Below, in pieces: positions 1 through 64,000 of a stretch of DNA of 64,000 bases. The position numbers and the translations under genes were made by a program. Under the pieces are notes generated by a model. That model searched no databases. It saw only the letters and a program-made list of their open reading frames with translations, and had not been told where the DNA came from. The stretch is from Metapseudomonas boanensis (GTDB lineage: Bacteria > Pseudomonadota > Gammaproteobacteria > Pseudomonadales > Pseudomonadaceae): assembly GCF_018704125.1 (NCBI RefSeq), contig NZ_JAGTIS010000001.1, positions 434,001 to 498,000 on the forward strand, written 5' to 3'. The stretch's first letter is position 1. Each line of letters starts with the position of its first letter.

Positions 1-763
1 TCTTGTGCTCTATGGCACCGCAGGACAGCGCGTTGCGCCGGCCCGGCGCGCCGTCGGCATCGGTGAGGAACTTCGGCACAAGGAACAGCGAAATGCCCTT
101 CACTCCGACCGGCGCGTCCGGCAGCCGTGCCAGCACCAGGTGAATGATGTTCTCGGAAAAGTCCTGTTCGCCGCCGCTGATGAAGATCTTGCTGCCAGTG
201 ATCTGGAAACTGCCGTCCGCCTGGGGCTCGGCGCGGCTGCGCAGCAGGGCCAGGTCAGTGCCGGCCTGTGGCTCGGTCAGGCACATGGTGCCCGTCCATT
301 GCCCGCTGACCATCTTCGCCAGGTAGCCTGCCTTCAGCTCTGCACTTCCGTGTTTGTGCAGCGCCAGCACTGCGCCTTCGGTGAGCCCCGAGTAGACACG
401 GAAGGACAGCGAGGCGCTCATCAGCATTTCGTGGAAGGCGAAAGCCACCAACTGAGGGAAGCCCTGGCCGCCGAACTCCACCGGGCCGGTCATGCTCGCC
501 CAGCCGTTGTCCACGTACTGCCGGTAGGCGGCGCGGAAGCCTCGCGGGGTGCTCACCTGGCCGTTCTCCAGGCGGCAGCCTTCCTCATCGCTGTTGCGGT
601 TGAGCGGGGCAATCTCGTTGGCCGTGAAGGCAGCCGCTTCTTCCAGTACGCCATCAATCAGCTCGCGGTCGAGGCCAGTGCCGAGCTGCGCACAGTGCGC
701 ACTAGCGTCGAACAGCTCATGAAGCACGAAGCGCATGTCGCGCAGGGGGGCCTGGTAGCTCAT
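1..763 (-). CDS. acyl-CoA dehydrogenase, N-terminal part (runs off left edge)
   Basis: FAD enzyme of fatty-acid or acyl-CoA catabolism that forms the alpha,beta double bond of an acyl-CoA. Only the first 254 residues are in the window; the gene continues past base 1. The extreme N-terminus (YQAPLRDMRFVL) is the extension typical of the long (about 600-residue) acyl-CoA dehydrogenases, the group that includes DmdC-like enzymes. The substrate/FAD-loop motif CLTEPQAGTD lies at residues 161-170. The start ATG overlaps the stop of the upstream 3-hydroxyacyl-CoA dehydrogenase as ATGA, so the two are probably translationally coupled. The acyl chain cannot be predicted from what is visible. Confidence 0.88.
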   Translation of the reverse strand, partial: MSYQAPLRDMRFVLHELFDASAHCAQLGTGLDRELIDGVLEEAAAFTANEIAPLNRNSDEEGCRLENGQVSTPRGFRAAYRQYVDNGWASMTGPVEFGGQGFPQLVAFAFHEMLMSASLSFRVYSGLTEGAVLALHKHGSAELKAGYLAKMVSGQWTGTMCLTEPQAGTDLALLRSRAEPQADGSFQITGSKIFISGGEQDFSENIIHLVLARLPDAPVGVKGISLFLVPKFLTDADGAPGRRNALSCGAIEHK

Positions 764-1998
764 GCCTGGCCCTCCTGTACGGCAGCAAAGCACTGGCCGG
801 CGGCGGCCAGCCGTTCGATTAGCGGTGCCGGTCGCCATCTGGCGCCGTGCCGCGCTTCCAGGGTGCGCAGGCGATCGAGGATTGCCGGCACACCTTCGCT
901 GTCGGCCCAGGCCATCGGACCGGCCTTGTCGGCGGGGAAGCCGTAGCCATTCAGGTACACGAGGTCGATGTCGTGGCTGCTGGCGGCGATATTCCCTTCG
1001 AGGATCTTCGCACCTTCGTTGATCAGGGCCAGCAGGCAGCGCGTCTGGATTTCCGCGTTGCTCACCGGTCGTCGAACGAAGCCGAGACGGGTGGACTCCA
1101 CCTCGACCAGGCGATCGACTTCAGCATCCGACTGCGCCTCGCGGCTGCCCGACGCGTAGCGGTAGTAGCCCATCCCGGACTTCTGGCCGAATCGGCCGAG
1201 TTCGCAGAGACGGTTGTCAACCTGCACCGTGGGTTCGTCCTGGCCTTTGCCGGCCAGTCCGCGAGTGCGCCACTCCAGATCGATGCCCACCACGTCGTAC
1301 ATGCGGAACGGTCCCATGGCGAAGCCGAAGGTCTGGAGCGCGCCGTCAACCTGGGCTGGCAGGGCACCTTCGAGCAGCATTAGCCGCGCTTCCTTCACAT
1401 AGGTGCGCAACATGCGGTTGCCGATGAAGCCTTCGCAGTTGCCGGCGACCACGCAGACCTTGCCGATACGTTCGCCCAGGGCCCGGGCTGCCTGCAGCAC
1501 GGCGGGTGCGGTATGGGCGCCGCGCACGATCTCCAGCAGCTTCATGATGTGTGCTGGGCTGAAGAAGTGCAGGCCCAGCACTTGCTCGGGCCGCGCGGTG
1601 ACGGCTGCGATGGCGTCGATGTCCAGTGCCGAGGTGTTGCTGGCGAGGATCGCCGAGGGTTTCAGAGTGGCATCCAGGGTTCGGAAGATCTGCTGCTTGA
1701 GCTCGAGGTTTTCGTACACCGCCTCGATCACAAGATCCGCCGCGGCCAGCGCCGCATAGTCGCTGACCGGTTTCACATAGGCCCTGCGCCGGTTGACCTC
1801 GTCCGCTCCGATGCGGCCCTTGGTTATGTCATGCGCCCAGGTGTCCTCGATCATGCGCAGGCCTTGTTCGAGCATCTGCGGGTTGTTGTCTAGCCACAGC
1901 ACGGGAATCCCGGCGTTAGCCAAGCTGATGACGATGCCCCGGCCCATGGTGCCGGCGCCGATGACGGCGGCCTGCTGCAGGTTGAACGCATTGCTCAT
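760..1998 (-). CDS. 3-hydroxyacyl-CoA dehydrogenase (NAD)
   Basis: A 412-residue enzyme oxidising 3-hydroxyacyl-CoA to 3-ketoacyl-CoA in beta-oxidation. The Rossmann motif GAGTMG is at residues 14-19. The catalytic set expected for the family is present with correct spacing: Ser122, His143 (in GLHFFSPAH), Glu155 and Asn193 (in GFIGNR). The C-terminal half carries the duplicated helical domain, but there is no enoyl-CoA hydratase domain, so this is a stand-alone enzyme and not a FadB-type fusion. I chose the ATG at 1998 because AGGAGA lies just upstream; the open frame extends 36 codons further without recognisable homology. It forms an operon with the acyl-CoA dehydrogenase and is divergent from a LysR gene. 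Confidence 0.9.
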   Translation of the reverse strand: MSNAFNLQQAAVIGAGTMGRGIVISLANAGIPVLWLDNNPQMLEQGLRMIEDTWAHDITKGRIGADEVNRRRAYVKPVSDYAALAAADLVIEAVYENLELKQQIFRTLDATLKPSAILASNTSALDIDAIAAVTARPEQVLGLHFFSPAHIMKLLEIVRGAHTAPAVLQAARALGERIGKVCVVAGNCEGFIGNRMLRTYVKEARLMLLEGALPAQVDGALQTFGFAMGPFRMYDVVGIDLEWRTRGLAGKGQDEPTVQVDNRLCELGRFGQKSGMGYYRYASGSREAQSDAEVDRLVEVESTRLGFVRRPVSNAEIQTRCLLALINEGAKILEGNIAASSHDIDLVYLNGYGFPADKAGPMAWADSEGVPAILDRLRTLEARHGARWRPAPLIERLAAAGQCFAAVQEGQA

Positions 1999-2096
1999 GC
2001 CAGCTCTCCTGAAATCGGTGATGAAGGGTCGCCAACACCCTAAAGATCTAAGTACTATTTGAGAAATGGCATGTTGTGATGCCTGGTATTCATAAG

Positions 2097-2996
2097 ATGA
2101 ATTCATCGAGCTTTGACCTCAACCTGCTGCGGGTGCTCGACGCCCTGCTGCGAGAGCAGAACGTCTCGCGCGCCGCTGAGCGCCTGGCCCTGAGCCAGCC
2201 GGCGGTGAGCAACGCCCTGGCACGGCTGCGCGAGTTGCTGGATGATCCGCTGCTGGTACGCATCGGCCGGCGCATGCAGCCCACGCCTCGCGCCCTGGCC
2301 CTGGAGGGGCCAATTCGTGCTGCTCTGCAACAGATCGAGCAGACCCTGAGTGGCGCCGAGGCGTTCGATCCGGGGCAGAGCCGCCAGCAGTTCCGCATTG
2401 CCCTGACCGACTATGTCGAGCAGCTGTGCATGCCCGGCCTGCTCGCGCGTCTGGGTGACATGGCACCGGGATTGCGCATCGATGTGGCACACCTGAGTCC
2501 GAGCCTGCCAATCGAGGAACTGGACCGGGGCGCGCTGGACCTGGTGCTAGGCCGCTTCGATGAGATCCCGGCGCGCTTCGTGCGCCATCCCTGGCGCATC
2601 GAGACGCTCCAGGTAGCGGTGCGCAAAGGTCACCCACTGCTGGCTGGCGACCTCGACATGGAGAAATTCCTGCGCCTGCGCCACGTCTGGGTGCACGGTG
2701 GCCAGACGCGTGGCATGGTCGACCAGTGGCTGGCCGGACGAGGGCTGTCGCGGCAGATCGTCTACACTACGCCGAACTACCTGCAGGCGGCGCACATCGT
2801 CGCAGGCTCGGACTTGGGTGTGGTCCTGCCAACCCAACTGGCGCGCCAGTTCGCCGCTTTGCTGCCCATCCAGTTGTTCGACCTGCCCTTCGAGCTTGGC
2901 CCCTTCCACCTTGAACTTGTCTGCCTGGCGCAGAAGAGTCGCTTACCGGCATTCGCCTGGCTTATCGAGCAGATATTGCTGATTGGCAAGGGCTGA
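2097..2996 (+). CDS. LysR-family transcriptional regulator
   Basis: A 299-residue LysR regulator. The winged helix-turn-helix is at about residues 23-45 (SRAAERLALSQPAVSNALARL), followed by a substrate-binding effector domain. It is transcribed away from the 3-hydroxyacyl-CoA dehydrogenase/acyl-CoA dehydrogenase operon with only about 100 bases between the starts, the usual arrangement for a LysR protein controlling its neighbour, so acyl-CoA or a related acid is a plausible effector (inference). In-frame alternatives exist at 2076 (GTG) and 2079 (ATG). I prefer 2097 because MNSSSFDLNLLRV matches the usual LysR N-terminus. Confidence 0.87.
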   Translation: MNSSSFDLNLLRVLDALLREQNVSRAAERLALSQPAVSNALARLRELLDDPLLVRIGRRMQPTPRALALEGPIRAALQQIEQTLSGAEAFDPGQSRQQFRIALTDYVEQLCMPGLLARLGDMAPGLRIDVAHLSPSLPIEELDRGALDLVLGRFDEIPARFVRHPWRIETLQVAVRKGHPLLAGDLDMEKFLRLRHVWVHGGQTRGMVDQWLAGRGLSRQIVYTTPNYLQAAHIVAGSDLGVVLPTQLARQFAALLPIQLFDLPFELGPFHLELVCLAQKSRLPAFAWLIEQILLIGKG

Positions 2997-3125
2997 GCAT
3001 GGTCGGAGTGGATATTGCGTGGCTTCGTCTGCGCCAGAGCGCTTGGGGCATACCTCACGAGCGGCGCCTCCGTCTGGTGCGTGACCGTGACCTGCTGGAT
3101 CAGCGCGCCCTGCTCCAACTAAAGG

Positions 3126-3556
3126 TCACAACGGGGTTGTCCTGCACGTAGAGCTGCACGATCCAGGGGCTGTCATCCAACTCGTCAAACGAGTCCTGCA
3201 GCACGTTCTCCTGGGTGTCACGCACCTGCAGCAACCAGGCGGGTTCGCGCACCTTCGGTGCCGATCGGTGTCAGCTCGAAGAAGGCGGCCACGGGCTGGC
3301 CGTTGTCCAGCAGCATGCACTTGGTGTCGGGCAGGTATGCCACCCAGGGCAGCAGGTCGGCGAACGATGGCGCAACTCCCTGGAATGCCTGCTCGTCGGC
3401 CAGGGTGGCGGGCCGGCGCCGGGGCTGCGTGGTGCCAGGCTCGGGAATGCCCAGGGCGTGCAACGTGGCGACATGGTGGGTCCAGGCGTCCTTGGGCGGC
3501 ATGGCTTCCTCGGCGGGGGGATGGGGCGGGTGCGTTCCGCGTCGCCGCGAGGCCAT
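3126..3556 (-). pseudogene. N-terminal remnant of a conjugative-transfer ATPase (TraC/VirB4-like, ICE type)
   Basis: The frame starting at ATG 3556 encodes a segment (FADLLPWVAYLPDTKCMLLD, then VAAFFELTPIGTE) that I recognise as the N-terminus of the conjugative-transfer ATPase of integrative and conjugative elements. After GTE the frame is lost near 3255 and resumes in another frame as REPAWLLQVRDTQENVLQ and FDELDDSPWIVQLYVQD, ending around 3128. About 140 residues of a protein that is normally around 900-1000 residues remain, so it cannot be functional. Recognition is from memory of the family; a profile search would settle it. Confidence 0.62.
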
Positions 3557-3796
3557 CAGTAGTCCTCGACCCGCTCGCCAGGTAGCACGTACTGCACACG
3601 CTAATACAAGGGGACCACCGTCGTGTAGCTGGGGAGCGGCACCGGATCATTGCCGGCCAGGTGCGGGAACACATACATCACCAGTGGCGCCAGAACTGCC
3701 GGTAGATCTCGGTGGCCGCGGTGCGCGTATAACGGGTCTGCACGCCCGGCGCAGCTTGTGTGTAGGCCTCGGTCAACGTCCGCCGGCACCGCTGCG
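3556..3796 (-). pseudogene. C-terminal remnant of an ICE conjugal-transfer lipoprotein (TIGR03751-like)
   Basis: Reading leftwards, one frame encodes TEAYTQAAPGVQTRYTRTA and ATEIYRQF. It continues after a frameshift near 3690 as PLVMYVFPHLAGNDPVPLPS and YTTVVPLY, hits an in-frame TAG at 3602-3604, and ends RVQYVLPGERVEDY before a stop that overlaps the ATG of the ATPase remnant. This looks like the C-terminus of the lipoprotein gene that lies immediately upstream of the conjugative ATPase in integrative elements, so both order and orientation are preserved. The upstream edge is fused to the 3' end of the DUF3726-like gene. Confidence 0.55.
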
Positions 3797-4516
3797 CGAG
3801 CGCTCGGAGCTCTCCACCAGTACTGCTTCTGCAAGCCGGTTGAGGCGTTGCCATAGGGCGGGGGAGATCTCCGTTCCATTCTCCAGAGCCTGCTCGCGGG
3901 CCAGGGCGAAGTCCGCCGGGGTGATACATCGTTCCTCTCGGGCGTCCTCGATCTCCACTGCAGGTTGCGAGTGCGCTGGCGTACCGAGGAGCAGTGTCAG
4001 CGACTGCCGCTTCTCCTGGGGGGCATGTTCGGGGAGGCGGTATTCCTGGTAGGTGGGGTAGGCGGCACCGGCGTCGATCCGGGCCAGGTGACGGCGCACC
4101 GGGTCGTGGCCGTTGTCCCACTGTGCGCGAGCCCACAGGCCCTGCCGCGCACAGTCTGCCAGAACCTTGAGGATGAACTTGCGGTTGTGGCAATGGTGGA
4201 CTTCGAGGCCTATCGACCCCTGCTCCAGCGCCTGCACGCAGGCCAGTTCCAGCAGCGCCGGTAAACAGTTCAGGGCGCTGCGACCATGGCACTCGGCGAT
4301 CAGCGTGGCCGGCCCCTCGACGACCAGCTCCGCTGGCGGGCGTTCGCGGTCGGCCACCAAGTCCAGCGCCCGTTCAAGTTCGCCAAGACCGTCTTCACGG
4401 TGCAGTTGCAGCCAGCTGACCAGGGCTGCGGCGTCCTCATAGTGGCCCGGGGTATAGCCCATGCCCTCGAAAACTCGTTTAAGCAGGGCGTTCAGTTCGT
4501 TGGCGGAAATCAACAT
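3773..4516 (-). CDS. DUF3726-like protein
   Basis: A 247-residue soluble protein. The N-terminus (SANELNALLKRVFEGMG, then a GLGELERAL stretch) resembles the DUF3726 family, which I remember as distantly like the Ldh2/malate-dehydrogenase fold; no reaction is known to me. The ATG at 4516 shares one base with the stop codon of the upstream 572-residue gene (TGATG), so the two are translationally coupled. The C-terminus reads ESSERSRSGAGGR and then runs into the conjugation-gene remnant. A few native residues may have been replaced by the junction. A TTG at 4519 is an unlikely alternative start. Confidence 0.6.
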   Translation of the reverse strand: MLISANELNALLKRVFEGMGYTPGHYEDAAALVSWLQLHREDGLGELERALDLVADRERPPAELVVEGPATLIAECHGRSALNCLPALLELACVQALEQGSIGLEVHHCHNRKFILKVLADCARQGLWARAQWDNGHDPVRRHLARIDAGAAYPTYQEYRLPEHAPQEKRQSLTLLLGTPAHSQPAVEIEDAREERCITPADFALAREQALENGTEISPALWQRLNRLAEAVLVESSERSRSGAGGR

Positions 4517-6234
4517 CAAGGCTTCTCCGGGGTAGGGGCGAGCGGCAGGAACCAGTCATCGTCGAAGGGTTGGCCGATATCCTCCAACAGGGGGGCGCCC
4601 TGGAACATGGTGTTGCGCACCCACAAGCGCGAGCGCGGGTCGAACTTGCTCACGCCGAAGAACGACAGCTTGCAGCGCAACAGATGCATGGGCAGCACGT
4701 CACGGTCCAGCAGGTTGGCGCGGATCTCACCGTAGTGGGTGCGGGCCATGGTCTGGATGCGGCGGACCATGCCGCGCTGCCCAGGATGGCGGAGCAGGAA
4801 GTGCGCGACCTTGTGTTCCGGGTGTTCCACCAGGTAGGCACCGAGCTGTCGATGGCACTGCTGCACCAGGTAGCCGATACCGAGCGGCATCTGCTTGTCG
4901 CGGCCGTCGTCCAGGTTGCAGTTGCCCAGGCGCGGCTCCTGCTTCTCCTCGGAGCGGTACCAGAAAGTCTCCTGGGCGCCGTCGATGGCGAAGTCGATGG
5001 CCAGTGCCCAGTCGTAGCGGGTCTCGATCAGGTGCTTGAGTTCGGAAACGGGCATCTCGGGGTGCAGGTCGGACTGCTCGGGCAGGGCCAGGTGCTCTTC
5101 CAGTTCGTCCACCAGATCCGGGTGCAGTTCCAGGAGGATGCAGTTGATCAGCTCCTGCCCCTGCAGGCTGGCGCGCTGCTGAGACCAGTTCTGCAGAGAC
5201 TGCCAGGCTTGCAGCGGTTGCAGGTCGAGCCCGGCGCGCAGGGCCAGCAGGTCGGCCAGCACACGTTGGTTGTGGCCGGCCTGCCATTCGTCTTCGGTAA
5301 AGGTTTCCTCGATATGGCGGATGGCACGCTCCAGCAGTTGCGGCAGGCGTTCCAGCTGCGCGGCCGTCGGGATGCCGGCGAGGATGCGGGCCAGGGCCAG
5401 TTCGCGCATTTCGATCCAGCGACTGATCAGTTGCGGATGGTTGATCAGGTAGGGCGCCATGCCAAGGCCGGTGGAGTTGCCGATGCCGAAGTAGCGCTTG
5501 AGGGCCGGGGTGAAGGGCACGGCGGTTTCCGGTGAGCGGCGCCGGGCGATGTGCTCGGCCTGCTGCAAGCTGAAATTGCGCAGCATGAAACAGGTGAACA
5601 TTTCGGCGGCAAACGGGCGGGCGAAGTCGGGGTGCTTGCGGCTGACTTTCTCCCAGTCGGCCATGCCCAGCTTGCCGCTGCCGTAGACGGCCGTGGTGCG
5701 GTAAAGGTAGCCGACCCGGGCGATCTGTGCGACGTCGGGCTGGAGCCCCTGGCTCAGGGCCTCCACCACGCTGTCGAAGTTGCGCACGCTGCGATTGGCG
5801 CGGGACAGCACCATCACCTTGGCGTCGAGCCGGCCCGCCTCCTGCAGCGGCACGTTCTGGCGCAGGTAGTCGACATAGGCGTCGTCCACCTCACCTTCGC
5901 AGAGGGCCATGGTCAGGTCCCACTCGCTGGCGATGACCCGGTCGTTGCGCTTTTCCGGTGCCAGGTACTGGGAAAACAGCACGAAGCTGAACAGGTCACT
6001 GCGAGTGCGGATGCGATAGATCACCGTGCCGTAGCCGTCAGCATCCAGTTCGAATCGGGGTGCGTCGATCTGCCATTGCTCGCGCATGATTCGGCGGACC
6101 AGGCTGCGCATGAAGCTCAGACGGCTCTGGTGCAGGCTGCCGAGCCGCTCCAGGTCCATGACCAGGTGGGCGGGGCGCATGTACGGAATCGCAGCCTCAG
6201 GTAGGCTGGATTCCATGATTGAAGGGGTGCTCAT
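4516..6234 (-). CDS. conserved protein of unknown family, 572 residues
   Basis: I do not recognise this family. It has no signal peptide and no transmembrane segment. Notable stretches are a basic N-terminal helix (RLSFMRSLVRRIMREQW), a glycine-rich segment around residues 250-265 (FGIGNSTGLGMAPYLINHP) that could bind a nucleotide or cofactor, and an acidic central part rich in Leu/Glu/Gln. It is followed at once by the DUF3726-like gene through a one-base overlap, and it lies 171 bases downstream of a LysR gene on the same strand. The pair probably acts in the catabolic cluster that starts at 7405, either as an unusual enzyme or as two subunits (inference). Base composition is like the neighbours. 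Confidence 0.75.
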   Translation of the reverse strand: MSTPSIMESSLPEAAIPYMRPAHLVMDLERLGSLHQSRLSFMRSLVRRIMREQWQIDAPRFELDADGYGTVIYRIRTRSDLFSFVLFSQYLAPEKRNDRVIASEWDLTMALCEGEVDDAYVDYLRQNVPLQEAGRLDAKVMVLSRANRSVRNFDSVVEALSQGLQPDVAQIARVGYLYRTTAVYGSGKLGMADWEKVSRKHPDFARPFAAEMFTCFMLRNFSLQQAEHIARRRSPETAVPFTPALKRYFGIGNSTGLGMAPYLINHPQLISRWIEMRELALARILAGIPTAAQLERLPQLLERAIRHIEETFTEDEWQAGHNQRVLADLLALRAGLDLQPLQAWQSLQNWSQQRASLQGQELINCILLELHPDLVDELEEHLALPEQSDLHPEMPVSELKHLIETRYDWALAIDFAIDGAQETFWYRSEEKQEPRLGNCNLDDGRDKQMPLGIGYLVQQCHRQLGAYLVEHPEHKVAHFLLRHPGQRGMVRRIQTMARTHYGEIRANLLDRDVLPMHLLRCKLSFFGVSKFDPRSRLWVRNTMFQGAPLLEDIGQPFDDDWFLPLAPTPEKP

Positions 6235-6358
6235 TCTGGGGCCCTCAACTGGCGTTCACCGCGCACCGTTGCCTGCTGGCTTTCGGGCGGCGGCTTGTTA
6301 TTGATCTGCCGCCGATGGTGGGACAGCAGGCCCCGCGGAGCAATTCAGATCGCCCTAT

Positions 6359-6386
6359 CATTTGATAAGTAACCCTTATTCAAATG
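6359..6386. promoter_or_regulatory. AT-rich imperfect inverted repeat upstream of the 572-residue gene
   Basis: The arms CATTTGATAAG (6359-6369) and CTTATTCAAATG (6375-6386) are inverted copies differing by one inserted base. They lie between the end of the LysR gene and the 572-residue gene in a locally AT-rich stretch. This could be a LysR binding site or a weak terminator; there is no T-run, which favours an operator. Confidence 0.4.
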
Positions 6387-6405
6387 GCTTTGTCGATCAG
6401 TCGGG

Positions 6406-7311
6406 TTATCGCCACTCGGCTGGGTCCAGTTCGTTGTCGCGCAGGATGAACTCGAACAGGGCCTGGGCGGCCACCGGCAGGGAGCGGTTGGCCTGGCGCA
6501 CGATGCCGATATCGCGGGTCACCAGCGGATCGGCTAGGGGGATGAAGCGCAACTGCCCGGCCTCGGCCGGGAAGGCGAAGCGGGGCAGGGTAGTGATGCC
6601 CATGCCGGCCTCGATCATGGCCAGCAGGGAAATCATGTTGGAGATATAGAACTGCGAGTCGCTGACCAACTCTTCGGCGCGGGTGCCGGCCAGCAGGCGC
6701 GAGGTGCCGTTGGCGATCAGGCGCTCACCGCGCAGTTGCTGCCAGCCGAGCTGCGCTTCGCCGGCCAGCGGGTGGTTCTGGTGGCAGACCACGCCGATGC
6801 TGTCTTCCCAGATGGGAATGAAGCGGATGTCACTCTCGGCTTCCCAGAGGCTGGAGATGCCGAAGTCCACCTGTTGGTTCTCCACCATGTTCAGCACCGC
6901 TTCGGAGTTGTCGTCGAACAGGCTGACGTGCAGGTCCGTCGCATCGCCAATGAAGCGCGTGAGGATATCCGGCAGCAAGCGGCTGGCGATGGAGGGCACC
7001 GAGGCGATGCGCAGGTGCCCGGACTTGTACTGGGCTATCAGGTTCATGTCGCGGACCACGCGGTCGTGGTGCTCGATCAGCTCCTTGGCATAAGCCAGGA
7101 ACTGCACACCGAAGGGAGTCAGCTCGGGCTTGGTGACCCGCGCGTTGCGCTTCTCGAACAGGGCCTGACCCAACTTGCCTTCCAGATCGCGGATGGACAG
7201 CGAGATGGCCGGCTGGGTGCGGTGCGCGCGCTCCGCCGCGGCATGGAAGCCCTGCAGCTCGGCAACCCAGACGAAGTGGCGCAACTGGACGATCTTCAGG
7301 TCCGGCAGCAT
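6406..7311 (-). CDS. LysR-family regulator of the BCCT/dipeptidase cluster
   Basis: A 301-residue LysR protein with its helix-turn-helix at about residues 22-44 (HAAAERAHRTQPAISLSIRD) and a full effector-binding domain. It is divergent from the aldehyde dehydrogenase gene with 93 AT-rich bases between, and it is followed on its own strand by the 572-residue/DUF3726 pair. It is therefore placed to control both arms of the cluster. The inducer is unknown; given the BCCT transporter, a quaternary ammonium compound or its breakdown product is a reasonable guess (inference). Confidence 0.87.
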   Translation of the reverse strand: MLPDLKIVQLRHFVWVAELQGFHAAAERAHRTQPAISLSIRDLEGKLGQALFEKRNARVTKPELTPFGVQFLAYAKELIEHHDRVVRDMNLIAQYKSGHLRIASVPSIASRLLPDILTRFIGDATDLHVSLFDDNSEAVLNMVENQQVDFGISSLWEAESDIRFIPIWEDSIGVVCHQNHPLAGEAQLGWQQLRGERLIANGTSRLLAGTRAEELVSDSQFYISNMISLLAMIEAGMGITTLPRFAFPAEAGQLRFIPLADPLVTRDIGIVRQANRSLPVAAQALFEFILRDNELDPAEWR

Positions 7312-7341
7312 GGTAAGTTTTCCTTATCAATCAATATTTAC

Positions 7342-7355
7342 AACTAATTTTAGTT
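7342..7355. promoter_or_regulatory. candidate LysR operator, AACTAA-N2-TTAGTT
   Basis: Inverted arms AACTAA and TTAGTT sit in the AT-rich divergent region between the LysR start (7311) and the aldehyde dehydrogenase start (7405). The position suits a LysR activation or recognition site, but it is supported only by symmetry and place. Confidence 0.35.
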
Positions 7356-7404
7356 TATCTGAGACGGCACCTACCATGCGCTCAAAGCGAGAACGGAGGT
7401 GCAC

Positions 7405-8847
7405 ATGCCCAGCAAGATCTTCAACAACTACATCGGTGGTGCCTGGGTCGAAGGTGCCTCGAGTGCTGCCAACCGCAGCCCCGCCAACGTCGAAGACGTG
7501 ATAGGCCTCTACACCCAGGCCAATGCCCTTCAGGTGGATCAGGCAATTGCCATCGCCACCGCCGCCCAGACCATCTGGGCCCGCAGTGGCCTGGAGGAGC
7601 GCTACCAGGTTCTTATGGCCATCGGCAACGAACTCATCGCCCGCAAGGCAGAGCTCGGTGAGCAACTGTCGCGGGAAGAGGGCAAGACCCTGGCCGAGGG
7701 AATCGGCGAGGTCTATCGCTCCGGGCAGTTCTTCCATTACTACGCTGCCGAAGTCCTGCGGCAGATGGGCGAGACGGCCGATTCGGTGCGTCCCGGCGTG
7801 GAGATCGAAGTCCGTCGCGAGCCGGTCGGAGTGGTCGCCATCATCACCCCGTGGAACTTCCCAATGGCCACCGCCGCCTGGAAGATCGCCCCGGCCCTGG
7901 CCTTCGGTAATGCCGTGGTATTCAAACCGGCCAATGCCGTGCCGGCGAGTGCCTGGGCACTGACCGAGATCATTTCCCGGCAGCCCCTCCCTGCCGGCAC
8001 CTTCAACCTGGTGATGGGCAGCGGTGCCGAGGTCGGCGAGCGACTGATCCACTCCAGCGGGATCAATGCCCTGAGCTTCACCGGCTCGGTTGAAACCGGA
8101 CGCCGGGTCGCCACCGCGACGGCCGCCAACTTCGTCCGTTGCCAACTGGAAATGGGCAGCAAGAACGCCCTGGTGGTGCTCGATGACGCGGACCTGGAGC
8201 TGGCGGTGGAATGCGCAGTGAACGGTGCCTTCTTTGGTACCGGGCAGAAGTGCACGGCGTCGTCCCGCCTGATCGTCACCGAGGGCATTCACGACCGCTT
8301 CGTCGAGGCGCTAATCAAGCGCATTAAACAGCTCAAGGTCGGCCACCCGCTGCGCGAGGGCGTGCAGATCGGCCCGGTGATCGACGAGCGCCAGCTGGCG
8401 CAGAACCTGCGCTACATCGAAGGCGCCAAGGCCGAAGGCGCGCGCCTGGTCTACGGCGGCGAGCGCATCGTTGAGGAACACGAGGGCTTCTACATGCGCC
8501 CGGCGCTCTTCGTCGACACCCGCAACGACATGCGTATCAACCGCGACGAGGTATTCGGGCCCATCGCTTGCGTCATCAAGGCGAAGGACTACGAAGAGGC
8601 CCTGGACATCCTCAACGACACGCGCTTCGGCCTGACCGCCGGGATCATGACCCAGTCGCTGAAACACGCTAGCGACTTCAAGCGCCGGGCCAATACCGGC
8701 TGCGTGATGGTCAACCTGCCCACCGCCGGCACCGACTATCACGTGCCTTTCGGTGGCCGCAAGGACTCCAGTTTCGGCCCGCGCGAGCAGGGGCAGTACG
8801 CCCGCGACTTCTACACGGTGGTCAAGACCGTCTACGTGCGTCCCTGA
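7405..8847 (+). CDS. NAD(P)-dependent aldehyde dehydrogenase (semialdehyde dehydrogenase type)
   Basis: A 480-residue aldehyde dehydrogenase oxidising an aldehyde or semialdehyde to the acid. Expected residues are present: Asn151 (TPWNF), the FTGSVETG nucleotide motif at 225-232, Glu249 (LEMGSKN) and the nucleophile Cys283 in FFGTGQKCTASSR. That active-site context is typical of the alpha-ketoglutarate semialdehyde/2,5-dioxovalerate dehydrogenase group, not of betaine aldehyde dehydrogenase, so the substrate may be a carboxylated semialdehyde (inference). The ATG at 7405 follows GGAGG. It is the first gene of a plus-strand set with dipeptidase, BCCT transporter and RidA. Confidence 0.9.
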   Translation: MPSKIFNNYIGGAWVEGASSAANRSPANVEDVIGLYTQANALQVDQAIAIATAAQTIWARSGLEERYQVLMAIGNELIARKAELGEQLSREEGKTLAEGIGEVYRSGQFFHYYAAEVLRQMGETADSVRPGVEIEVRREPVGVVAIITPWNFPMATAAWKIAPALAFGNAVVFKPANAVPASAWALTEIISRQPLPAGTFNLVMGSGAEVGERLIHSSGINALSFTGSVETGRRVATATAANFVRCQLEMGSKNALVVLDDADLELAVECAVNGAFFGTGQKCTASSRLIVTEGIHDRFVEALIKRIKQLKVGHPLREGVQIGPVIDERQLAQNLRYIEGAKAEGARLVYGGERIVEEHEGFYMRPALFVDTRNDMRINRDEVFGPIACVIKAKDYEEALDILNDTRFGLTAGIMTQSLKHASDFKRRANTGCVMVNLPTAGTDYHVPFGGRKDSSFGPREQGQYARDFYTVVKTVYVRP

Positions 8848-8860
8848 GGGAGAGAGCGCC

Positions 8861-9847
8861 ATGCAAGAGCTTCTGATGATCGACGGCCTGCAGTACTCCA
8901 ACTGGAGCCCTGAGCTGTTCCGGCAGATGCAGGAAGGTGGCCTGAGTGCCGTCCACGCCACCATCGCCTACCACGAAACCGCCCGCGAGACGCTGTCGCG
9001 CATCGGCGAATGGAACCGCCGCTTCGAGGCCTTTCCCGAGCTGATCCGCCCCGTTCGCCAGGCCTCGGACATTCGCCTGGCACAGCAGGAAGGACGGGTG
9101 GGGATCTTCTTCGGCTTCCAGAACTGCTCGCCCATCGAGGACGACATCGACCTGGTGGAAGTTTTCCGCCAGCTCGGGGTCTTCATCATGCAACTGACCT
9201 ACAACAACCAGAGCCTGCTGGCTTCCGGTTGCTACGAGCGCGAGGACAACGGCATCAGTCGTTTCGGCCGCCAGGTGATCGAAGAGATGAACCGCGTCGG
9301 CATGCTTATCGACATGTCCCACAGCGCCGAGCGCAGCACCCTGGAAGCCATCGAGCTGTCGAGCCGGCCGGTGATCATCTCCCACGCCAACCCCACCAGC
9401 TTCCATGCGGCCAAGCGCAACAAGTCCGATGCGGTGCTGCGCGGCATCGCCGAGTCCGGCGGGCTGCTCGGTTTCAGCACCTATCCCTTCCACTTGCGCG
9501 GAGGGTCGGCCTGCCAGCTCGATGAGTTCTGCGACATGGTTGCGCGCACCGCGGACCTGATGGGCATTGACCACATCGGCATCGGTACCGACCTCTGCCA
9601 GCAGCAGCCGTTGCAAGTGCTGGAGTGGATGCGCAATGGCCGTTGGAGCAAGGCCAAGGATTACGGCGAAGGTTCGGCGGACAACGCCGATTGGCCGGCC
9701 CCACTGCACTGGTTCCGTGACAGCCGCGACTTCCCCGTCATCGCCCAGGGTCTGCGCCAGCGCGGCTTCGCGGAGGACGAGGTGCGCAAGATCATGGGCC
9801 TGAACTGGCTGAACCTGCTGGAACGCGGCACCACGCCGCAGAACTGA
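8861..9847 (+). CDS. membrane-dipeptidase-family (M19) metallohydrolase
   Basis: A 328-residue protein of the renal-dipeptidase (M19) TIM-barrel family. Family hallmarks include LTYNNQ, the IDMSHS histidine, ISHANPTSF and GIDHIGIGTD. The usual N-terminal HxD metal motif is replaced by DGLQYS, as I remember for the Pseudomonas subgroup found near carnitine/glycine-betaine genes, so the metal site may be altered and the substrate need not be a dipeptide. It begins 13 bases after the aldehyde dehydrogenase stop, with a GGGAGAG ribosome site. In this setting it may hydrolyse an amide or ring bond of the imported compound (inference). Confidence 0.85.
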   Translation: MQELLMIDGLQYSNWSPELFRQMQEGGLSAVHATIAYHETARETLSRIGEWNRRFEAFPELIRPVRQASDIRLAQQEGRVGIFFGFQNCSPIEDDIDLVEVFRQLGVFIMQLTYNNQSLLASGCYEREDNGISRFGRQVIEEMNRVGMLIDMSHSAERSTLEAIELSSRPVIISHANPTSFHAAKRNKSDAVLRGIAESGGLLGFSTYPFHLRGGSACQLDEFCDMVARTADLMGIDHIGIGTDLCQQQPLQVLEWMRNGRWSKAKDYGEGSADNADWPAPLHWFRDSRDFPVIAQGLRQRGFAEDEVRKIMGLNWLNLLERGTTPQN

Positions 9848-9870
9848 TCTACCCACCCCGTGAGGACGCC

Positions 9871-9993
9871 ATGAACAAAAACAAGAACAGAGCCTCGTCC
9901 AACTCCCACCGTGGAGCTGGCCTGTGCCCACCCGCACAACACCATCAGACGCTGCCTCCAGGGGGCCCGCGCGACATGCGCCCCTTGCGTTGA
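9871..9993 (+). CDS. possible 40-residue peptide between dipeptidase and BCCT genes
   Basis: A short frame (MNKNKNRASSNSH at the start) has a GTGAGGACG ribosome site 7 bases upstream and ends at TGA just before a hairpin. The start region looks like a genuine initiation site, but the rest is low-complexity and rich in Pro, His and Gly. It may be a leader peptide or the remnant of a lost gene start. The whole 9848-10083 gap otherwise holds only the hairpin and the BCCT ribosome site. Confidence 0.25.
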   Translation: MNKNKNRASSNSHRGAGLCPPAQHHQTLPPGGPRDMRPLR

Positions 9994-10016
9994 CGAAACG
10001 ACCCCTCGTCGTTTCG
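9994..10016. other. perfect 9-bp hairpin in the dipeptidase-BCCT gap
   Basis: CGAAACGAC, loop CCCTC, GTCGTTTCG. There is no T-run, so it is not a typical terminator; it could stabilise an mRNA end or regulate the transporter gene downstream. Confidence 0.5.
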
Positions 10017-10083
10017 AACCCCTGGTCATTCGCCCCGCGCGTGCCGCATGCCGGCGGGGCCTACGCTACAACCTGGAGGCATC

Positions 10084-11634
10084 ATGAAAGTGTTCCCGAC
10101 CCAGACCATAGGCAGCACGCCGATGAAGCACCCGGCACTGCAAGGCATCGATTGGCCGCTGTTCGTCATCAGCGGCGGCTTCCTGCTCAGTTTCCTGGTG
10201 GCGGCGCTGGTGGACATCGACGCCGTCTCGGCGCTGGTCAACACGCTGTTCGCCTGGTCGACGAAAGTCTTCGGACTCTACTGGCAGGTGCTGATGCTGG
10301 CGACCTTCCTGGTCAGCCTGGGCATCTGCTTCAGCAAGTGCGGCCGCGTGCGCCTGGGTGGCGTCGACCGGCAGCCGGAAACCAGCACCTTCAACTGGAT
10401 CGCCGTGATCATGTGCGCACTGCTGGCCGGGGGCGGCGCCTTCTGGGCGGCTGCCGAGCCGCTGATGCACTTCGCCAGTCCGCCGCCGCTGTTCCCCGGC
10501 GTGCAGCCGAACACCGAGCTGGCCGGCCATCTGGCCCTGGCCCAGTCGTTCGTGCACTGGGGCTTCCTCGCCTGGGCAGTACTCGGCAGCCTGCTGGCGA
10601 TCGTGCTGATGCACCTGCACTACGACAAGGGCTTACCGCTGGCGCCGCGTACGCTGCTGTATCCGCTGCTGGGCGAGCGCGCACTCAAGGGACCCATCGG
10701 CAACCTCGCCGATGCTTCCTCGATCATCGCGGTGGTCGCCGGCACCATCGGCCCGATCGGCTTCCTCGGCCTGCAGATCAGCAATGCGCTGCAAGCCGTG
10801 TGGGGCCTGCCCAATGACCTGCTGACCCAGTCCATCACCATCATCCTGGTGACGGCCATGTACACCACGTCCTGCCTGGTAGGCCTGAACGGCATCCGTT
10901 TCGTCAGCGAGATCAACGTGTGGCTGATGATCGGCCTGGCACTGTTCATGATCGTGGCCGGCCCGACCCTGTTCATCCTCTCGGGCTTCCCAGTGGCGTT
11001 CGGCATGCAACTGGAAAACTTCCTGCCGATGACCCTGTACCGCGCCGATCCCAAGTGGCTCGACTGGTGGACGGTATTCTACTGGGGCTGGTTCATCGGC
11101 TACGCCCCCATGATGGGCCTGTACGTGGCCAAGATTTCCCGGGGCCGCAGCATTCGCCAGATCATCATGACCCTGTCGATCGTCGCGCCGCTGGTCACCA
11201 TGTTCTGGTTCACCGTGGTCGGCGGCACCGGCATCGGCCTGGAACTGGAGAACCCCGGCATCGTAACCGCCCACGGCACTCAGCCCGAGGCCATGTTGCT
11301 GGGCGTGACCCAGAGCCTGCCACTGGCGGGGCTGGTGTCGGCGCTGTTCCTGTTCCTCAGCTTCATCTCGGTAGCCACCAACGGTGATGCCATGGCCTAC
11401 ACCGTGGCCATGGCGATGTCCGGCAACGACTCGCCGAAGAAGTGGCTGCGTGCCTTCTGGTGCATCGGCATGGGGCTGGCTGCGGTGGTGCTGATCACCA
11501 TCGGCTCGGGTGGGGTCACAGCGTTGCAGTCCTTCATCGTCATCACCGCCGTGCCGGTGTCTCTGCTGATCCTCCCAGCGTTGTGGAACGCCCCACAGAT
11601 AGCCCGCCGCCTGGCGCGCGAGCAGCAGGTCTAG
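10084..11634 (+). CDS. BCCT-family transporter (betaine/carnitine/choline type)
   Basis: A 516-residue inner-membrane carrier with about twelve hydrophobic segments, importing zwitterionic or quaternary-ammonium solutes. Family features are visible: the GGGAFWAAAEP segment near residue 120, DWWTVFYWGWFIGYAP around residue 325, and VAKISRGRSIRQ shortly after. The long acidic or basic cytoplasmic tails of osmotically regulated carriers are missing, which fits a nutrient-uptake role. The ATG at 10084 is preceded by TGGAGG. It sits between the dipeptidase and RidA genes, implying that the pathway consumes a betaine-like compound. The exact solute cannot be read from the sequence. Confidence 0.93.
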   Translation: MKVFPTQTIGSTPMKHPALQGIDWPLFVISGGFLLSFLVAALVDIDAVSALVNTLFAWSTKVFGLYWQVLMLATFLVSLGICFSKCGRVRLGGVDRQPETSTFNWIAVIMCALLAGGGAFWAAAEPLMHFASPPPLFPGVQPNTELAGHLALAQSFVHWGFLAWAVLGSLLAIVLMHLHYDKGLPLAPRTLLYPLLGERALKGPIGNLADASSIIAVVAGTIGPIGFLGLQISNALQAVWGLPNDLLTQSITIILVTAMYTTSCLVGLNGIRFVSEINVWLMIGLALFMIVAGPTLFILSGFPVAFGMQLENFLPMTLYRADPKWLDWWTVFYWGWFIGYAPMMGLYVAKISRGRSIRQIIMTLSIVAPLVTMFWFTVVGGTGIGLELENPGIVTAHGTQPEAMLLGVTQSLPLAGLVSALFLFLSFISVATNGDAMAYTVAMAMSGNDSPKKWLRAFWCIGMGLAAVVLITIGSGGVTALQSFIVITAVPVSLLILPALWNAPQIARRLAREQQV

Positions 11635-11641
11635 TCCCTTG

Positions 11642-11663
11642 GGAGGGCTTGTCCCTCCTTTTT
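11642..11663 (+). terminator. terminator or attenuator between BCCT and RidA genes
   Basis: Stem GGAGGG (11642-11647) and CCCTCC (11653-11658), a 5-base loop, followed by five T. It starts 8 bases after the BCCT stop, so RidA may be expressed by read-through or from its own promoter. Confidence 0.65.
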
Positions 11664-11683
11664 CTTCCCTCCTGGAGAGTTCA

Positions 11684-12055
11684 ATGAAACAGGCAGTCAG
11701 CACCCGTTTGTACCCGTCCAAGGCCCCGCTGGAGTGGGCCGTGATCGGTAACGGGACCTTGTACACGGCGCAGATCCCTATCGATGTCGAAGGGCGTGTG
11801 GTCGAAGGGGGCATCGAGGCGCAGACGCGACAGACCCTGGACAACCTCAAGCACACCCTGGACTGCGCCGGGCTGGGCCTGGACGCGGTGACCCAGGTGC
11901 TCATCTACGTCACTGACCGCAGCTACCTGGCCACGGTGAATGCGGTCTACGCCGAATACTTCGCCGCTCCCTTCCCGAACCGCGCTGCCGTGGTCGTGGC
12001 GGGCCTTGCCCGCGAGGAGATGCTGGTGGAACTGGTGGTTTACGCGGCGGCCTGA
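11684..12055 (+). CDS. RidA/YjgF/YER057c-family enamine/imine deaminase
   Basis: A 123-residue protein of the RidA superfamily, members of which hydrolyse reactive enamine or imine intermediates. The C-terminal signature is recognisable (NRAAVVVAGLAREEMLVELV), including the arginine that binds the substrate carboxylate in true RidA proteins. The ATG at 11684 is preceded by TGGAGAG. Its place as last gene of the aldehyde dehydrogenase-dipeptidase-BCCT set suggests that the pathway forms an enamine/imine intermediate or releases ammonia (inference). Confidence 0.85.
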   Translation: MKQAVSTRLYPSKAPLEWAVIGNGTLYTAQIPIDVEGRVVEGGIEAQTRQTLDNLKHTLDCAGLGLDAVTQVLIYVTDRSYLATVNAVYAEYFAAPFPNRAAVVVAGLAREEMLVELVVYAAA

Positions 12056-12072
12056 CCGGGCCCCATCCTGGC

Positions 12073-12103
12073 CCGGCCGGTGATCCCGGAAGGGCCGGTC
12101 TTT
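12073..12103 (+). terminator. possible terminator after ridA-like gene
   Basis: Stem CCGGCC (12073-12078) and GGCCGG (12093-12098) followed by TCTTT. The short stem and broken T-run make it moderate at best. Confidence 0.35.
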
Positions 12104-12224
12104 CGCTCGCCGATTCTTCCGGCAGCGACTTTACCTATGCGGGGTGCAAGCGCTTTTCCGCCACAAGCGGGCCGGCGCTTGCGCCACTTCCGGCCTCCTG
12201 GCCAGATTTGCTTTGGAGTGTGAA

Positions 12225-12986
12225 ATGGAAGGGCTGTTGCACCCGGAGATCTGGGTCGCCTTCTTCACCCTGACCGCCCTGGAAATCGTCCTCGGCATCG
12301 ACAACATCATCATGATCGCCATCCTCGTGGCCCGCATGCCGCCACACCTGCAGGCGCGCACGCGTTTCTTCGGCCTGGCGCTGGCGATGGTCACCCGCAT
12401 CCTGCTGCTGCTGTCGATCACCTGGATCATGCGGCTCACCGCCGACCTGTTCAACGTGTTCGACCAGGGCATCTCCGGTCGTGATCTGATCCTCTTCTTC
12501 GGTGGCCTGTTCCTCCTGTGGAAGAGCAGCACCGAGATGTATCACAGCCTGGAAGGCGAAGATGAAACCGAGGACTCCCCCAAGGGCGGGGCCGGTGGCT
12601 TCATCGGTACCATCATCCAGATCGCCATCATCGACATCGTCTTCTCCCTGGACTCGGTGATCACCGCCGTCGGCATGGTCTCCCACGTGCCGGTCATGGT
12701 CGCCGCGATCATCGTCGCCGTGCTGGTGATGATGCTGGCCGCCGGCACCATCAGCTCGTTCATCGACAAGCACCCGAGCCTGAAGATGCTGGCGCTGTCC
12801 TTCCTGGTCGTGGTCGGTACCGTGCTGATCGCCGAGTCCTTCGAAGTCCACGTGCCGAAGGGCTACGTCTACTTCGCCATGGCCTTTTCCCTGGCCGTGG
12901 AGGCGCTGAACATCCGCATGCGCATTGCCTGGGCCCGCCAGGAGGGTGAACCGGTGAAACTGCGTAAAGCACCAGTGGGTGATTGA
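12225..12986 (+). CDS. TerC-family integral membrane protein
   Basis: A 253-residue membrane protein of the TerC family (YgdQ-like short form without CBS or CorC domains), linked in other bacteria to manganese/metal export or tellurite resistance. The conserved acidic membrane motifs EIVLGIDN near residue 20 and DIVFSLDSVITAVGM near residue 145 are both present, along with about seven hydrophobic segments. I start at 12225 (TTTGGAGTG upstream); 27 further codons are open but look like non-coding GC-rich DNA. I saw no yybP-ykoY-like riboswitch in the 170 bases upstream. Confidence 0.88.
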   Translation: MEGLLHPEIWVAFFTLTALEIVLGIDNIIMIAILVARMPPHLQARTRFFGLALAMVTRILLLLSITWIMRLTADLFNVFDQGISGRDLILFFGGLFLLWKSSTEMYHSLEGEDETEDSPKGGAGGFIGTIIQIAIIDIVFSLDSVITAVGMVSHVPVMVAAIIVAVLVMMLAAGTISSFIDKHPSLKMLALSFLVVVGTVLIAESFEVHVPKGYVYFAMAFSLAVEALNIRMRIAWARQEGEPVKLRKAPVGD

Positions 12987-13094
12987 TCGAGTGAGGTCCG
13001 CTTCTAACCGATCCTCTCCGGCCGCATCAGTGCGGTTCATGGGCCAAGTCACATAGTTAGAGGTTTTGTCCGAGTCCCGTTTCCCGCTCCAGAT

Positions 13095-13132
13095 ATACAA
13101 AAACGCCGCTCATTCGAGCGGCGTTTTTGTAT
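13095..13132. terminator. bidirectional intrinsic terminator after terC-like gene
   Basis: A perfect 17-bp stem (13095-13111 with 13116-13132) and a 4-base loop, with an A-run on one side and a T-run on the other. It separates the convergent TerC and desaturase genes. Confidence 0.9.
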
Positions 13133-13145
13133 CTGCGTTCCGAGT

Positions 13146-14285
13146 TCAAGCCGGGTCCCGTTGGCGGATCAGCGTCTGCTCAATGACTCGCTCCGCCATC
13201 TCTTTCAGTTGTTTCATCGATTCGACCGATTCGCGGTCTATCTTGCGGCGCATTACCAGCAGGTTGGCCAGGCGCATCAGCCGGCCGGAGAAGCGGTACT
13301 CAAGGGTTCGGACGAAACGGGTGCCGGTGTCAATCTTCTCGCATTCATAGGTCAGCAGCAGTTCCAGGCCGTGGGTGCCGTGGGCGGACGCGCACCAGTG
13401 CCGGCCGGAGCTGTGCTCGGTTACGTCCCAGCTGAGGTGTCCGGCGCGCCCGCCGGCGTGGATGTCTTCTTCGAAATGGCTGCCGGCCGGAAGCGGGCCG
13501 CTGGGGCCGTCCACCCGCAGGGAGGAGGGGTGCCATTCCGGCCAGCGGGTGGCCGTGCTGGCATAGGCAAGGACCTGGTCCGGGTTGCGGGTGATTTCCA
13601 CTTCGTGCTGCATTCGGGTCATGGAACTCTCCTGCTCCAGAGGTTCCCAGTACAGGCTGCCCCGCAGCCAGTCCATCAGTGGGAAGACCAGGTTGAAGTT
13701 GTGGGTTTGCATCAGGTCGCGCCGATGGTGCAGCTCGTGCAGCCGTCGCATATGGCGAATCCAGGGCAGGCGTGAGATCGGGTGGCTGGCGGGCAGGTGT
13801 TCGCAGGCGTGGAAGACCTCATAGCTCAGGTAACCCGCCAGCATCGTAGTCGAGAAGAGGGCAGCGGTATTGGCGTTAAGGAAGGAAAGCAACCACCACG
13901 CGACGAACAGGCCAAGGCTGAAGAGGACGATCAGCCACGCCGGGAAGAGAATCACCCTCCAGTCTCGCGTCGATTCGTAAGTCATCTGCCCGGCGACGAA
14001 GAAGCTGTGGTGATCACCTGTATGGCGCTTGTAGAACATTGCCCCAAGACGAGTCTTTTTGTGGCCCAGGTTTTTGTGGATGGCGTACTCGCCCCAGCTG
14101 AAGAACATCAGTGCCAGCGGTACCACCAGCCATTCCAGCGGCTTCACGTTCTCCAGGCCACTGATGAAGAACACAAGACAGGCCGCGCCGTAGGCCAGCA
14201 CGAATCCACCGTGCAGCCAGGCGTTGTAGAGAGGGTGGATGCCCGCGCGGTAACGTGCACGAAATGCTCGGGTGTCAGGGCTCAT
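13146..14285 (-). CDS. sterol-desaturase/fatty-acid-hydroxylase domain fused to an SRPBCC domain
   Basis: About 379 residues. The first 230 form a membrane di-iron hydroxylase/desaturase unit with several hydrophobic segments and the histidine clusters HKNLGH, HTGDHH, HACEHLPASH and HELHHRRD. From the internal MTRMQHEVEI onwards, the last 150 residues look like an SRPBCC/START-type ligand-binding domain (ITRNPDQVLAYAS, then WPEWHPSSLRV). Such a fusion could present a hydrophobic substrate to the oxidase (inference). I start at 14285, where CCGGAG precedes the ATG; 14312 and 14369 are in-frame alternatives. It is divergent from a LysR gene. Confidence 0.75.
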   Translation of the reverse strand: MSPDTRAFRARYRAGIHPLYNAWLHGGFVLAYGAACLVFFISGLENVKPLEWLVVPLALMFFSWGEYAIHKNLGHKKTRLGAMFYKRHTGDHHSFFVAGQMTYESTRDWRVILFPAWLIVLFSLGLFVAWWLLSFLNANTAALFSTTMLAGYLSYEVFHACEHLPASHPISRLPWIRHMRRLHELHHRRDLMQTHNFNLVFPLMDWLRGSLYWEPLEQESSMTRMQHEVEITRNPDQVLAYASTATRWPEWHPSSLRVDGPSGPLPAGSHFEEDIHAGGRAGHLSWDVTEHSSGRHWCASAHGTHGLELLLTYECEKIDTGTRFVRTLEYRFSGRLMRLANLLVMRRKIDRESVESMKQLKEMAERVIEQTLIRQRDPA

Positions 14286-14374
14286 TTGCTGCTCCGGCAG
14301 TCTTGTTGACATGCCGTCGAGTCTAGTGATGAATGCTTTATTCCGGTAATGGATATTCGAAATGAGCATTATTC

Positions 14375-15295
14375 ATGAGTCTGAATTTGCGCTGTATCGA
14401 TCTGAACCTGTTGCTGGTGTTCGACGCCCTGATGCAGGAGCAGAACCTGTCGCGGGCCGCCACACGCCTGCACATGAGCCAGCCGGCGGTGAGCAATGCC
14501 TTGGCGCGCCTGCGTAGCCAACTGGGTGAGCCGCTGTTCAAGCGCACCGCTCGCGGCATGTCGCCCACCGCCCATGCCCAGGTGCTCTACGGTCCCGTGC
14601 GCCAGGCACTGAATCTGCTGCAGTTGGGGCTAGGGGCCCAGGGGGAGTTCGACCCCCAGGCCGAGCACAGCTTCCGGCTATCGATGAACGACTATGCCCT
14701 CATCATGCTGCTACCGGCCCTGTTGGAACAGTTAAAGGCAGAAGCGCCGCGGGTCGTGCTGGAGGTGCAGGACGACGAGGCGAAAAGCCTGATCGCGCGG
14801 CTGGCCAGCGGCGACCTCGATCTGGCCATCGACTACCTCTACTTCGATAGCCCCGATCTCTGCTATCAGCCCTTCATGGAAGAGGAGTTGGTAGTGATCG
14901 GACGGTCCGGACACCCTGCCTTCGAGGGTGGGCTGACCCGGGCCGGCTACCAGCGGAGCCAGCATGTACTGATACTGCCGCGCGCTGGTCGCGGTTCACC
15001 GCTGGAGATCGTCTTGGGTTCGGCAAAGATCCGGCGCCAGGCCGGACTGCAGGTTCCCCACTATCTGACCATCCCGCCCATCGTGGCCCGCTCTGACTTG
15101 TTGGGCACGGTGCCGCGCCGGCTCGCCGAGCATTTTTCCGCCATTTATTCGCTGCAGGTGGCGCCGCTGCCGGTGGAGACGCCGCCGGTGCAGGTGAGCC
15201 TGATCTGGCACCGCCAGCAGGAACTGTCGCCTGGCCTGCGCTGGTTGCGGGAGCGGATCGTCCGGCTGAGCGCCGATGGGTTGCTGGGAGGCTGA
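14375..15295 (+). CDS. LysR-family transcriptional regulator
   Basis: A 306-residue LysR regulator with the LRCIDLNLLLVFDALMQEQN start and a helix-turn-helix at about 30-52 (AATRLHMSQPAVSNALARL), in the NodD/LeuO-like subgroup. It is transcribed away from the desaturase-SRPBCC gene with about 90 bases between the starts, so that gene is the likely target. The gap contains an AATGC...GCATT inverted pair around 14331-14370 that could be part of its operator. Effector unknown. Confidence 0.86.
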   Translation: MSLNLRCIDLNLLLVFDALMQEQNLSRAATRLHMSQPAVSNALARLRSQLGEPLFKRTARGMSPTAHAQVLYGPVRQALNLLQLGLGAQGEFDPQAEHSFRLSMNDYALIMLLPALLEQLKAEAPRVVLEVQDDEAKSLIARLASGDLDLAIDYLYFDSPDLCYQPFMEEELVVIGRSGHPAFEGGLTRAGYQRSQHVLILPRAGRGSPLEIVLGSAKIRRQAGLQVPHYLTIPPIVARSDLLGTVPRRLAEHFSAIYSLQVAPLPVETPPVQVSLIWHRQQELSPGLRWLRERIVRLSADGLLGG

Positions 15296-15298
15296 AAC

Positions 15299-15327
15299 GA
15301 CAAAGGCCCGCATCGCGGGCCTTTGTC
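15299..15327 (+). terminator. intrinsic terminator after LysR gene
   Basis: A perfect 13-bp stem (15299-15311 with 15315-15327) and a 3-base loop immediately after the LysR stop. The arm ends in TTTGTC instead of a long T-run. Confidence 0.8.
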
Positions 15328-15346
15328 ACGTCCGGGGCAGGCGCCC

Positions 15347-15757
15347 TCAGTGCTTGCTGCCGTCTTCCGGCATGGCCAGCAGCTGCTTCTCCTGGTTCCA
15401 GTCGAACGGCTCGCCATTCTGTTCGGCTTCGTAACGGCGTTCATCGAGACGCTGGAACAACTCAATCTCTTCGTCGGGCATGAAGTGCAGGCAGTCGCCG
15501 CCGAAGAACCACAGCAGGTCGCGTGGGATCAGGTGGGCGATTTGCGGGTAGCGGTGGAAGACCTGGCTGATCAGGTCCTGGCCAAGGTACAGGCTGCGTT
15601 CCGGGTCACGAGGCAGTTCGCTCATGAGATCATCGAAACGTTCGACGAACAGGGCATGGTTCTCCTCCGGAACCTGTTCGGCCTCGCCCAAGGCGACCAG
15701 GATGCCACGCAGGTGGGCGAGCAGGGCGAGGTGATGGTCGAGGTAGGGATTGGCCAT
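15347..15757 (-). CDS. conserved Pseudomonas protein of unknown function, 136 residues
   Basis: A small acidic protein (MANPYLDHHLALLAHL at the N-terminus, later RDLLWFFGGDCLHFMPD) that I remember as widespread in Pseudomonas without a known role. It has no signal peptide or membrane segment. The ATG at 15757 is preceded by AGGAAGCTCC; the 22 extra upstream codons of the open frame read like non-coding DNA. It faces the LysR gene across a shared terminator. Confidence 0.72.
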   Translation of the reverse strand: MANPYLDHHLALLAHLRGILVALGEAEQVPEENHALFVERFDDLMSELPRDPERSLYLGQDLISQVFHRYPQIAHLIPRDLLWFFGGDCLHFMPDEEIELFQRLDERRYEAEQNGEPFDWNQEKQLLAMPEDGSKH

Positions 15758-15918
15758 GGCGGAGCTTCCTGAAGCGTGATCGGGCGCGGGAGTATAAGGC
15801 TCTGGCGACCCGCTGTCCCGCATGCGGGTATCAATGGTGCCTGTGGCGCCAGGGGCGGCGAGCTTGGCAGGATCGTCGTGCCGCTGCCGGTCGCTTCGTT
15901 GATAGCGATCATCCCCTG

Positions 15919-16532
15919 GTGATCGAGTTTGCCGAAAGCCGGTGTGGTGCCACGCGCGATCCCCGAGAACAGGCGGTCAACCTTTATTACGCCGTGCGAG
16001 ACGAAATTCGCTACAACCCTTATGTTTTCAACCGCGACCCGCAGACGCTGAAGGCAAGCCACGCGCTTGCGGCCGGCGAGTCCTACTGCGTGCCCAAGGC
16101 ATTGCTGCTAGCTGCTTGTGCCAGGCATTGCGGCATCCCCTCGCGCATCGGCCTGGCTGACGTGCGCAACCACTTGGCGACGCCACGTCTGCTGGAGCTG
16201 CTCAAGAGCGAGGTGTTCGCCATGCATGGCTACACCGAACTGTATCTCGACGGGCGCTGGGTCAAGGCGACCCCCGCTTCAACCTGGCCCTCTGTCGCCT
16301 GTTCGATGTGGCACCGTTGGAGTTCGACGGCCTGAGCGACAGCGTGTTTCATCCTTTCAATCGCCAGGGCGAACGCTATATGGAGTACTTGGCCAACCAT
16401 GGCCAGTTCGCCTACCTGCCGGAGGCACTGTTCTTCGAGCATCTGGCAGCCAGTTATCCGCATCTGTTCCGCGACGTTGCCCCGTTCATGGGGGGTGACC
16501 TGCATGCCGAGGCGTTAGTCCTGGGCGAATGA
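15919..16532 (+). pseudogene. transglutaminase-like cysteine protease domain protein, frameshifted
   Basis: The first frame (from GTG 15919) reads DPREQAVNLYYAVRDEIRYN and ESYCVPKALLLAACARHCG with the transglutaminase-type catalytic cysteine, and the expected FAMHGYTELYLDGRWVKATP. At about 16275 one base appears to be missing. The family sequence then continues in another frame as FNLALCRLFDVAPLEFDGL to the stop at 16532. Homology-like residues (GRFVDSDHPLV) also precede 15919 with no good start codon, so the 5' end is damaged too. A sequencing error could explain the first defect but not easily both. Confidence 0.72.
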
Positions 16533-16587
16533 ATTGGCTCTATCCCGGTCATGCGCTGCGACTGGATGGATCTCTTGCAGGAGCGAG

Positions 16588-16620
16588 CTTGCTCGCGAAC
16601 CGGACCTTTTCGCGAGCAAG
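16588..16620. repeat. REP-like palindrome
   Basis: CTTGCTCGCGAA and TTCGCGAGCAAG arms separated by 9 bases, the core of the dispersed GGAGCGAGCTTGCTCGCGA repeat of Pseudomonas. It lies in the 336-base gap 16533-16868; the rest of that gap shows no gene, only the leader of the glutathione transferase. Confidence 0.8.
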
Positions 16621-16868
16621 AACTCGGTGTCTCCCTCGATCCTGCAAGGCGCTCCGCCCGGCCGTTGATTACTAGCAACAGCTAACCCAGACAGAGCCAG
16701 TGAATTCGCCGCGACAACAGAATGTGATACCGAGACAAGCCCTGAGCAGGGGTTGCTGGAAGCGCCACCCCGGTCCGGTCGATAACGGCTATCAACGCAA
16801 ATCCTTGGCCATCGATGGGGGGATTGCCTCTAGAATTGCCGTTCTGCCAGGAGCTGAGGAAGATTCAC

Positions 16869-17489
16869 ATGCTGAAGATCTGGGGCCGGAAGAATTCCTC
16901 CAATGTGAGAAAAGCCCTCTGGGCTGCCGAAGAGGTCGGGGTCGACTACGAGGCGATCGATGCCGGCGGTGCTTTCGGCCTGGTCAACGAGCCGGAGTAT
17001 CGAGCGCTGAATCCCAACGGCCTGGTCCCGATGATCGAGGACGACGGCTTGGTGCTCTGGGAGTCCAATGCCATCGTCCGCTACCTGGCTGCACGCTACG
17101 CTGCCGGCAGCCTCTATCCTGAGGACCCGGCCGAGCGTGCCCGTGGCGACAAATGGATGGACTGGACCACCTCGGCCTTCGCCCCGGTCTTCCGTGACTT
17201 GTTCTGGGGCACCTTGCGCACGCCAGCGGCAGAGCGCAACGAGGCCCTGATCGACACCGCACGGACCCGTTGCGGCCAATTGCTGGAGATGCCCGAACGG
17301 GCGCTGGCCGGGCAGCCCTATCTTTCCGGCAAGCGTCTGGCCATGGGTGACATCCCCTTGGGTAGCTTCATCTACGCCTGGTTCGAGATGCCCATCGAAC
17401 GCCCAGATCTGCCGGCCCTGGCGGCCTGGTACGCACGGCTCCAGGAACGACCGGCTTACTGCAAGGCAGTGATGACCGCCCTGACCTGA
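16869..17489 (+). CDS. glutathione S-transferase family protein
   Basis: A 206-residue cytosolic protein with an N-terminal thioredoxin-fold domain (MLKIWGRKNSSNVRKALW, with the Ser/Asn positions that activate glutathione) and the conserved NGLVPMIEDDGLVLWESNAI region, then an all-helical C-terminal domain. The role is glutathione conjugation or thiol-disulfide chemistry; the substrate is unknown. The ATG at 16869 is preceded by GAGGAAG, and the open frame upstream is non-homologous. No obvious operon partner: the ABC exporter begins 91 bases later. Confidence 0.87.
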   Translation: MLKIWGRKNSSNVRKALWAAEEVGVDYEAIDAGGAFGLVNEPEYRALNPNGLVPMIEDDGLVLWESNAIVRYLAARYAAGSLYPEDPAERARGDKWMDWTTSAFAPVFRDLFWGTLRTPAAERNEALIDTARTRCGQLLEMPERALAGQPYLSGKRLAMGDIPLGSFIYAWFEMPIERPDLPALAAWYARLQERPAYCKAVMTALT

Positions 17490-17580
17490 TGCTAGGCTAA
17501 ATCCATCAAGAGGCTTGATGGTTGTGTTTGCTGCCATCAACCTTATTCAGTCCCCATTTGCAAAAGGCTTGTTTACCGTC

Positions 17581-18513
17581 ATGAGTTCCGCCCTGTCCAT
17601 CCGGCAGTTGACCAAGACCTACGCCAATGGCTTCCAGGCCCTCAAGGGCATTGACCTGGAAGTGGCCGAAGGCGATTTTTTCGCATTGCTCGGCCCCAAT
17701 GGCGCGGGCAAATCCACCACCATCGGCATCCTGTCCACCCTGGTGAACAAGACCAGCGGCACCGTTAGCGTCTTCGGCAATGACCTGGACAAGTCGCCCT
17801 ATGCGCTCAAGCGCTGCTTGGGAGTGGTGCCGCAGGAGTTCAACTTCAACCAGTTCGAGAAGGTCTTCGACATCGTCGTGACCCAGGCGGGTTACTACGG
17901 TATCCCGGCGAAGATCGCCAAGGAGCGTGCCGAGCAGTACCTGACACAGCTCGGCCTCTGGGAGAAACGCAACTCCGCTTCCCGCGAGCTGTCCGGCGGC
18001 ATGAAGCGCCGGCTGATGATTGCCCGGGCGCTGATCCATGAGCCGCGTCTGCTGATCCTCGACGAGCCCACCGCCGGCGTCGATATCGAGCTGCGCCGTT
18101 CCATGTGGAGCTTCCTTACCGAGCTGAACGAAAAGGGCATCACCATCATCCTGACCACCCATTACCTCGAAGAGGCCGAGCAGCTCTGTCGCAACATCGG
18201 CATCATCGATCACGGGCGGATCATCGAGAACACCAGCATGAAGGAGCTGCTGAAAAAGCTGCACGTCGAAACCTTCCTGCTGGACCTGAAGGAGTCGCTG
18301 GAAGTGGTCCCGCAGCTCAACGGCTACCCGGCCTCGCTGGTGGACGACCACACCCTGGAAGTGCAGGTCGAGAAGACTCAGGGCATGACCGAGCTGTTCC
18401 GCCAGTTGGCGGCACTGAACATCGACGTGCTGAGCATGCGTAACAAGTCCAATCGCCTTGAGGAGCTGTTTGTGTCTCTGGTGGAGAAAAACCTGGCGAA
18501 GGTGGCTGTATGA
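17581..18513 (+). CDS. ABC exporter ATP-binding subunit (YadG-like)
   Basis: A 310-residue ATPase with Walker A GPNGAGKST, signature LSGGMKRRLMIARAL, Walker B LLILDEPTAG and the switch histidine in ILTTHYLEE. It has the C-terminal extension usual in the drug/polysaccharide exporter group (YadG/DrrA type). Its stop overlaps the permease start as ATGA. I begin at the ATG 17581; the 22 extra upstream codons lack homology. The cargo is unknown. Confidence 0.9.
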   Translation: MSSALSIRQLTKTYANGFQALKGIDLEVAEGDFFALLGPNGAGKSTTIGILSTLVNKTSGTVSVFGNDLDKSPYALKRCLGVVPQEFNFNQFEKVFDIVVTQAGYYGIPAKIAKERAEQYLTQLGLWEKRNSASRELSGGMKRRLMIARALIHEPRLLILDEPTAGVDIELRRSMWSFLTELNEKGITIILTTHYLEEAEQLCRNIGIIDHGRIIENTSMKELLKKLHVETFLLDLKESLEVVPQLNGYPASLVDDHTLEVQVEKTQGMTELFRQLAALNIDVLSMRNKSNRLEELFVSLVEKNLAKVAV

Positions 18514-19289
18514 GTTCGGAACTGCGGGCCAACCTGATTGCCCTCAACACCATCGTCACCCGCGAAGTCCGCCGCTTCACTCGTATCTGGCCGCAGACGC
18601 TGCTGCCGCCGGCGATCACGATGGCGCTGTACTTCGTCATCTTCGGCAACCTGATCGGCCGGCAGATCGGTGACATGGGCGGTTTCAGCTACATGGACTA
18701 CATCGTGCCCGGCCTGATCATGATGTCGGTCATTACCAACTCCTACAGCAACGTGGTGTCGAGCTTCTTCGGCAGCAAGTTCCAGCGCTCGGTGGAGGAG
18801 TTGCTGGTTTCGCCGGTTTCGCCGCACACCATCCTGCTTGGCTACACCATCGGCGGAGTACTGCGTGGGCTGGCCGTAGGCGTAATCGTGACCTTCCTGT
18901 CGCTGTTCTTCACCAAGCTCCAGGTCCATCACATCGGGGTGACCGCGCTGGTGGTGCTGTTGACTGCGACGGTGTTCTCCCTGGGCGGCTTCATCAACGC
19001 CGTCTATGCGCGGAATTTCGACGATATCTCGATCATCCCGACTTTCGTGCTGACGCCCCTGACCTACCTCGGCGGGGTGTTCTACTCGATCAACATGCTG
19101 CCGCAGTTCTGGCAGACCGTGTCGCTCGCCAACCCGATCCTGCACATGGTCAACGCCTTCCGCTATGGCATCCTCGGGGTGTCCGACATCAACATCGGCG
19201 TTGCCATCGCGCTGATGCTGCTGACGACAGCCATCCTTTATGCCGCGTGCATCCACCTGCTGGTCAGTGGACGTGGTATGCGCCAGTAA
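18510..19289 (+). CDS. ABC-2 type exporter permease (YadH-like)
   Basis: A 259-residue membrane subunit with six hydrophobic segments and the ABC-2 motif region (SYMDYIVPGLIMMSVI, then FGSKFQRSVEELLVSPVSP). It is coupled to the ATPase by a 4-base overlap; two permeases and two ATPases would form the exporter. Substrate unknown. The pair stands alone, with a hairpin 51 bases downstream. Confidence 0.9.
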   Translation: MSSELRANLIALNTIVTREVRRFTRIWPQTLLPPAITMALYFVIFGNLIGRQIGDMGGFSYMDYIVPGLIMMSVITNSYSNVVSSFFGSKFQRSVEELLVSPVSPHTILLGYTIGGVLRGLAVGVIVTFLSLFFTKLQVHHIGVTALVVLLTATVFSLGGFINAVYARNFDDISIIPTFVLTPLTYLGGVFYSINMLPQFWQTVSLANPILHMVNAFRYGILGVSDINIGVAIALMLLTTAILYAACIHLLVSGRGMRQ

Positions 19290-19340
19290 GGTGCTACAAA
19301 GCGACATAGACTGACATCATCCCCTGCTGCCCCTGAGGCC

Positions 19341-19365
19341 CGTCTGCCGATAGAGTCGGCAGACG
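19341..19365. other. 10-bp hairpin between ABC permease and RND genes
   Basis: CGTCTGCCGA, loop TAGAG, TCGGCAGACG. A perfect stem without a T-run; it may end the exporter transcript or be part of the RND operon leader. Confidence 0.55.
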
Positions 19366-19411
19366 CTTCAGGCCAGAACCCGCAAACAGTCTGTTGGAAA
19401 AGAGGCATTCG

Positions 19412-20428
19412 ATGATCGTCAGTCGCACCGCAGGGATGCTGCTTTCTTTCCTCATGTCGGTTTACGCCCTGGCTGCCCCGCCGCCCTTGGTGGAAGTGTC
19501 CGAGCCGCAGCGAGGGCTGGTACGCGATGAGCTGATCACGTTTGGTTCCTTGCGTTCGGACGAGTCGGTAATGATCCGTCCGGAAATCGAAGGGCGCCTG
19601 GCCGCGCTGCATTTTCGCGAGGGGCAGGCGGTCAAGGGGGGCGACTTGCTGGTCAGTCTCGACGGCGCCATCGTCCGCGCCGAACTGGCCCAGGCCCGCG
19701 CCAACCTTGATCTGGCGGAGAAAAGCTACGAGCGGGCCAAGCTGTTGTTCGCACGCGGCGCCAGTAACGCCCAGGCCCAGGACGAGGCGCTGTCGCAACA
19801 GCAGGCTGCCCGCGCGAGCCTGGAGCTGGCCCAGGCCAGGCTGGAGAAAACGCAGATCCGTGCACCCTACGATGGCACCCTCGGCCTGCGCCAGGTGAGC
19901 GTCGGCGATTACCTCAGCGCCGGCCAGGACATGGTCAACCTTGAGGTGCTGGACCCGCTGAAGGTTGATTTTCGCATTCCACAAAAGGCGGTCAGCCAGG
20001 TCGGGATTGGTCAGTCGGTGGAGATCAGCCTGGATGCTTACCCCGGCGAGCAGTTCCGCGGCGAGATCATCGCGCTGAACCCACGTCTGGACGAAGTCGG
20101 CCGCAGCCAGGCGATCCGGGCGCAGATCGGCAATCGGGACCACCGCCTCAAGCCCGGCCAGTTCGTCAAGGTTTCAGTGATCCTGGCCGAGCGCCCGCAG
20201 GCCCTGCTGATTCCTGAGGAGGCGGTGATGCCCCTGGGCCAGCTGCTATTCGTCAACCTGGTCGTGGACGGCAAGGTGGAGCGGCGGCAGATCAAGATCG
20301 GCCAGCGCCTGCGCGGCAAGGCCGAGGTACGCGAAGGCTTGCAGGGCAATGAGCAGGTCATCACCGCGGGCTGGCAGAAGGTCAGCCCAGGGCTGGAGGT
20401 CCGCACCGTAGCGCGGGGTGGGGCATGA
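19412..20428 (+). CDS. RND efflux periplasmic adaptor (membrane fusion protein)
   Basis: A 338-residue adaptor linking an RND pump to an outer-membrane channel. It begins with a signal peptide (MIVSRTAGMLLSFLMSVYAL), then has the barrel-sandwich/lipoyl halves (PEIEGRLAALHFREGQAVKG and TQIRAPYDGTLGLRQVSVGD) around a coiled-coil hairpin rich in Ala, Gln and Leu, and finally beta-barrel and membrane-proximal domains. There is no lipobox cysteine. The ATG at 19412 follows GGAAAAGAGG; the TTG at 19394 is less likely. It overlaps the pump gene by ATGA. Confidence 0.92.
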   Translation: MIVSRTAGMLLSFLMSVYALAAPPPLVEVSEPQRGLVRDELITFGSLRSDESVMIRPEIEGRLAALHFREGQAVKGGDLLVSLDGAIVRAELAQARANLDLAEKSYERAKLLFARGASNAQAQDEALSQQQAARASLELAQARLEKTQIRAPYDGTLGLRQVSVGDYLSAGQDMVNLEVLDPLKVDFRIPQKAVSQVGIGQSVEISLDAYPGEQFRGEIIALNPRLDEVGRSQAIRAQIGNRDHRLKPGQFVKVSVILAERPQALLIPEEAVMPLGQLLFVNLVVDGKVERRQIKIGQRLRGKAEVREGLQGNEQVITAGWQKVSPGLEVRTVARGGA

Positions 20429-23400
20429 CGCTCTCCGATGTGTGCATCCGCAGGCCGGTGTTCGCCACCGTCCTCTCGCTGATCATCGTCCTGCTCGGCC
20501 TTTTGGCTTATGAGCGCCTCTCGGTGCGGGAGTACCCGAACATCGACGTGCCGATCGTCACGGTCAACGTCATCTACCCGGGGGCCAGCCCGGAGATCAT
20601 GGAGTCCCAGGTGGCGCAGCCCATCGAGGACGTGTTGTCGGGTATCGAGGGGCTGGACTTCGTGGCTTCCATCAGCCGCTCGGAAAACACCCAGATCACT
20701 GCCCAGTTCCGCCTTGGCACCAACGCCGACGAGGCGGCCAACGATGTGCGGGACCGTATTGGGCGCGTGCGTGGCCTGCTGCCCGACGAGATCAACGAGC
20801 CCATCGTGCAGAAGGTCGAGGCTGACGCCCAGCCAGTGATCTGGCTTGCGTTCTACAGCGAGAGGCACTCGGCCATGGAGATCACCGACGTACTCGAACG
20901 AGTCGTGCGTGATCGCCTGCAGACCATCCCGGGTGTATCCGAGGTGCAGATTCGCGGCGCGCGGCGCTTCGCCATGCGCATCTGGCTGGACCCGGAAAAG
21001 CTGGCCGCCCACGACCTCACGGTGCAGGACGTGGAAGATGCCATACGCAGGCAGAATGTGGAGATTCCAGCCGGGCGCATCGAGTCGGTGCAGCGCGAGT
21101 TCAGCGTGCTTTCGGAAACCGACCTGCGCACGCCTGAGGAATTCAACGACCTGATCCTCAATGACCAGCGCGGCTATCTGCTGCGCCTGTCTGACGTTGG
21201 CCACGCCGAGGTCGGTGCAGCGGATGTGCGTAGCGTGGTGCGCTTCAATGGCCGCTCCGCCGTGGCCCTTGGGCTGGTCAAACAGGCCACGGCCAACCCG
21301 CTGGAAATCTCTGATGGGCTGAATGAAGCGTTGCCGGAAGTCAGCGCGTTGTTACCCGATGGGATGAAGATGGCCGTCGCCAACGACAACTCATTGTTCA
21401 TTCGTGAGTCGATCGACAACGTCTACACCACTATCTGGGAAGCCGTGGTGCTGGTGATCCTGATCATCTTCCTGTTCCTGCGCTCGTTGCGCGCCACGCT
21501 GATCCCGCTGGTGACCATCCCGGTGTCGCTGATCGGCGCGTTTGCGCTGATGGCGCTGATGGGCTTCTCCATCAACACGCTGACGCTGCTGGCAATGGTG
21601 CTGGCCATCGGCCTGGTGGTGGACGATGCCATCGTGGTGCTGGAGAACATCCATCGGCATATCGAGGAGGGCATGTCGCCGCTCCAGGCGGCCTACAAGG
21701 GCAGTCGGGAGATTGCCTTCGCGGTGGTCGCCATGACCCTGACACTGGCTGCGGTTTACGCGCCCATCGGCTTCATGCAGGGCACCAGCGGTAAGCTCTT
21801 CACTGAATTCTCCTGGACGCTGGCCGGAGCCGTACTGGTCTCTGGCTTCGTGGCCCTGAGCCTGTCGCCGATGATGTGCGGGCGCCTGCTCAAGGCCCAT
21901 GTTCCGCAGGAGCGGCACAGCCGCATCTACAACCTGGTCGAGGCCTTCCTCCATGGCCTGACCCACAGCTACCGCTACCTGCTGGAGCGGGTGCTGCACG
22001 CTTGGGTGCTGATTATCAGCGTGCTGGTGGTCATTCTTGTCTTGTGTCTGGTGCTGTTCAGTGGCCTGCGCAGCGAGCTGGCACCCACCGAGGACACCGG
22101 CACCATCGTCGGCTCGATCAATGGCCCGGATGGCGCCACCATCGAGTACACCAGCCGCTACGCGAAGATGCTCGAAGACGCCTACAGGTCGATTCCGGAA
22201 ACCAATCGCTTCATGGTGGTGGTGGGCTTCCCGACCGTGGCCCAGGGTCTTTCGTTCCTCAAACTGGAGCCCTGGGATGACCGTGAGCGCAGCCAGTTCG
22301 AGATCCGCGACGAGCTGCTGCCCAAGCTGCAGGACATCCCCGGCGTGCGCGCCTTCCCGATCAATCGTCCGCCGCTGGGGCAGAGCGCGCGCAACCAGCC
22401 GGTGAACTTCGTGATTCGCTCTTCGCTGGAGTTCGATGAGCTGCAGCAGTACGTGGAGCAGTTGCTGGCGCGCGTACGTGACTATCCCGGCCTGGAAAGC
22501 CTCGACAGCGACCTCAAGCTGAATACGCCGCAGCTGAAGGTCACGGTTAACCGTGAGCAGGCGGTAGCCGTGGGAACCGACGTGGCAGCCATCGGCCGCA
22601 GCCTGGAAAGCCTGTTCGGCAGCCGCCAGGTCACGCGCTTCAAACAGAGCGGCGAGCAGTACGACGTGCTGGTGCAATTGGCCAACGTCGACCGCAGCAA
22701 TCCGGAGGACCTCAACCGAGTCTACGTGCGCGGCCGCAATGACAGCATGGTGCAACTGGCCAACCTCATCGACATTCGCGAGACCGTAGCCCCGCGCGAG
22801 CTGAACCACTTCAACCAGTTGCGCGCGGTCACCATCACCGCAAACGTAGGTTCCGGCTATACCCTGGGCGAGGCCCTGGACCATCTGGAGCAGGCCGCGC
22901 GCGAGGTGTTCCCGCCTGATACGCAGTTCGATTACACCGGCACCTCGCGGGAATTCAAGGATGCCAGTACGGGGGTGGCGCTGATCTTCGCCCTGGCGCT
23001 GGTATTCATCTACCTGGTGTTGGCGGCGCAGTTCGAGAGCTTTGTCGATCCGCTGATCATCCTCTTCAGCGTTCCGCTTTCCATGGCCGGAGCACTGCTG
23101 GCGCTGACTTTCTTCGGCGGCACGCTGAACATCTACTCACAGGTGGGCATGGTGACCTTGATCGGCCTGATCACCAAACACGGCATCCTCATCGTCGAGT
23201 TCGCCAACCAGTTGCTACGCCAGGGCATGGACCTGCACGAGGCGGTGCTGGAAGCCTCGGTGAAACGCCTGCGGCCGATCCTTATGACCACTGGCGCCAT
23301 GGTGCTGGGGTCGGTGCCCCTGGCCATCGCCAGCGGTGCCGGGGCCGAGAGCCGTCAGCAGATCGGCATGGTGATTGTTGGCGGGTTGCTGGTGGGGACT

Positions 23401-23487
23401 TTCTTCACACTGTTCGTGGTGCCGACGCTCTACCAGCAACTGCGGCGCTGGCGGCCGATTCGTCAGCAAGAGCCTGCGCTGGCCTGA
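20425..23487 (+). CDS. RND (HAE1-type) efflux pump inner-membrane transporter
   Basis: A 1020-residue proton-driven exporter with twelve membrane helices and two large periplasmic loops. The N-terminus CIRRPVFATVLSLIIVLLG, the proton-relay aspartates in LVVDDAIVVLENIHRH (TM4), and ITKHGILIVEFANQL in TM10 (with the relay lysine) are all present. It is coupled to the adaptor by a 4-base overlap. No outer-membrane factor or local regulator is encoded next to it, so it probably uses a shared OprM-like channel (inference). Drug or metabolite specificity cannot be told. Confidence 0.94.
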   Translation: MTLSDVCIRRPVFATVLSLIIVLLGLLAYERLSVREYPNIDVPIVTVNVIYPGASPEIMESQVAQPIEDVLSGIEGLDFVASISRSENTQITAQFRLGTNADEAANDVRDRIGRVRGLLPDEINEPIVQKVEADAQPVIWLAFYSERHSAMEITDVLERVVRDRLQTIPGVSEVQIRGARRFAMRIWLDPEKLAAHDLTVQDVEDAIRRQNVEIPAGRIESVQREFSVLSETDLRTPEEFNDLILNDQRGYLLRLSDVGHAEVGAADVRSVVRFNGRSAVALGLVKQATANPLEISDGLNEALPEVSALLPDGMKMAVANDNSLFIRESIDNVYTTIWEAVVLVILIIFLFLRSLRATLIPLVTIPVSLIGAFALMALMGFSINTLTLLAMVLAIGLVVDDAIVVLENIHRHIEEGMSPLQAAYKGSREIAFAVVAMTLTLAAVYAPIGFMQGTSGKLFTEFSWTLAGAVLVSGFVALSLSPMMCGRLLKAHVPQERHSRIYNLVEAFLHGLTHSYRYLLERVLHAWVLIISVLVVILVLCLVLFSGLRSELAPTEDTGTIVGSINGPDGATIEYTSRYAKMLEDAYRSIPETNRFMVVVGFPTVAQGLSFLKLEPWDDRERSQFEIRDELLPKLQDIPGVRAFPINRPPLGQSARNQPVNFVIRSSLEFDELQQYVEQLLARVRDYPGLESLDSDLKLNTPQLKVTVNREQAVAVGTDVAAIGRSLESLFGSRQVTRFKQSGEQYDVLVQLANVDRSNPEDLNRVYVRGRNDSMVQLANLIDIRETVAPRELNHFNQLRAVTITANVGSGYTLGEALDHLEQAAREVFPPDTQFDYTGTSREFKDASTGVALIFALALVFIYLVLAAQFESFVDPLIILFSVPLSMAGALLALTFFGGTLNIYSQVGMVTLIGLITKHGILIVEFANQLLRQGMDLHEAVLEASVKRLRPILMTTGAMVLGSVPLAIASGAGAESRQQIGMVIVGGLLVGTFFTLFVVPTLYQQLRRWRPIRQQEPALA

Positions 23488-23540
23488 GGCCGATCACCTC
23501 ATGGCGCCGTTTGCGCTGAAGGTGACCGTTTGCGTGGATT

Positions 23541-23581
23541 GGCCCCCTCTCCCATTTGTGGAGAGCGTTGGGGAGAGGGGC
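23541..23581. repeat. CCCTCTCC...GGGAGAGGG dispersed palindrome
   Basis: Inverted CCCCCTCTCCC and GGGAGAGGGGC arms 18 bases apart, in the convergent gap between the RND pump and the glycolipid-binding-family gene. Related sequence occurs near 41700 and 59890. It may also act as a terminator. Confidence 0.6.
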
Positions 23582-23589
23582 ACCTCGCC

Positions 23590-24150
23590 TCACTGCCGCT
23601 GGAAAAACCTTGGATAGCGCTCCACCAGGCCATCGTTACCCAATGTCAGCACGGCTTCGAAACCACTGCCATCAAGGTTCTGGTAGAGGTAGTGGTGCTG
23701 GTCAAGGCGTGTATAGGCCTGACGCATCCGTCTGATGCTGAGTTGCGGCGCCTCGATGAATACCGCTTCGATTTCGCGGCATTCGCCCAGGGCCAGGTAG
23801 AGGCGCCAGATGCTCGGGCTGTTGGTGAAGGGGGTTGGCCAGAGGTCGAGGTCCAGGCAGCCGGATAGCTCAAGGAGTTTGTTGCCCTCACCATCGCTCC
23901 AGTCGAGGTGGTTGTCACGCTTCAGGGCCAGCGTGCGCGAACCGTGTGCGTCCCGTACGCGGGCGCTGAAGGTCCGTGGCTCCCAGCCCTTTTCGAACTC
24001 CAGGCTGTAGTGCAGGCGATAGGGTTGGCCCGCATCATCGAAAGCCAGTACCCAGCCATCCGCGCGCCGGCCGTCCAGGCGAAAGTCCTCAAGGCCGGAG
24101 GTTGGGGCCTTGAGGTTCCAGAGGTGGGTCCAGAGGGCGTTGGTTCTCAT
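23590..24150 (-). CDS. putative glycolipid-binding-family protein (PF06475 type)
   Basis: A 186-residue cytosolic beta-rich protein. The signature ELSGCLDLDLWPTPFTNSP with a following leucine-rich strand, and the N-terminal LEDFRLDGRRADGWVLA, match the putative glycolipid-binding family, whose P. aeruginosa member near the dhc genes has a solved structure as I recall. Ligand and role are not established. It is the last gene of a minus-strand set with the MmcQ/YjbR and MFS genes. Confidence 0.8.
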   Translation of the reverse strand: MRTNALWTHLWNLKAPTSGLEDFRLDGRRADGWVLAFDDAGQPYRLHYSLEFEKGWEPRTFSARVRDAHGSRTLALKRDNHLDWSDGEGNKLLELSGCLDLDLWPTPFTNSPSIWRLYLALGECREIEAVFIEAPQLSIRRMRQAYTRLDQHHYLYQNLDGSGFEAVLTLGNDGLVERYPRFFQRQ

Positions 24151-24186
24151 CGGCTCAGGCCTTTTCAGCTCGGGGCATTGGACAGC

Positions 24187-24531
24187 TTAGAGCAGGAGCC
24201 CCACCTGGCGGATCTTCGGTAGTCGGGCCACTACCAATTGGTGGGAACGGGTCAGCAGCTGACGCAGCTCCTCATCGCCGAACGGGAACGGCGTCGCCAT
24301 GCTGATCCAGTAGGCCCGGGCCAGGTAGGGCGCAGGCCGGACGCCTGGACGATCGACGTAGCCCAGGAACAGATCGTGATCGACCTTGAAGGCCAGGCCA
24401 TCGCCAAGGAAATCGAGGATGGCGAACATCTTGTTGCCGGCGATCGAGAACACTCGGTTACTGCCCCATTTGATGTCCTCTCGGGCACCCGGCAATTGCA
24501 GGCAAAAGGCGGCGACTTGATCGGGGCTCAT
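24187..24531 (-). CDS. MmcQ/YjbR-family DNA-binding-like protein
   Basis: A 114-residue protein with the MmcQ/YjbR fold (similar to CyaY). The N-terminus PDQVAAFCLQLPGAREDIKW and the middle KMFAILDFLGDGLAFKVD are typical. The function of the family is unclear despite the DNA-binding label. It lies 17 bases downstream of the MFS gene, so they are probably co-transcribed. Confidence 0.82.
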   Translation of the reverse strand: MSPDQVAAFCLQLPGAREDIKWGSNRVFSIAGNKMFAILDFLGDGLAFKVDHDLFLGYVDRPGVRPAPYLARAYWISMATPFPFGDEELRQLLTRSHQLVVARLPKIRQVGLLL

Positions 24532-24548
24532 GGGTTCCTCCTGATCCT

Positions 24549-25730
24549 TCAGGTACTACTGGTGCTGCGCAGCAGCCAGAGGCTCAACAGCACGCCGGCC
24601 AGCGCCATGCTCGCCGCTACCAGGAAAATCATGGCAAAGCCGGCGGCGCCGGCAATGGCGCCCATCAGCGGGCCCGCGATGCCCAGGGCGAGGTCGAAGA
24701 ATACGGCATAGGCGCCCAGTGCAGAACTGCGACTGGCCGCTGGAATTCGCGAAACCGCTTCCACGCCCAGCGCAGGGTAGACCAGCGACAGGCCAAGGCC
24801 AGTCAGCGCTGCGCCGGCCAGGCTCAGCCAGGGCGTTGGAGCGATCCATAACAGCAGCAGGCCCAGGCTTTCTACGCTCAATGACAGGATCGCGACCCGA
24901 TAGCCGCCCAAGTGCCTGATGCTGTTGACGAACAGCAGCCGCGCTCCAATGAAGGCGCAGCCGAATGCAGTCAGGCAGTAGGCTGCGCCGTCCCAGCCCT
25001 GGCTCGCGTAATACAGGGTGATGAAGGTGGCCAGGGTGCCGAAGCCGATTGAGCCAAGCGCTAGCGCCGTGCCGTTGGGGGCGATGCGCAGGAAGACGTT
25101 GTGGAAGGGCAGCCGTTCGCCGTGCACGATCGGCGCCGGCGGTTTGTTCCAGGCCATCAGCAGCGCCAGGGTGCAGAGCAGGGCCATCAGCGCGCCGATG
25201 CTCCACAGACCCAGATGCGCGGCCATCACCACACCCAGTGGGGCGCCCACGGCGATAGCACCGTAGGACGCAATCCCATTCCACGAAATGACCCGGGCCA
25301 TGTTCTCGGCGCCCACCCGGCCAACGCCCCAGCTGATCGAGCCCGTTCCGACAAGCCCCTGGCCGATCCCGAGCGCCACGCGTCCTGCCAGCAGGAGCAC
25401 CAGGCTGGGCAGCGGCCATGCCTGTAGGGTCGTGGAGAGTAAGGTGAGTATCCCGCTGAGGCCGCAGAAGGCCATGCCGTAGAGGACGGCGCGTTTGGCA
25501 CCGAGGCGGTCCGCCAGGCTGCCAGACATCGGCCGGGAAAGCAGGGTGGCCAGGTACTGCGAGCTGATCACGATCCCCGCCATGATCGAGCCATAGCCCA
25601 TGTTGTCGTGTACGTAGCCCGGCAACACGGCAATGGGCAGGCCAACACAGAAGAAACTGATGAAGGTGAAGAAAACGACGGAGATGATCTGCAAGGTAGT
25701 GGAGGACGCAGACAGCTGGGGCGTGCTCAT
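24549..25730 (-). CDS. MFS transporter (YhhS/YfcJ-like)
   Basis: About 393 residues with twelve hydrophobic segments. The loop-2 motif [17 protein letters not shown] is well conserved, and [20 protein letters not shown] resembles the YhhS/YfcJ sugar-efflux-like group. I prefer the ATG at 25730; an in-frame ATG at 25769 would add 13 residues and has no better ribosome site. Export of a drug or organic acid is likely but unproven. It heads the MFS-MmcQ-glycolipid-binding set. Confidence 0.87.
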
Positions 25731-25891
25731 GGCAGAACCTGGAAGAAGAGGGGAGGGGGCGGTGCTCATGATCGCCGAGTCCGATTGGGAAAGGAAGCGT
25801 GCTAACGATTGAGCGCGTCATTCACTCACCGAGATTTGCCGGGCTATTTCAACGCCGCAAAGCAGTACTTTCCTTCCCCGAGTCTGGAGGC

Positions 25892-26800
25892 TTACACCGG
25901 GGGGTGCAGCCCATGGTGGAAAGCCTCTACCAGATGTTCGATCCAGGCGCGCACGGCTGGCAGCATCCCACGTCTATGGGTGTAGACGGCCTGCAGGAAA
26001 CCGCCGGGTAGCCGCCAGTCCGGCAGTAGGCGTACCAGGCTACCGTCGCGGAGTTCCGCTTCGCAGTTCATTTGCGGCAGCATGCTGAAACCGAGCCCCA
26101 GGAGCGCCGCGCGCTTGCGCATCTCGAAGTCTTCCGTGCCCAGGCGCGCGTCCATTACCACTTCCTGTCGGTCGCCGAGGCTGTTTCGCAACTGGTAGTG
26201 CAAACGCCGGTCCGCCTCTGGAGCCCCTAGTGCCGGTAATTGCTGCAGGTCTTCCGGCCGGGTGATGGTCTTTCCCTGCAGCAACCTGGGGGATGCCACC
26301 AGCAAACTCACCGCCGGGCTGAGCTGGCGTGCGATCAGCGTTGGGTCTTCATCTCCTTCTTCGCGTACTCGCAAGGCCACATCCACGCCTTCTTCTCGCA
26401 GATCGACCCTGCGATTGGTCAGGATCAGGTCCAGTTGCACGAGCGGGTGCTGCTCAATGAACTCCAGGGTGATGGGGCGCAGTTGTGTGCGGCCCAACTC
26501 GACGGGACAGGATACCCGCAAGCGACCGCGCGGCTCGGCGGTCAGGCTGGCCACCACCTCGTCTGCCTGCTCGGCCTCTGCCAGCATCGCCTGGCAGTGC
26601 CGCAAGTAGCGCTCGCCGACGTCGGTCAACGCCAGCTTGCGTGTAGTGCGTTGCAGTAGGCGAACTCCCAGGCGCTCTTCCAGTTCTGCGATGCGCCGCG
26701 ACAGGCGAGATTTCGGAATGCCCAGCAGACGACCGGCGGTCGCGAACCCACCGTGTTCGACCACCTTGGCGAAGTAGAAAAGATCGTTGAGGTCCTGCAT
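25892..26800 (-). CDS. LysR-family transcriptional regulator
   Basis: A 302-residue LysR protein (MQDLNDLFYFAKVVEHGGF start, helix-turn-helix LLGIPKSRLSRRIAELEERL at about 24-43) of the AaeR/DsdC-like group that commonly sits beside azoreductase genes. It is divergent from the DUF1993 gene, with 152 bases between and a TGTTCC-GT-GGAACA palindrome in the gap. The likely targets are DUF1993 and azoR, with aromatic or quinone-like inducers (inference). The open frame continues 84 codons upstream without homology. Confidence 0.87.
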   Translation of the reverse strand: MQDLNDLFYFAKVVEHGGFATAGRLLGIPKSRLSRRIAELEERLGVRLLQRTTRKLALTDVGERYLRHCQAMLAEAEQADEVVASLTAEPRGRLRVSCPVELGRTQLRPITLEFIEQHPLVQLDLILTNRRVDLREEGVDVALRVREEGDEDPTLIARQLSPAVSLLVASPRLLQGKTITRPEDLQQLPALGAPEADRRLHYQLRNSLGDRQEVVMDARLGTEDFEMRKRAALLGLGFSMLPQMNCEAELRDGSLVRLLPDWRLPGGFLQAVYTHRRGMLPAVRAWIEHLVEAFHHGLHPPV

Positions 26801-26860
26801 GGTTTTGTCCTGCGTGTGGGACGAAATATGACATTTTCGGCTAGTTTGACGCGATTGATT

Positions 26861-26874
26861 TGTTCCGTGGAACA
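26861..26874. promoter_or_regulatory. candidate LysR operator TGTTCC-N2-GGAACA
   Basis: A perfect 6-bp inverted repeat midway between the divergent LysR (start 26800) and DUF1993 (start 26953) genes. Confidence 0.45.
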
Positions 26875-26952
26875 TTGGTTCGCGGAATTGCCGCGGCGCT
26901 CGACAAGGGCTATACCTGATCGACTTTCCCCACCCGAAACGGAGCAAGCACC

Positions 26953-27459
26953 ATGTCCTTGTCCATGTACGAGGCTTCAATACCGGTGTTCGTGCGCATG
27001 CTGGGCAACTTGTCGACGATTCTCGCCAAAGCCCAGGCCAATGCGGAAGCACGGAGTATCGAGCCCAAGGTTTTCATCGAGGCGCGGCTGGCGCCGGATA
27101 TGTTCCCGCTGGCTCGCCAGGTGCAGATCGCCAGCGATACGGCCAAGGGCTGCGCGGCCCGTCTCGCGGGCGTCGAGGTGCCGAGCTACCCCGATACCGA
27201 GTCAAGCTTCGCAGAACTCCAGGAGCGGATCGCCAAGACGGTGGAGTTCGTCCAGGGCATCCAGGCGGCCCAGCTGGAGGGCAGTGAAACCCGCATCGTC
27301 ACCCTGAAGATGCGCACCGGTGACCTGACATTCCCTGGCCAGGCGTACCTGCTGCACTTCGCTTTGCCGAACCTCTACTTCCACGTCACCACGGCCTACG
27401 CCATCCTCCGCCACAATGGCGTGGACGTGGGCAAGATGGACTTCCTCGGCGGCGTCTGA
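26953..27459 (+). CDS. DUF1993 family protein
   Basis: A 168-residue protein starting MSLSMYEASIPVFVRMLGNL, characteristic of DUF1993, a four-helix DinB-like bundle. The role is unknown; members often accompany LysR and FMN-reductase genes. The ATG at 26953 follows GGAGCAAGCACC. It lies between the divergent LysR and azoR, 209 bases before the latter. Confidence 0.85.
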   Translation: MSLSMYEASIPVFVRMLGNLSTILAKAQANAEARSIEPKVFIEARLAPDMFPLARQVQIASDTAKGCAARLAGVEVPSYPDTESSFAELQERIAKTVEFVQGIQAAQLEGSETRIVTLKMRTGDLTFPGQAYLLHFALPNLYFHVTTAYAILRHNGVDVGKMDFLGGV

Positions 27460-27463
27460 ACCG

Positions 27464-27492
27464 TCGTTGGCGCTGAGCGCAGCGAAGCCCAA
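27464..27492. repeat. short palindromic repeat in the DUF1993-azoR gap
   Basis: The stretch CGTTGGCGCTGAGCGCAGCG followed by AAGCCCAACG is an inverted element of the GTTGGGCTTCGCTGCGCTCAG type scattered in Pseudomonas genomes. A second partial copy (CAGGGCTCAGCCCAACC) follows near 27525. Confidence 0.5.
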
Positions 27493-27668
27493 CGATTCTT
27501 TTGTTGGAACCTTGTCGGGTTTCGCAGGGCTCAGCCCAACCAAAGCAGATTCGTCCCATGAGTGGGACGCTGAGTCACGAAATTGCCGGCTAATCAACCT
27601 TTGTGCTCATCAGTAGGATTACCCCATCCCGATCAGCAGTCGCCGATCGATCAATTGAGGAAACCTAC

Positions 27669-28277
27669 ATGAAACTTCTGCACCTTGATTCCAGCATCCT
27701 CGGCGACGCATCCGCCTCCCGTCAGCTGAGCCGCTCCGTGGTTGAAGCCTGGCAGGCCGCCGAACCCGCCACCCAAGTCACCTACCGTGACCTGGCCAGT
27801 GATGCCCTGAGTCACCTGTCTGCCCTGAGCCTGGTGGCAGGTGGAACACCTGCCGAGCTGCGCGACGCTGCCCAGAAGTACGAGGCTGAACTCGGCGAAA
27901 CCACCTTGAAGGAATTCCTGGCTGCCGACGCCATTGTCATCGGCGCGCCGATGTACAACTTCGCCGTGCCGACCCAGCTCAAGGCCTGGATCGACCGTAT
28001 CGCTGTCGCAGGCAAGACCTTCACCTACACGGAAGCCGGCCCGCAGGGCCTGGCGGGTGGCAAGAAGGTGGTGATCGTCTCCACCGCCGGTGGTGTCCAC
28101 AACGGTCAGCCCAGTGGCAGCGCCCATGAAGATTACCTGCGCTTCGTACTTGGCTTCCTCGGCATCACCGATATCGAGATCATCCGCGCGCAGGGCCTGG
28201 CCTACGGCGAAGAGCCGCGCGCCAATGCCATCAGCGCTGCCCAGGAGCAGATCGGCGAGCTGTTCGCCACGGCCTGA
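27669..28277 (+). CDS. azoR: FMN-dependent NADH-azoreductase
   Basis: A 202-residue flavodoxin-fold enzyme reducing azo dyes and quinones with NAD(P)H. The phosphate-binding N-terminus ([18 protein letters not shown]), the flavin-contact motif [19 protein letters not shown] and STAGGVH near residue 140 are diagnostic. The ATG at 27669 has a GAGGAAACC ribosome site. It is probably controlled by the LysR at 25892 together with DUF1993. A long hairpin follows the stop. Confidence 0.92.
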
Positions 28278-28284
28278 TCCGGTT

Positions 28285-28332
28285 GCCTGAAACGACCAAG
28301 CCCCGCTAATGCGGGGCTTGGTCGTTTCAGGC
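28285..28332. terminator. bidirectional terminator, 22-bp perfect stem
   Basis: Arms 28285-28306 and 28311-28332 pair without a mismatch around a TAAT loop. It lies between the convergent azoR and ABC-F genes and can serve both strands. Confidence 0.85.
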
Positions 28333-28405
28333 TTCTAATGCTTCGGAGGAAACGTGTAGGGGAGAATTCATTCCTCCCTACAAGCCCTCAGCTTGTCCCG
28401 GCAGG

Positions 28406-29995
28406 TTAGACGATCACGCCCTGGCTGCGCAGGTAGTCGTCGTAGGTGCCGCTGAAGTCGGTCACGCTGGTTTCCGACAACTCGATGATGCGGGTGGCCA
28501 GGGAGCCGACGAACTCGCGGTCATGACTGACGAAGATCAGCGTGCCCGGGTAGTTTTCCAGCGCCAGGTTCAGCGCTTCGATCGATTCCATGTCCAGGTG
28601 GTTGGTCGGCTCGTCCATCACCAGCACGTTGGGACGCTTCAGGATCAGCTTGCCGAACAGCATGCGGCCTTGCTCGCCGCCGGAAATCACCTTGACCGAC
28701 TTCTTGATCTCATCGTTGGAGAACAGCATGCGGCCGAGGGTACCCCGCACCAGTTGCTCGCCGCCCTGGGTCCACTGGCCCATCCAGTCGAACAGGGTCA
28801 CGTCGTCGGCGAAGTCTTCGGCATGATCCTGGGCGAAATAGCCGACATCGGCGCTTTCGGTCCATTTGACTTCACCGGCATCCGGCGTGAGTTCACCTAC
28901 CAGACAGCGCAGCAGAGTGGTCTTGCCGATACCGTTGGGGCCGATGATGGCGACACGCTCGCCGGCTTCGATCTGCAGGTTCAGGCCCTTGAACAGTGGC
29001 TTGTCCTCGAAACCCTTGGCCAGCTTCTCCAAGGTCACCGCCTGGCGGTGCAGCTTCTTGTGCTGCTCGAAACGGATGAAGGGGCTGACGCGGCTAGATG
29101 GTTTGACCTCTTCCAGCTGGATCTTGTCGATCTGCCGTGCACGGCTGGTGGCCTGCTTGGCCTTGGAGGCGTTGGCCGAGAAGCGGCTGACAAAGGTCTG
29201 CAGTTCGGCGATCTGTGCCTTCTTCTTGGCGTTGTCCGAGAGCAGGCGTTCGCGGGCCTGGGTGGCCGCGGTCATGTACTCGTCATAGTTACCTGGGAAG
29301 AGGCGCAGCTCGCCGTAGTCCAGGTCGGCCATGTGGGTGCAGACGCTGTTCAGGAAGTGACGGTCGTGGGAAATGATGATCATGGTGCTGTTGCGCTCGC
29401 GCAGCACGCTTTCCAGCCAGCGGATGGTGTTGATGTCCAGGTGGTTGGTCGGTTCGTCCAGCAGCAGCACGTCTGGATCGGAGAACAGCGCCTGCGCCAG
29501 CAGCACGCGCAGTTTCCAGCCGGGGGAAACAGCGCTCATCGGGCCGAAGTGTTGGTCCAGCGGGATGCCGACGCCGAGAAGCAGTTCGCCGGCGCGGGAT
29601 TCGGCGGTGTAGCCGTCCATCTCGGCGAAGTGCACTTCCAGCTCGGCCACGGCCATGCCGTCCTCTTCGCTCATCTCCGGCAGCGAGTAGATGCGGTCGC
29701 GCTCGGCCTTCACCGCCCAGAGCTCGGTGTGGCCCATGATCACCGTGTCGATCACGCTGAAGTTTTCGTAGGCGAACTGGTCCTGGCGCAGTTTGCCCAG
29801 GCGCACGTTGGGCTCCAGCATCACCTGGCCGGCCGACGGTTCCAGGTCGCCGCCAAGGATCTTCATGAAGGTCGACTTACCGCAGCCGTTGGCCCCGATC
29901 AGGCCGTAGCGGTTACCGTTGCCGAATTTAACGGAAACGTTCTCGAACAGCGGCTTGGCGCCGAACTGCATGGTGATATTTGCGGTGGAGATCAA
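28406..29995 (-). CDS. ABC-F family ATPase (YbiT-like)
   Basis: A 529-residue cytosolic protein with two ABC domains and no membrane part, of the translation-factor ABC-F group. The first domain has Walker [10 protein letters not shown] and the variant signature [14 protein letters not shown]; the second has GPNGIGKTT and [13 protein letters not shown]. Both have LDEPTNHLD or MDEPTNHLD Walker B motifs, with a charged linker between ([20 protein letters not shown]). Length and the variant first signature fit YbiT. It is a single gene facing azoR. Confidence 0.92.
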
Positions 29996-30015
29996 GGGTT
30001 TTACCTATCAATAAC

Positions 30016-30246
30016 TTACAAGTGGCCGCTTTCGGCTGATAGCGATTTGATATCAATGTTCAGCTTTTCAAGCTCGTGCCAGTCGGAGCACAAGTTGATC
30101 CAGCAGGCGTACGTCGACAGCAACATCTGCATGCGGAGGCCGAGTTGCTGGGAGATGAAAGCGGGATTGATGCCGGATATCCGGCAGATTGTCGCATAGG
30201 TGTGCCAGTAATTGCATGGCGAGCGGTTTCTGATCCCCGGCGCCAT
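30016..30246 (-). pseudogene. C-terminal remnant of a phage/island tyrosine integrase
   Basis: This frame reads like the end of a tyrosine recombinase: RNRSPCNYWHTYATICRISG, then INPAFISQQLGLRMQMLLST, then YACWINLCSDWHELEKL. The HTYAT block and the STYACW tyrosine region of the active site are recognisable, but the usual LGH histidine has become LGL and everything upstream of about 30240 is missing. It is a decayed end of an integrase, probably the scar of a lost genomic island. I could not find an attachment repeat or tRNA beside it. Confidence 0.68.
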
Positions 30247-30565
30247 CGTGGTAGGGCGCTACCGGTGGTGGATGCAGAAGGCCTCTTGCATGTGCCCTCG
30301 GCTCTTGGAGGTCGCGACAATCCAGGGTCCACGCACGTGACCTTCAACCCCGTCTTTCCGACATTTGGTATGCGCCTGGGCCACCTTCCTGCAGAGGTTT
30401 ACGCGATGCGAGTCGGAGTACGAATCGTTCCAGCGCCGCAGCATCGTCATGATCCGGTCGACCCGGCAGCATCCAATCAAGGTTCAGCGCAAGCTGGTGG
30501 TTGAGTTGGGTCAATTCACGCTGGCACTGGCGCCAAGTGAGCAGCAGCCTAGAGTTGGTACTTGG

Positions 30566-31036
30566 TTGAGAGAAAAATCAGGCGTAAGCCAAGTCTCAAA
30601 AAGGACTCTTGATGGTCGAATTGCGGCGCGCTTGCTTTGGCACGGGATGTTCCTCTTCCTGCTCGGACTTGGCGTGGGCCTCGTCGAGCCGCAGTTCAGC
30701 AACCCGCGTATGGGCCTTGCCGCTCATCTAGAGGGCGTCATGAACGGCACTTTCCTGCTGGCGATCGGGGCGGCCTGGACAGAGGTCCGTCTCGGCGCAC
30801 GAACAAGGGCTGTTGCGTACTGGACTGTACTTTACGGAACCTATGCCAACTGGGCCTTCACGACGTTGGCTGCGGTTTTCGGTACGGCAGCCATGTCACC
30901 CATCACTGCAGCCGGGTATAGCGGAGCACCTTGGCAGGAAAGCCTGGTGACGCTCGGCTTTGTTTCGGTCGGACTCTCTATCGTTGTCGCCTCGTTGCTC
31001 TTGCTCTGGGGGTTTTCCCGCGGCGCGAAGGTCTGA
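30566..31036 (+). CDS. hydroxylaminobenzene-mutase-like (HAB) integral membrane protein
   Basis: The conserved part (from RLLWHGMFLFLLGLGVGLVE at about 30629 to the stop) has four hydrophobic segments, including AAHLEGVMNGTFLLAIGAAW and VLYGTYANWAFTTLAAVFG. It resembles the HabA family, which rearranges hydroxylaminobenzene to 2-aminophenol. The start is unclear. I used the in-frame TTG at 30566. An AAGGACTCTTG-ATG at about 30612 has a better ribosome site but is in the wrong frame, so a frameshift near the 5' end is possible. Upstream DNA to 30340 has no homology I recognise. Confidence 0.55.
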   Translation: MREKSGVSQVSKRTLDGRIAARLLWHGMFLFLLGLGVGLVEPQFSNPRMGLAAHLEGVMNGTFLLAIGAAWTEVRLGARTRAVAYWTVLYGTYANWAFTTLAAVFGTAAMSPITAAGYSGAPWQESLVTLGFVSVGLSIVVASLLLLWGFSRGAKV

Positions 31037-31128
31037 CCGGGCAGGTTCTACCCACGTTGAGGTTTGCGATGGGCATGGTGGTGTTCTGCCGAGCTATATT
31101 GCCAGCAGGCGCTGACAAGGAGGTTGGT

Positions 31129-31386
31129 ATGGCAAGGGACTATACGGATGGTCGTTATAAGGTTTACCTGGGCCGAACCGCAGGCGCTCCCAGGGTGGGG
31201 CGCATCGACGGTGACGAATTCGTCAGGAGCGACAGCAACCAGTTGCTCTACCGCCTCGAAGGCAAAGATGTTTATGACATGAGTGGCGAACATGTCGGCG
31301 AGATCATGGATGCCGGCGATTTCGCCATGGTTGTGAAGCGCAGCCCTACGAGTATCGACTGCATACTCGTCTTCGTGCCTGAGTAA
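31129..31386 (+). CDS. small hypothetical protein, 85 residues
   Basis: Starts MARDYTDGRYKVYLGR with a strong AAGGAGGTT ribosome site. The sequence suggests a small beta-barrel with repeated short strands (GRIDGDEFVRSD, QLLYRLEGKDVYDM, EHVGEIMDAGDFAMVV). No known domain comes to mind. It follows the HAB-like gene by 92 bases on the same strand and may share its transcript. Confidence 0.6.
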   Translation: MARDYTDGRYKVYLGRTAGAPRVGRIDGDEFVRSDSNQLLYRLEGKDVYDMSGEHVGEIMDAGDFAMVVKRSPTSIDCILVFVPE

Positions 31387-31806
31387 CCGGTCCCGATACA
31401 CCCGATTTCATAGAGTGCGGGACATTGGTGAGCCACGGAATGGCAATAACCTGCCGAAAGGACAAGGGCCGCCACGGTCCCGGGACAAAGATTGGTACTA
31501 CCCCGTGGCGGCAATAGGAAACGCCCAAAAGAACAACTCCAGCGTAGCAATTTGATCGCACACGGCCAGCGCCACTCGTTCGGCCAATTGGTGCGTTCGG
31601 CTGCGTTGGAAGTCATCGTTGCCATGAGCTGCGATGCATTGAGCGCCGCTTATGCAGGGCTGCAGTGGATGCGTCCTCATACGACAAAGCCCGCGCAAGG
31701 CGTAATGCTGTTCACATACGAAAGAACGCCGCTTTTCCTTCAGCAGGAGGGCGGCGCTTTTGGTTTTACATCATCACGAAGTTGTTTCTGTTGGGCAGGT
31801 ATCTCT

Positions 31807-31865
31807 CGTAGGAGCGAGCTCTGCTCGCGAACCCGCCTCCTTCGCGAGCAGAGCTCGCTCCTACG
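31807..31865. repeat. REP palindrome with perfect 25-bp arms
   Basis: 31807-31831 and 31841-31865 are exact inverted copies around a 9-base loop. The core is the CGTAGGAGCGAGC...CTCGCGAA repeat seen elsewhere in the window. Confidence 0.85.
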
Positions 31866-31880
31866 GGGCCTTCAGCTTGG

Positions 31881-31938
31881 TAGCCCGGATGAAATCGGGG
31901 GAAAAGTCCAACCGCTGCCCCCGGATTCATCCGGGCTA
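31881..31938. repeat. TAGCCCGGATGAA palindromic repeat
   Basis: TAGCCCGGATGAA (31881-31893) and TTCATCCGGGCTA (31926-31938) are exact inverted arms of a common Pseudomonas intergenic repeat. Confidence 0.75.
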
Positions 31939-32052
31939 CGAGATGGCAGACTGCTCCGAAGGCCGGTCACGCCCCCTCCTCATACGTGCTGACGCCTGCC
32001 TAAGTGAACAGCATTACGCGCAAGGCGGGCTTTGTCGTTGGGGGCTGATCTT

Positions 32053-32298
32053 TCAGCAGTCCAGGGAGCTGAACACTGGCCTGCCGGATTCGTCCACGCG
32101 AAGCAGCTTATCGAGGGCGTCATCCGCCGCTTGAATTGCATCGGATCGGCGGGTGAAGTGTGTACGGTCGTAGACCTGATGGAGGAGCGGTTCTGCGTAA
32201 GATCCGTGCGGTCTGATTGCAACAAACGCTAAAGCATGATCACCGTTGAGTCGGGCTTCGCTCCAGGCGGCGTGCCCTGGGAAGTCTCGTCTGTTCAT
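32053..32298 (-). CDS. small hypothetical protein, 81 residues
   Basis: A short frame starting MNRRDFPGHAAWSEARLNGD with a TGGAGG ribosome site 6 bases upstream of the ATG. The composition is ordinary for a cytosolic protein and the C-terminal half looks helical (RRSDAIQAADDALDKLLRV). No domain is recognised. It stands alone in the repeat-rich accessory stretch; coding status rests on the ribosome site and codon pattern. Confidence 0.5.
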   Translation of the reverse strand: MNRRDFPGHAAWSEARLNGDHALAFVAIRPHGSYAEPLLHQVYDRTHFTRRSDAIQAADDALDKLLRVDESGRPVFSSLDC

Positions 32299-32464
32299 GG
32301 CGGCCTCCAGCAGGTTGCGTCTTAGAAGATGGACTTCAAATATGGACCAGGAATCCTCATTTGGTAGGGCGACCTGACGAAGGGATGGGTGATAAAGAGA
32401 AGTTCGCCCAGGGTCGGCTGGATCTTTGAAGTTGATCTACCGGTGATGAGGGCTGCTGCCTGTC

Positions 32465-32827
32465 TCAGATTCCCTTCCAGAACTCGTACATCGCATAGAT
32501 CACCCCGATGGCCAGCATCCAGCGAACCAGCCCGAGTAATTCCTTGCGGGTCATGACCCACCAGGCCACCAGAGCGATCATCACGGCCAATCCCAGCTGT
32601 TGCGCTTTGCTTTCTACTGTCTGCGAGTACGCGATATAAAAACCCATTGCCAGTGATCCGAGCCCGACGACCACCTTCATCGGATCACTCATTGTGTGGG
32701 TTGTCTCGTTCCTTTTGACCGCTCCCGACCCCTTGCAGGAGGAGCAGGACTCGAACTTGGTGACTCCGTTCTCAAAATGAGTTTTCCTGCCTGTTCCGTT
32801 GCAGTTGGTGCACATCGACGTAGCCAT
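32465..32827 (-). CDS. small membrane protein with DnaJ-type zinc motif
   Basis: 120 residues. The N-terminus carries two CxxCxGxG motifs (Cys6/Cys9 and Cys28/Cys31), as in the DnaJ zinc centre, enough to bind one Zn. It is followed by three hydrophobic segments (about 51-69, 79-93, 100-118) and a short tail. There is no J domain. It could be a membrane-anchored zinc-ribbon protein with a folding or redox role (inference). The ATG at 32827 has a CGGAGAAC ribosome site. Confidence 0.68.
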   Translation of the reverse strand: MATSMCTNCNGTGRKTHFENGVTKFESCSSCKGSGAVKRNETTHTMSDPMKVVVGLGSLAMGFYIAYSQTVESKAQQLGLAVMIALVAWWVMTRKELLGLVRWMLAIGVIYAMYEFWKGI

Positions 32828-33062
32828 AGGCGAGTTCTCCGTAGATCTTTTTCCTCGCCTACTGCTACCCGAATACGTCCATCGAAAGGTCTGGCGTGCT
32901 GATGCTGGTGTTATAGCCAACGCAGCCTGTCGTCGGCGTGCGCTCTGGCAGGAAAATGAGGGGCTTGGTCGGCGGTATGGCAAGGGCTGAAGGCGGGGGG
33001 AGTAACAGGGTCGCAATCCGTTGCGAATGCAGAGGATGGGGAATGAAACAGGAGGAACGCAC

Positions 33063-33101
33063 GCGGGCTGATACCAATCGCGATACCAGCCCGCAGGTTT
33101 T
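33063..33101 (+). terminator. possible terminator in the 32828-33196 gap
   Basis: GCGGGCTG (33063-33070) and CAGCCCGC (33087-33094) pair perfectly and are followed by AGGTTTTG. The 369-base gap 32828-33196 otherwise shows no gene I can support. Confidence 0.35.
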
Positions 33102-33136
33102 GATGATTGGTCGTGCCGATAACTCGCTGAGGTGAG

Positions 33137-33160
33137 AAGCGCGCAAAAGTGCGCGCTTTT
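33137..33160. terminator. intrinsic terminator near ppiC 3' end
   Basis: AAGCGCGCA (33137-33145), loop AAAG, TGCGCGCTT (33150-33158), then TT. It lies 37 bases beyond the ppiC stop; it is better placed for plus-strand termination but usable on both strands. Confidence 0.6.
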
Positions 33161-33196
33161 AGCAATTTAGCGCCGCTTCGGGGATCGGCCGTCGTT

Positions 33197-33475
33197 TCAG
33201 TCGCGGAAGAACACCTGCACCAGGTGGTAGCCAAACTGGCTTTTCACAGGGCCGTGGATGGTACGGACGGGCTTCTTGAAAATCACTTGGTCGATCACCC
33301 GCACCATCTGGCCTGGGCGGACTTCGCCGAGGTCGCCGCCGCGCTTGGCGGAAGGGCAGATGGAGTGCTTCTTGGCCAGGGTGGCGAAATCCTCGCCATT
33401 GGCCAGGCGCTTTTTCAGTTGTTCGGCTTCCGCCTCGGTCTTGACCAGGATGTGGCGGGCAAGGGCCTTGGCCAT
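33197..33475 (-). CDS. ppiC: parvulin-type peptidyl-prolyl cis-trans isomerase
   Basis: A 92-residue stand-alone parvulin domain, cytosolic, accelerating proline isomerisation during folding. MAKALARHILVKTEAEAEQL, KKHSICPSAKRGGDLGEVRP and the C-terminal KSQFGYHLVQV are textbook PpiC segments, including the His and Cys/Ser positions of the active site. It is divergent from the PilT/PilU-like gene, with 120 bases between the starts. In P. aeruginosa a ppiC copy lies next to the aacS/dhc genes, which agrees with what follows here. Confidence 0.92.
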   Translation of the reverse strand: MAKALARHILVKTEAEAEQLKKRLANGEDFATLAKKHSICPSAKRGGDLGEVRPGQMVRVIDQVIFKKPVRTIHGPVKSQFGYHLVQVFFRD

Positions 33476-33595
33476 GGGAATTCCTCGTGGACTGTGGAGC
33501 CGTTCATTGTGCCCGACCGGGCGTCGGTCATACAGTTGCCTCTTTTCGATCCGCTGTGCGGATGCGTTGACCCTCCACTGGATTACGGACGCCCC

Positions 33596-34798
33596 ATGGA
33601 CCTTTCCTCGATGTTGAAAATCCTGGCCACCCAGGACGGTTCCGACCTTTACCTCTCTACTGGCGCGCCGCCCTGCGCCAAGTTCAATGGCGTGCTCAAA
33701 CCGCTAAGCAGCGAGCCGTTGCGCGCCGGCGACGTGGCAAAGATCGCGGATTCGGTCATGGATGCCGAGCAGCGCGCTGAATTCGAGCGTGAGCTGGAGA
33801 TGAACCTGGCCATTTCGCTGCCCAATATCGGCCGCTTTCGCATCAATATCTTCAAACAGCGCAACGAGGTATCCATCGTCGCGCGGAACATCAAGCTCGA
33901 TATCCCGAAATTCGAGGACCTCAAACTGCCGGAAGTGCTGCTCAAGATGGTCATGGAGAAGCGCGGCCTGGTGCTGTTCGTCGGCGGTACCGGCTCGGGC
34001 AAGTCCACCTCTCTGGCCGCACTGATCGACTACCGCAACCGCAATAGCGGCGGGCACATCATCACCATCGAAGACCCGGTGGAGTATGTGCATCGGCACA
34101 AGAAATCCATCATCAACCAGCGTGAAGTGGGCGTGGACACCCGCAGCTTCCATGCAGCGTTGAAGAACACCCTGCGCCAGGCGCCGGACGTGATCCTGAT
34201 CGGTGAGATCCGCGACCGCGAAACCATGGAGCACGCCCTGGCCTTCGCCGACACCGGCCACCTGGCGATTTCCACATTGCATGCCAACAACGCCAACCAG
34301 GCGCTGGACCGCATCATCAACTTCTTCCCCGAGGAGCGTCGGCCGCAGCTGCTCAATGACCTGGGCAACAACCTCAAGGCCTTCGTTTCCCAGCGTCTGG
34401 TGCGTACCCAGGATGGCAAACGCCGTGCGGCGGTTGAGGTGCTGCTCGGGACTTCGACCATCAGCGACCTGATCAAGCGCGGTGAATTCCACTCCATCAA
34501 GGAAATCATGGAAAAGTCCCGTGGCCTGGGCATGCAGACCTTCGACCAGGCGTTGTTCGACCTGGTGGTGGAGGGCGCCATCAGCGAGGACGAGGCGATC
34601 AAGAACGCCGACTCGGCCAACAATCTGCGCCTGAAGCTCAAGCTTTATCGCGAGGGCCCCAATGGACCGGCCGCGCAGGAGAGCACCTCGACGGCAGCGC
34701 CTGCTGGAGGCGAGAGAGCTGCCAACTGGGGGCTCGAGCTGAAGTTGGAGGAGTTGGAGGAAGATGAGCCGGAGGAGCCGGGGGCAGGGCCGAGGTAG
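33596..34798 (+). CDS. PilT/PilU-family type IV pilus ATPase
   Basis: A 400-residue hexameric secretion-type ATPase that would drive pilus retraction or assist PilT. Walker A GGTGSGKST is at 130-138, the Asp box IITIEDPVEY and His box follow, and TLRQAPDVILIGEIRDRETM and HLAISTLHANNANQALDRII are PilT/PilU hallmarks. The C-terminus is acidic (EELEEDEPEEPGAG), as in PilU-like members. No other pilus gene is near, so it is an accessory homologue and not part of a pil cluster. Start chosen at MDLSSML (33596); the open frame upstream is not homologous. Confidence 0.88.
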   Translation: MDLSSMLKILATQDGSDLYLSTGAPPCAKFNGVLKPLSSEPLRAGDVAKIADSVMDAEQRAEFERELEMNLAISLPNIGRFRINIFKQRNEVSIVARNIKLDIPKFEDLKLPEVLLKMVMEKRGLVLFVGGTGSGKSTSLAALIDYRNRNSGGHIITIEDPVEYVHRHKKSIINQREVGVDTRSFHAALKNTLRQAPDVILIGEIRDRETMEHALAFADTGHLAISTLHANNANQALDRIINFFPEERRPQLLNDLGNNLKAFVSQRLVRTQDGKRRAAVEVLLGTSTISDLIKRGEFHSIKEIMEKSRGLGMQTFDQALFDLVVEGAISEDEAIKNADSANNLRLKLKLYREGPNGPAAQESTSTAAPAGGERAANWGLELKLEELEEDEPEEPGAGPR

Positions 34799-34941
34799 GC
34801 TCCCGGGGCATTGCTGGTGTGGCTTTCGTCCGCTTCCCCCTCACAACCTGTACGGTCAAATTTAATTGCTGCTGTACTTAGCGCTTGTGCCGTGGCCCGC
34901 ATAGATTCGCTCCATGCACTGATCTGCCACGGGAGGCCGCC

Positions 34942-35538
34942 ATGCGTATCGCCGTACTGACGTTCGAGGGTTTCAACGAGCTGGATTCGTTTGTCGCCGC
35001 CGGGCTGCTCAACCGCATGCGTGGCCACGGCTGGCAGGCTGAGATCACCTCGCCCACGGAATGGGTTACCTCGATGAACGGGGTGAAGATCCAGGCGCAG
35101 CAGCCGCTGGAGTTCGCTAACGCGGCGGACGTGGTGCTGTTCGGCAGTGGCATGCAGACCCGCGCCATCGCCGAGGACCGCACCATCCTCGACCGCCTGC
35201 GGCTGGACCCGCAGCGCCAGTTGATCGGTTCGCAATGCTCCGGCGCCTTGCTGATGGCCCGCCTCGGGCTGTTAGGCAGCCTGCCGGCCTGCACCGATCT
35301 CACCACCAAGCCCTGGGTGATCGAGGCGGGCGTGCAGGTGCTGGACCAGCCGTTTTATGCCAAGGGCAACCTGGCTACGGCCGGTGGGTGCCTGTCAGCG
35401 CCTTATCTGGCGACCTGGGCGATTGCCAAGCTGGCGGGAGAGGATGCTTGCGCCACGGTGTTGCACTACGTAGCCCCGGTGGGAGAGAAGGAGGCCTTCG
35501 TCGAACGGGCCCTCGGGGTGGTTAGGCCATATCTTTGA
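34942..35538 (+). CDS. DJ-1/PfpI family protein
   Basis: A 198-residue class-I glutamine-amidotransferase-like protein. The nucleophile Cys99 sits in the elbow GSQCSGALLMARLGL, and the N-terminal strand with Glu/Asp (LTFEGFNELD) is typical of the DJ-1/PfpI superfamily. There is no AraC-type DNA-binding domain. The exact reaction (isonitrile hydratase, deglycase or other) cannot be told. The ATG at 34942 has GGGAGG upstream. Confidence 0.87.
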   Translation: MRIAVLTFEGFNELDSFVAAGLLNRMRGHGWQAEITSPTEWVTSMNGVKIQAQQPLEFANAADVVLFGSGMQTRAIAEDRTILDRLRLDPQRQLIGSQCSGALLMARLGLLGSLPACTDLTTKPWVIEAGVQVLDQPFYAKGNLATAGGCLSAPYLATWAIAKLAGEDACATVLHYVAPVGEKEAFVERALGVVRPYL

Positions 35539-35642
35539 CACGCAGGAATGGCTGCTCTTCTGGGGGCGGGTAAACATCTACGTTCGTAGAGCTGCGACTG
35601 GCTCATCGCAGGACTTGTAGGCGCATGGGGGGCGCCGCGTTC

Positions 35643-35695
35643 TTGCTCGCGGACAGCCCGAGCGCGATCTTTCGCGAGCAAGCTCACTCCTACAG
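35643..35695. repeat. REP-like palindrome
   Basis: CTTGCTCGCG (35643-35652) and CGCGAGCAAG (35674-35683), followed by CTCACTCCTACAG, a degenerate copy of the dispersed REP repeat. It lies in the gap between the DJ-1 and aacS 3' ends. Confidence 0.7.
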
Positions 35696-35770
35696 AAAAT
35701 CCCGACTTGATTAAGCACATGGTTCCCCATCTTCAAATGGATTTGCACCCACAGAAAAGGTGCCTGGAGA

Positions 35771-37738
<1,968 letters not shown>

Positions 37739-37780
37739 CGTGTCGGGCGGATGCTCTTCATAATGGCACGGGTTGGCGGC

Positions 37781-38695
37781 TCAGGTTGGGGCCTCGGGGA
37801 GGTCCAGGGTGTTCCAGTCGGTGACGTGCAACAGCACGTCGCACAGGGCCTGGGCCGCCGTGGAGAGCTTGTGCTCGGCGAGCCGGATCAATCCGACCCG
37901 CCGGGCCACCTCCGGGCTGTGCAGGGCGATGCAGCGGGCGCCCAGCTCCTGCATCTGCTGGATGCACAGGCTGGGGACGACGCTGACGCCCAGCCCCTGG
38001 GCGACCATGCGGCCGATCGTGCCCAGTTGGTGACTCTCGAAGGCCACCGGCAATTTGCCGTGTTGCGCGGCGACCGTCTCTTCCAGCAGCAGTCTCACGG
38101 CGGAAGGCCGTTGCAGGGTGATGAAGTTCTCCCGCAGCAGCTCCGCCCAGCTCACGTCCTGGCGACTAGCCAGTTCGCAGTCGGTGGGAACTACGGCAAC
38201 GAATCGGTCGGTATAGAAGGGCGTGAAATCCAGACCGTCGAGCGAGTCCGGCTCGAACGCGATGCCCAGCTCGACACGGCGGTTGCGCACCATATCCAGT
38301 ACTTGCTCGTTGATCACATCATGCACGGCCACGTTGACCTTCGGGTGGCGATTGCGGAAGGCCTTGAGCGCCACCGGCAATAGGTTGCCGGCAAACGAGG
38401 GCATGGCGGCAATGGAAACCTTGCCCAATTGCAGGGTGAAGTGCTGGCGCAGCAGCTCTTCGGCATTGTCCCAGTCTGCCAGCAGGCGGCGGGCAATGGG
38501 CAGCAGTGTCTCGCCTTCTGGCGTCAGGCTGACGCTGCGGGTGGTGCGCACCAGCAACGGGCCGCCGAGGGACTCTTCCAGGCTTTTGATCGCCAGGCTC
38601 AACGCAGGCTGGGAAAGGTGCAGCCGTTCGCACGCCTGGGCGAAGCTCAGGCTCTGGGCAACGGCAAGGAAGGCGCGCAATTGCTTGACAGTCAT
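37781..38695 (-). CDS. dhcR: LysR-family regulator (DhcR-like)
   Basis: A 304-residue LysR protein starting MTVKQLRAFLAVAQSLSFAQ, with a standard helix-turn-helix (ACERLHLSQPALSLAIKSLE). It sits between aacS (same strand, 42 bases beyond) and the divergent dhcAB genes, the position of DhcR in P. aeruginosa, which activates the dehydrocarnitine CoA-transferase genes. It probably senses dehydrocarnitine, acetoacetate or a related 3-keto acid (inference from synteny). Confidence 0.8.
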   Translation of the reverse strand: MTVKQLRAFLAVAQSLSFAQACERLHLSQPALSLAIKSLEESLGGPLLVRTTRSVSLTPEGETLLPIARRLLADWDNAEELLRQHFTLQLGKVSIAAMPSFAGNLLPVALKAFRNRHPKVNVAVHDVINEQVLDMVRNRRVELGIAFEPDSLDGLDFTPFYTDRFVAVVPTDCELASRQDVSWAELLRENFITLQRPSAVRLLLEETVAAQHGKLPVAFESHQLGTIGRMVAQGLGVSVVPSLCIQQMQELGARCIALHSPEVARRVGLIRLAEHKLSTAAQALCDVLLHVTDWNTLDLPEAPT

Positions 38696-38702
38696 TTATT
38701 TG

Positions 38703-38723
38703 CCTTTGTGATTAATGCAAAGG
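38703..38723. promoter_or_regulatory. candidate DhcR operator CCTTTG-N9-CAAAGG
   Basis: A perfect 6-bp inverted repeat with a 9-base AT-rich centre, directly beside the dhcR start and 98 bases before dhcA, as expected for a LysR site. Confidence 0.5.
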
Positions 38724-38820
38724 AAAAACAAACTTAACAAATCAGTCTGGAGGGGAGAAGCTCTGCCTCACTCACCGGCGACGACTGCCGGCCATGAACA
38801 ACGACAAGAGGCGCAATCGC

Positions 38821-39519
38821 ATGAGCGGACTCGACAAACGTGTGAACTCCTATGAAGAGGCCCTGGCCGGCCTGACCGACGACATGACTGTCCTGTCCGG
38901 CGGCTTCGGCATCTGCGGTATTCCGGAGAACTTGATCAACGAGATCCGCCGCCGTGGCGTCAAGGGCCTGACCGTGGTCTCCAACAACTGCGGCATCGAC
39001 GGCTTTGGCCTGGGCGTGCTGCTGGAAGACCGGCAGATCCGCAAGATGATCGCGTCCTACGTCGGCGAGAACGCCCTGTTCGAGCAACAGCTGCTCAGCG
39101 GCGAGCTGGAAGTCGAACTGACCCCGCAAGGCACCCTGGCCGAGAAACTGCGCGCAGGCGGTGCCGGCATCCCGGCCTTCTACACGGCCACTGGCTACGG
39201 CACCCCGGTCGCCGAAGGCAAGGAAGCTCGCGAGTTCAACGGCCGCCATTACATCCTCGAGCCGGCGATCACCGGTGACTTCGCTATCGTCAAAGGCTGG
39301 AAAGCCGACCACTTCGGCAACGTCATCTACCGCCACACTGCACAGAACTTCAACCCGGTGGTCGCCACCGCCGGCCGCATCACCGTGGTCGAGGTGGAGG
39401 AAATCGTCGAGCCGGGCGAACTGGACCCGGCCCAGATCCACACCCCTGGCATCTACGTGGACCGCATCATCCAGGGCAGCTTCGAGAAACGCATCGAGAA
39501 GCGCACCGTCCGCTCCTGA
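38821..39519 (+). CDS. dhcA: 3-oxoacid CoA-transferase subunit A
   Basis: A 232-residue alpha subunit of a class-I CoA transferase moving CoA from succinyl- or acetyl-CoA to a 3-keto acid such as acetoacetate or dehydrocarnitine. The glycine-rich [18 protein letters not shown] CoA-binding loop is at about residues 22-39. The beta subunit follows after 36 bases. Synteny with dhcR, atoB and aacS matches the P. aeruginosa dehydrocarnitine locus, but the sequence alone does not separate DhcA from ScoA/AtoD. The start is placed at MSGLDKRV; an in-frame ATG at 38794 is possible. Confidence 0.88.
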
Positions 39520-39555
39520 GCCTGACCACAACAAGAAGAATCCGAGGATACCGAC

Positions 39556-40212
39556 ATGGCACTTACCCGCGAACAGATGGCCCAGCGCGTGGCTCGCGAA
39601 CTGAAGGACGGCTACTACGTGAACCTGGGGATCGGTATTCCGACCCTGGTGGCCAACTACGTGCCGGAAGGCATGGATGTGATGCTGCAGTCCGAGAATG
39701 GCCTGCTCGGCATGGGCGCATTCCCGACCGAGGATGAAGTGGACGCCGACATGATCAACGCCGGCAAGCAGACCGTCACCGCCCGCTCGGGTGCAGCGAT
39801 CTTCTCGTCCGCCGAGTCCTTCGCGATGATCCGTGGCGGCCACGTGGACCTGACCGTGCTGGGCGCCTTCGAAGTGGATGTCCAGGGCAACATTGCGTCC
39901 TGGATGATCCCCGGCAAGCTGGTCAAGGGCATGGGCGGCGCGATGGACCTGGTGGCCGGTGCCGACAACATCATCGTCACCATGACTCACGCCTCCAAGG
40001 ACGGCGAATCCAAGTTGCTCAAGCACTGCAGCCTGCCGCTCACCGGCTGCCGCTGCATTCGCAAGGTACTCACCGACCTGGCGTACCTGGAGATCGAGAA
40101 CGGCACCTTCATCCTGCGCGAGCGCGCGCCGGGCGTGAGCATCGAAGAAATCGTCGCCAAGACCGCCGGCCCGCTGATCGTGCCGGATGACGTCATCGAA
40201 ATGACGTTCTGA
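39556..40212 (+). CDS. dhcB: 3-oxoacid CoA-transferase subunit B
   Basis: The 218-residue beta subunit partnering DhcA. The catalytic glutamate Glu47 lies in the signature MLQSENGLLGMG, and VNLGIGIPTLVANYVPEG precedes it. The ribosome site is GAGGATACC. A strong terminator follows, so most dhcAB transcripts should end before atoB. Confidence 0.9.
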   Translation: MALTREQMAQRVARELKDGYYVNLGIGIPTLVANYVPEGMDVMLQSENGLLGMGAFPTEDEVDADMINAGKQTVTARSGAAIFSSAESFAMIRGGHVDLTVLGAFEVDVQGNIASWMIPGKLVKGMGGAMDLVAGADNIIVTMTHASKDGESKLLKHCSLPLTGCRCIRKVLTDLAYLEIENGTFILRERAPGVSIEEIVAKTAGPLIVPDDVIEMTF

Positions 40213-40221
40213 GTACCTCAC

Positions 40222-40268
40222 CGCATTGAAGGGAGCCGCCACGCACGGCTTCCTTCAATGCGTTTTTT
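40222..40268 (+). terminator. strong intrinsic terminator between dhcB and atoB
   Basis: A 17-bp stem (40222-40238 with 40246-40262, one G-T wobble), a 7-base loop, then six T and another T-rich stretch. Confidence 0.9.
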
Positions 40269-40311
40269 CGTTTTATCACCACCGACCCTGCTTCTTGATC
40301 GGGAGAAACCA

Positions 40312-41490
40312 ATGCAAGACGTCGTAATCGTCGCCGCTACCCGCACTGCCATCGGCAGCTTCCAAGGCGCTCTCGCCGGTATCCCCGCCCATGAACTGGG
40401 TGCCGCGGTGATTCGCCAGCTGCTGGCCCTGACCGGCCTGGATGTCGCCGAGGTGGATGAAGTGATCCTCGGCCAGGTGCTGACCGCAGGTTCGGGCCAG
40501 AACCCGGCGCGGCAGGCGGCAGTCCTCGCAGGCCTGCCCTTCACGGTCCCGGCCATGACCCTCAACAAGCTCTGTGGTTCCGGCCTCAAGGCCCTGCATT
40601 TGGGCGTACAGGCCATCCGCTGCGGTGACGCAGACGTGGTCATCGCTGGCGGCCAGGAGAACATGAGCTTGGCCCCCTACATCCTGCCTGGCGCCCGTAC
40701 CGGCCTGCGCATGGGCCATGCGAAGATCGTCGACACCATGATCCACGACGGCCTGACCGATGCCTTCAACGACTACCACATGGGCGTCACGGCCGAGAAC
40801 CTGGTGGAGAAATACGGCATCAGCCGCGAGGCCCAGGACCGCTTTGCCGCCGCTTCGCAGGAGAAGGCCGTGGCTGCCATCGAAGGTGGGCGCTTCGTTG
40901 ATGAGATCACGCCGATCCTGATCCCGCAGCGCAAGGGCGATCCCGTTGCCTTCGCCACTGATGAGCAGCCGCGCGCCAGCACGACCTTCGATGCCTTGTC
41001 CAAGCTCAAACCGGCCTTCAAGAAGGATGGCAGCGTCACCGCTGGCAATGCCTCCAGCCTCAACGACGGCGCTGCTGCGGTGCTGCTGATGAGCGCTGAA
41101 AAGGCCAAGGCGCTGGGCCTGCCGGTGCTCGCGCGAGTCGCCGGTTACGCCAATTCCGGCGTTGACCCGGCGATCATGGGCATCGGCCCGGTAACCGCGA
41201 CTCGCCGTTGCCTGGAAAAAGCGGGCTGGAGCCTCGAGCAACTGGACTTGATCGAAGCCAACGAAGCCTTTGCCGCCCAGTCGCTGTCTGTGGGCCAGGA
41301 GCTGGGTTGGGACATGGCCAAGGTCAACGTCAACGGCGGCGCCATCGCCCTTGGTCACCCGATCGGTGCATCGGGCTGCCGCGTGCTGGTGACTCTGCTG
41401 CACGAGATGATCAAGCGTGATGCCAAGAAGGGTTTGGCGACCCTGTGCATCGGTGGGGGGCAGGGCGTGGCGCTGGCGATCGAGCGTTGA
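40312..41490 (+). CDS. atoB: acetyl-CoA acetyltransferase (thiolase)
   Basis: A 392-residue thiolase splitting acetoacetyl-CoA into two acetyl-CoA. The acylated Cys88 is in [12 protein letters not shown], His349 in [14 protein letters not shown], and Cys379 in TLCIGGGQG. The ATG at 40312 follows GGGAGAAACC. It is the last plus-strand gene of the ketone-body block; products of AacS or DhcAB and of HMG-CoA lyase feed into it. A terminator closes the gene. Confidence 0.94.
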
Positions 41491-41510
41491 TTGCGACGTG
41501 GTAAGGAAAG

Positions 41511-41536
41511 CGCCGGCCTCAGGGTCGGCGTTTTTG
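41511..41536 (+). terminator. intrinsic terminator after atoB
   Basis: CGCCGGC (41511-41517) and GTCGGCG (41524-41530) pair with one wobble, followed by TTTTTG. Confidence 0.8.
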
Positions 41537-41576
41537 TTTGGAGGGTGCGCCGTGCGCACCCTACGATCAAGCCCGT

Positions 41577-41636
41577 AGGATGTGGTGGAGCGAAGCGATA
41601 CCCATCAGCGGGAATCGATGGGTATCGCAGGCTCAA
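41577..41636. repeat. palindromic repeat of the GTAGGATGG type
   Basis: TAGGATGTGGTGGAGCGAAG with CGATACCCATC is mirrored by GATGGGTATCGCAGGCTCAA with CCCATCC. It is part of the 328-base repeat-filled gap between atoB and liuE, which holds no gene. Confidence 0.65.
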
Positions 41637-41701
41637 CCCATCCTGCCGAGCCGAGTCGGGTTCAACTCCGCGCCAGCCGGCTGACGCAACAAGCTTCAGC
41701 C

Positions 41702-41752
41702 GCGAGTCACTCCTCTCAGCTTCAGGGAGAGGGGCCGGGGGAGAGGGCGGCG
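41702..41752. repeat. CTCTC-GCTTCAGGGAGAGGGG dispersed repeat, copy 1
   Basis: Contains AGCTTCAGGGAGAGGGGC followed by GGGGGAGAGGGCGG. It is nearly the same as 59890-59935. Confidence 0.65.
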
Positions 41753-41763
41753 GATACAAGCAA

Positions 41764-41795
41764 TAAAAAGGCCGCGATCCCGAAGCATCGCGGCC
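41764..41795 (-). terminator. intrinsic terminator of the liu operon
   Basis: On the minus strand GGCCGCGAT and ATCGCGGCC pair perfectly over an 8-base loop and run into TTTTTATT. It lies 23 bases beyond the liuE stop. Confidence 0.9.
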
Positions 41796-41818
41796 AAGAG
41801 GGGAACCTCAATCGAGCT

Positions 41819-42724
41819 TCAGCTCGAACTCGCCAGCCTGGCGCGCGCTACCCGCGAGCCATTCTCCTTGCCCAGCACCGCGCAGATGCGCTGGCCAGCC
41901 GCAATGAGCTTATCCATGTCGATGCCTGTCTCGATGCCCAACCCGTTCAGCAGGTAGAGCACATCTTCGGTGGCGACGTTGCCGGTGGCACCCTTGGCGT
42001 AGGGGCAGCCACCGAGGCCGGCGACCGAGCTGTCGAACACCGCGATGCCTTCCAGCAGGCCGGCGTAAACGTTCGCCACGGCCTGGCCATAGGTGTCGTG
42101 GAAGTGGCCGGCGAGCTTGTCACGGGGAACCTTGGCGCCGACGACTTCGAACATATGGCGGGTAGCGCCTGCGGTGCCAGTACCGATGGTGTCGCCGAGG
42201 GAGACTTCATAGCAGCCCATGGCGTATAGCTCGGCAGCCACGCTGGCCACTTGCTCGGCGGGGACAGTGCCCTCGTAGGGGCAGCCCAGCACACAGGAAA
42301 CATAGCCGCGCACGCTGATGCCCTGGGCTCGTGCCGCGTCCATGACCGGCACGAAACGTTCCAGGCTTTCGGCGATGGAGCAGTTGATGTTCTTTTGCGA
42401 GAAGGATTCGGAAGCGGCGGCGAACACGGCCACTTCCTTCACCCCGGCTTCCAGGGCGGCCTCGAAGCCCTTCAGGTTTGGTGCCAGGGCGGCGTAGGTG
42501 ACCCCGGCCTTGCGCTGGATCTGCGCGAAGACCTCGGCCGAACCGGCCATCTGCGGCACCCACTTGGGCGAGACGAAGCTGCCCACCTCGACATAGCCGA
42601 GGCCGGCGGCGGTCAGGTCGTCCACCAGGGTCACCTTGTCGGCGACGCTGATGGGTTGTTTCTCGTTCTGCAGGCCGTCGCGCGGGCCGACTTCGACCAG
42701 GCGGACCTTGCTTGGAATATTCAT
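41819..42724 (-). CDS. liuE: hydroxymethylglutaryl-CoA lyase
   Basis: A 301-residue TIM-barrel enzyme cleaving HMG-CoA to acetoacetate and acetyl-CoA, the last step of leucine breakdown. LVEVGPRDGLQNE at the N-terminus, the metal-ligand stretch GHFHDTYGQAVANVYAGL and the signature cysteine loop GLGGCPYAKGATGNVATEDV are present. The start is the ATG at 42724; an ATG five codons earlier is possible. It is the last gene of liuRABCDE and is separated from liuD by a repeat-containing gap. Confidence 0.94.
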   Translation of the reverse strand: MNIPSKVRLVEVGPRDGLQNEKQPISVADKVTLVDDLTAAGLGYVEVGSFVSPKWVPQMAGSAEVFAQIQRKAGVTYAALAPNLKGFEAALEAGVKEVAVFAAASESFSQKNINCSIAESLERFVPVMDAARAQGISVRGYVSCVLGCPYEGTVPAEQVASVAAELYAMGCYEVSLGDTIGTGTAGATRHMFEVVGAKVPRDKLAGHFHDTYGQAVANVYAGLLEGIAVFDSSVAGLGGCPYAKGATGNVATEDVLYLLNGLGIETGIDMDKLIAAGQRICAVLGKENGSRVARARLASSS

Positions 42725-42758
42725 TGCGTCATCTCTCAATGCACCGGAGTTCAGTACC

Positions 42759-42804
42759 GTAGGATGGGACGGGTAGCGTTCGGCTGAACCCGACTCATCC
42801 TACG
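42759..42804. repeat. palindromic repeat in the liuE-liuD gap
   Basis: CGTAGGATG (42759-42767) and CATCCTACG (42796-42804) are exact arms of the GTAGGATGGG-type repeat. Confidence 0.7.
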
Positions 42805-42821
42805 AGGTGTCACTGCGGACC

Positions 42822-44765
42822 TCAGGCCTCTTCCAACTCGACGAGGGCGGTGCCTTCGTTGACCAGCTCGCCTTCGCCGCAATACAGCGCCTTGATCACG
42901 CCGTCGTGAGGCGCGCGGATGCTGTGTTCCATTTTCATGGCTTCCAGCACCACCAGGGCGGTACCCGCTTCGACTTTCTGGCCAGCTTCCACCAGCACGC
43001 GCACGATACTGCCGTTCATCGGCGCCGTCAGCCCGCCGTGATGGCTGTGGCTGGCTTCCACTTCCTCGATCGGGTCGACGCGCGTGACGCTGCGCAGTTC
43101 GCCGTCCCACTCCAGGTAGAGCGTTTCGCCTCGGCGGATCGCCAGGTGCTGGCGACGCAGGCCGTCCTGCTCGACGGTGATGTGCTCGCCGGACAGGCAG
43201 ATCGGGCTGGCGGTCGCGCCGCGCAGACGCACCACATGGCGTTCGCTACCGGCAATCAGGTGCTGGTCGATTTCGCTGGGCAGACCGGCGCGCCAGCCGT
43301 TGTGCTGGCTCCAGGGCGAGTAGGGATCATCACTGCGCATGCGCTGTGCTTCGCTCTGGCGGAAGGTTTCGCCGGCCAGTTGCCAGAAGGTCTCGGGCAG
43401 TGCGGTGGGGGTGGGCAGCAGTTGTTCCTGGTAGCGGCCGATGAAGCCGGTATCCAGCTCGGCGGCGGCAAAGGCCGGGTGGGCCAGTACGCGGCGCAGG
43501 AACGCCAGGTTGGTCTTGAAGCCGCCCACAGCGGTTTCGTCGAGCATGGCCAGCAAGCGCTGACGGGCTTCCTCGCGGGTTTCACCCCAGGCGATCAGCT
43601 TGGCCAGCATTGGGTCGTAGAAGGGGGATACTTCATCGCCTTCGGCCACGCCACTGTCCACCCGACGGCCCGGGCCTGCTGCGGCTTCGCGGTAGAGGGC
43701 CAGGCGACCGCTGGCGGGCAGGAAGTCCTGCTCCGGGTCTTCGGCGTAGAGGCGCACTTCGATGGCGTGGCCGAGCAGCGGCACCTGTTCCTGGGTGATC
43801 GGCAGGGCCTCGCCACGGGCAACGCGGATTTGCCAGGCCACCAGGTCGAGGCCGGTGATGGCTTCGGTGACCGGGTGTTCCACCTGCAGGCGGGTGTTCA
43901 TCTCCATGAAGAAGAAGTCGCCGCGCTCATCCAGCAGGAACTCCACGGTGCCAGCGCCGACATACCCGATGGCCTGGGCCGCGCGCACGGCGGCTTCGCC
44001 CATGGCGCGGCGCAGTTCGGCGGAGAGGCCGGGGGCCGGTGCTTCCTCCACGACCTTCTGGTGGCGGCGCTGGATCGAGCAGTCGCGCTCGTTGAGATAC
44101 AGGCAGTTGCCGTGGCTGTCGGCGAATACCTGGATCTCCACGTGGCGCGGCTTGAGGACGTACTTCTCCACCAGCATGCGCGAGTCGCCAAAGGCCGACT
44201 GCGCCTCACGCTGGGCGGAGGCGAGGGCCTCGGCCAGCTCGCTTTCGCGCTCGACCACCTTCATGCCCTTGCCGCCACCGCCGGCAGCGGCCTTCAGCAG
44301 CACCGGGTAGCCGATGCGCTCGGACGCGGCGCGGAAGGTTTCCAGGTCCTGGGCCTCGCCGTGGTAGCCGGGCACCAGGGGCACACCGGCGGCCTCCATC
44401 AGCGCCTTGGCGGCAGACTTGCTGCCCATGGCGTCGATGGCGCTGGCTGGTGGGCCGAGGAAGATCAGGCCAGCCTCGGCGATGGCTCGGGCGAAGCCGG
44501 CGTTCTCCGAGAGGAAGCCGTAGCCCGGGTGGATGGCCTGGGCGCCGCTGGTCTTGGCGGCGGCGATCAGCTTGTCCACCAGCAAGTAGCTTTCGGCGGG
44601 TTTGGCGCCGCCCAGGTCGACGGCGATGTCCGCCTCGCGCACGTGGCGGGCATTACGGTCGATGGCGCTGTGCACGGCCACGGTACGAATGCCGAGGGCC
44701 TTGGCAGTGCGCATGACACGGCAGGCGATTTCGCCACGGTTGGCGATCAGCAGGGTGGTGATCAT
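42822..44765 (-). CDS. liuD: 3-methylcrotonyl-CoA carboxylase biotin-carrying alpha subunit
   Basis: A 647-residue subunit with biotin carboxylase (N-terminal LLIANRGEIACRVMRTAKAL, ATP-grasp KAAAGGGGKGMKVV, and MNTRLQVEHPVTEAITGLDL), a BT domain, and a C-terminal biotinyl domain with the modified Lys611 in EAMKMEHS. It carboxylates biotin with ATP and bicarbonate for transfer to 3-methylcrotonyl-CoA on LiuB. Its start overlaps the liuC stop (ATGA). Confidence 0.94.
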   Translation of the reverse strand: MITTLLIANRGEIACRVMRTAKALGIRTVAVHSAIDRNARHVREADIAVDLGGAKPAESYLLVDKLIAAAKTSGAQAIHPGYGFLSENAGFARAIAEAGLIFLGPPASAIDAMGSKSAAKALMEAAGVPLVPGYHGEAQDLETFRAASERIGYPVLLKAAAGGGGKGMKVVERESELAEALASAQREAQSAFGDSRMLVEKYVLKPRHVEIQVFADSHGNCLYLNERDCSIQRRHQKVVEEAPAPGLSAELRRAMGEAAVRAAQAIGYVGAGTVEFLLDERGDFFFMEMNTRLQVEHPVTEAITGLDLVAWQIRVARGEALPITQEQVPLLGHAIEVRLYAEDPEQDFLPASGRLALYREAAAGPGRRVDSGVAEGDEVSPFYDPMLAKLIAWGETREEARQRLLAMLDETAVGGFKTNLAFLRRVLAHPAFAAAELDTGFIGRYQEQLLPTPTALPETFWQLAGETFRQSEAQRMRSDDPYSPWSQHNGWRAGLPSEIDQHLIAGSERHVVRLRGATASPICLSGEHITVEQDGLRRQHLAIRRGETLYLEWDGELRSVTRVDPIEEVEASHSHHGGLTAPMNGSIVRVLVEAGQKVEAGTALVVLEAMKMEHSIRAPHDGVIKALYCGEGELVNEGTALVELEEA

Positions 44766-45562
44766 TGTTGTGGCTCCTGCCAGGACGGTTTGCGTTTCTC
44801 CAGGAAAGCACGCAGGCCCTCCTGGCCTTCGGGGCTCACGCGGATGCGAGCGATGGCGCTTTCGGTGTAGCGGCGCAGGCCTGGGCTGAGGGCACCACTG
44901 GCGACCTCGCGGAGCAGGTCCTTGGTCGCGCTCATGGCTTGCGGGCTGTTCTGCAGCAGGTTGGTGGTCCAGTCATTGACCGCCTCGTCCAGCGCATCGA
45001 TCGGGTAGCACTCGGCGAGCAGGCCGAGCTCACGGGCTGTTTCTCCGCTGAAACGCTCGGCGGTCAGGGCGTAGCGGCGCGCCGCGCGTTCCCCGATGGC
45101 CTGTACCACGAAGGGGCTGATCACCGCCGGGGCCAGGCCGATACGCACTTCGGAGAGGGAGAACTGCGCGTCCTTGGCGCCGATGGCCATGTCGCAGCAG
45201 CTGATCAGGCCCAGCGCACCACCAAAGGCCGCACCTTGCACTACAGCCAGGGTCGGCACCTTGAGGTGGTAAAGGTTGTACATCAGCTCGGCCAGCTCGC
45301 GGGCATCGTCCAGGTTGGAGTTGTAGTCGAGCTTGGCGGATTCCTGCATCCAGGCCAGGTCCGCGCCGGCGGAGAAGTGCCGGCCACGGCCGCGCAGGAT
45401 CAGGAAACGTACGTTGGGGGCGGCCTTGACGGCGTCGAGGGCGAGGATCAGCTCGCGGATCATCCCGGCGTTGAAGGCGTTGTTCTTTTCCGGACGATTC
45501 AGCCAGAGCGTGGCAACGCCGTTGCTGGTGATGTCCAGTTGCAGGGTGGTGAAGTCGGTCAT
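44762..45562 (-). CDS. liuC: 3-methylglutaconyl-CoA hydratase
   Basis: A 266-residue crotonase-fold enzyme hydrating 3-methylglutaconyl-CoA to HMG-CoA. The oxyanion-hole segment RGRGRHFSAGADLAWMQESA and the second site VQGAAFGGALGLISCCDMAI are as in AUH/LiuC proteins. It lies in order between liuB and liuD, with a REP palindrome in the liuB-liuC gap. Its stop overlaps the liuD start. Confidence 0.93.
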   Translation of the reverse strand: MTDFTTLQLDITSNGVATLWLNRPEKNNAFNAGMIRELILALDAVKAAPNVRFLILRGRGRHFSAGADLAWMQESAKLDYNSNLDDARELAELMYNLYHLKVPTLAVVQGAAFGGALGLISCCDMAIGAKDAQFSLSEVRIGLAPAVISPFVVQAIGERAARRYALTAERFSGETARELGLLAECYPIDALDEAVNDWTTNLLQNSPQAMSATKDLLREVASGALSPGLRRYTESAIARIRVSPEGQEGLRAFLEKRKPSWQEPQQ

Positions 45563-45573
45563 CGTTCTCTCCT

Positions 45574-45637
45574 GTAGGAGCGAGCTTGCTCGCGATCAAC
45601 GGTGGTGCCCGGGTTCGCCAGCAAGCTGGCTCCTACG
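45574..45637. repeat. REP palindrome in the liuC-liuB gap
   Basis: TGTAGGAGCGAGCTTGCTCG and, inverted 30 bases on, TTCGCCAGCAAGCTGGCTCC followed by TACG. The two arms match with a few differences. Confidence 0.75.
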
Positions 45638-45663
45638 TTGGTCCCACCACTCGCAAGCAGGAT

Positions 45664-47271
45664 TTACATGCGGAACACGCCGAAGGTGGTCCGCTCGATC
45701 GGGGCATTGAGGCTGGCGGACAGCGCCAGCCCCAGCACGTCGCGGGTTTGGGCCGGGTCGATGACGCCGTCATCCCAGAGCCGCGCGCTGGAGTAGTACG
45801 GATGCCCCTGGCGCTCGTACTGCTCGAGGATCGGCTGCTTGATCTTCGCTTCTTCTTCGGCACTCAGGCTGTGACCGGCGCGTTCGCTCTGTTCGCGCTT
45901 GACCTGGGCCAGTACGCCGGCGGCCTGCTCGGCGCCCATTACGCCGATCCGCGCGTTGGGCCACATCCACAGGAAACGCGGGTCATAGGCGCGGCCGCAC
46001 ATGCCGTAGTTACCGGCGCCGAAGCTGCCACCGATGATCACGGTGAACTTCGGCACCTTGGCGCAAGCCACCGCCGTCACCAGCTTGGCACCATGCTTGG
46101 CGATGCCGCCGGCTTCGTACTTCTGGCCGACCATGAAGCCGGTGATGTTCTGCAGGAACAGCAGCGGAATGCCGCGCTGGCAGGCCAGTTCGATGAAGTG
46201 TGCACCTTTCTGCGCGGCTTCCGCGAAGAGGATGCCGTTGTTCGCCAGGATGGCGATGGGGTAGCCGTGCAGGTGAGCGAAACCGCAGACGAGGGTGGTG
46301 CCGAACAGGGCCTTGAACTCATCGAATTCGGAGTCGTCGACCAGGCGCCCGATGACTTCGCGTACGTCGAACGGCTGCTTGGCATCGGCCGGGATCACGC
46401 CGTACAGCTCTTCGGCCGGATGGCGCGGCAGGAGCGGCTCGCGGCGATTCAGTTCACCCTGCTTGCGCCAGTTGAGGTTGGCGATGCTGCGGCGGGCGAG
46501 GGCAAGAGCGTGCTCGTCGCTCTCGGCGTAGTGGTCGGCCACGCCCGAAGTCTTGCAGTGGACGTCGGCGCCTCCCAGGTCTTCGGCGCTCACCACCTCG
46601 CCGGTGGCGGCCTTCACCAGCGGCGGGCCGGCAAGGAAGATCGTGGCCTGGTTGCGCACCATGATGGTTTCGTCGCTCATGGCCGGCACGTAGGCGCCGC
46701 CTGCGGTGCAGGAGCCCATTACCACGGCGATCTGCGGGATGCCTTGGGCGCTCATGTTGGCCTGGTTGAAGAAGATGCGGCCGAAATGCTCGCGGTCGGG
46801 GAACACTTCGTCCTGGCGCGGCAGGTTGGCGCCGCCGGAGTCCACCAGGTAGATGCAGGGCAAGCGGTTCTGCTGGGCGATGGCCTGGGCGCGCAAGTGC
46901 TTCTTCACCGTCAGCGGGTAGTAGGAGCCGCCTTTCACCGTGGCGTCGTTGGCCACGATCATGCATTCCACGCCTTCCACGCGGCCGATGCCGGCAACCA
47001 CGCCCGCGGCGGGAACGTCCTCGCCATAGACCTCATGGGCTGCCAGCTGGCCGATCTCCAGGAAGGGCGAGCCCGGGTCCAGCAGGCGGTTGATGCGTTC
47101 GCGCGGCAGCAGCTTGCCGCGTGAGGTGTGGCGCTCCTGGGCTTTGGCGCCGCCGCCTTCATGGATACGGCCGAGCAGCCCGTGCAGGGCCGTGACCTGT
47201 TCGAGCATGGCCGCGCTGTTGCGGGCGAATTCGGGGGTGCGGGTGTTGATCTGGGTGTGCAGGATGGCCAT
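45664..47271 (-). CDS. liuB: 3-methylcrotonyl-CoA carboxylase beta subunit (carboxyltransferase)
   Basis: A 535-residue carboxyltransferase with two crotonase-like halves. [20 protein letters not shown] and [17 protein letters not shown] in the first half and [20 protein letters not shown] with [20 protein letters not shown] in the second are typical of methylcrotonyl-CoA rather than propionyl-CoA carboxylase. The start is [11 protein letters not shown] at 47271 with GGAG upstream; the longer open frame runs back through a REP repeat. It forms a complex with LiuD. Confidence 0.94.
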
Positions 47272-47307
47272 CTGGCGCGCTCCGTCGAATGTTGTGCCGC
47301 CTCTTTC

Positions 47308-47363
47308 CTGTAGGAGCCCGCTTGCTGGCGAAGGCTTGTTCGCGAGCAAGCTCGCTCCTACAG
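47308..47363. repeat. REP palindrome in the liuB-liuA gap
   Basis: Arms 47308-47332 and 47339-47363 are inverted CTGTAGGAGC...TGGCGAA / TTCGCGAGC...CTCCTACAG copies differing at two positions. Confidence 0.82.
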
Positions 47364-47380
47364 GGGCGCGGTGTTGGCGA

Positions 47381-48544
47381 TCAGCGAGTCTCGTTGAACA
47401 GCTCACGGCCGATCAGCATGCGGCGGATCTCGCTGGTGCCGGCGCCGATCTCGTAGAGCTTGGCGTCGCGCAGCAGGCGGCCGGTGGGGAACTCGTTGAT
47501 GTAGCCGTTGCCACCAAGGATCTGGATGGCTTCCAGCGCCATCTGGGTAGCGCGCTCGGCCGTGTAGAGGATCACGCCGGCGGCGTCCTTGCGGGTGGTC
47601 TCGCCACGGTCGCAGGCCTGGGCCACGGCATAGAGGTAGGCGCGGCTGGCGGCGAGCTGGCTGTACATGTCAGCCACCTTGCCCTGGATGAACTGGAACT
47701 CGCCGATGCTCTGACCGAACTGCTTGCGGTCGTGGATGTAGGGCACCACGACGTCCATGCAGGCCTGCATGATGCCGACCGGGCCACCGGACAGCACCAC
47801 GCGCTCATAGTCCAGGCCGCTCATCAGGACTTTCACGCCACCGTTGACCACGCCCAGGACGTTCTCTTCCGGCACTTCCACGTCGTCGAAGAACAGCTCA
47901 CAGGTGTTGGAGCCGCGCATGCCGAGCTTGTCGAACTTGTTGCTGCGCGAGAAGCCTTTCCAGTCGCGCTCGACGATGAACGCGGTGATGCCGTGGGGGC
48001 CCTTGTCCAGGTCGGTCTTTGCGTAGATCACATAGGTGTTGGCGTCCGGACCGTTGGTGATCCAGGTCTTGCTGCCGTTGAGGACGAAGCGGTCGCCCTT
48101 CTTGTCGGCGCGCAGCTTCATGGAGACCACGTCGGAGCCGGCGTTCGGCTCGCTCATGGCCAGGGCGCCGACATGCTCGCCGCTGACCAGCTTGGGCAGG
48201 TACTTGGCCTTCTGTTCGGCATTGCCGTTGCGCTTGATCTGGTTGACGCAGAGGTTGGAGTGGGCGCCGTAGGAGAGGGCGACCGAGGCCGAGCCACGGC
48301 TGATTTCTTCCATGGCGATCACGTGGGCCAGATAGCCGAGGCCAGAGCCGCCGTACTCTTCTTCAACGGTGACACCGAGCAGGCCCATGTCGCCGAACTT
48401 GCGCCACATGTCCATGGGGAACGCGTTTTCCTGGTCGATCTCGGCGGCGCGTGGCGCCAGTTCAGCGGCAACGAAGGCCTGGACCTGTTCGCGCAGCATG
48501 TCGATGGTGTCGCCGAGGGCGAAGTTCAGGCTCGAGTAAGTCAT
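47381..48544 (-). CDS. liuA: isovaleryl-CoA dehydrogenase
   Basis: A 387-residue FAD enzyme oxidising isovaleryl-CoA to 3-methylcrotonyl-CoA. [20 protein letters not shown], the FAD loop [17 protein letters not shown] and [20 protein letters not shown] are typical. The base-bearing stretch [19 protein letters not shown] carries the isovaleryl-type glutamate position. The ATG at 48544 lies 40 bases after liuR, so liuR and liuABCDE are probably one transcript. Confidence 0.94.
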
Positions 48545-48584
48545 GGTTCCACCTGTGCTTGTCATTGTCGGGGGAGGGAAGAAG

Positions 48585-48983
48585 TCAGGCGTTGGCGCCT
48601 TGTTTCTGCTTGGTTTCGGCGAGGGCAGCGAGGCAGCGCTCCTCGGCGGTATCCAGTTCCAGCTGCATCTGCTGGATGTCCAGCAGCTGCTGTTCGAGTT
48701 GGGCGCGGCGCGCGGCGATCTTGCCCATGAAGGTCTCCAGCTGCTTGCGGTTGCCACTGCTGGGGTCGTAGAGGTCGATCAGCTCCTTGCACTCGGCCAG
48801 GGAAAAGCCGATGCGCTTGCCACGCAGGATCAGCTTCAGGGCCACGAGGTCCTTCGGGCTGTAGATGCGCTCCTGGCCGCGACGCTCGGGGCTGAGCATG
48901 CCCTGCTCTTCATAGAAGCGGATGGCGCGGGTGGTGACATCCAGTTCGCGGGCCAGGTCGGAAATACTATAGGTCGTGGACAT
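48585..48983 (-). CDS. liuR: MerR-family regulator of the liu operon
   Basis: A 132-residue MerR protein with an N-terminal winged helix ([20 protein letters not shown], then [12 protein letters not shown]) and a coiled-coil dimer helix rich in Gln/Leu/Ala. It has no heavy-metal cysteines. LiuR-type repressors respond to branched-chain acyl-CoA intermediates; here it is the first gene of the operon, and a perfect palindrome lies 27 bases upstream of its start. Confidence 0.92.
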
Positions 48984-49009
48984 GGTCAGGGCTCGTAGCT
49001 GTGTTTACC

Positions 49010-49025
49010 TTTACGTTAACGTAAA
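49010..49025. promoter_or_regulatory. LiuR operator candidate
   Basis: TTTACGTTAACGTAAA is a perfect 16-base palindrome upstream of liuR, in the class of site expected for MerR-type LiuR. It lies in the 200-base divergent region shared with the AcoR-like gene. Confidence 0.75.
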
Positions 49026-49183
49026 CCTGTGCCAACCTGACTGTCAACTCCGCCGTATCAGACTCCCGCAGGTGCCAGCAGTAGCTCGTTGCTTGCCTCC
49101 TGCGGGGCTCCGCTCTTTACGGACGAGGGCGGCAGGTGTAGACATTCAGAGCGTGCGACGACCCAGGCGCGCTGGAGCGAGAG

Positions 49184-51088
49184 ATGGCGCAAGACATTCG
49201 AATAACAATGGCAGCCGACCCCCTTCACGAATCCCGACAGGCTCGATTGAAGCTGCTCAATGAGGGTGAGTTGCCCCAGGGAATGCTGCGCGAGGAAATC
49301 GACGCTTCGTGGCGGCGCAGCCTCGGCTACGGGCTGAACTGCCTCGAGGGCGAGCAGATTGGCCTGCAGCAGGACCCGGACCTGCAGCTGTTGCTGGCGA
49401 GCAACCGCCTGCTGATCGATGCTGCGACCCCGGAGCTCGAATACCTGGTCAGCCAGCAGGGCAAGGGCGGGCTGGTGATCCTCGGCGACGCACAGGCCAA
49501 CGTGCTGGCGGTCGAGGGCCAGACCGAACACCTCAATACCTTTGGTCTGCGCGACCTCAAGCCCGGCACTTGCTGGAGCGAATCCCTGCGCGGCACCAAT
49601 GCCATTGGCACTGCAGTGGTGGAAGGGCGTCCGACCCTGATCAATTGCGGTGAGCATTACCTGGATCGGCTCAGCCGCTTTTCCTGCACCTCGGTGCCGA
49701 TCAAAGACCCGCAGGGACGAGTCATCGGCGTCCTCGACCTGACCCGTGACGGCGTCATGGCCCAGCCCCAGGACAACCTGGCAACGCTGATGCTTGCCGC
49801 CAGCAACATCGAGAGTCGTCTGTTCGCACTGTGCTATCCCGACGATCTGGTGCTGGCTTTCCATCACCGCCCTCAATACCTCGGCTCTGCCTGGCACGGG
49901 TTGCTGGCGCTGAGCCTCGATGGCGAGGTGGTGGCGGCCAACGAGCAGGCCTGCTGCCTGTTGCAGGTGTCGCGCCAGGCGCTGGTCGGGCGCCGTAGCA
50001 GCGACCTGCTGGGCAGCCGATCCCCGCAGTTCATGGCGCGCTTGATGCAGGGCGGCCTGAGCAGTGTACAGACCGCCAAGGGCGAGTATTTTTTCCGTGC
50101 TTTACAGGTGCCTCGTCATACCAGCATCGGTGGCACTGTCTCGGCATCCAAGACTCCTGCGGCCAAGCCACAGGTGCTGGAGGAGCTGGCCGGCCGTGAC
50201 AGCCGCTTTGCCCGGTCCCTGCGCATGGCGCGGCAGGGCCTGGCTGGCGATTTGCCGGTGCTGCTGCTGGGCGAGACCGGCACCGGCAAGGAAGTCGTGG
50301 CACGCGCCCTGCACCAGGCCAGTGCGCGGGCTGACAAGCCCTTCGTGGCGGTCAACTGTGCGGCGATTCCTGAGGGGTTGATCGAGTCCGAGCTCTTTGG
50401 CTATCGCGAGGGGGCCTTCACTGGCTCGCGCAAGGGCGGCATGGTCGGCCGGTTGATGCAGGCCCACGGCGGCACACTGTTCCTCGATGAAATTGGCGAT
50501 ATGCCGCTCAGCCTCCAGGCACGCCTGCTGCGTGTATTGCAGGAGCGCAAGGTGGCACCACTAGGTGCCGGGGAAGAGCAGGAGATCGACGTGGCGGTGA
50601 TCTGCGCCACCCACCGCGACCTCAAACGATTGGTCCAGGAAAAACACTTCCGCGAAGACCTTTACTACCGCGTCAACGGCGTCAGCCTGCGCCTACCGGC
50701 CCTGCGCGAACGCGAGGACCTGGCGGCCATGATCAACGGCGTGCTGGACAAGCTCGGCGCGGCCCAGGTCACCCTCGACAAGGACCTGACCGAGTTGCTG
50801 TCGGGCTACGACTGGCCAGGCAACATCCGTCAGTTGGAGATGGTCCTGCGTTCGGCGCTGGCCATGCGCGAGGATGGCGAGACCGTGCTGGGCCTCGACC
50901 ATCTCACCGACAGCCTGCTGGACGAACTGACCGCCAGCTGCCGCCAGCCCGGTAGCATCCGCGAGAACGAGCTGGAGCTGATCCGCAGCTCGCTGGAGCG
51001 GCACCAGGGCAATGTCTCGGCGGCGGCCGACTCCCTAGGCATCAGCCGCGCCACTCTTTACCGCAAGCTGAAGCAGCTGCGCGGATGA
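49184..51088 (+). CDS. sigma-54-dependent Fis-family activator (AcoR-like)
   Basis: 634 residues: an N-terminal GAF-type sensor ([20 protein letters not shown] at about 127-146), a PAS-like middle, an AAA+ sigma-54-interaction domain (Walker A GETGTGKE at 363-370, Walker [12 protein letters not shown]), and a C-terminal Fis helix-turn-helix ([20 protein letters not shown]). The sigma-54-contacting loop reads GAFTGS (410-415) instead of GAFTGA. It precedes the qhpF-qhpE-qhpG-like genes on the same strand and is their likely activator (inference). The start at 49184 has GGAGCGAGAG upstream. Confidence 0.9.
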
Positions 51089-51121
51089 GTCGGCCGCATT
51101 GCCAATGTGGGGCGGGAGCCC

Positions 51122-51219
51122 TGTGGGGGCGAATTCCTTCGCCAAGCAGACCGCAGGTCTGCCCTGCAAGGCCCAAGGGGGCTGTGTTGCAGCCCATAGC
51201 GAATGAATTCGCCCCCACA
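51122..51219. repeat. inverted repeat TGTGGGGGCGAATTC type
   Basis: 51122-51142 and 51199-51219 are inverted 21-base copies with one mismatch, flanking 56 bases. The same family as 58521-58616. It separates the AcoR-like gene from the ABC gene. Confidence 0.8.
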
Positions 51220-51248
51220 ATGAACCTGCAATCCCTGGCCATTACCCG

Positions 51249-52976
51249 ATGACCCGCTTCTTCCTCAAACTCGTCGAAACCAGCGACCCCGAACTGCTGC
51301 GCCGCGCCATGGAGTGGCTCTACGGCTTCGTGCGTCCGCACCTGCGAGCCATCCTGTTACTACTCGGCCTCTCCTTCGGCGCCTCCCTGCTGGTACTGGC
51401 GCAACCCTGGCTGACCAAGACTCTGATCGACGATGGCCTCCTGGCCAAGGACTTCGGCAAGTTGGTGCAGGTGGCCGTGGCGATGATCGCGGTCGGCATC
51501 CTTGGGACTGTGCTCTCTGGCATTAACCGCTACCTGCACACGCGGCTTTCCGGGCGCATCCTGTTTGCCCTGCGTGACGACCTGTATCGGCATCTGCAAC
51601 AACTTTCGCCGGCCTTCTACGGCCGCCGACGCATCGGTGACTTGTTATCGCGGCTGGATGGCGACGTCGCGGAGATCCAGCGCTTCGCCGTCGACTCGCT
51701 GTTTTCGGCGGTTTCCAGCGTCATCGGCCTGATCGGTGCGGTGACCCTGATGCTGCTGCTGTCCTGGCAGTTGTCGTTGCTGCTGGCGCTGCTGATTCCC
51801 ATCGAAGTCCTCTGGCTGCGCTGGATGCGGCGCAAAGTGGAGCGCGAGGTGCGCAGCCTGCGCGAACGTTCGGCGGACGTGTCATCCTTCCTGGTCGAGA
51901 CGCTCCCGGCGATGAAATTCATCCAGGCGGCCGGCCAGCAACAACGTGAATCCCGCCGCCTGGAGCACTTGGGCCAGGGGTATATGAGCCAGCTGCTGAA
52001 GCTGCAGGTCACCGAATTCTTCACCCATGCGGTGCCCGGCACGCTCACGTCGCTGTCCCGCGCCTGTGCCTTCCTCATAGGCGGCTACTGGGTGGTGCAG
52101 GGCACCTGGCAGCTTGGCGCGCTGATTGCGTTCTCCACCTACCTCGGGATGGCCGTGGGGCCGGTGCAGAGTCTGCTCGGGCTCTACGTCGCCCTGCAAC
52201 GCATGACGGTGAGCCTTGGACGGGTGATGGAACTGCAACAGGAGCCGGTGCCGGTGCGCCAGCCCGATTCGCCACGCTCGATGCCGGACGGCCCAGGCGA
52301 GCTGCGTCTGGAAGCGGTGCGCTTTGCCCATGACCAACGCAACGAGGCAATATTGCGTGGCGTCGATGCCAGCATTCCCGGCGGCTTGAAGGTGGCCATC
52401 AGCGGCGCTTCAGGTGTTGGCAAGTCGACCCTTATCGATCTGCTGCAACGGTTCTACGACCCGGACGAAGGCCGCATCCTGCTGGATGGCATCGACCTGC
52501 GGGAGCTGGACCTGCAGGCCCTGCGCCGGCGCATTGCCGTGGTCAGCCAGGACATCGTGCTGTTTCGCGGCAGTCTCGCGGACAATCTGGCTTACGCCGC
52601 ACCGGATGCCAGCCGCGAGGCCCTGGAGCAGGTGGCTCGCCTGGCGCGGCTCGACAGTCTGATCGAATCACTGCCCCAGGGACTGGACAGTCAGCTCGGC
52701 GAGCGCGGCCAACAGCTTTCCGGGGGGCAGAAACAGCGCATCGCCATTGCCCGCGCGCTCCTGCAAGACCCGCTGATCCTGGTGCTGGACGAAGCTACCT
52801 CGGCGGTCGACGAAGCCACCGAACGCGAGGTGATTGCAGCCATCGACCAGCTGTTTGCTGGGCGCACGCGCATCCTCATCAGCCACCGCCCTTCGACCCT
52901 GGCGCAGGCCGACCTGGAGCTGCGTTTGGAGAATGGCCTGCTGCGGCAATTGGAGGTTGAGCATCATGGCCGCTGA
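51249..52976 (+). CDS. qhpF: ABC transporter, membrane plus ATPase domains (QhpF-like)
   Basis: A 575-residue half-transporter with an N-terminal six-helix domain and a C-terminal ATPase (Walker A SGASGVGKST, signature LSGGQKQRIAIARAL, Walker B LILVLDEATSAVD). As a single-gene exporter followed by a subtilisin-like protease and an FAD monooxygenase with overlapping ends, it matches the QhpF transporter that exports the processed gamma subunit of quinohemoprotein amine dehydrogenase. Outside that context it would be called a generic type-I exporter. Confidence 0.75.
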   Translation: MTRFFLKLVETSDPELLRRAMEWLYGFVRPHLRAILLLLGLSFGASLLVLAQPWLTKTLIDDGLLAKDFGKLVQVAVAMIAVGILGTVLSGINRYLHTRLSGRILFALRDDLYRHLQQLSPAFYGRRRIGDLLSRLDGDVAEIQRFAVDSLFSAVSSVIGLIGAVTLMLLLSWQLSLLLALLIPIEVLWLRWMRRKVEREVRSLRERSADVSSFLVETLPAMKFIQAAGQQQRESRRLEHLGQGYMSQLLKLQVTEFFTHAVPGTLTSLSRACAFLIGGYWVVQGTWQLGALIAFSTYLGMAVGPVQSLLGLYVALQRMTVSLGRVMELQQEPVPVRQPDSPRSMPDGPGELRLEAVRFAHDQRNEAILRGVDASIPGGLKVAISGASGVGKSTLIDLLQRFYDPDEGRILLDGIDLRELDLQALRRRIAVVSQDIVLFRGSLADNLAYAAPDASREALEQVARLARLDSLIESLPQGLDSQLGERGQQLSGGQKQRIAIARALLQDPLILVLDEATSAVDEATEREVIAAIDQLFAGRTRILISHRPSTLAQADLELRLENGLLRQLEVEHHGR

Positions 52977-53646
52977 ATTGCGTGTTGGAATCATCGACAG
53001 CGGATACGCGCCGAGCCAGGCCAATCAGGTGCTGGCGGCGAGGCGCTTCTGGTTATCGGAGGACGGGCTTGCCGATGGCGAGGCATTGCCGGATGCGCTG
53101 GGGCACGGCAGTGCGATCCTCGATACCTTGACCCGCCAGGCGGGGCCACTGGAGCTGTATGTCGCCCAGGTGTTCGGCGACCGTTGGCAGACGAGCCCAC
53201 TACAGATCGCTGGCGCCTTGCACTGGTTGATCGAGCAGGATGTGGCGCTGGTCAATCTTAGCCTCGGCTTGCGCAACGACCGACCCGTGCTGCGCGAAGC
53301 CTGTGCCCTGGCGCAGGTCGCCGGCATCCTGCTCTGCGCTTCCAGCCCGGCCCAGGGCGAGCCGGTTTATCCGGCCAGCTACCCAGGCGTGATCCGTGTG
53401 ACGGGCGATGCGCGCTGTGCGGCAGGGCAATGGTCCTGGCTGAACAGCCCGCAGGCAGACTTTGGTGCGCCGGTTGCAGCCGTCAACGGCGTGGCGGGTG
53501 CCAGCGTGGGTTGTGCGGCGCTCTGCGGGATGATCGCCGGTAACCTTCAACGGCATCCGGGCGCCGGGCGGGATGCGGTGCTGGCCTGGCTGCGGGATGG
53601 CGCCGCCTTTGTCGGCCCTGAGCGAAGAGGGCGGCGCGATGACTGA
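52966..53646 (+). CDS. qhpE: subtilisin-like (S8) serine protease (QhpE-like)
   Basis: A 226-residue short cytosolic S8 peptidase without signal or pro-peptide. The triad residues are Asp11 (GIIDSG), His47 (LGHGSA) and Ser180 (VAGASVG). Its small size and lack of a leader fit QhpE, the protease that cuts the leader of the amine-dehydrogenase gamma subunit before export. It overlaps the ABC gene by 11 bases and the next gene by 8, showing a tight operon. The open frame upstream is inside the ABC gene and was ignored. Confidence 0.75.
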   Translation: MAAELRVGIIDSGYAPSQANQVLAARRFWLSEDGLADGEALPDALGHGSAILDTLTRQAGPLELYVAQVFGDRWQTSPLQIAGALHWLIEQDVALVNLSLGLRNDRPVLREACALAQVAGILLCASSPAQGEPVYPASYPGVIRVTGDARCAAGQWSWLNSPQADFGAPVAAVNGVAGASVGCAALCGMIAGNLQRHPGAGRDAVLAWLRDGAAFVGPERRGRRDD

Positions 53647-54940
53647 GCTGTCGATTGCCGTGCTTGGCGCGGGTCCAGCTGGAGCTGCCGTCGCCCTGGG
53701 CTTGCGTCGTCTGGGTTACCAAACCTGTGTTGTCAGCGAGTGGCGACGCTTCGCTGCGGTGGAAGGCGTTTCCCAGCGAGTGCTGGACGGGCTGCGCCAG
53801 GCCGGATTGGAAAGGGCCCTGGCCAGCGCCGACGCACCGACGCCGCGAAAGGTGTTGTGGAATGGCGACGGTCAATCGATCAACCAGGAATGCCTGCTCG
53901 ATCGTCCGCGCTTCGACGCGGCGATTCGCGAAGACTTGTACGCCGCGGGTGTGGCCGTGATCGAGGCGCGGGTGCTGCGGGTGGAGAGCAGTGCCGACGG
54001 GCACCTGATCCACCTCGACTCCGGGGAGCCGCTCAGGGCTGATTTCCTGGTCGAGGCGCGCGGCCGCCAGGCACCGCTGGCCGGTGGCCGGCTGCGCGGG
54101 CCGGAAACCTTGAGTCTGCTGAACCAGTGGCAAGAGTCGCCGGGTCGGCCCGGTTCAGCTGTGGAGAGCCTGGCTGATGGCTGGTCGTGGATGGCACGCC
54201 TGGCTGATGGCCGCTGCTATTGGCAGGTCACCCTGGACGCCAACAGCGGCGAACTGCCGGCCAAGGATGAACTTTCTGCCTACTGCGCCAGGCGTCGCGG
54301 CGACTCGGTGCTGGTGCGCAGGCTGTTCGGTGATGTGGCCTTGCAGCCCGCCAGCCTGCATGCACGCAGCAGCACGGCCATCCTGTTCCATGAAGCTGGC
54401 GGCCCGAACTGGCTGCGCGTGGGGGATGCAGCGATGGCGGTGGACCCACTGTCCGGCAATGGCATCTTCCAGTCGCTGTCGTCGGCCCTGCAAGCACCGG
54501 CGGTGATCAACACCCTGCTGCAATGCCCGGAACGCGCGGACCTGGCGCAGCGTTTCCACCAGCAACGGGTGGAACAGCTGTTCCTGCGCTTTGCTCGCAC
54601 CGGGCGGGATTTCTATGCCATGGAACAGCGTTGGTCGGAGCAGCCCTTCTGGCGCGACCGGCGTCAGTGGCCGGATGCTGAGCCGCTGCATACGCCACCG
54701 GATTTCGGCCAGGTGCGGGTCCAGCGCCTGCCGGTGATTCGCGGTGACCTGATTGACGAGGCCGAGGTGGTGGTGACGGCGGACCAGCCGCTGGGCATCT
54801 GGCACCTGCAAGGCATCGAGCTGGCGCCCATTGTGCGAAGCGCGCTGCGTGGGGAGCTTGAGCCAGTGCTCGTGGCTCTGCCGGTCGAACAGCGGCGGAT
54901 GGTGCAGGGGTGGTTGCTGGGGCAGGGCTACAGGCCCTGA
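53639..54940 (+). CDS. qhpG: FAD-dependent monooxygenase (QhpG-like)
   Basis: A 433-residue flavoprotein. The dinucleotide motif GAGPAGAAVALGLRRLG is at the N-terminus, and the second FAD motif WLRVGDAAMAVDPLSGNGI is near residue 265. The context matches QhpG, the flavin hydroxylase that dihydroxylates the tryptophan destined to become the CTQ cofactor. The ATG at 53639 follows GAAGAGGGCG. After it the plus-strand set ends: no amine dehydrogenase subunits or radical-SAM gene follow. Confidence 0.72.
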   Translation: MTELSIAVLGAGPAGAAVALGLRRLGYQTCVVSEWRRFAAVEGVSQRVLDGLRQAGLERALASADAPTPRKVLWNGDGQSINQECLLDRPRFDAAIREDLYAAGVAVIEARVLRVESSADGHLIHLDSGEPLRADFLVEARGRQAPLAGGRLRGPETLSLLNQWQESPGRPGSAVESLADGWSWMARLADGRCYWQVTLDANSGELPAKDELSAYCARRRGDSVLVRRLFGDVALQPASLHARSSTAILFHEAGGPNWLRVGDAAMAVDPLSGNGIFQSLSSALQAPAVINTLLQCPERADLAQRFHQQRVEQLFLRFARTGRDFYAMEQRWSEQPFWRDRRQWPDAEPLHTPPDFGQVRVQRLPVIRGDLIDEAEVVVTADQPLGIWHLQGIELAPIVRSALRGELEPVLVALPVEQRRMVQGWLLGQGYRP

Positions 54941-54948
54941 GTGGGCAT

Positions 54949-55001
54949 AAAAATGACCACAACACAAACATGGGCCGCGGGCACCTGCCGTGTTGTGGTC
55001 A
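54949..55001 (-). terminator. terminator of ald on the minus strand
   Basis: TGACCACAACAC (54954-54965) and GTGTTGTGGTCA (54990-55001) pair perfectly around 24 bases; on the minus strand the stem runs into five T. Confidence 0.65.
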
Positions 55002-55019
55002 CCGGAGCCTCGACGGCTC

Positions 55020-56141
55020 CTAAAGCTGCTTCACCATCTCATCGAGGTGAACGAATTCCATATGGTGGGCGGCAGCAACGCTGGCATTGGTCAGTCGCCC
55101 CTTGGCCACGTTGAGACCATGGCGCAGATGCAGGTCGTCCTCCAGTGCCTTGCGCGTGCCCTTGTGGGCGAGGGCGATGACGAAGGGCAGCGTGGCGTTG
55201 TTCAGGGCCAGCGTCGAGGTGCGTGCCACCGCGCCGGGCATGTTCGCCACGCAGTAATGCACGACGTCGTCGACGATGTAGATCGGGTCGGCATGGGTGG
55301 TGGCACGGGAGGTTTCCGCGCATCCGCCCTGGTCGATGGCGACATCCACCAGGACAGCCCCCTCCTGCATCCTGGCGACCATTTCGGCGGTGATCAGTTT
55401 GGGCGCGGCCGCGCCGGGGATGAGCACGCCGCCGATCACCAGGTCCGCCGCCAGCACCTGCTCGCGCACGGCGCTATGGGTGGAGTAGAGCGTGGTGATG
55501 CGATTGCCGTATTGCGCGTCCAGACGCCGCAGCGCGTCGACACTCTTGTCCAGCACCGTGACGTCGGCACCCAGGCCGACGGCCATCGCCAATGCGTGGG
55601 TACCCACGACCCCGCCGCCGAGCACCACTACCTTGCCGGGGGCTACGCCCGGCACACCGCCGAGCAGGACGCCGCGACCACCTCGGGCCTTCTCAAGGCA
55701 GTTGGCGCCGGCCTGGATCGACATGCGTCCGGCCACTTCCGACATGGGCGCCAGCAATGGCAAGCGCCCATGGCTGTCGGTTACGGTTTCGTAGGCGATG
55801 CAGGTGGCGCCGGAGGCCAGCAGCTCATCGGTTTGCGGCCGATCGGGTGCAAGATGGAGGTAGGTGAAGAGGGTCTGGTCCGGCCGCAGGCGCGCGCGCT
55901 CCTGGGTCAGCGGCTCCTTCACCTTGACGATCAATTGGGCGCCTTCGAAGACGTCTCCGGCGCTGGCAGCGATAGATGCGCCAGCGGCCCGGTAGTCCTC
56001 GTCGCTGAAACCAATGGCCGCGCCGGCCTTGGTTTCCACCAGGACTTCATGCCCCAGCCGGGTCAGCTCGGCCACTGACTGGGGTGTCAGGCCTACCCGG
56101 TATTCATGGTTCTTGATTTCCTTTGGCACTCCGACTCGCAT
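55020..56141 (-). CDS. ald: alanine dehydrogenase
   Basis: A 373-residue NAD enzyme interconverting L-alanine and pyruvate plus ammonia. [20 protein letters not shown] is the classic N-terminus with the pyruvate-binding Arg; Lys74 (KVKEP) and His95 (YLHLA) are catalytic positions; [20 protein letters not shown] is the NAD site. It is a single gene, convergent with qhpG and with no regulator attached. Confidence 0.94.
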
Positions 56142-56278
56142 TGCAACCTCCCGGGTTGTTTCGCGCTGCCCTGTCTTCAGTGTAGGAAGCCGCTCGCTCC
56201 AACCCCGCCGAATAGCAGGGCATTTTCAGGGGAAATCCCTGAAAACCTAGGGGAAAGTAGTGGCCTGAGCCATTCATC

Positions 56279-57046
56279 TCAGCCTTTTTCGCCTCGTCCT
56301 GATCCCTCACTCATCCCACCAAGCAGGTCCACCGGCAGTGGGAAGACGATGGTGTTGGTCTTGTCGTTGGCGATCGCGTTCAGGGTCTGCATGTAGCGCA
56401 ATTGCATGGCGCCGGGCTGGCGGCCGAGCATTTCCGCAGCCTGCATCAGCTTCTCGGAGGCCTGCAGCTCACCTTCGGCATGGATCACCTTGGCCCGCCG
56501 CTCGCGCTCGGCCTCGGCTTGGCGGGCGATGGCGCGGACCATGGTCTCGTTGAGGTCGACGTGCTTGATCTCCACGTTGGAGACCTTGATGCCCCAGGCA
56601 TCGGTCTGGGCATCGAGTGCCTGCTGGATGTCGGCATTGAGGCGTTCGCGTTCGGCCAGCATCTCGTCCAGCTCATGCTTGCCCAGCACCGAGCGCAGGG
56701 TGGTCTGGGACAGCTGGCTGGTAGCCATGAGGAAGTTCTCCACCTGGATGATTGCCCGTTGCGGGTCTATGACGCGGAAGTAGACCACCGCGTTGACCTT
56801 CACCGAGACGTTGTCGCGGGAGATCACATCCTGCGGCGGCACGTCCATTACCACGGTGCGCAAATCCACCCGGACCATCTGTTGGATCGCCGGGATGATC
56901 AGCACCAGGCCCGGGCCCTTGACCCTCCAGAAGCGGCCGAGCTGGAACACCACGCCGCGCTCGTATTCGCGCAGGACACGGATCGCCGACGCCGCCAGCA
57001 CGATGATCAGGAACAGGACAATGGCGAAACTGATAGGAAAACCCAT
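56279..57046 (-). CDS. slipin/stomatin-like SPFH membrane protein
   Basis: A 255-residue SPFH-domain protein with one N-terminal membrane helix ([20 protein letters not shown]), the stomatin core ([40 protein letters not shown]) and a C-terminal coiled coil rich in Ala/Glu. It organises membrane microdomains and pairs with NfeD proteases; the NfeD gene ends 2 bases before this start, so they are one unit. Confidence 0.92.
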
Positions 57047-57048
57047 GT

Positions 57049-58437
57049 TTACGCTCCTTTGGACGAACTGTCGTCCGCCTCTACGTCCAGCAGCAAGCCC
57101 TTGCGGGCGACGACCCGTACCCGTTGCCCGGCTCGTAGTGGCGCCGAGCTGCGCACCTGCCAGCGCTCACCTTGCAGCTGCACCCAACCGCCGTGTGGGT
57201 CGCTTGTCTCGAGGTCGAGCAGGATGGCCGCACTGCCGACGAGCCCCGCGTCGCCGCTGACTACAGCCTGGCGCCTGGACTTCAGCGCCATGCCGATGAT
57301 GGCGAAGATGAGCACCGCGCTGGCCAGTGCGATGGTGACGATCACGGGCAAGGGGATGCCGAAGCCGGGCACCTCGGTGTCGATCAGGATCACGGCACCG
57401 ACGACGAAGGCGGCAATGCCACCAAAACCGATCACGCCGAAGCTGGGCATGAAGGCCTCCGCGGCCATGAACAGAATGCCCAGCAGGATCAGGGCGATGC
57501 CGGCGAAGTTCACTGGTAGCAGTTGCAGGGCGTAGAGCGCGAGGATCAGGCAGATGCCACCGATCACGCCGCCGACCCCGGAGCCGGGGTTGGAGAACTC
57601 GAAGATCAGGCCGTAGACACCGATCATCATCAGGATCAATGCCACACTCGGGTTGGTGATGACTGCCAGCAACTGCGCGCGCCAGTCCGGCTCGCGCTGG
57701 ATCAGTGGTGCACCGGCAGTGGTCAGCTTGAGCTGCTGTCCTGCAACCACCACGGTCTTGCCGTCCAGCTGACGCAACAGATCGTTGACGTCGTTGGCCA
57801 GGTAGTCCACCACTTTCTGCTTCATAGCATCGCTGGATGACAGGCTTACCGATTCGCGCACGGCACGCTCGGCCCATTCGGCGTTGCGCCCGCGCATTTG
57901 CGCCAGGCCACGGATGTAGGCGGCGGCATCATTCACCTGCTTGCGCGTCAGCGTCTCCTCATTGCCCGCAGGCGCAGCCTGCTCGCCCTTGTCCTCCTTG
58001 CCCGCCTCGTCCTGCTTGCGCGGTTTGTCTGGCTCCGGCTGGCCGGGCATGCCGCCAATCTGCACCGGGGTGGCGGCGCCGAGGTTGGTGCCGGGTGCCA
58101 TGGCAGCGATATGACTGGCGTAGAGGATGTAGGTGCCGGCACTCGCCGCCCTGGCGCCACTGGGGGCAACGAAGCTGGCCACTGGCACCGGGCTGGCCAG
58201 GATCGCCTTGATGATGCTGCGCATCGATGTGTCGAGGCCTCCGGGGGTATCGATCTGCACCACCACCAGCTGTGCTTTGTCCTCCTCCGCGCGTTCGATG
58301 CCTCGGGTGAGGTAGTCAGCCGTTGCCGGACCTATTGCACCGTCCACCGTCAGCACGGTCACGCTACCGTCAGCCAGCAGGATGCACGGCAGCAGCGAGG
58401 CCAGCAGCAGGAGCCTGCGGATCAACCGGCGGATCAT
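57049..58437 (-). CDS. NfeD-family membrane-bound ClpP-class serine protease
   Basis: 462 residues: a signal peptide ([20 protein letters not shown]), a periplasmic ClpP/SppA-like protease domain with the catalytic serine in [17 protein letters not shown], a charged Lys/Glu/Asp insert at about 130-160, four or five membrane helices, and a C-terminal OB-fold NfeD domain ([18 protein letters not shown]). This is the long form that cleaves stomatin partners in other species. The ATG at 58437 has GTGGAGG upstream. Confidence 0.93.
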
Positions 58438-58520
58438 GGGGGGACCTCCACCTGGGCGCTGTTTACCTACAGCATAGTTGAGGGCTTTGGTCGGATTTAT
58501 GCGAGGGCGGCTCGTTCGCT

Positions 58521-58616
58521 GTAGGGGCAAATTCATTCGCCAAGGACTGCGCAGCAGCCCCTCAAGCTTGAAGGCCAGGCCGATGAGGCCTGCTTGGCGA
58601 ATGAATTCGCCCCCAT
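58521..58616. repeat. inverted repeat GGGGC-AATTCATTCGCCAAG
   Basis: 58521-58544 and 58593-58616 are inverted copies with few mismatches, the same family as 51122-51219. It fills the gap between nfeD and the methyltransferase 3' end. Confidence 0.78.
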
Positions 58617-58622
58617 TCGGAG

Positions 58623-59582
58623 CTACAAGACTGCCCTGAACAATGGCTTGCACACCTTGGCGATCTGTTCGATGTGCCGGTGGTCGGTCCCGCAGCAGCC
58701 GCCCATGACATTGAGGTTCGGCAAGCACTGGCGCAGCTGTGCATACAGGGAGGCCAGCTCCTCGGGGTCGCCGCTGTCCAGCGTGGTGGCTTCGTTCAGC
58801 TCGGCGTGGCTCTTGCGCGAGGCATTGGCGCGCAGGCCATGTATCCGGCTGACCCATGGGGCGCCGGCTTCGAGCACATGGGCAAAGTGGCTCGGGTGAG
58901 CACAGTTGATCATGAAGTAGGCGGGGTAGCCGACTGTTTCGGCATCGACCTGCTCGATCGCATCGCATAGGCGCTGACCGGTCGGCAGGTTGCCATCGGT
59001 TTCCACGGTAAAGGAAATCGCCACCGGCATTCCGGCCTCACGGGCCGCCAGTGCAATGCCCAGCGCCTCGTCCACGTAGTTCATAGTGATCGCGGTCACC
59101 ATGTCGGCAGCGGTGTCGGCGAAGATACCGACTTGCTCGCTGTGGTAGCGCTCGGCCTGGTGTGCATCCATGGCCTTGTCAGGGACGTAGCCATCGCCAC
59201 GGGGGCCGATGCAGCCGCTGATGACCACGGGGGTGCGCCCACTCTCGACCTCGGCGCGCAGCTCTTCCAGCAGCACGATCGCCTGGCGGTTTATCTCGGC
59301 CAAGCCCTGGGGGGTGAAGCCGAGATGGTTGGCCCAGTCCGGATTGGCCCGCCAGGTGGCGCTCTCGAGGATCAGGCCGGTGCCATAGTGGCTGGCGATG
59401 TCGCAGTACGCGCGGTAGTACTTGCGCAGGGCGGCTTGGCCATCAGGGTAATTGAGCAGGACGAATGCAGCGAAGTCGGGGAGGGCGATGCCTTCATGGA
59501 AGACCAGGGTGGTTTCGATGCCGCCGTCGGTGAGAAACAGTTCATTCTCCATCTGCGGCAAGGCACTTCGATACTGAGCCAT
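58623..59582 (-). CDS. homocysteine S-methyltransferase family protein
   Basis: A 319-residue TIM-barrel zinc enzyme transferring a methyl group (from S-methylmethionine, a betaine or similar) to a thiol such as homocysteine. The N-terminal LTDGGIETTLVFHEGIALP, one zinc cysteine in MINCAHPSHF and the paired cysteines of VMGGCCGTDHRHI are present. The start at 59582 has CCGGAG upstream. The 321-base region upstream (59583-59903) shows no gene, and I could not make out a SAM or SAH riboswitch. Confidence 0.9.
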   Translation of the reverse strand: MAQYRSALPQMENELFLTDGGIETTLVFHEGIALPDFAAFVLLNYPDGQAALRKYYRAYCDIASHYGTGLILESATWRANPDWANHLGFTPQGLAEINRQAIVLLEELRAEVESGRTPVVISGCIGPRGDGYVPDKAMDAHQAERYHSEQVGIFADTAADMVTAITMNYVDEALGIALAAREAGMPVAISFTVETDGNLPTGQRLCDAIEQVDAETVGYPAYFMINCAHPSHFAHVLEAGAPWVSRIHGLRANASRKSHAELNEATTLDSGDPEELASLYAQLRQCLPNLNVMGGCCGTDHRHIEQIAKVCKPLFRAVL

Positions 59583-59889
59583 GGTGATGACTCCGGGACC
59601 TGTGGACGTTCGCTGTCCGAAACAGGCTTCGGGTCGAAGGTGATGCGGACAGCCTGAGTGGCCTCGGGCGGGTTCCGCATTGGGACGGGCTTGGCCCGGG
59701 GCCGCGTAGGGGCTTGCGTGTTGCCCGTACGCAAGAGGAAAGGCTAGCACCGGTGGCAGGGGGGGCTTGCGTTGGCTGATGGATGGGCGGCCCTTTACCT
59801 GAAGAGGAGAAATGCTTTGGCGGAGATTGCTTGCGGGCTCGGATCGACGCGGAACCAGCAGCTGCCGCTCAGAACCATCACTCTTGCGT

Positions 59890-59935
59890 CACCCCTCTCC
59901 GCTTCAGGGAGAGGGGCTGGAGGAGAGGGCGGTGC
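59890..59935. repeat. CTCTCCGCTTCAGGGAGAGGGG dispersed repeat, copy 2
   Basis: CCCTCTCCGCTTCAGGGAGA with GGGGCTGGAGGAGAGGGCGG, nearly the same as 41702-41752. It overlaps the last codons of the catalase-like gene. Confidence 0.65.
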
Positions 59936-61067
59936 CCGCTTCGTTACGCTGATGCCGATAAGCACTCACTGCCTCGTACACCGCCTTGCGCAAGCGATTG
60001 ATGCCACCAATGGGGCGATGCTCGGGCAAACCGTGCCAAGGGTTGAACGAAAGGTTGTCGCAGAAGAGGTTCTGCTCGCGACTGTCGAAGTCCTGGGCGG
60101 GAACCTTGATGCTGGCAACTGTCACGAAGGGGGAAATGTCCTCGTCCCATTCGACGCTGGTGTCTTCGAGGGGCATGTAGTGGGCGGGGTTCTGCTTCTG
60201 TACCTGGAGGGCGAAGCAGGCCGGTACGCGGTCCAGCGAGAGCTGCTGGTAAAGCGCGCTGCGTAGAAAGTTGGGCAGGGCCGTGTTCTGTTCAGGGCGC
60301 TCGTAGGGCGGGCAGCTCTGCGGGTCCGGTATGACACGGTACTTGATGTTGGCCTCGCCCAGTTTGTACGGGGAGATGGAGCTGTAGGTGGTATTCACCG
60401 GGCTGTCCGGCGCCGGTGCCAGGGTTTTCAGGGCGATGAACAAGTGGCGGACCTCCCAGGTGCGCGGGTCCAGGCTCGGGAAAAAGGCGCCGACCTTGTC
60501 GCCGTTGGCCTGGGCGGCGAAGTTCTGCCGGTATTCGGCCACATCGCGAACGAAGAACACCGGGTGGTTGAACATCACGAAGTCCTGTTCGCCTAGGTGC
60601 GCGGGGCTGCGCATCAGCTTCTCGCCGGGCACGTCGAGCAGCTTGACGGCCATGCCCCTAGCGTCACGGACACGGTCGAACTGCGGGTAGGCGTTGCCGT
60701 TGGACAGGCGCATCCAGGCTTGCCAGGTCTTGCCTGGCTCGCTGAAAACGCCTGCGCGCAGGTCGTTGTTAATGTCTGGCAGGACCGTCACTTCCGCCTT
60801 CACGCAGCCATGGGCCTTGGCGTGAGCATCACGCAGCACGCGCGTGTTATCGCGGTGCTGTTCGACGATACGGACGGCATCTTCGATGATGGCCTGGGTG
60901 TAACGCGCCTCGGCAGCAGGAATTTCCTCTTCGGTCGCCACCGGACCGGAGAACTTCCATCCGTAATAGGCTTCGCCCATGCTCCAGCCAAGCAGCCCAA
61001 CCGCCAGGATGAGCAGGAGCAGTTTGCCGAGCGCGCCACCGAGCCAAAGCCAGAAACGTTTGAACAT
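59904..61067 (-). CDS. catalase-fold haem protein, membrane-anchored
   Basis: 387 residues with an N-terminal membrane anchor (about 10-30). The catalase-type distal histidine His82 lies in LRDAHAKAHG, the haem-pocket stretch DARGMAVKLLDVPGEKL follows, and the proximal RxxxY motif (Arg360-Tyr364, RKAVY) is present. The core is shorter than in true catalases and closer to catalase-related proteins that act on organic or fatty-acid hydroperoxides. It begins 24 bases after a di-haem cytochrome gene. The C-terminal SSSPSP comes from a dispersed repeat. Confidence 0.82.
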   Translation of the reverse strand: MFKRFWLWLGGALGKLLLLILAVGLLGWSMGEAYYGWKFSGPVATEEEIPAAEARYTQAIIEDAVRIVEQHRDNTRVLRDAHAKAHGCVKAEVTVLPDINNDLRAGVFSEPGKTWQAWMRLSNGNAYPQFDRVRDARGMAVKLLDVPGEKLMRSPAHLGEQDFVMFNHPVFFVRDVAEYRQNFAAQANGDKVGAFFPSLDPRTWEVRHLFIALKTLAPAPDSPVNTTYSSISPYKLGEANIKYRVIPDPQSCPPYERPEQNTALPNFLRSALYQQLSLDRVPACFALQVQKQNPAHYMPLEDTSVEWDEDISPFVTVASIKVPAQDFDSREQNLFCDNLSFNPWHGLPEHRPIGGINRLRKAVYEAVSAYRHQRNEAGTALSSSPSP

Positions 61068-61091
61068 GTGGTTTTCCTTGTTATGGGAGCG

Positions 61092-62966
61092 TCAGCCTTC
61101 GCAGCTCGGGCCGGGGTTCCAGGGCTTGGGTGCGACGTGGCTCAACTGGCTTTCCAATGTTGGGTTGCCCAGCACCTTGAGGTACTCGATCAGGGCGAGG
61201 CGTTCGTCCGGCGGCAGAAAGCGTCCAATCACGCCGCCCTTGCGGCAGCCGTCGCGGAACTCATGACCCTGGTTTCCGTTACCGACAATGGAGGTATCGA
61301 GCAGGAAGCTACCGGGAAAGGCATCGGTTCTGAAGCCGACGAATTTGGGGTCGTACTCGAAGCTGCCGACATGGAACTGCTTGGCTCGCTCTGAGGCCGG
61401 TGACAGCACCTGGAACAGTGTGGGTACGGAGCCGTTATGCAGGAAGGGCGGTGTAGCCCAGATGCCATCCAGGGGACGGGCTTTGTACCCGCGCTTCTCC
61501 TGTACGCCGATGGGGAGGTCGAAACCGTCCAGACGGGCACGTTCCTCACCGCTGATGCCGGCCTGCTTGTAAGCCTGGTTTTCGACGAATGCGGTGATGT
61601 AGGCCAGACCCTTGGCGCTGGAAATATTGCTGAAATCCACCTGGTCCGGGCTTGAGCCAATCAGTTTGACGTCCAGCCTGGCCAGCTGTTCGTGGGTCCA
61701 ACCGAGCTTGCTGATGTCGTAGCGGTGGTCGGCAATGTTATCGGCTGCGGTGGGGTCAGTGCCCACGATGTCGGTGGGTACGATCCGCAGGTGCCACTCG
61801 GGGTCGCGACCGGGCGCAAGGCGCCGTTCCGGCGGTACGGCGTTGACGGCGTGGCAGTAGGCGCAATTCTCTGTGAAGAGTGCGCGTCCTTTGCTGGCCA
61901 GGGACAGGTCCACCTTGCCGAATACCGACTCCGGCCAGGTGGGTGGGGCCAGTCGCTTGAGGGTTTCCTCCAAGGTGTGGAGGTCACGCACACGGACGCT
62001 GGACGCATAGCGTTCGGCCTCGGGTACCGGGCCGCCATTGGTTTGGAACAGGCGCAGGGTCGCGCCAACGCCCAAGGCTTCGCCGATGTTGCGGGCCATG
62101 GGCTGCATGGCTGAGCCGTTCCATTGGACCCAGTCGAATTTCCAGATATCCCACAGGTGCGGGTAACTGACCGGGGCATTGGCGACGCGATAGTTGTCGG
62201 GGCTGATGGCGTCGCCATAGACACTGTTGGCGATGCGGCCGAAGGCGTCGGTGCGGCCGAAGCCCTCTTCGGTCGGGTAGAGGCCCCGGTGGGTGTCGTT
62301 CCACGCGGTTCCAAGCAGGCGGTCGAGTACGCGCTTGAAGTCGCTGCGCAGTTGCTTCTTGCCCTTGGGGTACTGCTCGCCCAGCACCTGCTCGGCGAAT
62401 CGATTGAACTTCAACGGGTTGTAGTAGGTGAAGGCCATGCTCATGCCCAGGGCCTGGCCGAAGCTGCCTCCGCGTAGCGTCGGCACGGTGGAGGCGAGGG
62501 AGTGCAGGGCGGCGCCGCCGTCGATTCGCACGGCCTGGCCGTTATAGCGAAGCTCGCCGGTATGACACGCTGAGCACGTGATATCGAGAAACTGCTCCCC
62601 GGTTTCCGTGTTCTGGTGCCGGGTAAGGCCTACGGGTAGGTTGCCAGGATTTTGCGCGGAGGCCTTCTGCTGTGGGTCGATGAGGAAGCCGAATCGGGCG
62701 AGGTATTCCGGCCGGGCGAACTTGTCGCGGGAGAACGGCAGCTCGAGGGCGGTGAACCAGTCGTAACGCAGACCTTTAACCTGGGTGCCCTGCGGGGTGT
62801 AGTAAAAGGCTTGGCGTTCGCTCTCGCTCCACTGGCCCAGGTAGTGCAATTTCTTCGGCGCCTGGAAGTTGGGTAGGTTTGGATTGGCGACGTAATAGAG
62901 GACGACGCCCAGGCCAGCAAGAAACGCCAGCACCAACAGTGTCAGTCCACGGCGTAGGACACGCAT
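61092..62966 (-). CDS. di-haem cytochrome c (RoxA / fatty-acid dioxygenase-like)
   Basis: A 624-residue exported protein with an N-terminal hydrophobic anchor (LTLLVLAFLAGLGVVLYYVA) and two c-type haem sites, CSACH (131-135) and CAYCH (368-372), spaced as in the MauG/peroxidase superfamily. Length and layout resemble rubber oxygenase RoxA and the P. aeruginosa oleate 10S-dioxygenase/diol synthase pair more than the 350-residue CcpA peroxidases. It probably lies in the periplasm, co-transcribed with the catalase-like gene. Substrate by inference only. Confidence 0.75.
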   Translation of the reverse strand: MRVLRRGLTLLVLAFLAGLGVVLYYVANPNLPNFQAPKKLHYLGQWSESERQAFYYTPQGTQVKGLRYDWFTALELPFSRDKFARPEYLARFGFLIDPQQKASAQNPGNLPVGLTRHQNTETGEQFLDITCSACHTGELRYNGQAVRIDGGAALHSLASTVPTLRGGSFGQALGMSMAFTYYNPLKFNRFAEQVLGEQYPKGKKQLRSDFKRVLDRLLGTAWNDTHRGLYPTEEGFGRTDAFGRIANSVYGDAISPDNYRVANAPVSYPHLWDIWKFDWVQWNGSAMQPMARNIGEALGVGATLRLFQTNGGPVPEAERYASSVRVRDLHTLEETLKRLAPPTWPESVFGKVDLSLASKGRALFTENCAYCHAVNAVPPERRLAPGRDPEWHLRIVPTDIVGTDPTAADNIADHRYDISKLGWTHEQLARLDVKLIGSSPDQVDFSNISSAKGLAYITAFVENQAYKQAGISGEERARLDGFDLPIGVQEKRGYKARPLDGIWATPPFLHNGSVPTLFQVLSPASERAKQFHVGSFEYDPKFVGFRTDAFPGSFLLDTSIVGNGNQGHEFRDGCRKGGVIGRFLPPDERLALIEYLKVLGNPTLESQLSHVAPKPWNPGPSCEG

Positions 62967-63286
62967 GGAGTACTTCCTTGTTGCTCTGAAATTTGGCCTA
63001 CGTTATGCCAATCGTGTCGGATATTGGCAAGTTGCTATTACCCCATGGCCCGTACTGCCGTGATGGTAACCGGCGCTGAGCTGCGAATGCGCCGGGCGCC
63101 GAGGTAGGCAATTTTGAGGCGGGACCGGGCGGTATATAGCGTCTCCGGGGCAAAGTTCGAAGCGAGATTGGTCTTATAGAGAAACGTTCCATAGCGCGCA
63201 GAAGTTCTTGCTAGCGTTACAGAAACCGGCTTCAAACTGTTGTTTTTATTGGAGAAGCAACTTATTGACGTCAAGGATCGAACACC

Positions 63287-64000
63287 TTGGAAGATCTGGC
63301 ATCCGTACCGCACCGCATTCTCCTGGTGGACCCTTGTGATCAATGCAGGGCGATGGTGCCGCGCTTGCAGGATGTCGGCTGGCTGGTTACCAGTCAGACC
63401 CTTGATCAGGCCCCGGCTGCAACCTACGACCTCGGTCTCTTGCGGCTGCGCGCACAACATCTGTTGCATCCAGAAGCCATCAAGCAGCTGATCAGCCAGA
63501 GCGGTACAGAATGGATTGCCCTGGTCGCCCCGGATTGCCTGGCGGTGCCAGGCCTGGATGAGTTCGTCAGCGAGTGGTTCTTCGACACGCTACCGCTGCC
63601 CACAGACCTGCCCCGTTTGCGCAACCTGCTCGGTCGGGCCTTCGGGATTGCTCGTCTGCGCGGGATAGATAGCCATCAGGGGAATGAGCACGAACTGCTG
63701 GGGCAGAGCCGGCCGCTCCGCGAACTGCGCAAACAACTCGGACGTCTTGGCCCGGTTGACAAGCCTGTGCTGATCGTAGGCGAGAGCGGCACCGGCAAGG
63801 AGTTGGTGGCGCGCACCCTGCATCGGATGTCACGACGGGTCGCCGGCCCCTTCATTGGCTTCAACTGCGGTGTGTTTGCTGAGCCTGAAACCTGCGCTGT
63901 GCTGTTCGGGTATCAAGGCAAGCTCGAGTCTGCCAATGGGGGCACGCTCTTTCTCGAAGCCATCCATGAGCTGCCGCTAGTGCTGCAGAAGCGCCTCCTG
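63287..64000 (+). CDS. sigma-54-activator-like AAA+ regulator lacking GAFTGA (runs off right edge)
   Basis: The first 238 residues are visible. An N-terminal receiver-like/VpsR-type domain (HRILLVDPCDQCRAMVPRL) is followed by an AAA+ domain with Walker A GESGTGKE at 165-172. Between LFGYQ (206-210) and the ESANGGTLF segment the usual GAFTGA loop is missing, and Walker B reads LFLEA (221-225) where LFLDE is expected. It therefore probably does not activate sigma-54 polymerase in the normal way. I start at TTG 63287 (AAGGATCG upstream), since a stop lies in frame just before. The 320 bases upstream (62967-63286) show no gene. Confidence 0.78.
   Translation, partial: MEDLASVPHRILLVDPCDQCRAMVPRLQDVGWLVTSQTLDQAPAATYDLGLLRLRAQHLLHPEAIKQLISQSGTEWIALVAPDCLAVPGLDEFVSEWFFDTLPLPTDLPRLRNLLGRAFGIARLRGIDSHQGNEHELLGQSRPLRELRKQLGRLGPVDKPVLIVGESGTGKELVARTLHRMSRRVAGPFIGFNCGVFAEPETCAVLFGYQGKLESANGGTLFLEAIHELPLVLQKRLL

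Follow-up and report, generated by a model that had tools for sequence, protein, structure and literature searches.

Which reaction, if any, is carried out by the products of two tightly coupled genes, the larger of which belongs to no recognised family? The question is raised by a stretch of 64,000 nucleotides from Metapseudomonas boanensis (the whole of it is called the window), in which an initial annotation had pointed to a 572-residue protein (U) coupled to a DUF3726-like protein (D) within a catabolic cluster, and had presented the pair as a good candidate for a new enzyme.

Gene organisation

U and D are encoded on the same strand (Table 1). The junction between them reads TGATG: the stop codon of U (TGA, 4518-4516) and the start codon of D (ATG, 4516-4514) have a single A in common, which agrees with the shared base originally reported, and the DUF3726 assignment of D also holds. 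Synthesis of the two proteins in constant proportion, which the initial annotation deduced from this junction, would be a possible consequence. The catabolic surroundings were likewise correctly recognised, with genes for a LysR regulator, an aldehyde dehydrogenase (ALDH), an M19-like amidohydrolase, a BCCT transporter and a RidA-family protein around the pair.

Table 1. Genes of the U-D region of the window and basis of their assignment
Feature	Position	Strand	Basis
D, small subunit, 247 aa (DUF3726)	3773..4516	(-)	PF12525, 49.2 bits (cut-off 22.1)
U, large subunit, 572 aa	4516..6234	(-)	ORF listing; ATG start
LysR regulator	6406..7311	(-)	PF03466, 146.5 bits; upstream of U-D on the same strand, divergent from the ALDH operon
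Aldehyde dehydrogenase (ALDH)	7399..8847	(+)	Pfam/NCBIfam
M19-like amidohydrolase	8858..9847	(+)	PF01244, 287.4 bits
BCCT transporter, betaine type	10048..11634 (start provisional)	(+)	PF02028, 485.6 bits
RidA-family imine/enamine deaminase	11639..12055 (start provisional)	(+)	PF01042, 82.8 bits

Distribution of U and its coupling to D

U occurs once in the genome of the window and in 9 of the 18 genomes of the same genus, this one counted; its relatives belong to proteobacteria and to one haloarchaeon. One scan of named genome contigs yielded 36 U loci (Pseudomonas, Marinobacterium, Endozoicomonas, SAR92/Porticoccaceae and other gammaproteobacteria), and since the 35 that were aligned are 54-92% identical to U of the window, U is a real gene and not a chance reading frame. 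Among sampled whole genomes, U was found in 29 of 398 in the phylum (the genome of the window included) and in 53 of 385 in the class of genome G319, which is taken as Alphaproteobacteria because its genes resemble those on Roseobacter plasmids. In this class the family extends to small genomes (1.2-1.6 Mb); three single-contig genomes of 1.2-1.4 Mb among the 53, with 28-36% G+C in the fetched regions, look like small-genome ocean bacteria. In addition, 168 of 72,556 plasmid records carry U, including those of Ruegeria sp. TM1040, Phaeobacter, Sinorhizobium, Caballeronia and the haloarchaeon Natrinema. The Roseateles record carries the label UNVERIFIED_ORG, and its U falls among those of alphaproteobacterial type; it is therefore weak evidence for U in Betaproteobacteria, for which Caballeronia is the other case.

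The initial annotation had proposed to check the co-occurrence of the two genes in other genomes. We surveyed 76 loci, and an ORF directly follows U in all 74 that show the end of U (L027 and L033, both ending inside U, were left out). This ORF overlaps U or starts at most 20 nt away in 73 of the 74, the exception being L035, where U is broken and D is present; 70 were so placed by script and the other four were re-read (D overlaps U in two of them and starts 1 nt after U in one, the fourth being L035). The downstream ORF is D-like in 73 of the 74 loci, called by tblastn in 66, by blastp to other D proteins in four (L088, L090, L092 and L095) and by hhalign at 95-96.5% in three (L097, L100 and the haloarchaeal L099). 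The partner at L105 has a weak and doubtful hhalign match to D (37%) and no blastp match to any other partner. In 20 further loci from the class of G319, D and the M19-like gene were each detected in 19. Two outcomes that would speak against the candidate had been named, a clear family match for U and the two genes lying mostly apart; both were looked for and neither was seen in the loci examined, where U and D were never found apart. U-D is a real and strongly conserved pair, present in the window in a RidA-type operon variant and still a good candidate for a new enzyme.

Long open frames at L084 (909-1004 aa) and L052 (938 aa) suggested a fusion of U to a neighbour; this was rejected, as the upstream part, judged from its translation, is unrelated, low-complexity and encoded by GC-rich DNA.

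Functions encoded around the pair

Fifteen gene clusters were present in at least 10 of 67 loci: U, D, ALDH, M19, BCCT, RidA, Ldh_2 and regulators, together with SAR92-type extras (iron alcohol dehydrogenase, sulfotransferase/TPR protein, CoA transferase and TonB receptor). Within 8.5 kb of U, a strong ALDH match was found in 54 of 76 loci and a match to the LysR regulator of the window in 52. The ALDHs of the window and of L018 have 2-oxoglutarate-semialdehyde-type dehydrogenases as best NCBIfam families, below cut-off; for that of the window, the top families are alpha-ketoglutaric semialdehyde and 2,5-dioxovalerate dehydrogenases, again below their cut-offs.

Peptidases of family M19 have H-x-D metal ligands near the N-terminus. 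In the M19-like protein of the window, whose best PDB match is 2I5G, the Pfam match begins at profile position 35, leaving the N-terminal segment of the model unmatched, and the protein reads IDGLQYSNW near its start, where it was aligned with 2I5G. As this N-terminal segment has no Pfam match, we are unsure of a deformylase role for the protein.

Alternation of RidA and Ldh_2

The RidA gene is replaced in many operons by one for a full-length enzyme of the Ldh_2 family. Over 96 loci, 30 have RidA only, 34 Ldh_2 only, none both and 32 neither, bearing in mind that these loci include many close relatives and are not independent. The first 76 (thresholds of 45 bits for RidA and 90 bits for Ldh_2, within 8.5 kb, several contigs being shorter than this) account for 30 RidA only, 26 Ldh_2 only, none both and 20 neither; L100 has a RidA-like match (39%) some 10 kb away from U, which is not counted here. 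The 20 further loci from the class of G319, for which every match with E<=1e-4 in the retrieved sequence was counted, gave 8 with Ldh_2, none with RidA and 12 with neither. On a U tree of 93 of the 96 rows (L027, L033 and L035 left out), made by a quick method and with long branches present, the state changed at least six times among the 61 rows that have one. Because the two are never found together, RidA of the window is taken, on this gene-content evidence, to fill the role of the Ldh_2 reductase of other operons.

Delta1-piperideine-2-carboxylate reductase acts on a six-membered nitrogen ring with a 2-carboxylate and on N-methyl imines. It was the best PDB match (332.6 bits, the next 192.1) of a profile of the full-length Ldh_2 proteins of the operon, built from the four rows of alignment A4 after L011, L012 and L080 had been dropped. 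For two full-length members, the best NCBIfam family is L-sulfolactate dehydrogenase, far below cut-off.

A possible link to N-methylglutamate dehydrogenase

In TM1040, where its genes bear the locus tags TM1040_RS02315-RS02345, and in Roseateles, the operon adjoins SoxBDAG-type genes that carry the annotation of sarcosine oxidase subunits, and Sox/Mgd-type genes are found nearer to or farther from it at L091, L031, L032, L012, L017, L149, L150 and L153; the window has none beside its operon. With the threshold used, just 3 of 76 loci have a SoxB match at most 8.5 kb from U. In Ruegeria pomeroyi, gmaS-mgs and the N-methylglutamate dehydrogenase (Mgd) genes mgdABCD stand in one cluster, according to part of PMC13390433. 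Since every one of 29 genomes and 14 controls gave some match to the gmaS family, a gmaS was counted over cut-off only (11 of 29 and 1 of 14, respectively). Five genomes (G055, G313, G226, G099 and G183) have a relative of the TM1040 SoxB, 73-82% identical to it, at distances from gmaS of between 42 nt and about 15 kb. Its two nearest relatives (90% and 88%) have no gmaS nearby; a SoxB of this kind (77-90%) occurs in G115, G135 and G205, none of which has a gmaS above the cut-off; and in G319 and the genome of the window (G000), the SoxB-like gene nearest to gmaS (18 kb and 3 kb away, respectively) is just 52% and 42% identical to the TM1040 SoxB. From the closeness of these SoxB relatives to gmaS, the SoxBDAG-type genes by the operon are probably Mgd genes.

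The presence of SoxB was also considered as support for two fates of the product. Among the genomes in the class of the window whose type was determined, 9 are RidA-type and 7 of these lack a SoxB-like match at E<=1e-60; such a match is present in the RidA-type genomes G319, G099, G083 and G265 of the other class; as these also carry SoxB, the support was discarded, and the fate argument is confounded, since phylogeny may explain the pattern.

A proposed role in homarine breakdown

We give about even chances to the following reading: U and D form a heteromeric enzyme that catalyses the first step in the degradation of homarine (N-methylpicolinate), or of a closely related compound, by opening its ring, and the choice between RidA and the reductase sets the end product. 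It is the likeness of the Ldh_2 protein to a reductase, together with Mgd-type genes in a few operons, that points to homarine. The gene linkage, the coupling, the fold of D, the mutual exclusion of RidA and Ldh_2 and the Mgd-type link in few loci were computed here; from them we infer the substrate, every reaction and the place of U-D, to which ring opening is assigned by elimination, as the only conserved gene pair left when the other steps each have a plausible gene.

Briefly, D, descended from an Ldh_2-type reductase, would hold the ring carboxylate or act as a scaffold, and U would carry the new chemistry and open the ring, probably at C5-C6. ALDH would then oxidise the aldehyde so formed and the M19-like amidohydrolase would remove an N-formyl group to leave N-methyl-2-iminoglutarate. 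In the RidA exit, that of the window, this imine would be hydrolysed to 2-oxoglutarate and methylamine; in the Ldh_2 exit it would be reduced to N-methylglutamate, which Mgd would convert to glutamate. The proposed balance (homarine + O2 + 3 H2O = 2-oxoglutarate + methylamine + formate) fits ring opening followed by ALDH, a deformylating amidohydrolase and either hydrolysis by RidA or reduction by Ldh_2. The genes purU and folD, found near the Roseateles operon, would handle the formate. In the breakdown of trigonelline, TgnA/TgnB are likewise followed by steps of an aldehyde dehydrogenase and an amidohydrolase.

Ferrer-Gonzalez et al. are said to have described, in Nat Microbiol in 2026, a homarine gene set homABCDER that leads to N-methylglutamate and is found in SAR11, SAR116 and Rhodobacterales. 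The set so reported is like the present operon in gene number, in having a regulator, in its Mgd link and in being found in both Roseobacter-type and small genomes, whereas in the window RidA stands where the Ldh_2 reductase would be. The operon is probably part of that pathway, and what may not yet have been described is the mechanism of U-D and the RidA-type variant of the window. Our literature search, beyond whose reach the 2026 pathway paper lay, did not find homABCDER. A statement in part of PMC13390433, citing Ferrer-Gonzalez 2026, has Mgd taking part in homarine catabolism.

Trigonelline, the isomer of homarine, is opened by TgnA/TgnB, whose action on homarine was thought unlikely by the authors for steric reasons; a point against the homarine reading is that in a 2021 test Ruegeria pomeroyi grew more poorly on homarine than on trigonelline (all from part of PMC8269262). 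TgnA/TgnB would share with U-D the proposed job, opening of an N-methylpyridinium ring; no flavin monooxygenase or flavin reductase family was found in U or D with Pfam and NCBIfam. If U-D does open the homarine ring, a widespread step would have its enzyme and could be traced by a marker gene, and both a fold and a task would be assigned to a DUF family. Homarine was estimated to make up as much as 3% of the particulate carbon of surface seawater (part of PMC8269262), though a correction by the authors calls the homarine values overstated. The choice between RidA and an imine reductase predicts release of methylamine or formation of glutamate, which would matter for ocean nitrogen.

The most serious competitor is that U-D opens the ring of, or otherwise begins to convert, a different compound with an N-methyl group (trigonelline, stachydrine, N-methylproline or another betaine), the operon then not being that of homarine in Metapseudomonas boanensis. 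Several neighbourhoods favour it: L086 and L093 have a second U-D-M19 set, without ALDH, beside MttB and dimethylglycine-dehydrogenase-like genes, so that U-D may act on further substrates; the operon of Pseudomonas sp. MPC6 adjoins a ring-hydroxylating dioxygenase alpha subunit, a BCCT transporter and two mandelate-racemase-type enzyme genes; that of Phaeobacter adjoins DMSP genes; and the strain of the window is close to soil-type Pseudomonas. We nevertheless consider it rather unlikely, because the Ldh_2 likeness, the type of ALDH, the Mgd-type linkage and the marine occurrence together best fit a ring with an N-methyl group and a 2-carboxylate. For trigonelline itself, nothing like TgnA/TgnB, nor any known oxygenase, was seen in the Pfam matches of the 15 clusters present in at least 10 of 67 loci.

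The large subunit

At E<=0.1, U of the window finds no counterpart in Pfam or NCBIfam, as the initial annotation had supposed, and four of its five divergent relatives have no Pfam match at E<=1; the fifth (L105) has two chance-level Pfam matches (E 0.1-0.15). The glycine-rich stretch singled out at the outset, FGIGNSTGLGMAPYLINHP (residues 249-267), is indeed a conserved motif: in a diverse alignment of 30 sequences, that of the window among them, G250, G252, N253, G258 and P267 never vary. Another motif, FWYRSEEK.EPRLG, covers residues 424-437. Many Arg, Glu, Asp, Asn and Gly are invariant in this alignment; no His or Cys is, H266 being nearly so, and no cofactor motif was seen. Nothing here marks U as an oxygenase, a point against the ring-opening assignment, and chemistry with several His or Cys ligands from the protein is not suggested.

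The AlphaFold model of U (pLDDT 78, pTM 0.83) has no fold match in the PDB, either with Foldseek (best E 0.6) or with VIA-align (whole chain, best Z 4.2, rmsd 3.5 over 83 residues), so that structure prediction, the check advised for U, again left it without a family; such an absence does not by itself prove a new fold. An aspartase/argininosuccinate lyase fold was discarded, the helical matches reaching only Z 2.3-3.3 and being judged chance. The loops 185-189, 256-259 and 422-437 are among the most conserved parts of U, yet among the least confident in the model, as might be expected if they need a ligand or a partner.

These residues bear on the idea that U-D is an accessory pair, a maturation or assembly factor of the M19-like amidohydrolase with no catalytic part in ring opening. 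U-D-M19 is in fact the most constant unit, M19 being the most constant neighbour after D (71 of 76 loci have it no more than 8.5 kb from U), and it is kept where no strong ALDH match is nearby (L086, L088, L090 and L093-L096); the loss of the catalytic His of D, described below, would also suit such a pair. However, the invariant Arg, Glu, Asp and Asn of U stand in conserved motifs, as in an active site, and no M19 match was found near U-D at L080, L092, L099 and L105, and we regard the accessory role as improbable.

The small subunit

Ldh_2 enzymes (PF02615), which include YiaK, ureidoglycolate dehydrogenase and delta1-piperideine-2-carboxylate reductase, have a central NAD(P)-binding region and a catalytic His in an SHG motif. 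Their fold is that of D: the AlphaFold model of D (pLDDT 88, pTM 0.85) matched 27 chains at E<=0.001 with Foldseek (best E 1e-10), every one of Ldh_2 type, and 27 chains at Z>=8 with VIA-align, the 15 entries listed for these all being of this type. Ldh_2-type chains reached Z 15.8-19.3 (best 19.3, rmsd 3.7 over 223 residues), the next unrelated row 3.5. The pair had been presented as two unknowns, which thus stands for U, without any family, and fails for D.

The relationship is weaker in sequence. PF02615 scores of D stay below the curated cut-off of 38.8 (18.9 in the window, 29.7 at L018 and 36.2 at the archaeal L099). With HMMER, residues 1-109 and 191-232 of D weakly match residues 1-114 and 292-333 of YiaK (E 0.0007 overall; domain E 0.71 and 17 for the two segments singly). 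A full-length Ldh_2 profile gave a weak hhalign match to D (25%) and none to the archaeal partner (1.7%), perhaps because this profile has just 4 rows.

Compared with Ldh_2 enzymes, D is about 100 residues shorter, the central region being missing, and lacks the catalytic His: at this position, where the residue varies and which was placed through the weak HMMER match to YiaK, a His occurs in 1 of 15 rows of alignment A2, 0 of 12 of A3 and 0 of 31 of A6 (A2 and A6 overlap). An active dehydrogenase was rejected on these two losses, which suggest that D is a trimmed and probably non-catalytic relative of the Ldh_2 enzymes; a U-D that works as an NAD(P)H-dependent reductase, with D giving hydride transfer as its fold would permit, is for the same reasons very hard to believe.

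Returning to ring opening, a more far-reaching version can be offered tentatively, as a possibility we would not lean on: U would be the first of a new ring-opening class, with an unseen fold and no obvious metal, haem or flavin site, that recruited a dead, trimmed Ldh_2 reductase as substrate-holding subunit, its fold being one that also binds six-membered N-heterocycle 2-carboxylates. Members of the class would occur in organisms as different as a haloarchaeon and small-genome ocean-type bacteria, and the RidA/Ldh_2 swap would send the nitrogen of homarine to methylamine or to glutamate.

No mention of DUF3726 was found in our literature search. The family (PF12525) includes D of the window and the alphaproteobacterial-type homologue at L087, which scores 96.0 bits (53.8 for D at L018, both above the cut-off of Table 1); the Pfam model spans 73 positions, whereas the present description takes in the full-length protein together with its fold and partner.

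Operon variants and possible mobility

The entire operon is carried by plasmid pMPC6-328K of Pseudomonas sp. MPC6, where it adjoins genes for a ring-hydroxylating dioxygenase alpha subunit, a BCCT transporter and two mandelate-racemase-type proteins. Because this plasmid was typed as conjugative, the operon may be transferred between strains. On a Phaeobacter inhibens P10 plasmid, the operon is adjoined by DMSP demethylation genes, including the demethylase and dmdD.

In two roseobacter-like genomes (loci L086 and L093), the genes for the 572-residue protein (U), its DUF3726 partner (D) and the M19-like protein are present without a strong ALDH match, and adjoin MttB-type, homocysteine S-methyltransferase, PEP-mutase-like and dimethylglycine-dehydrogenase-like genes (Pfam naming, L086). 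This set perhaps serves another methylated substrate. Four further U-D copies (L092, L094, L095 and L096) share a neighbourhood different from that of other loci, with ALDH, RidA and Ldh_2 all absent nearby. In an HTCC2207-type MAG (L035), the U reading frame is disrupted while D and the other operon genes are kept.

Methylamine-related and neighbouring genes

The window's own genome contains, at G000:C64:236148-241753, a gmaS match that exceeds the cut-off. The same stretch holds a SoxB-like match (42%), which includes a single in-frame TGA. If RidA releases methylamine as proposed, this gmaS could take it up. Within the window, two neighbouring divergent genes apparently form a unit of their own.

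Divergent gene pair in the window
Gene	Position	Strand	Remarks
3-hydroxyacyl-CoA dehydrogenase-like	760-2106	-	448 aa
LysR	2076-2996	+	top score BsrA, under BsrA cut-off
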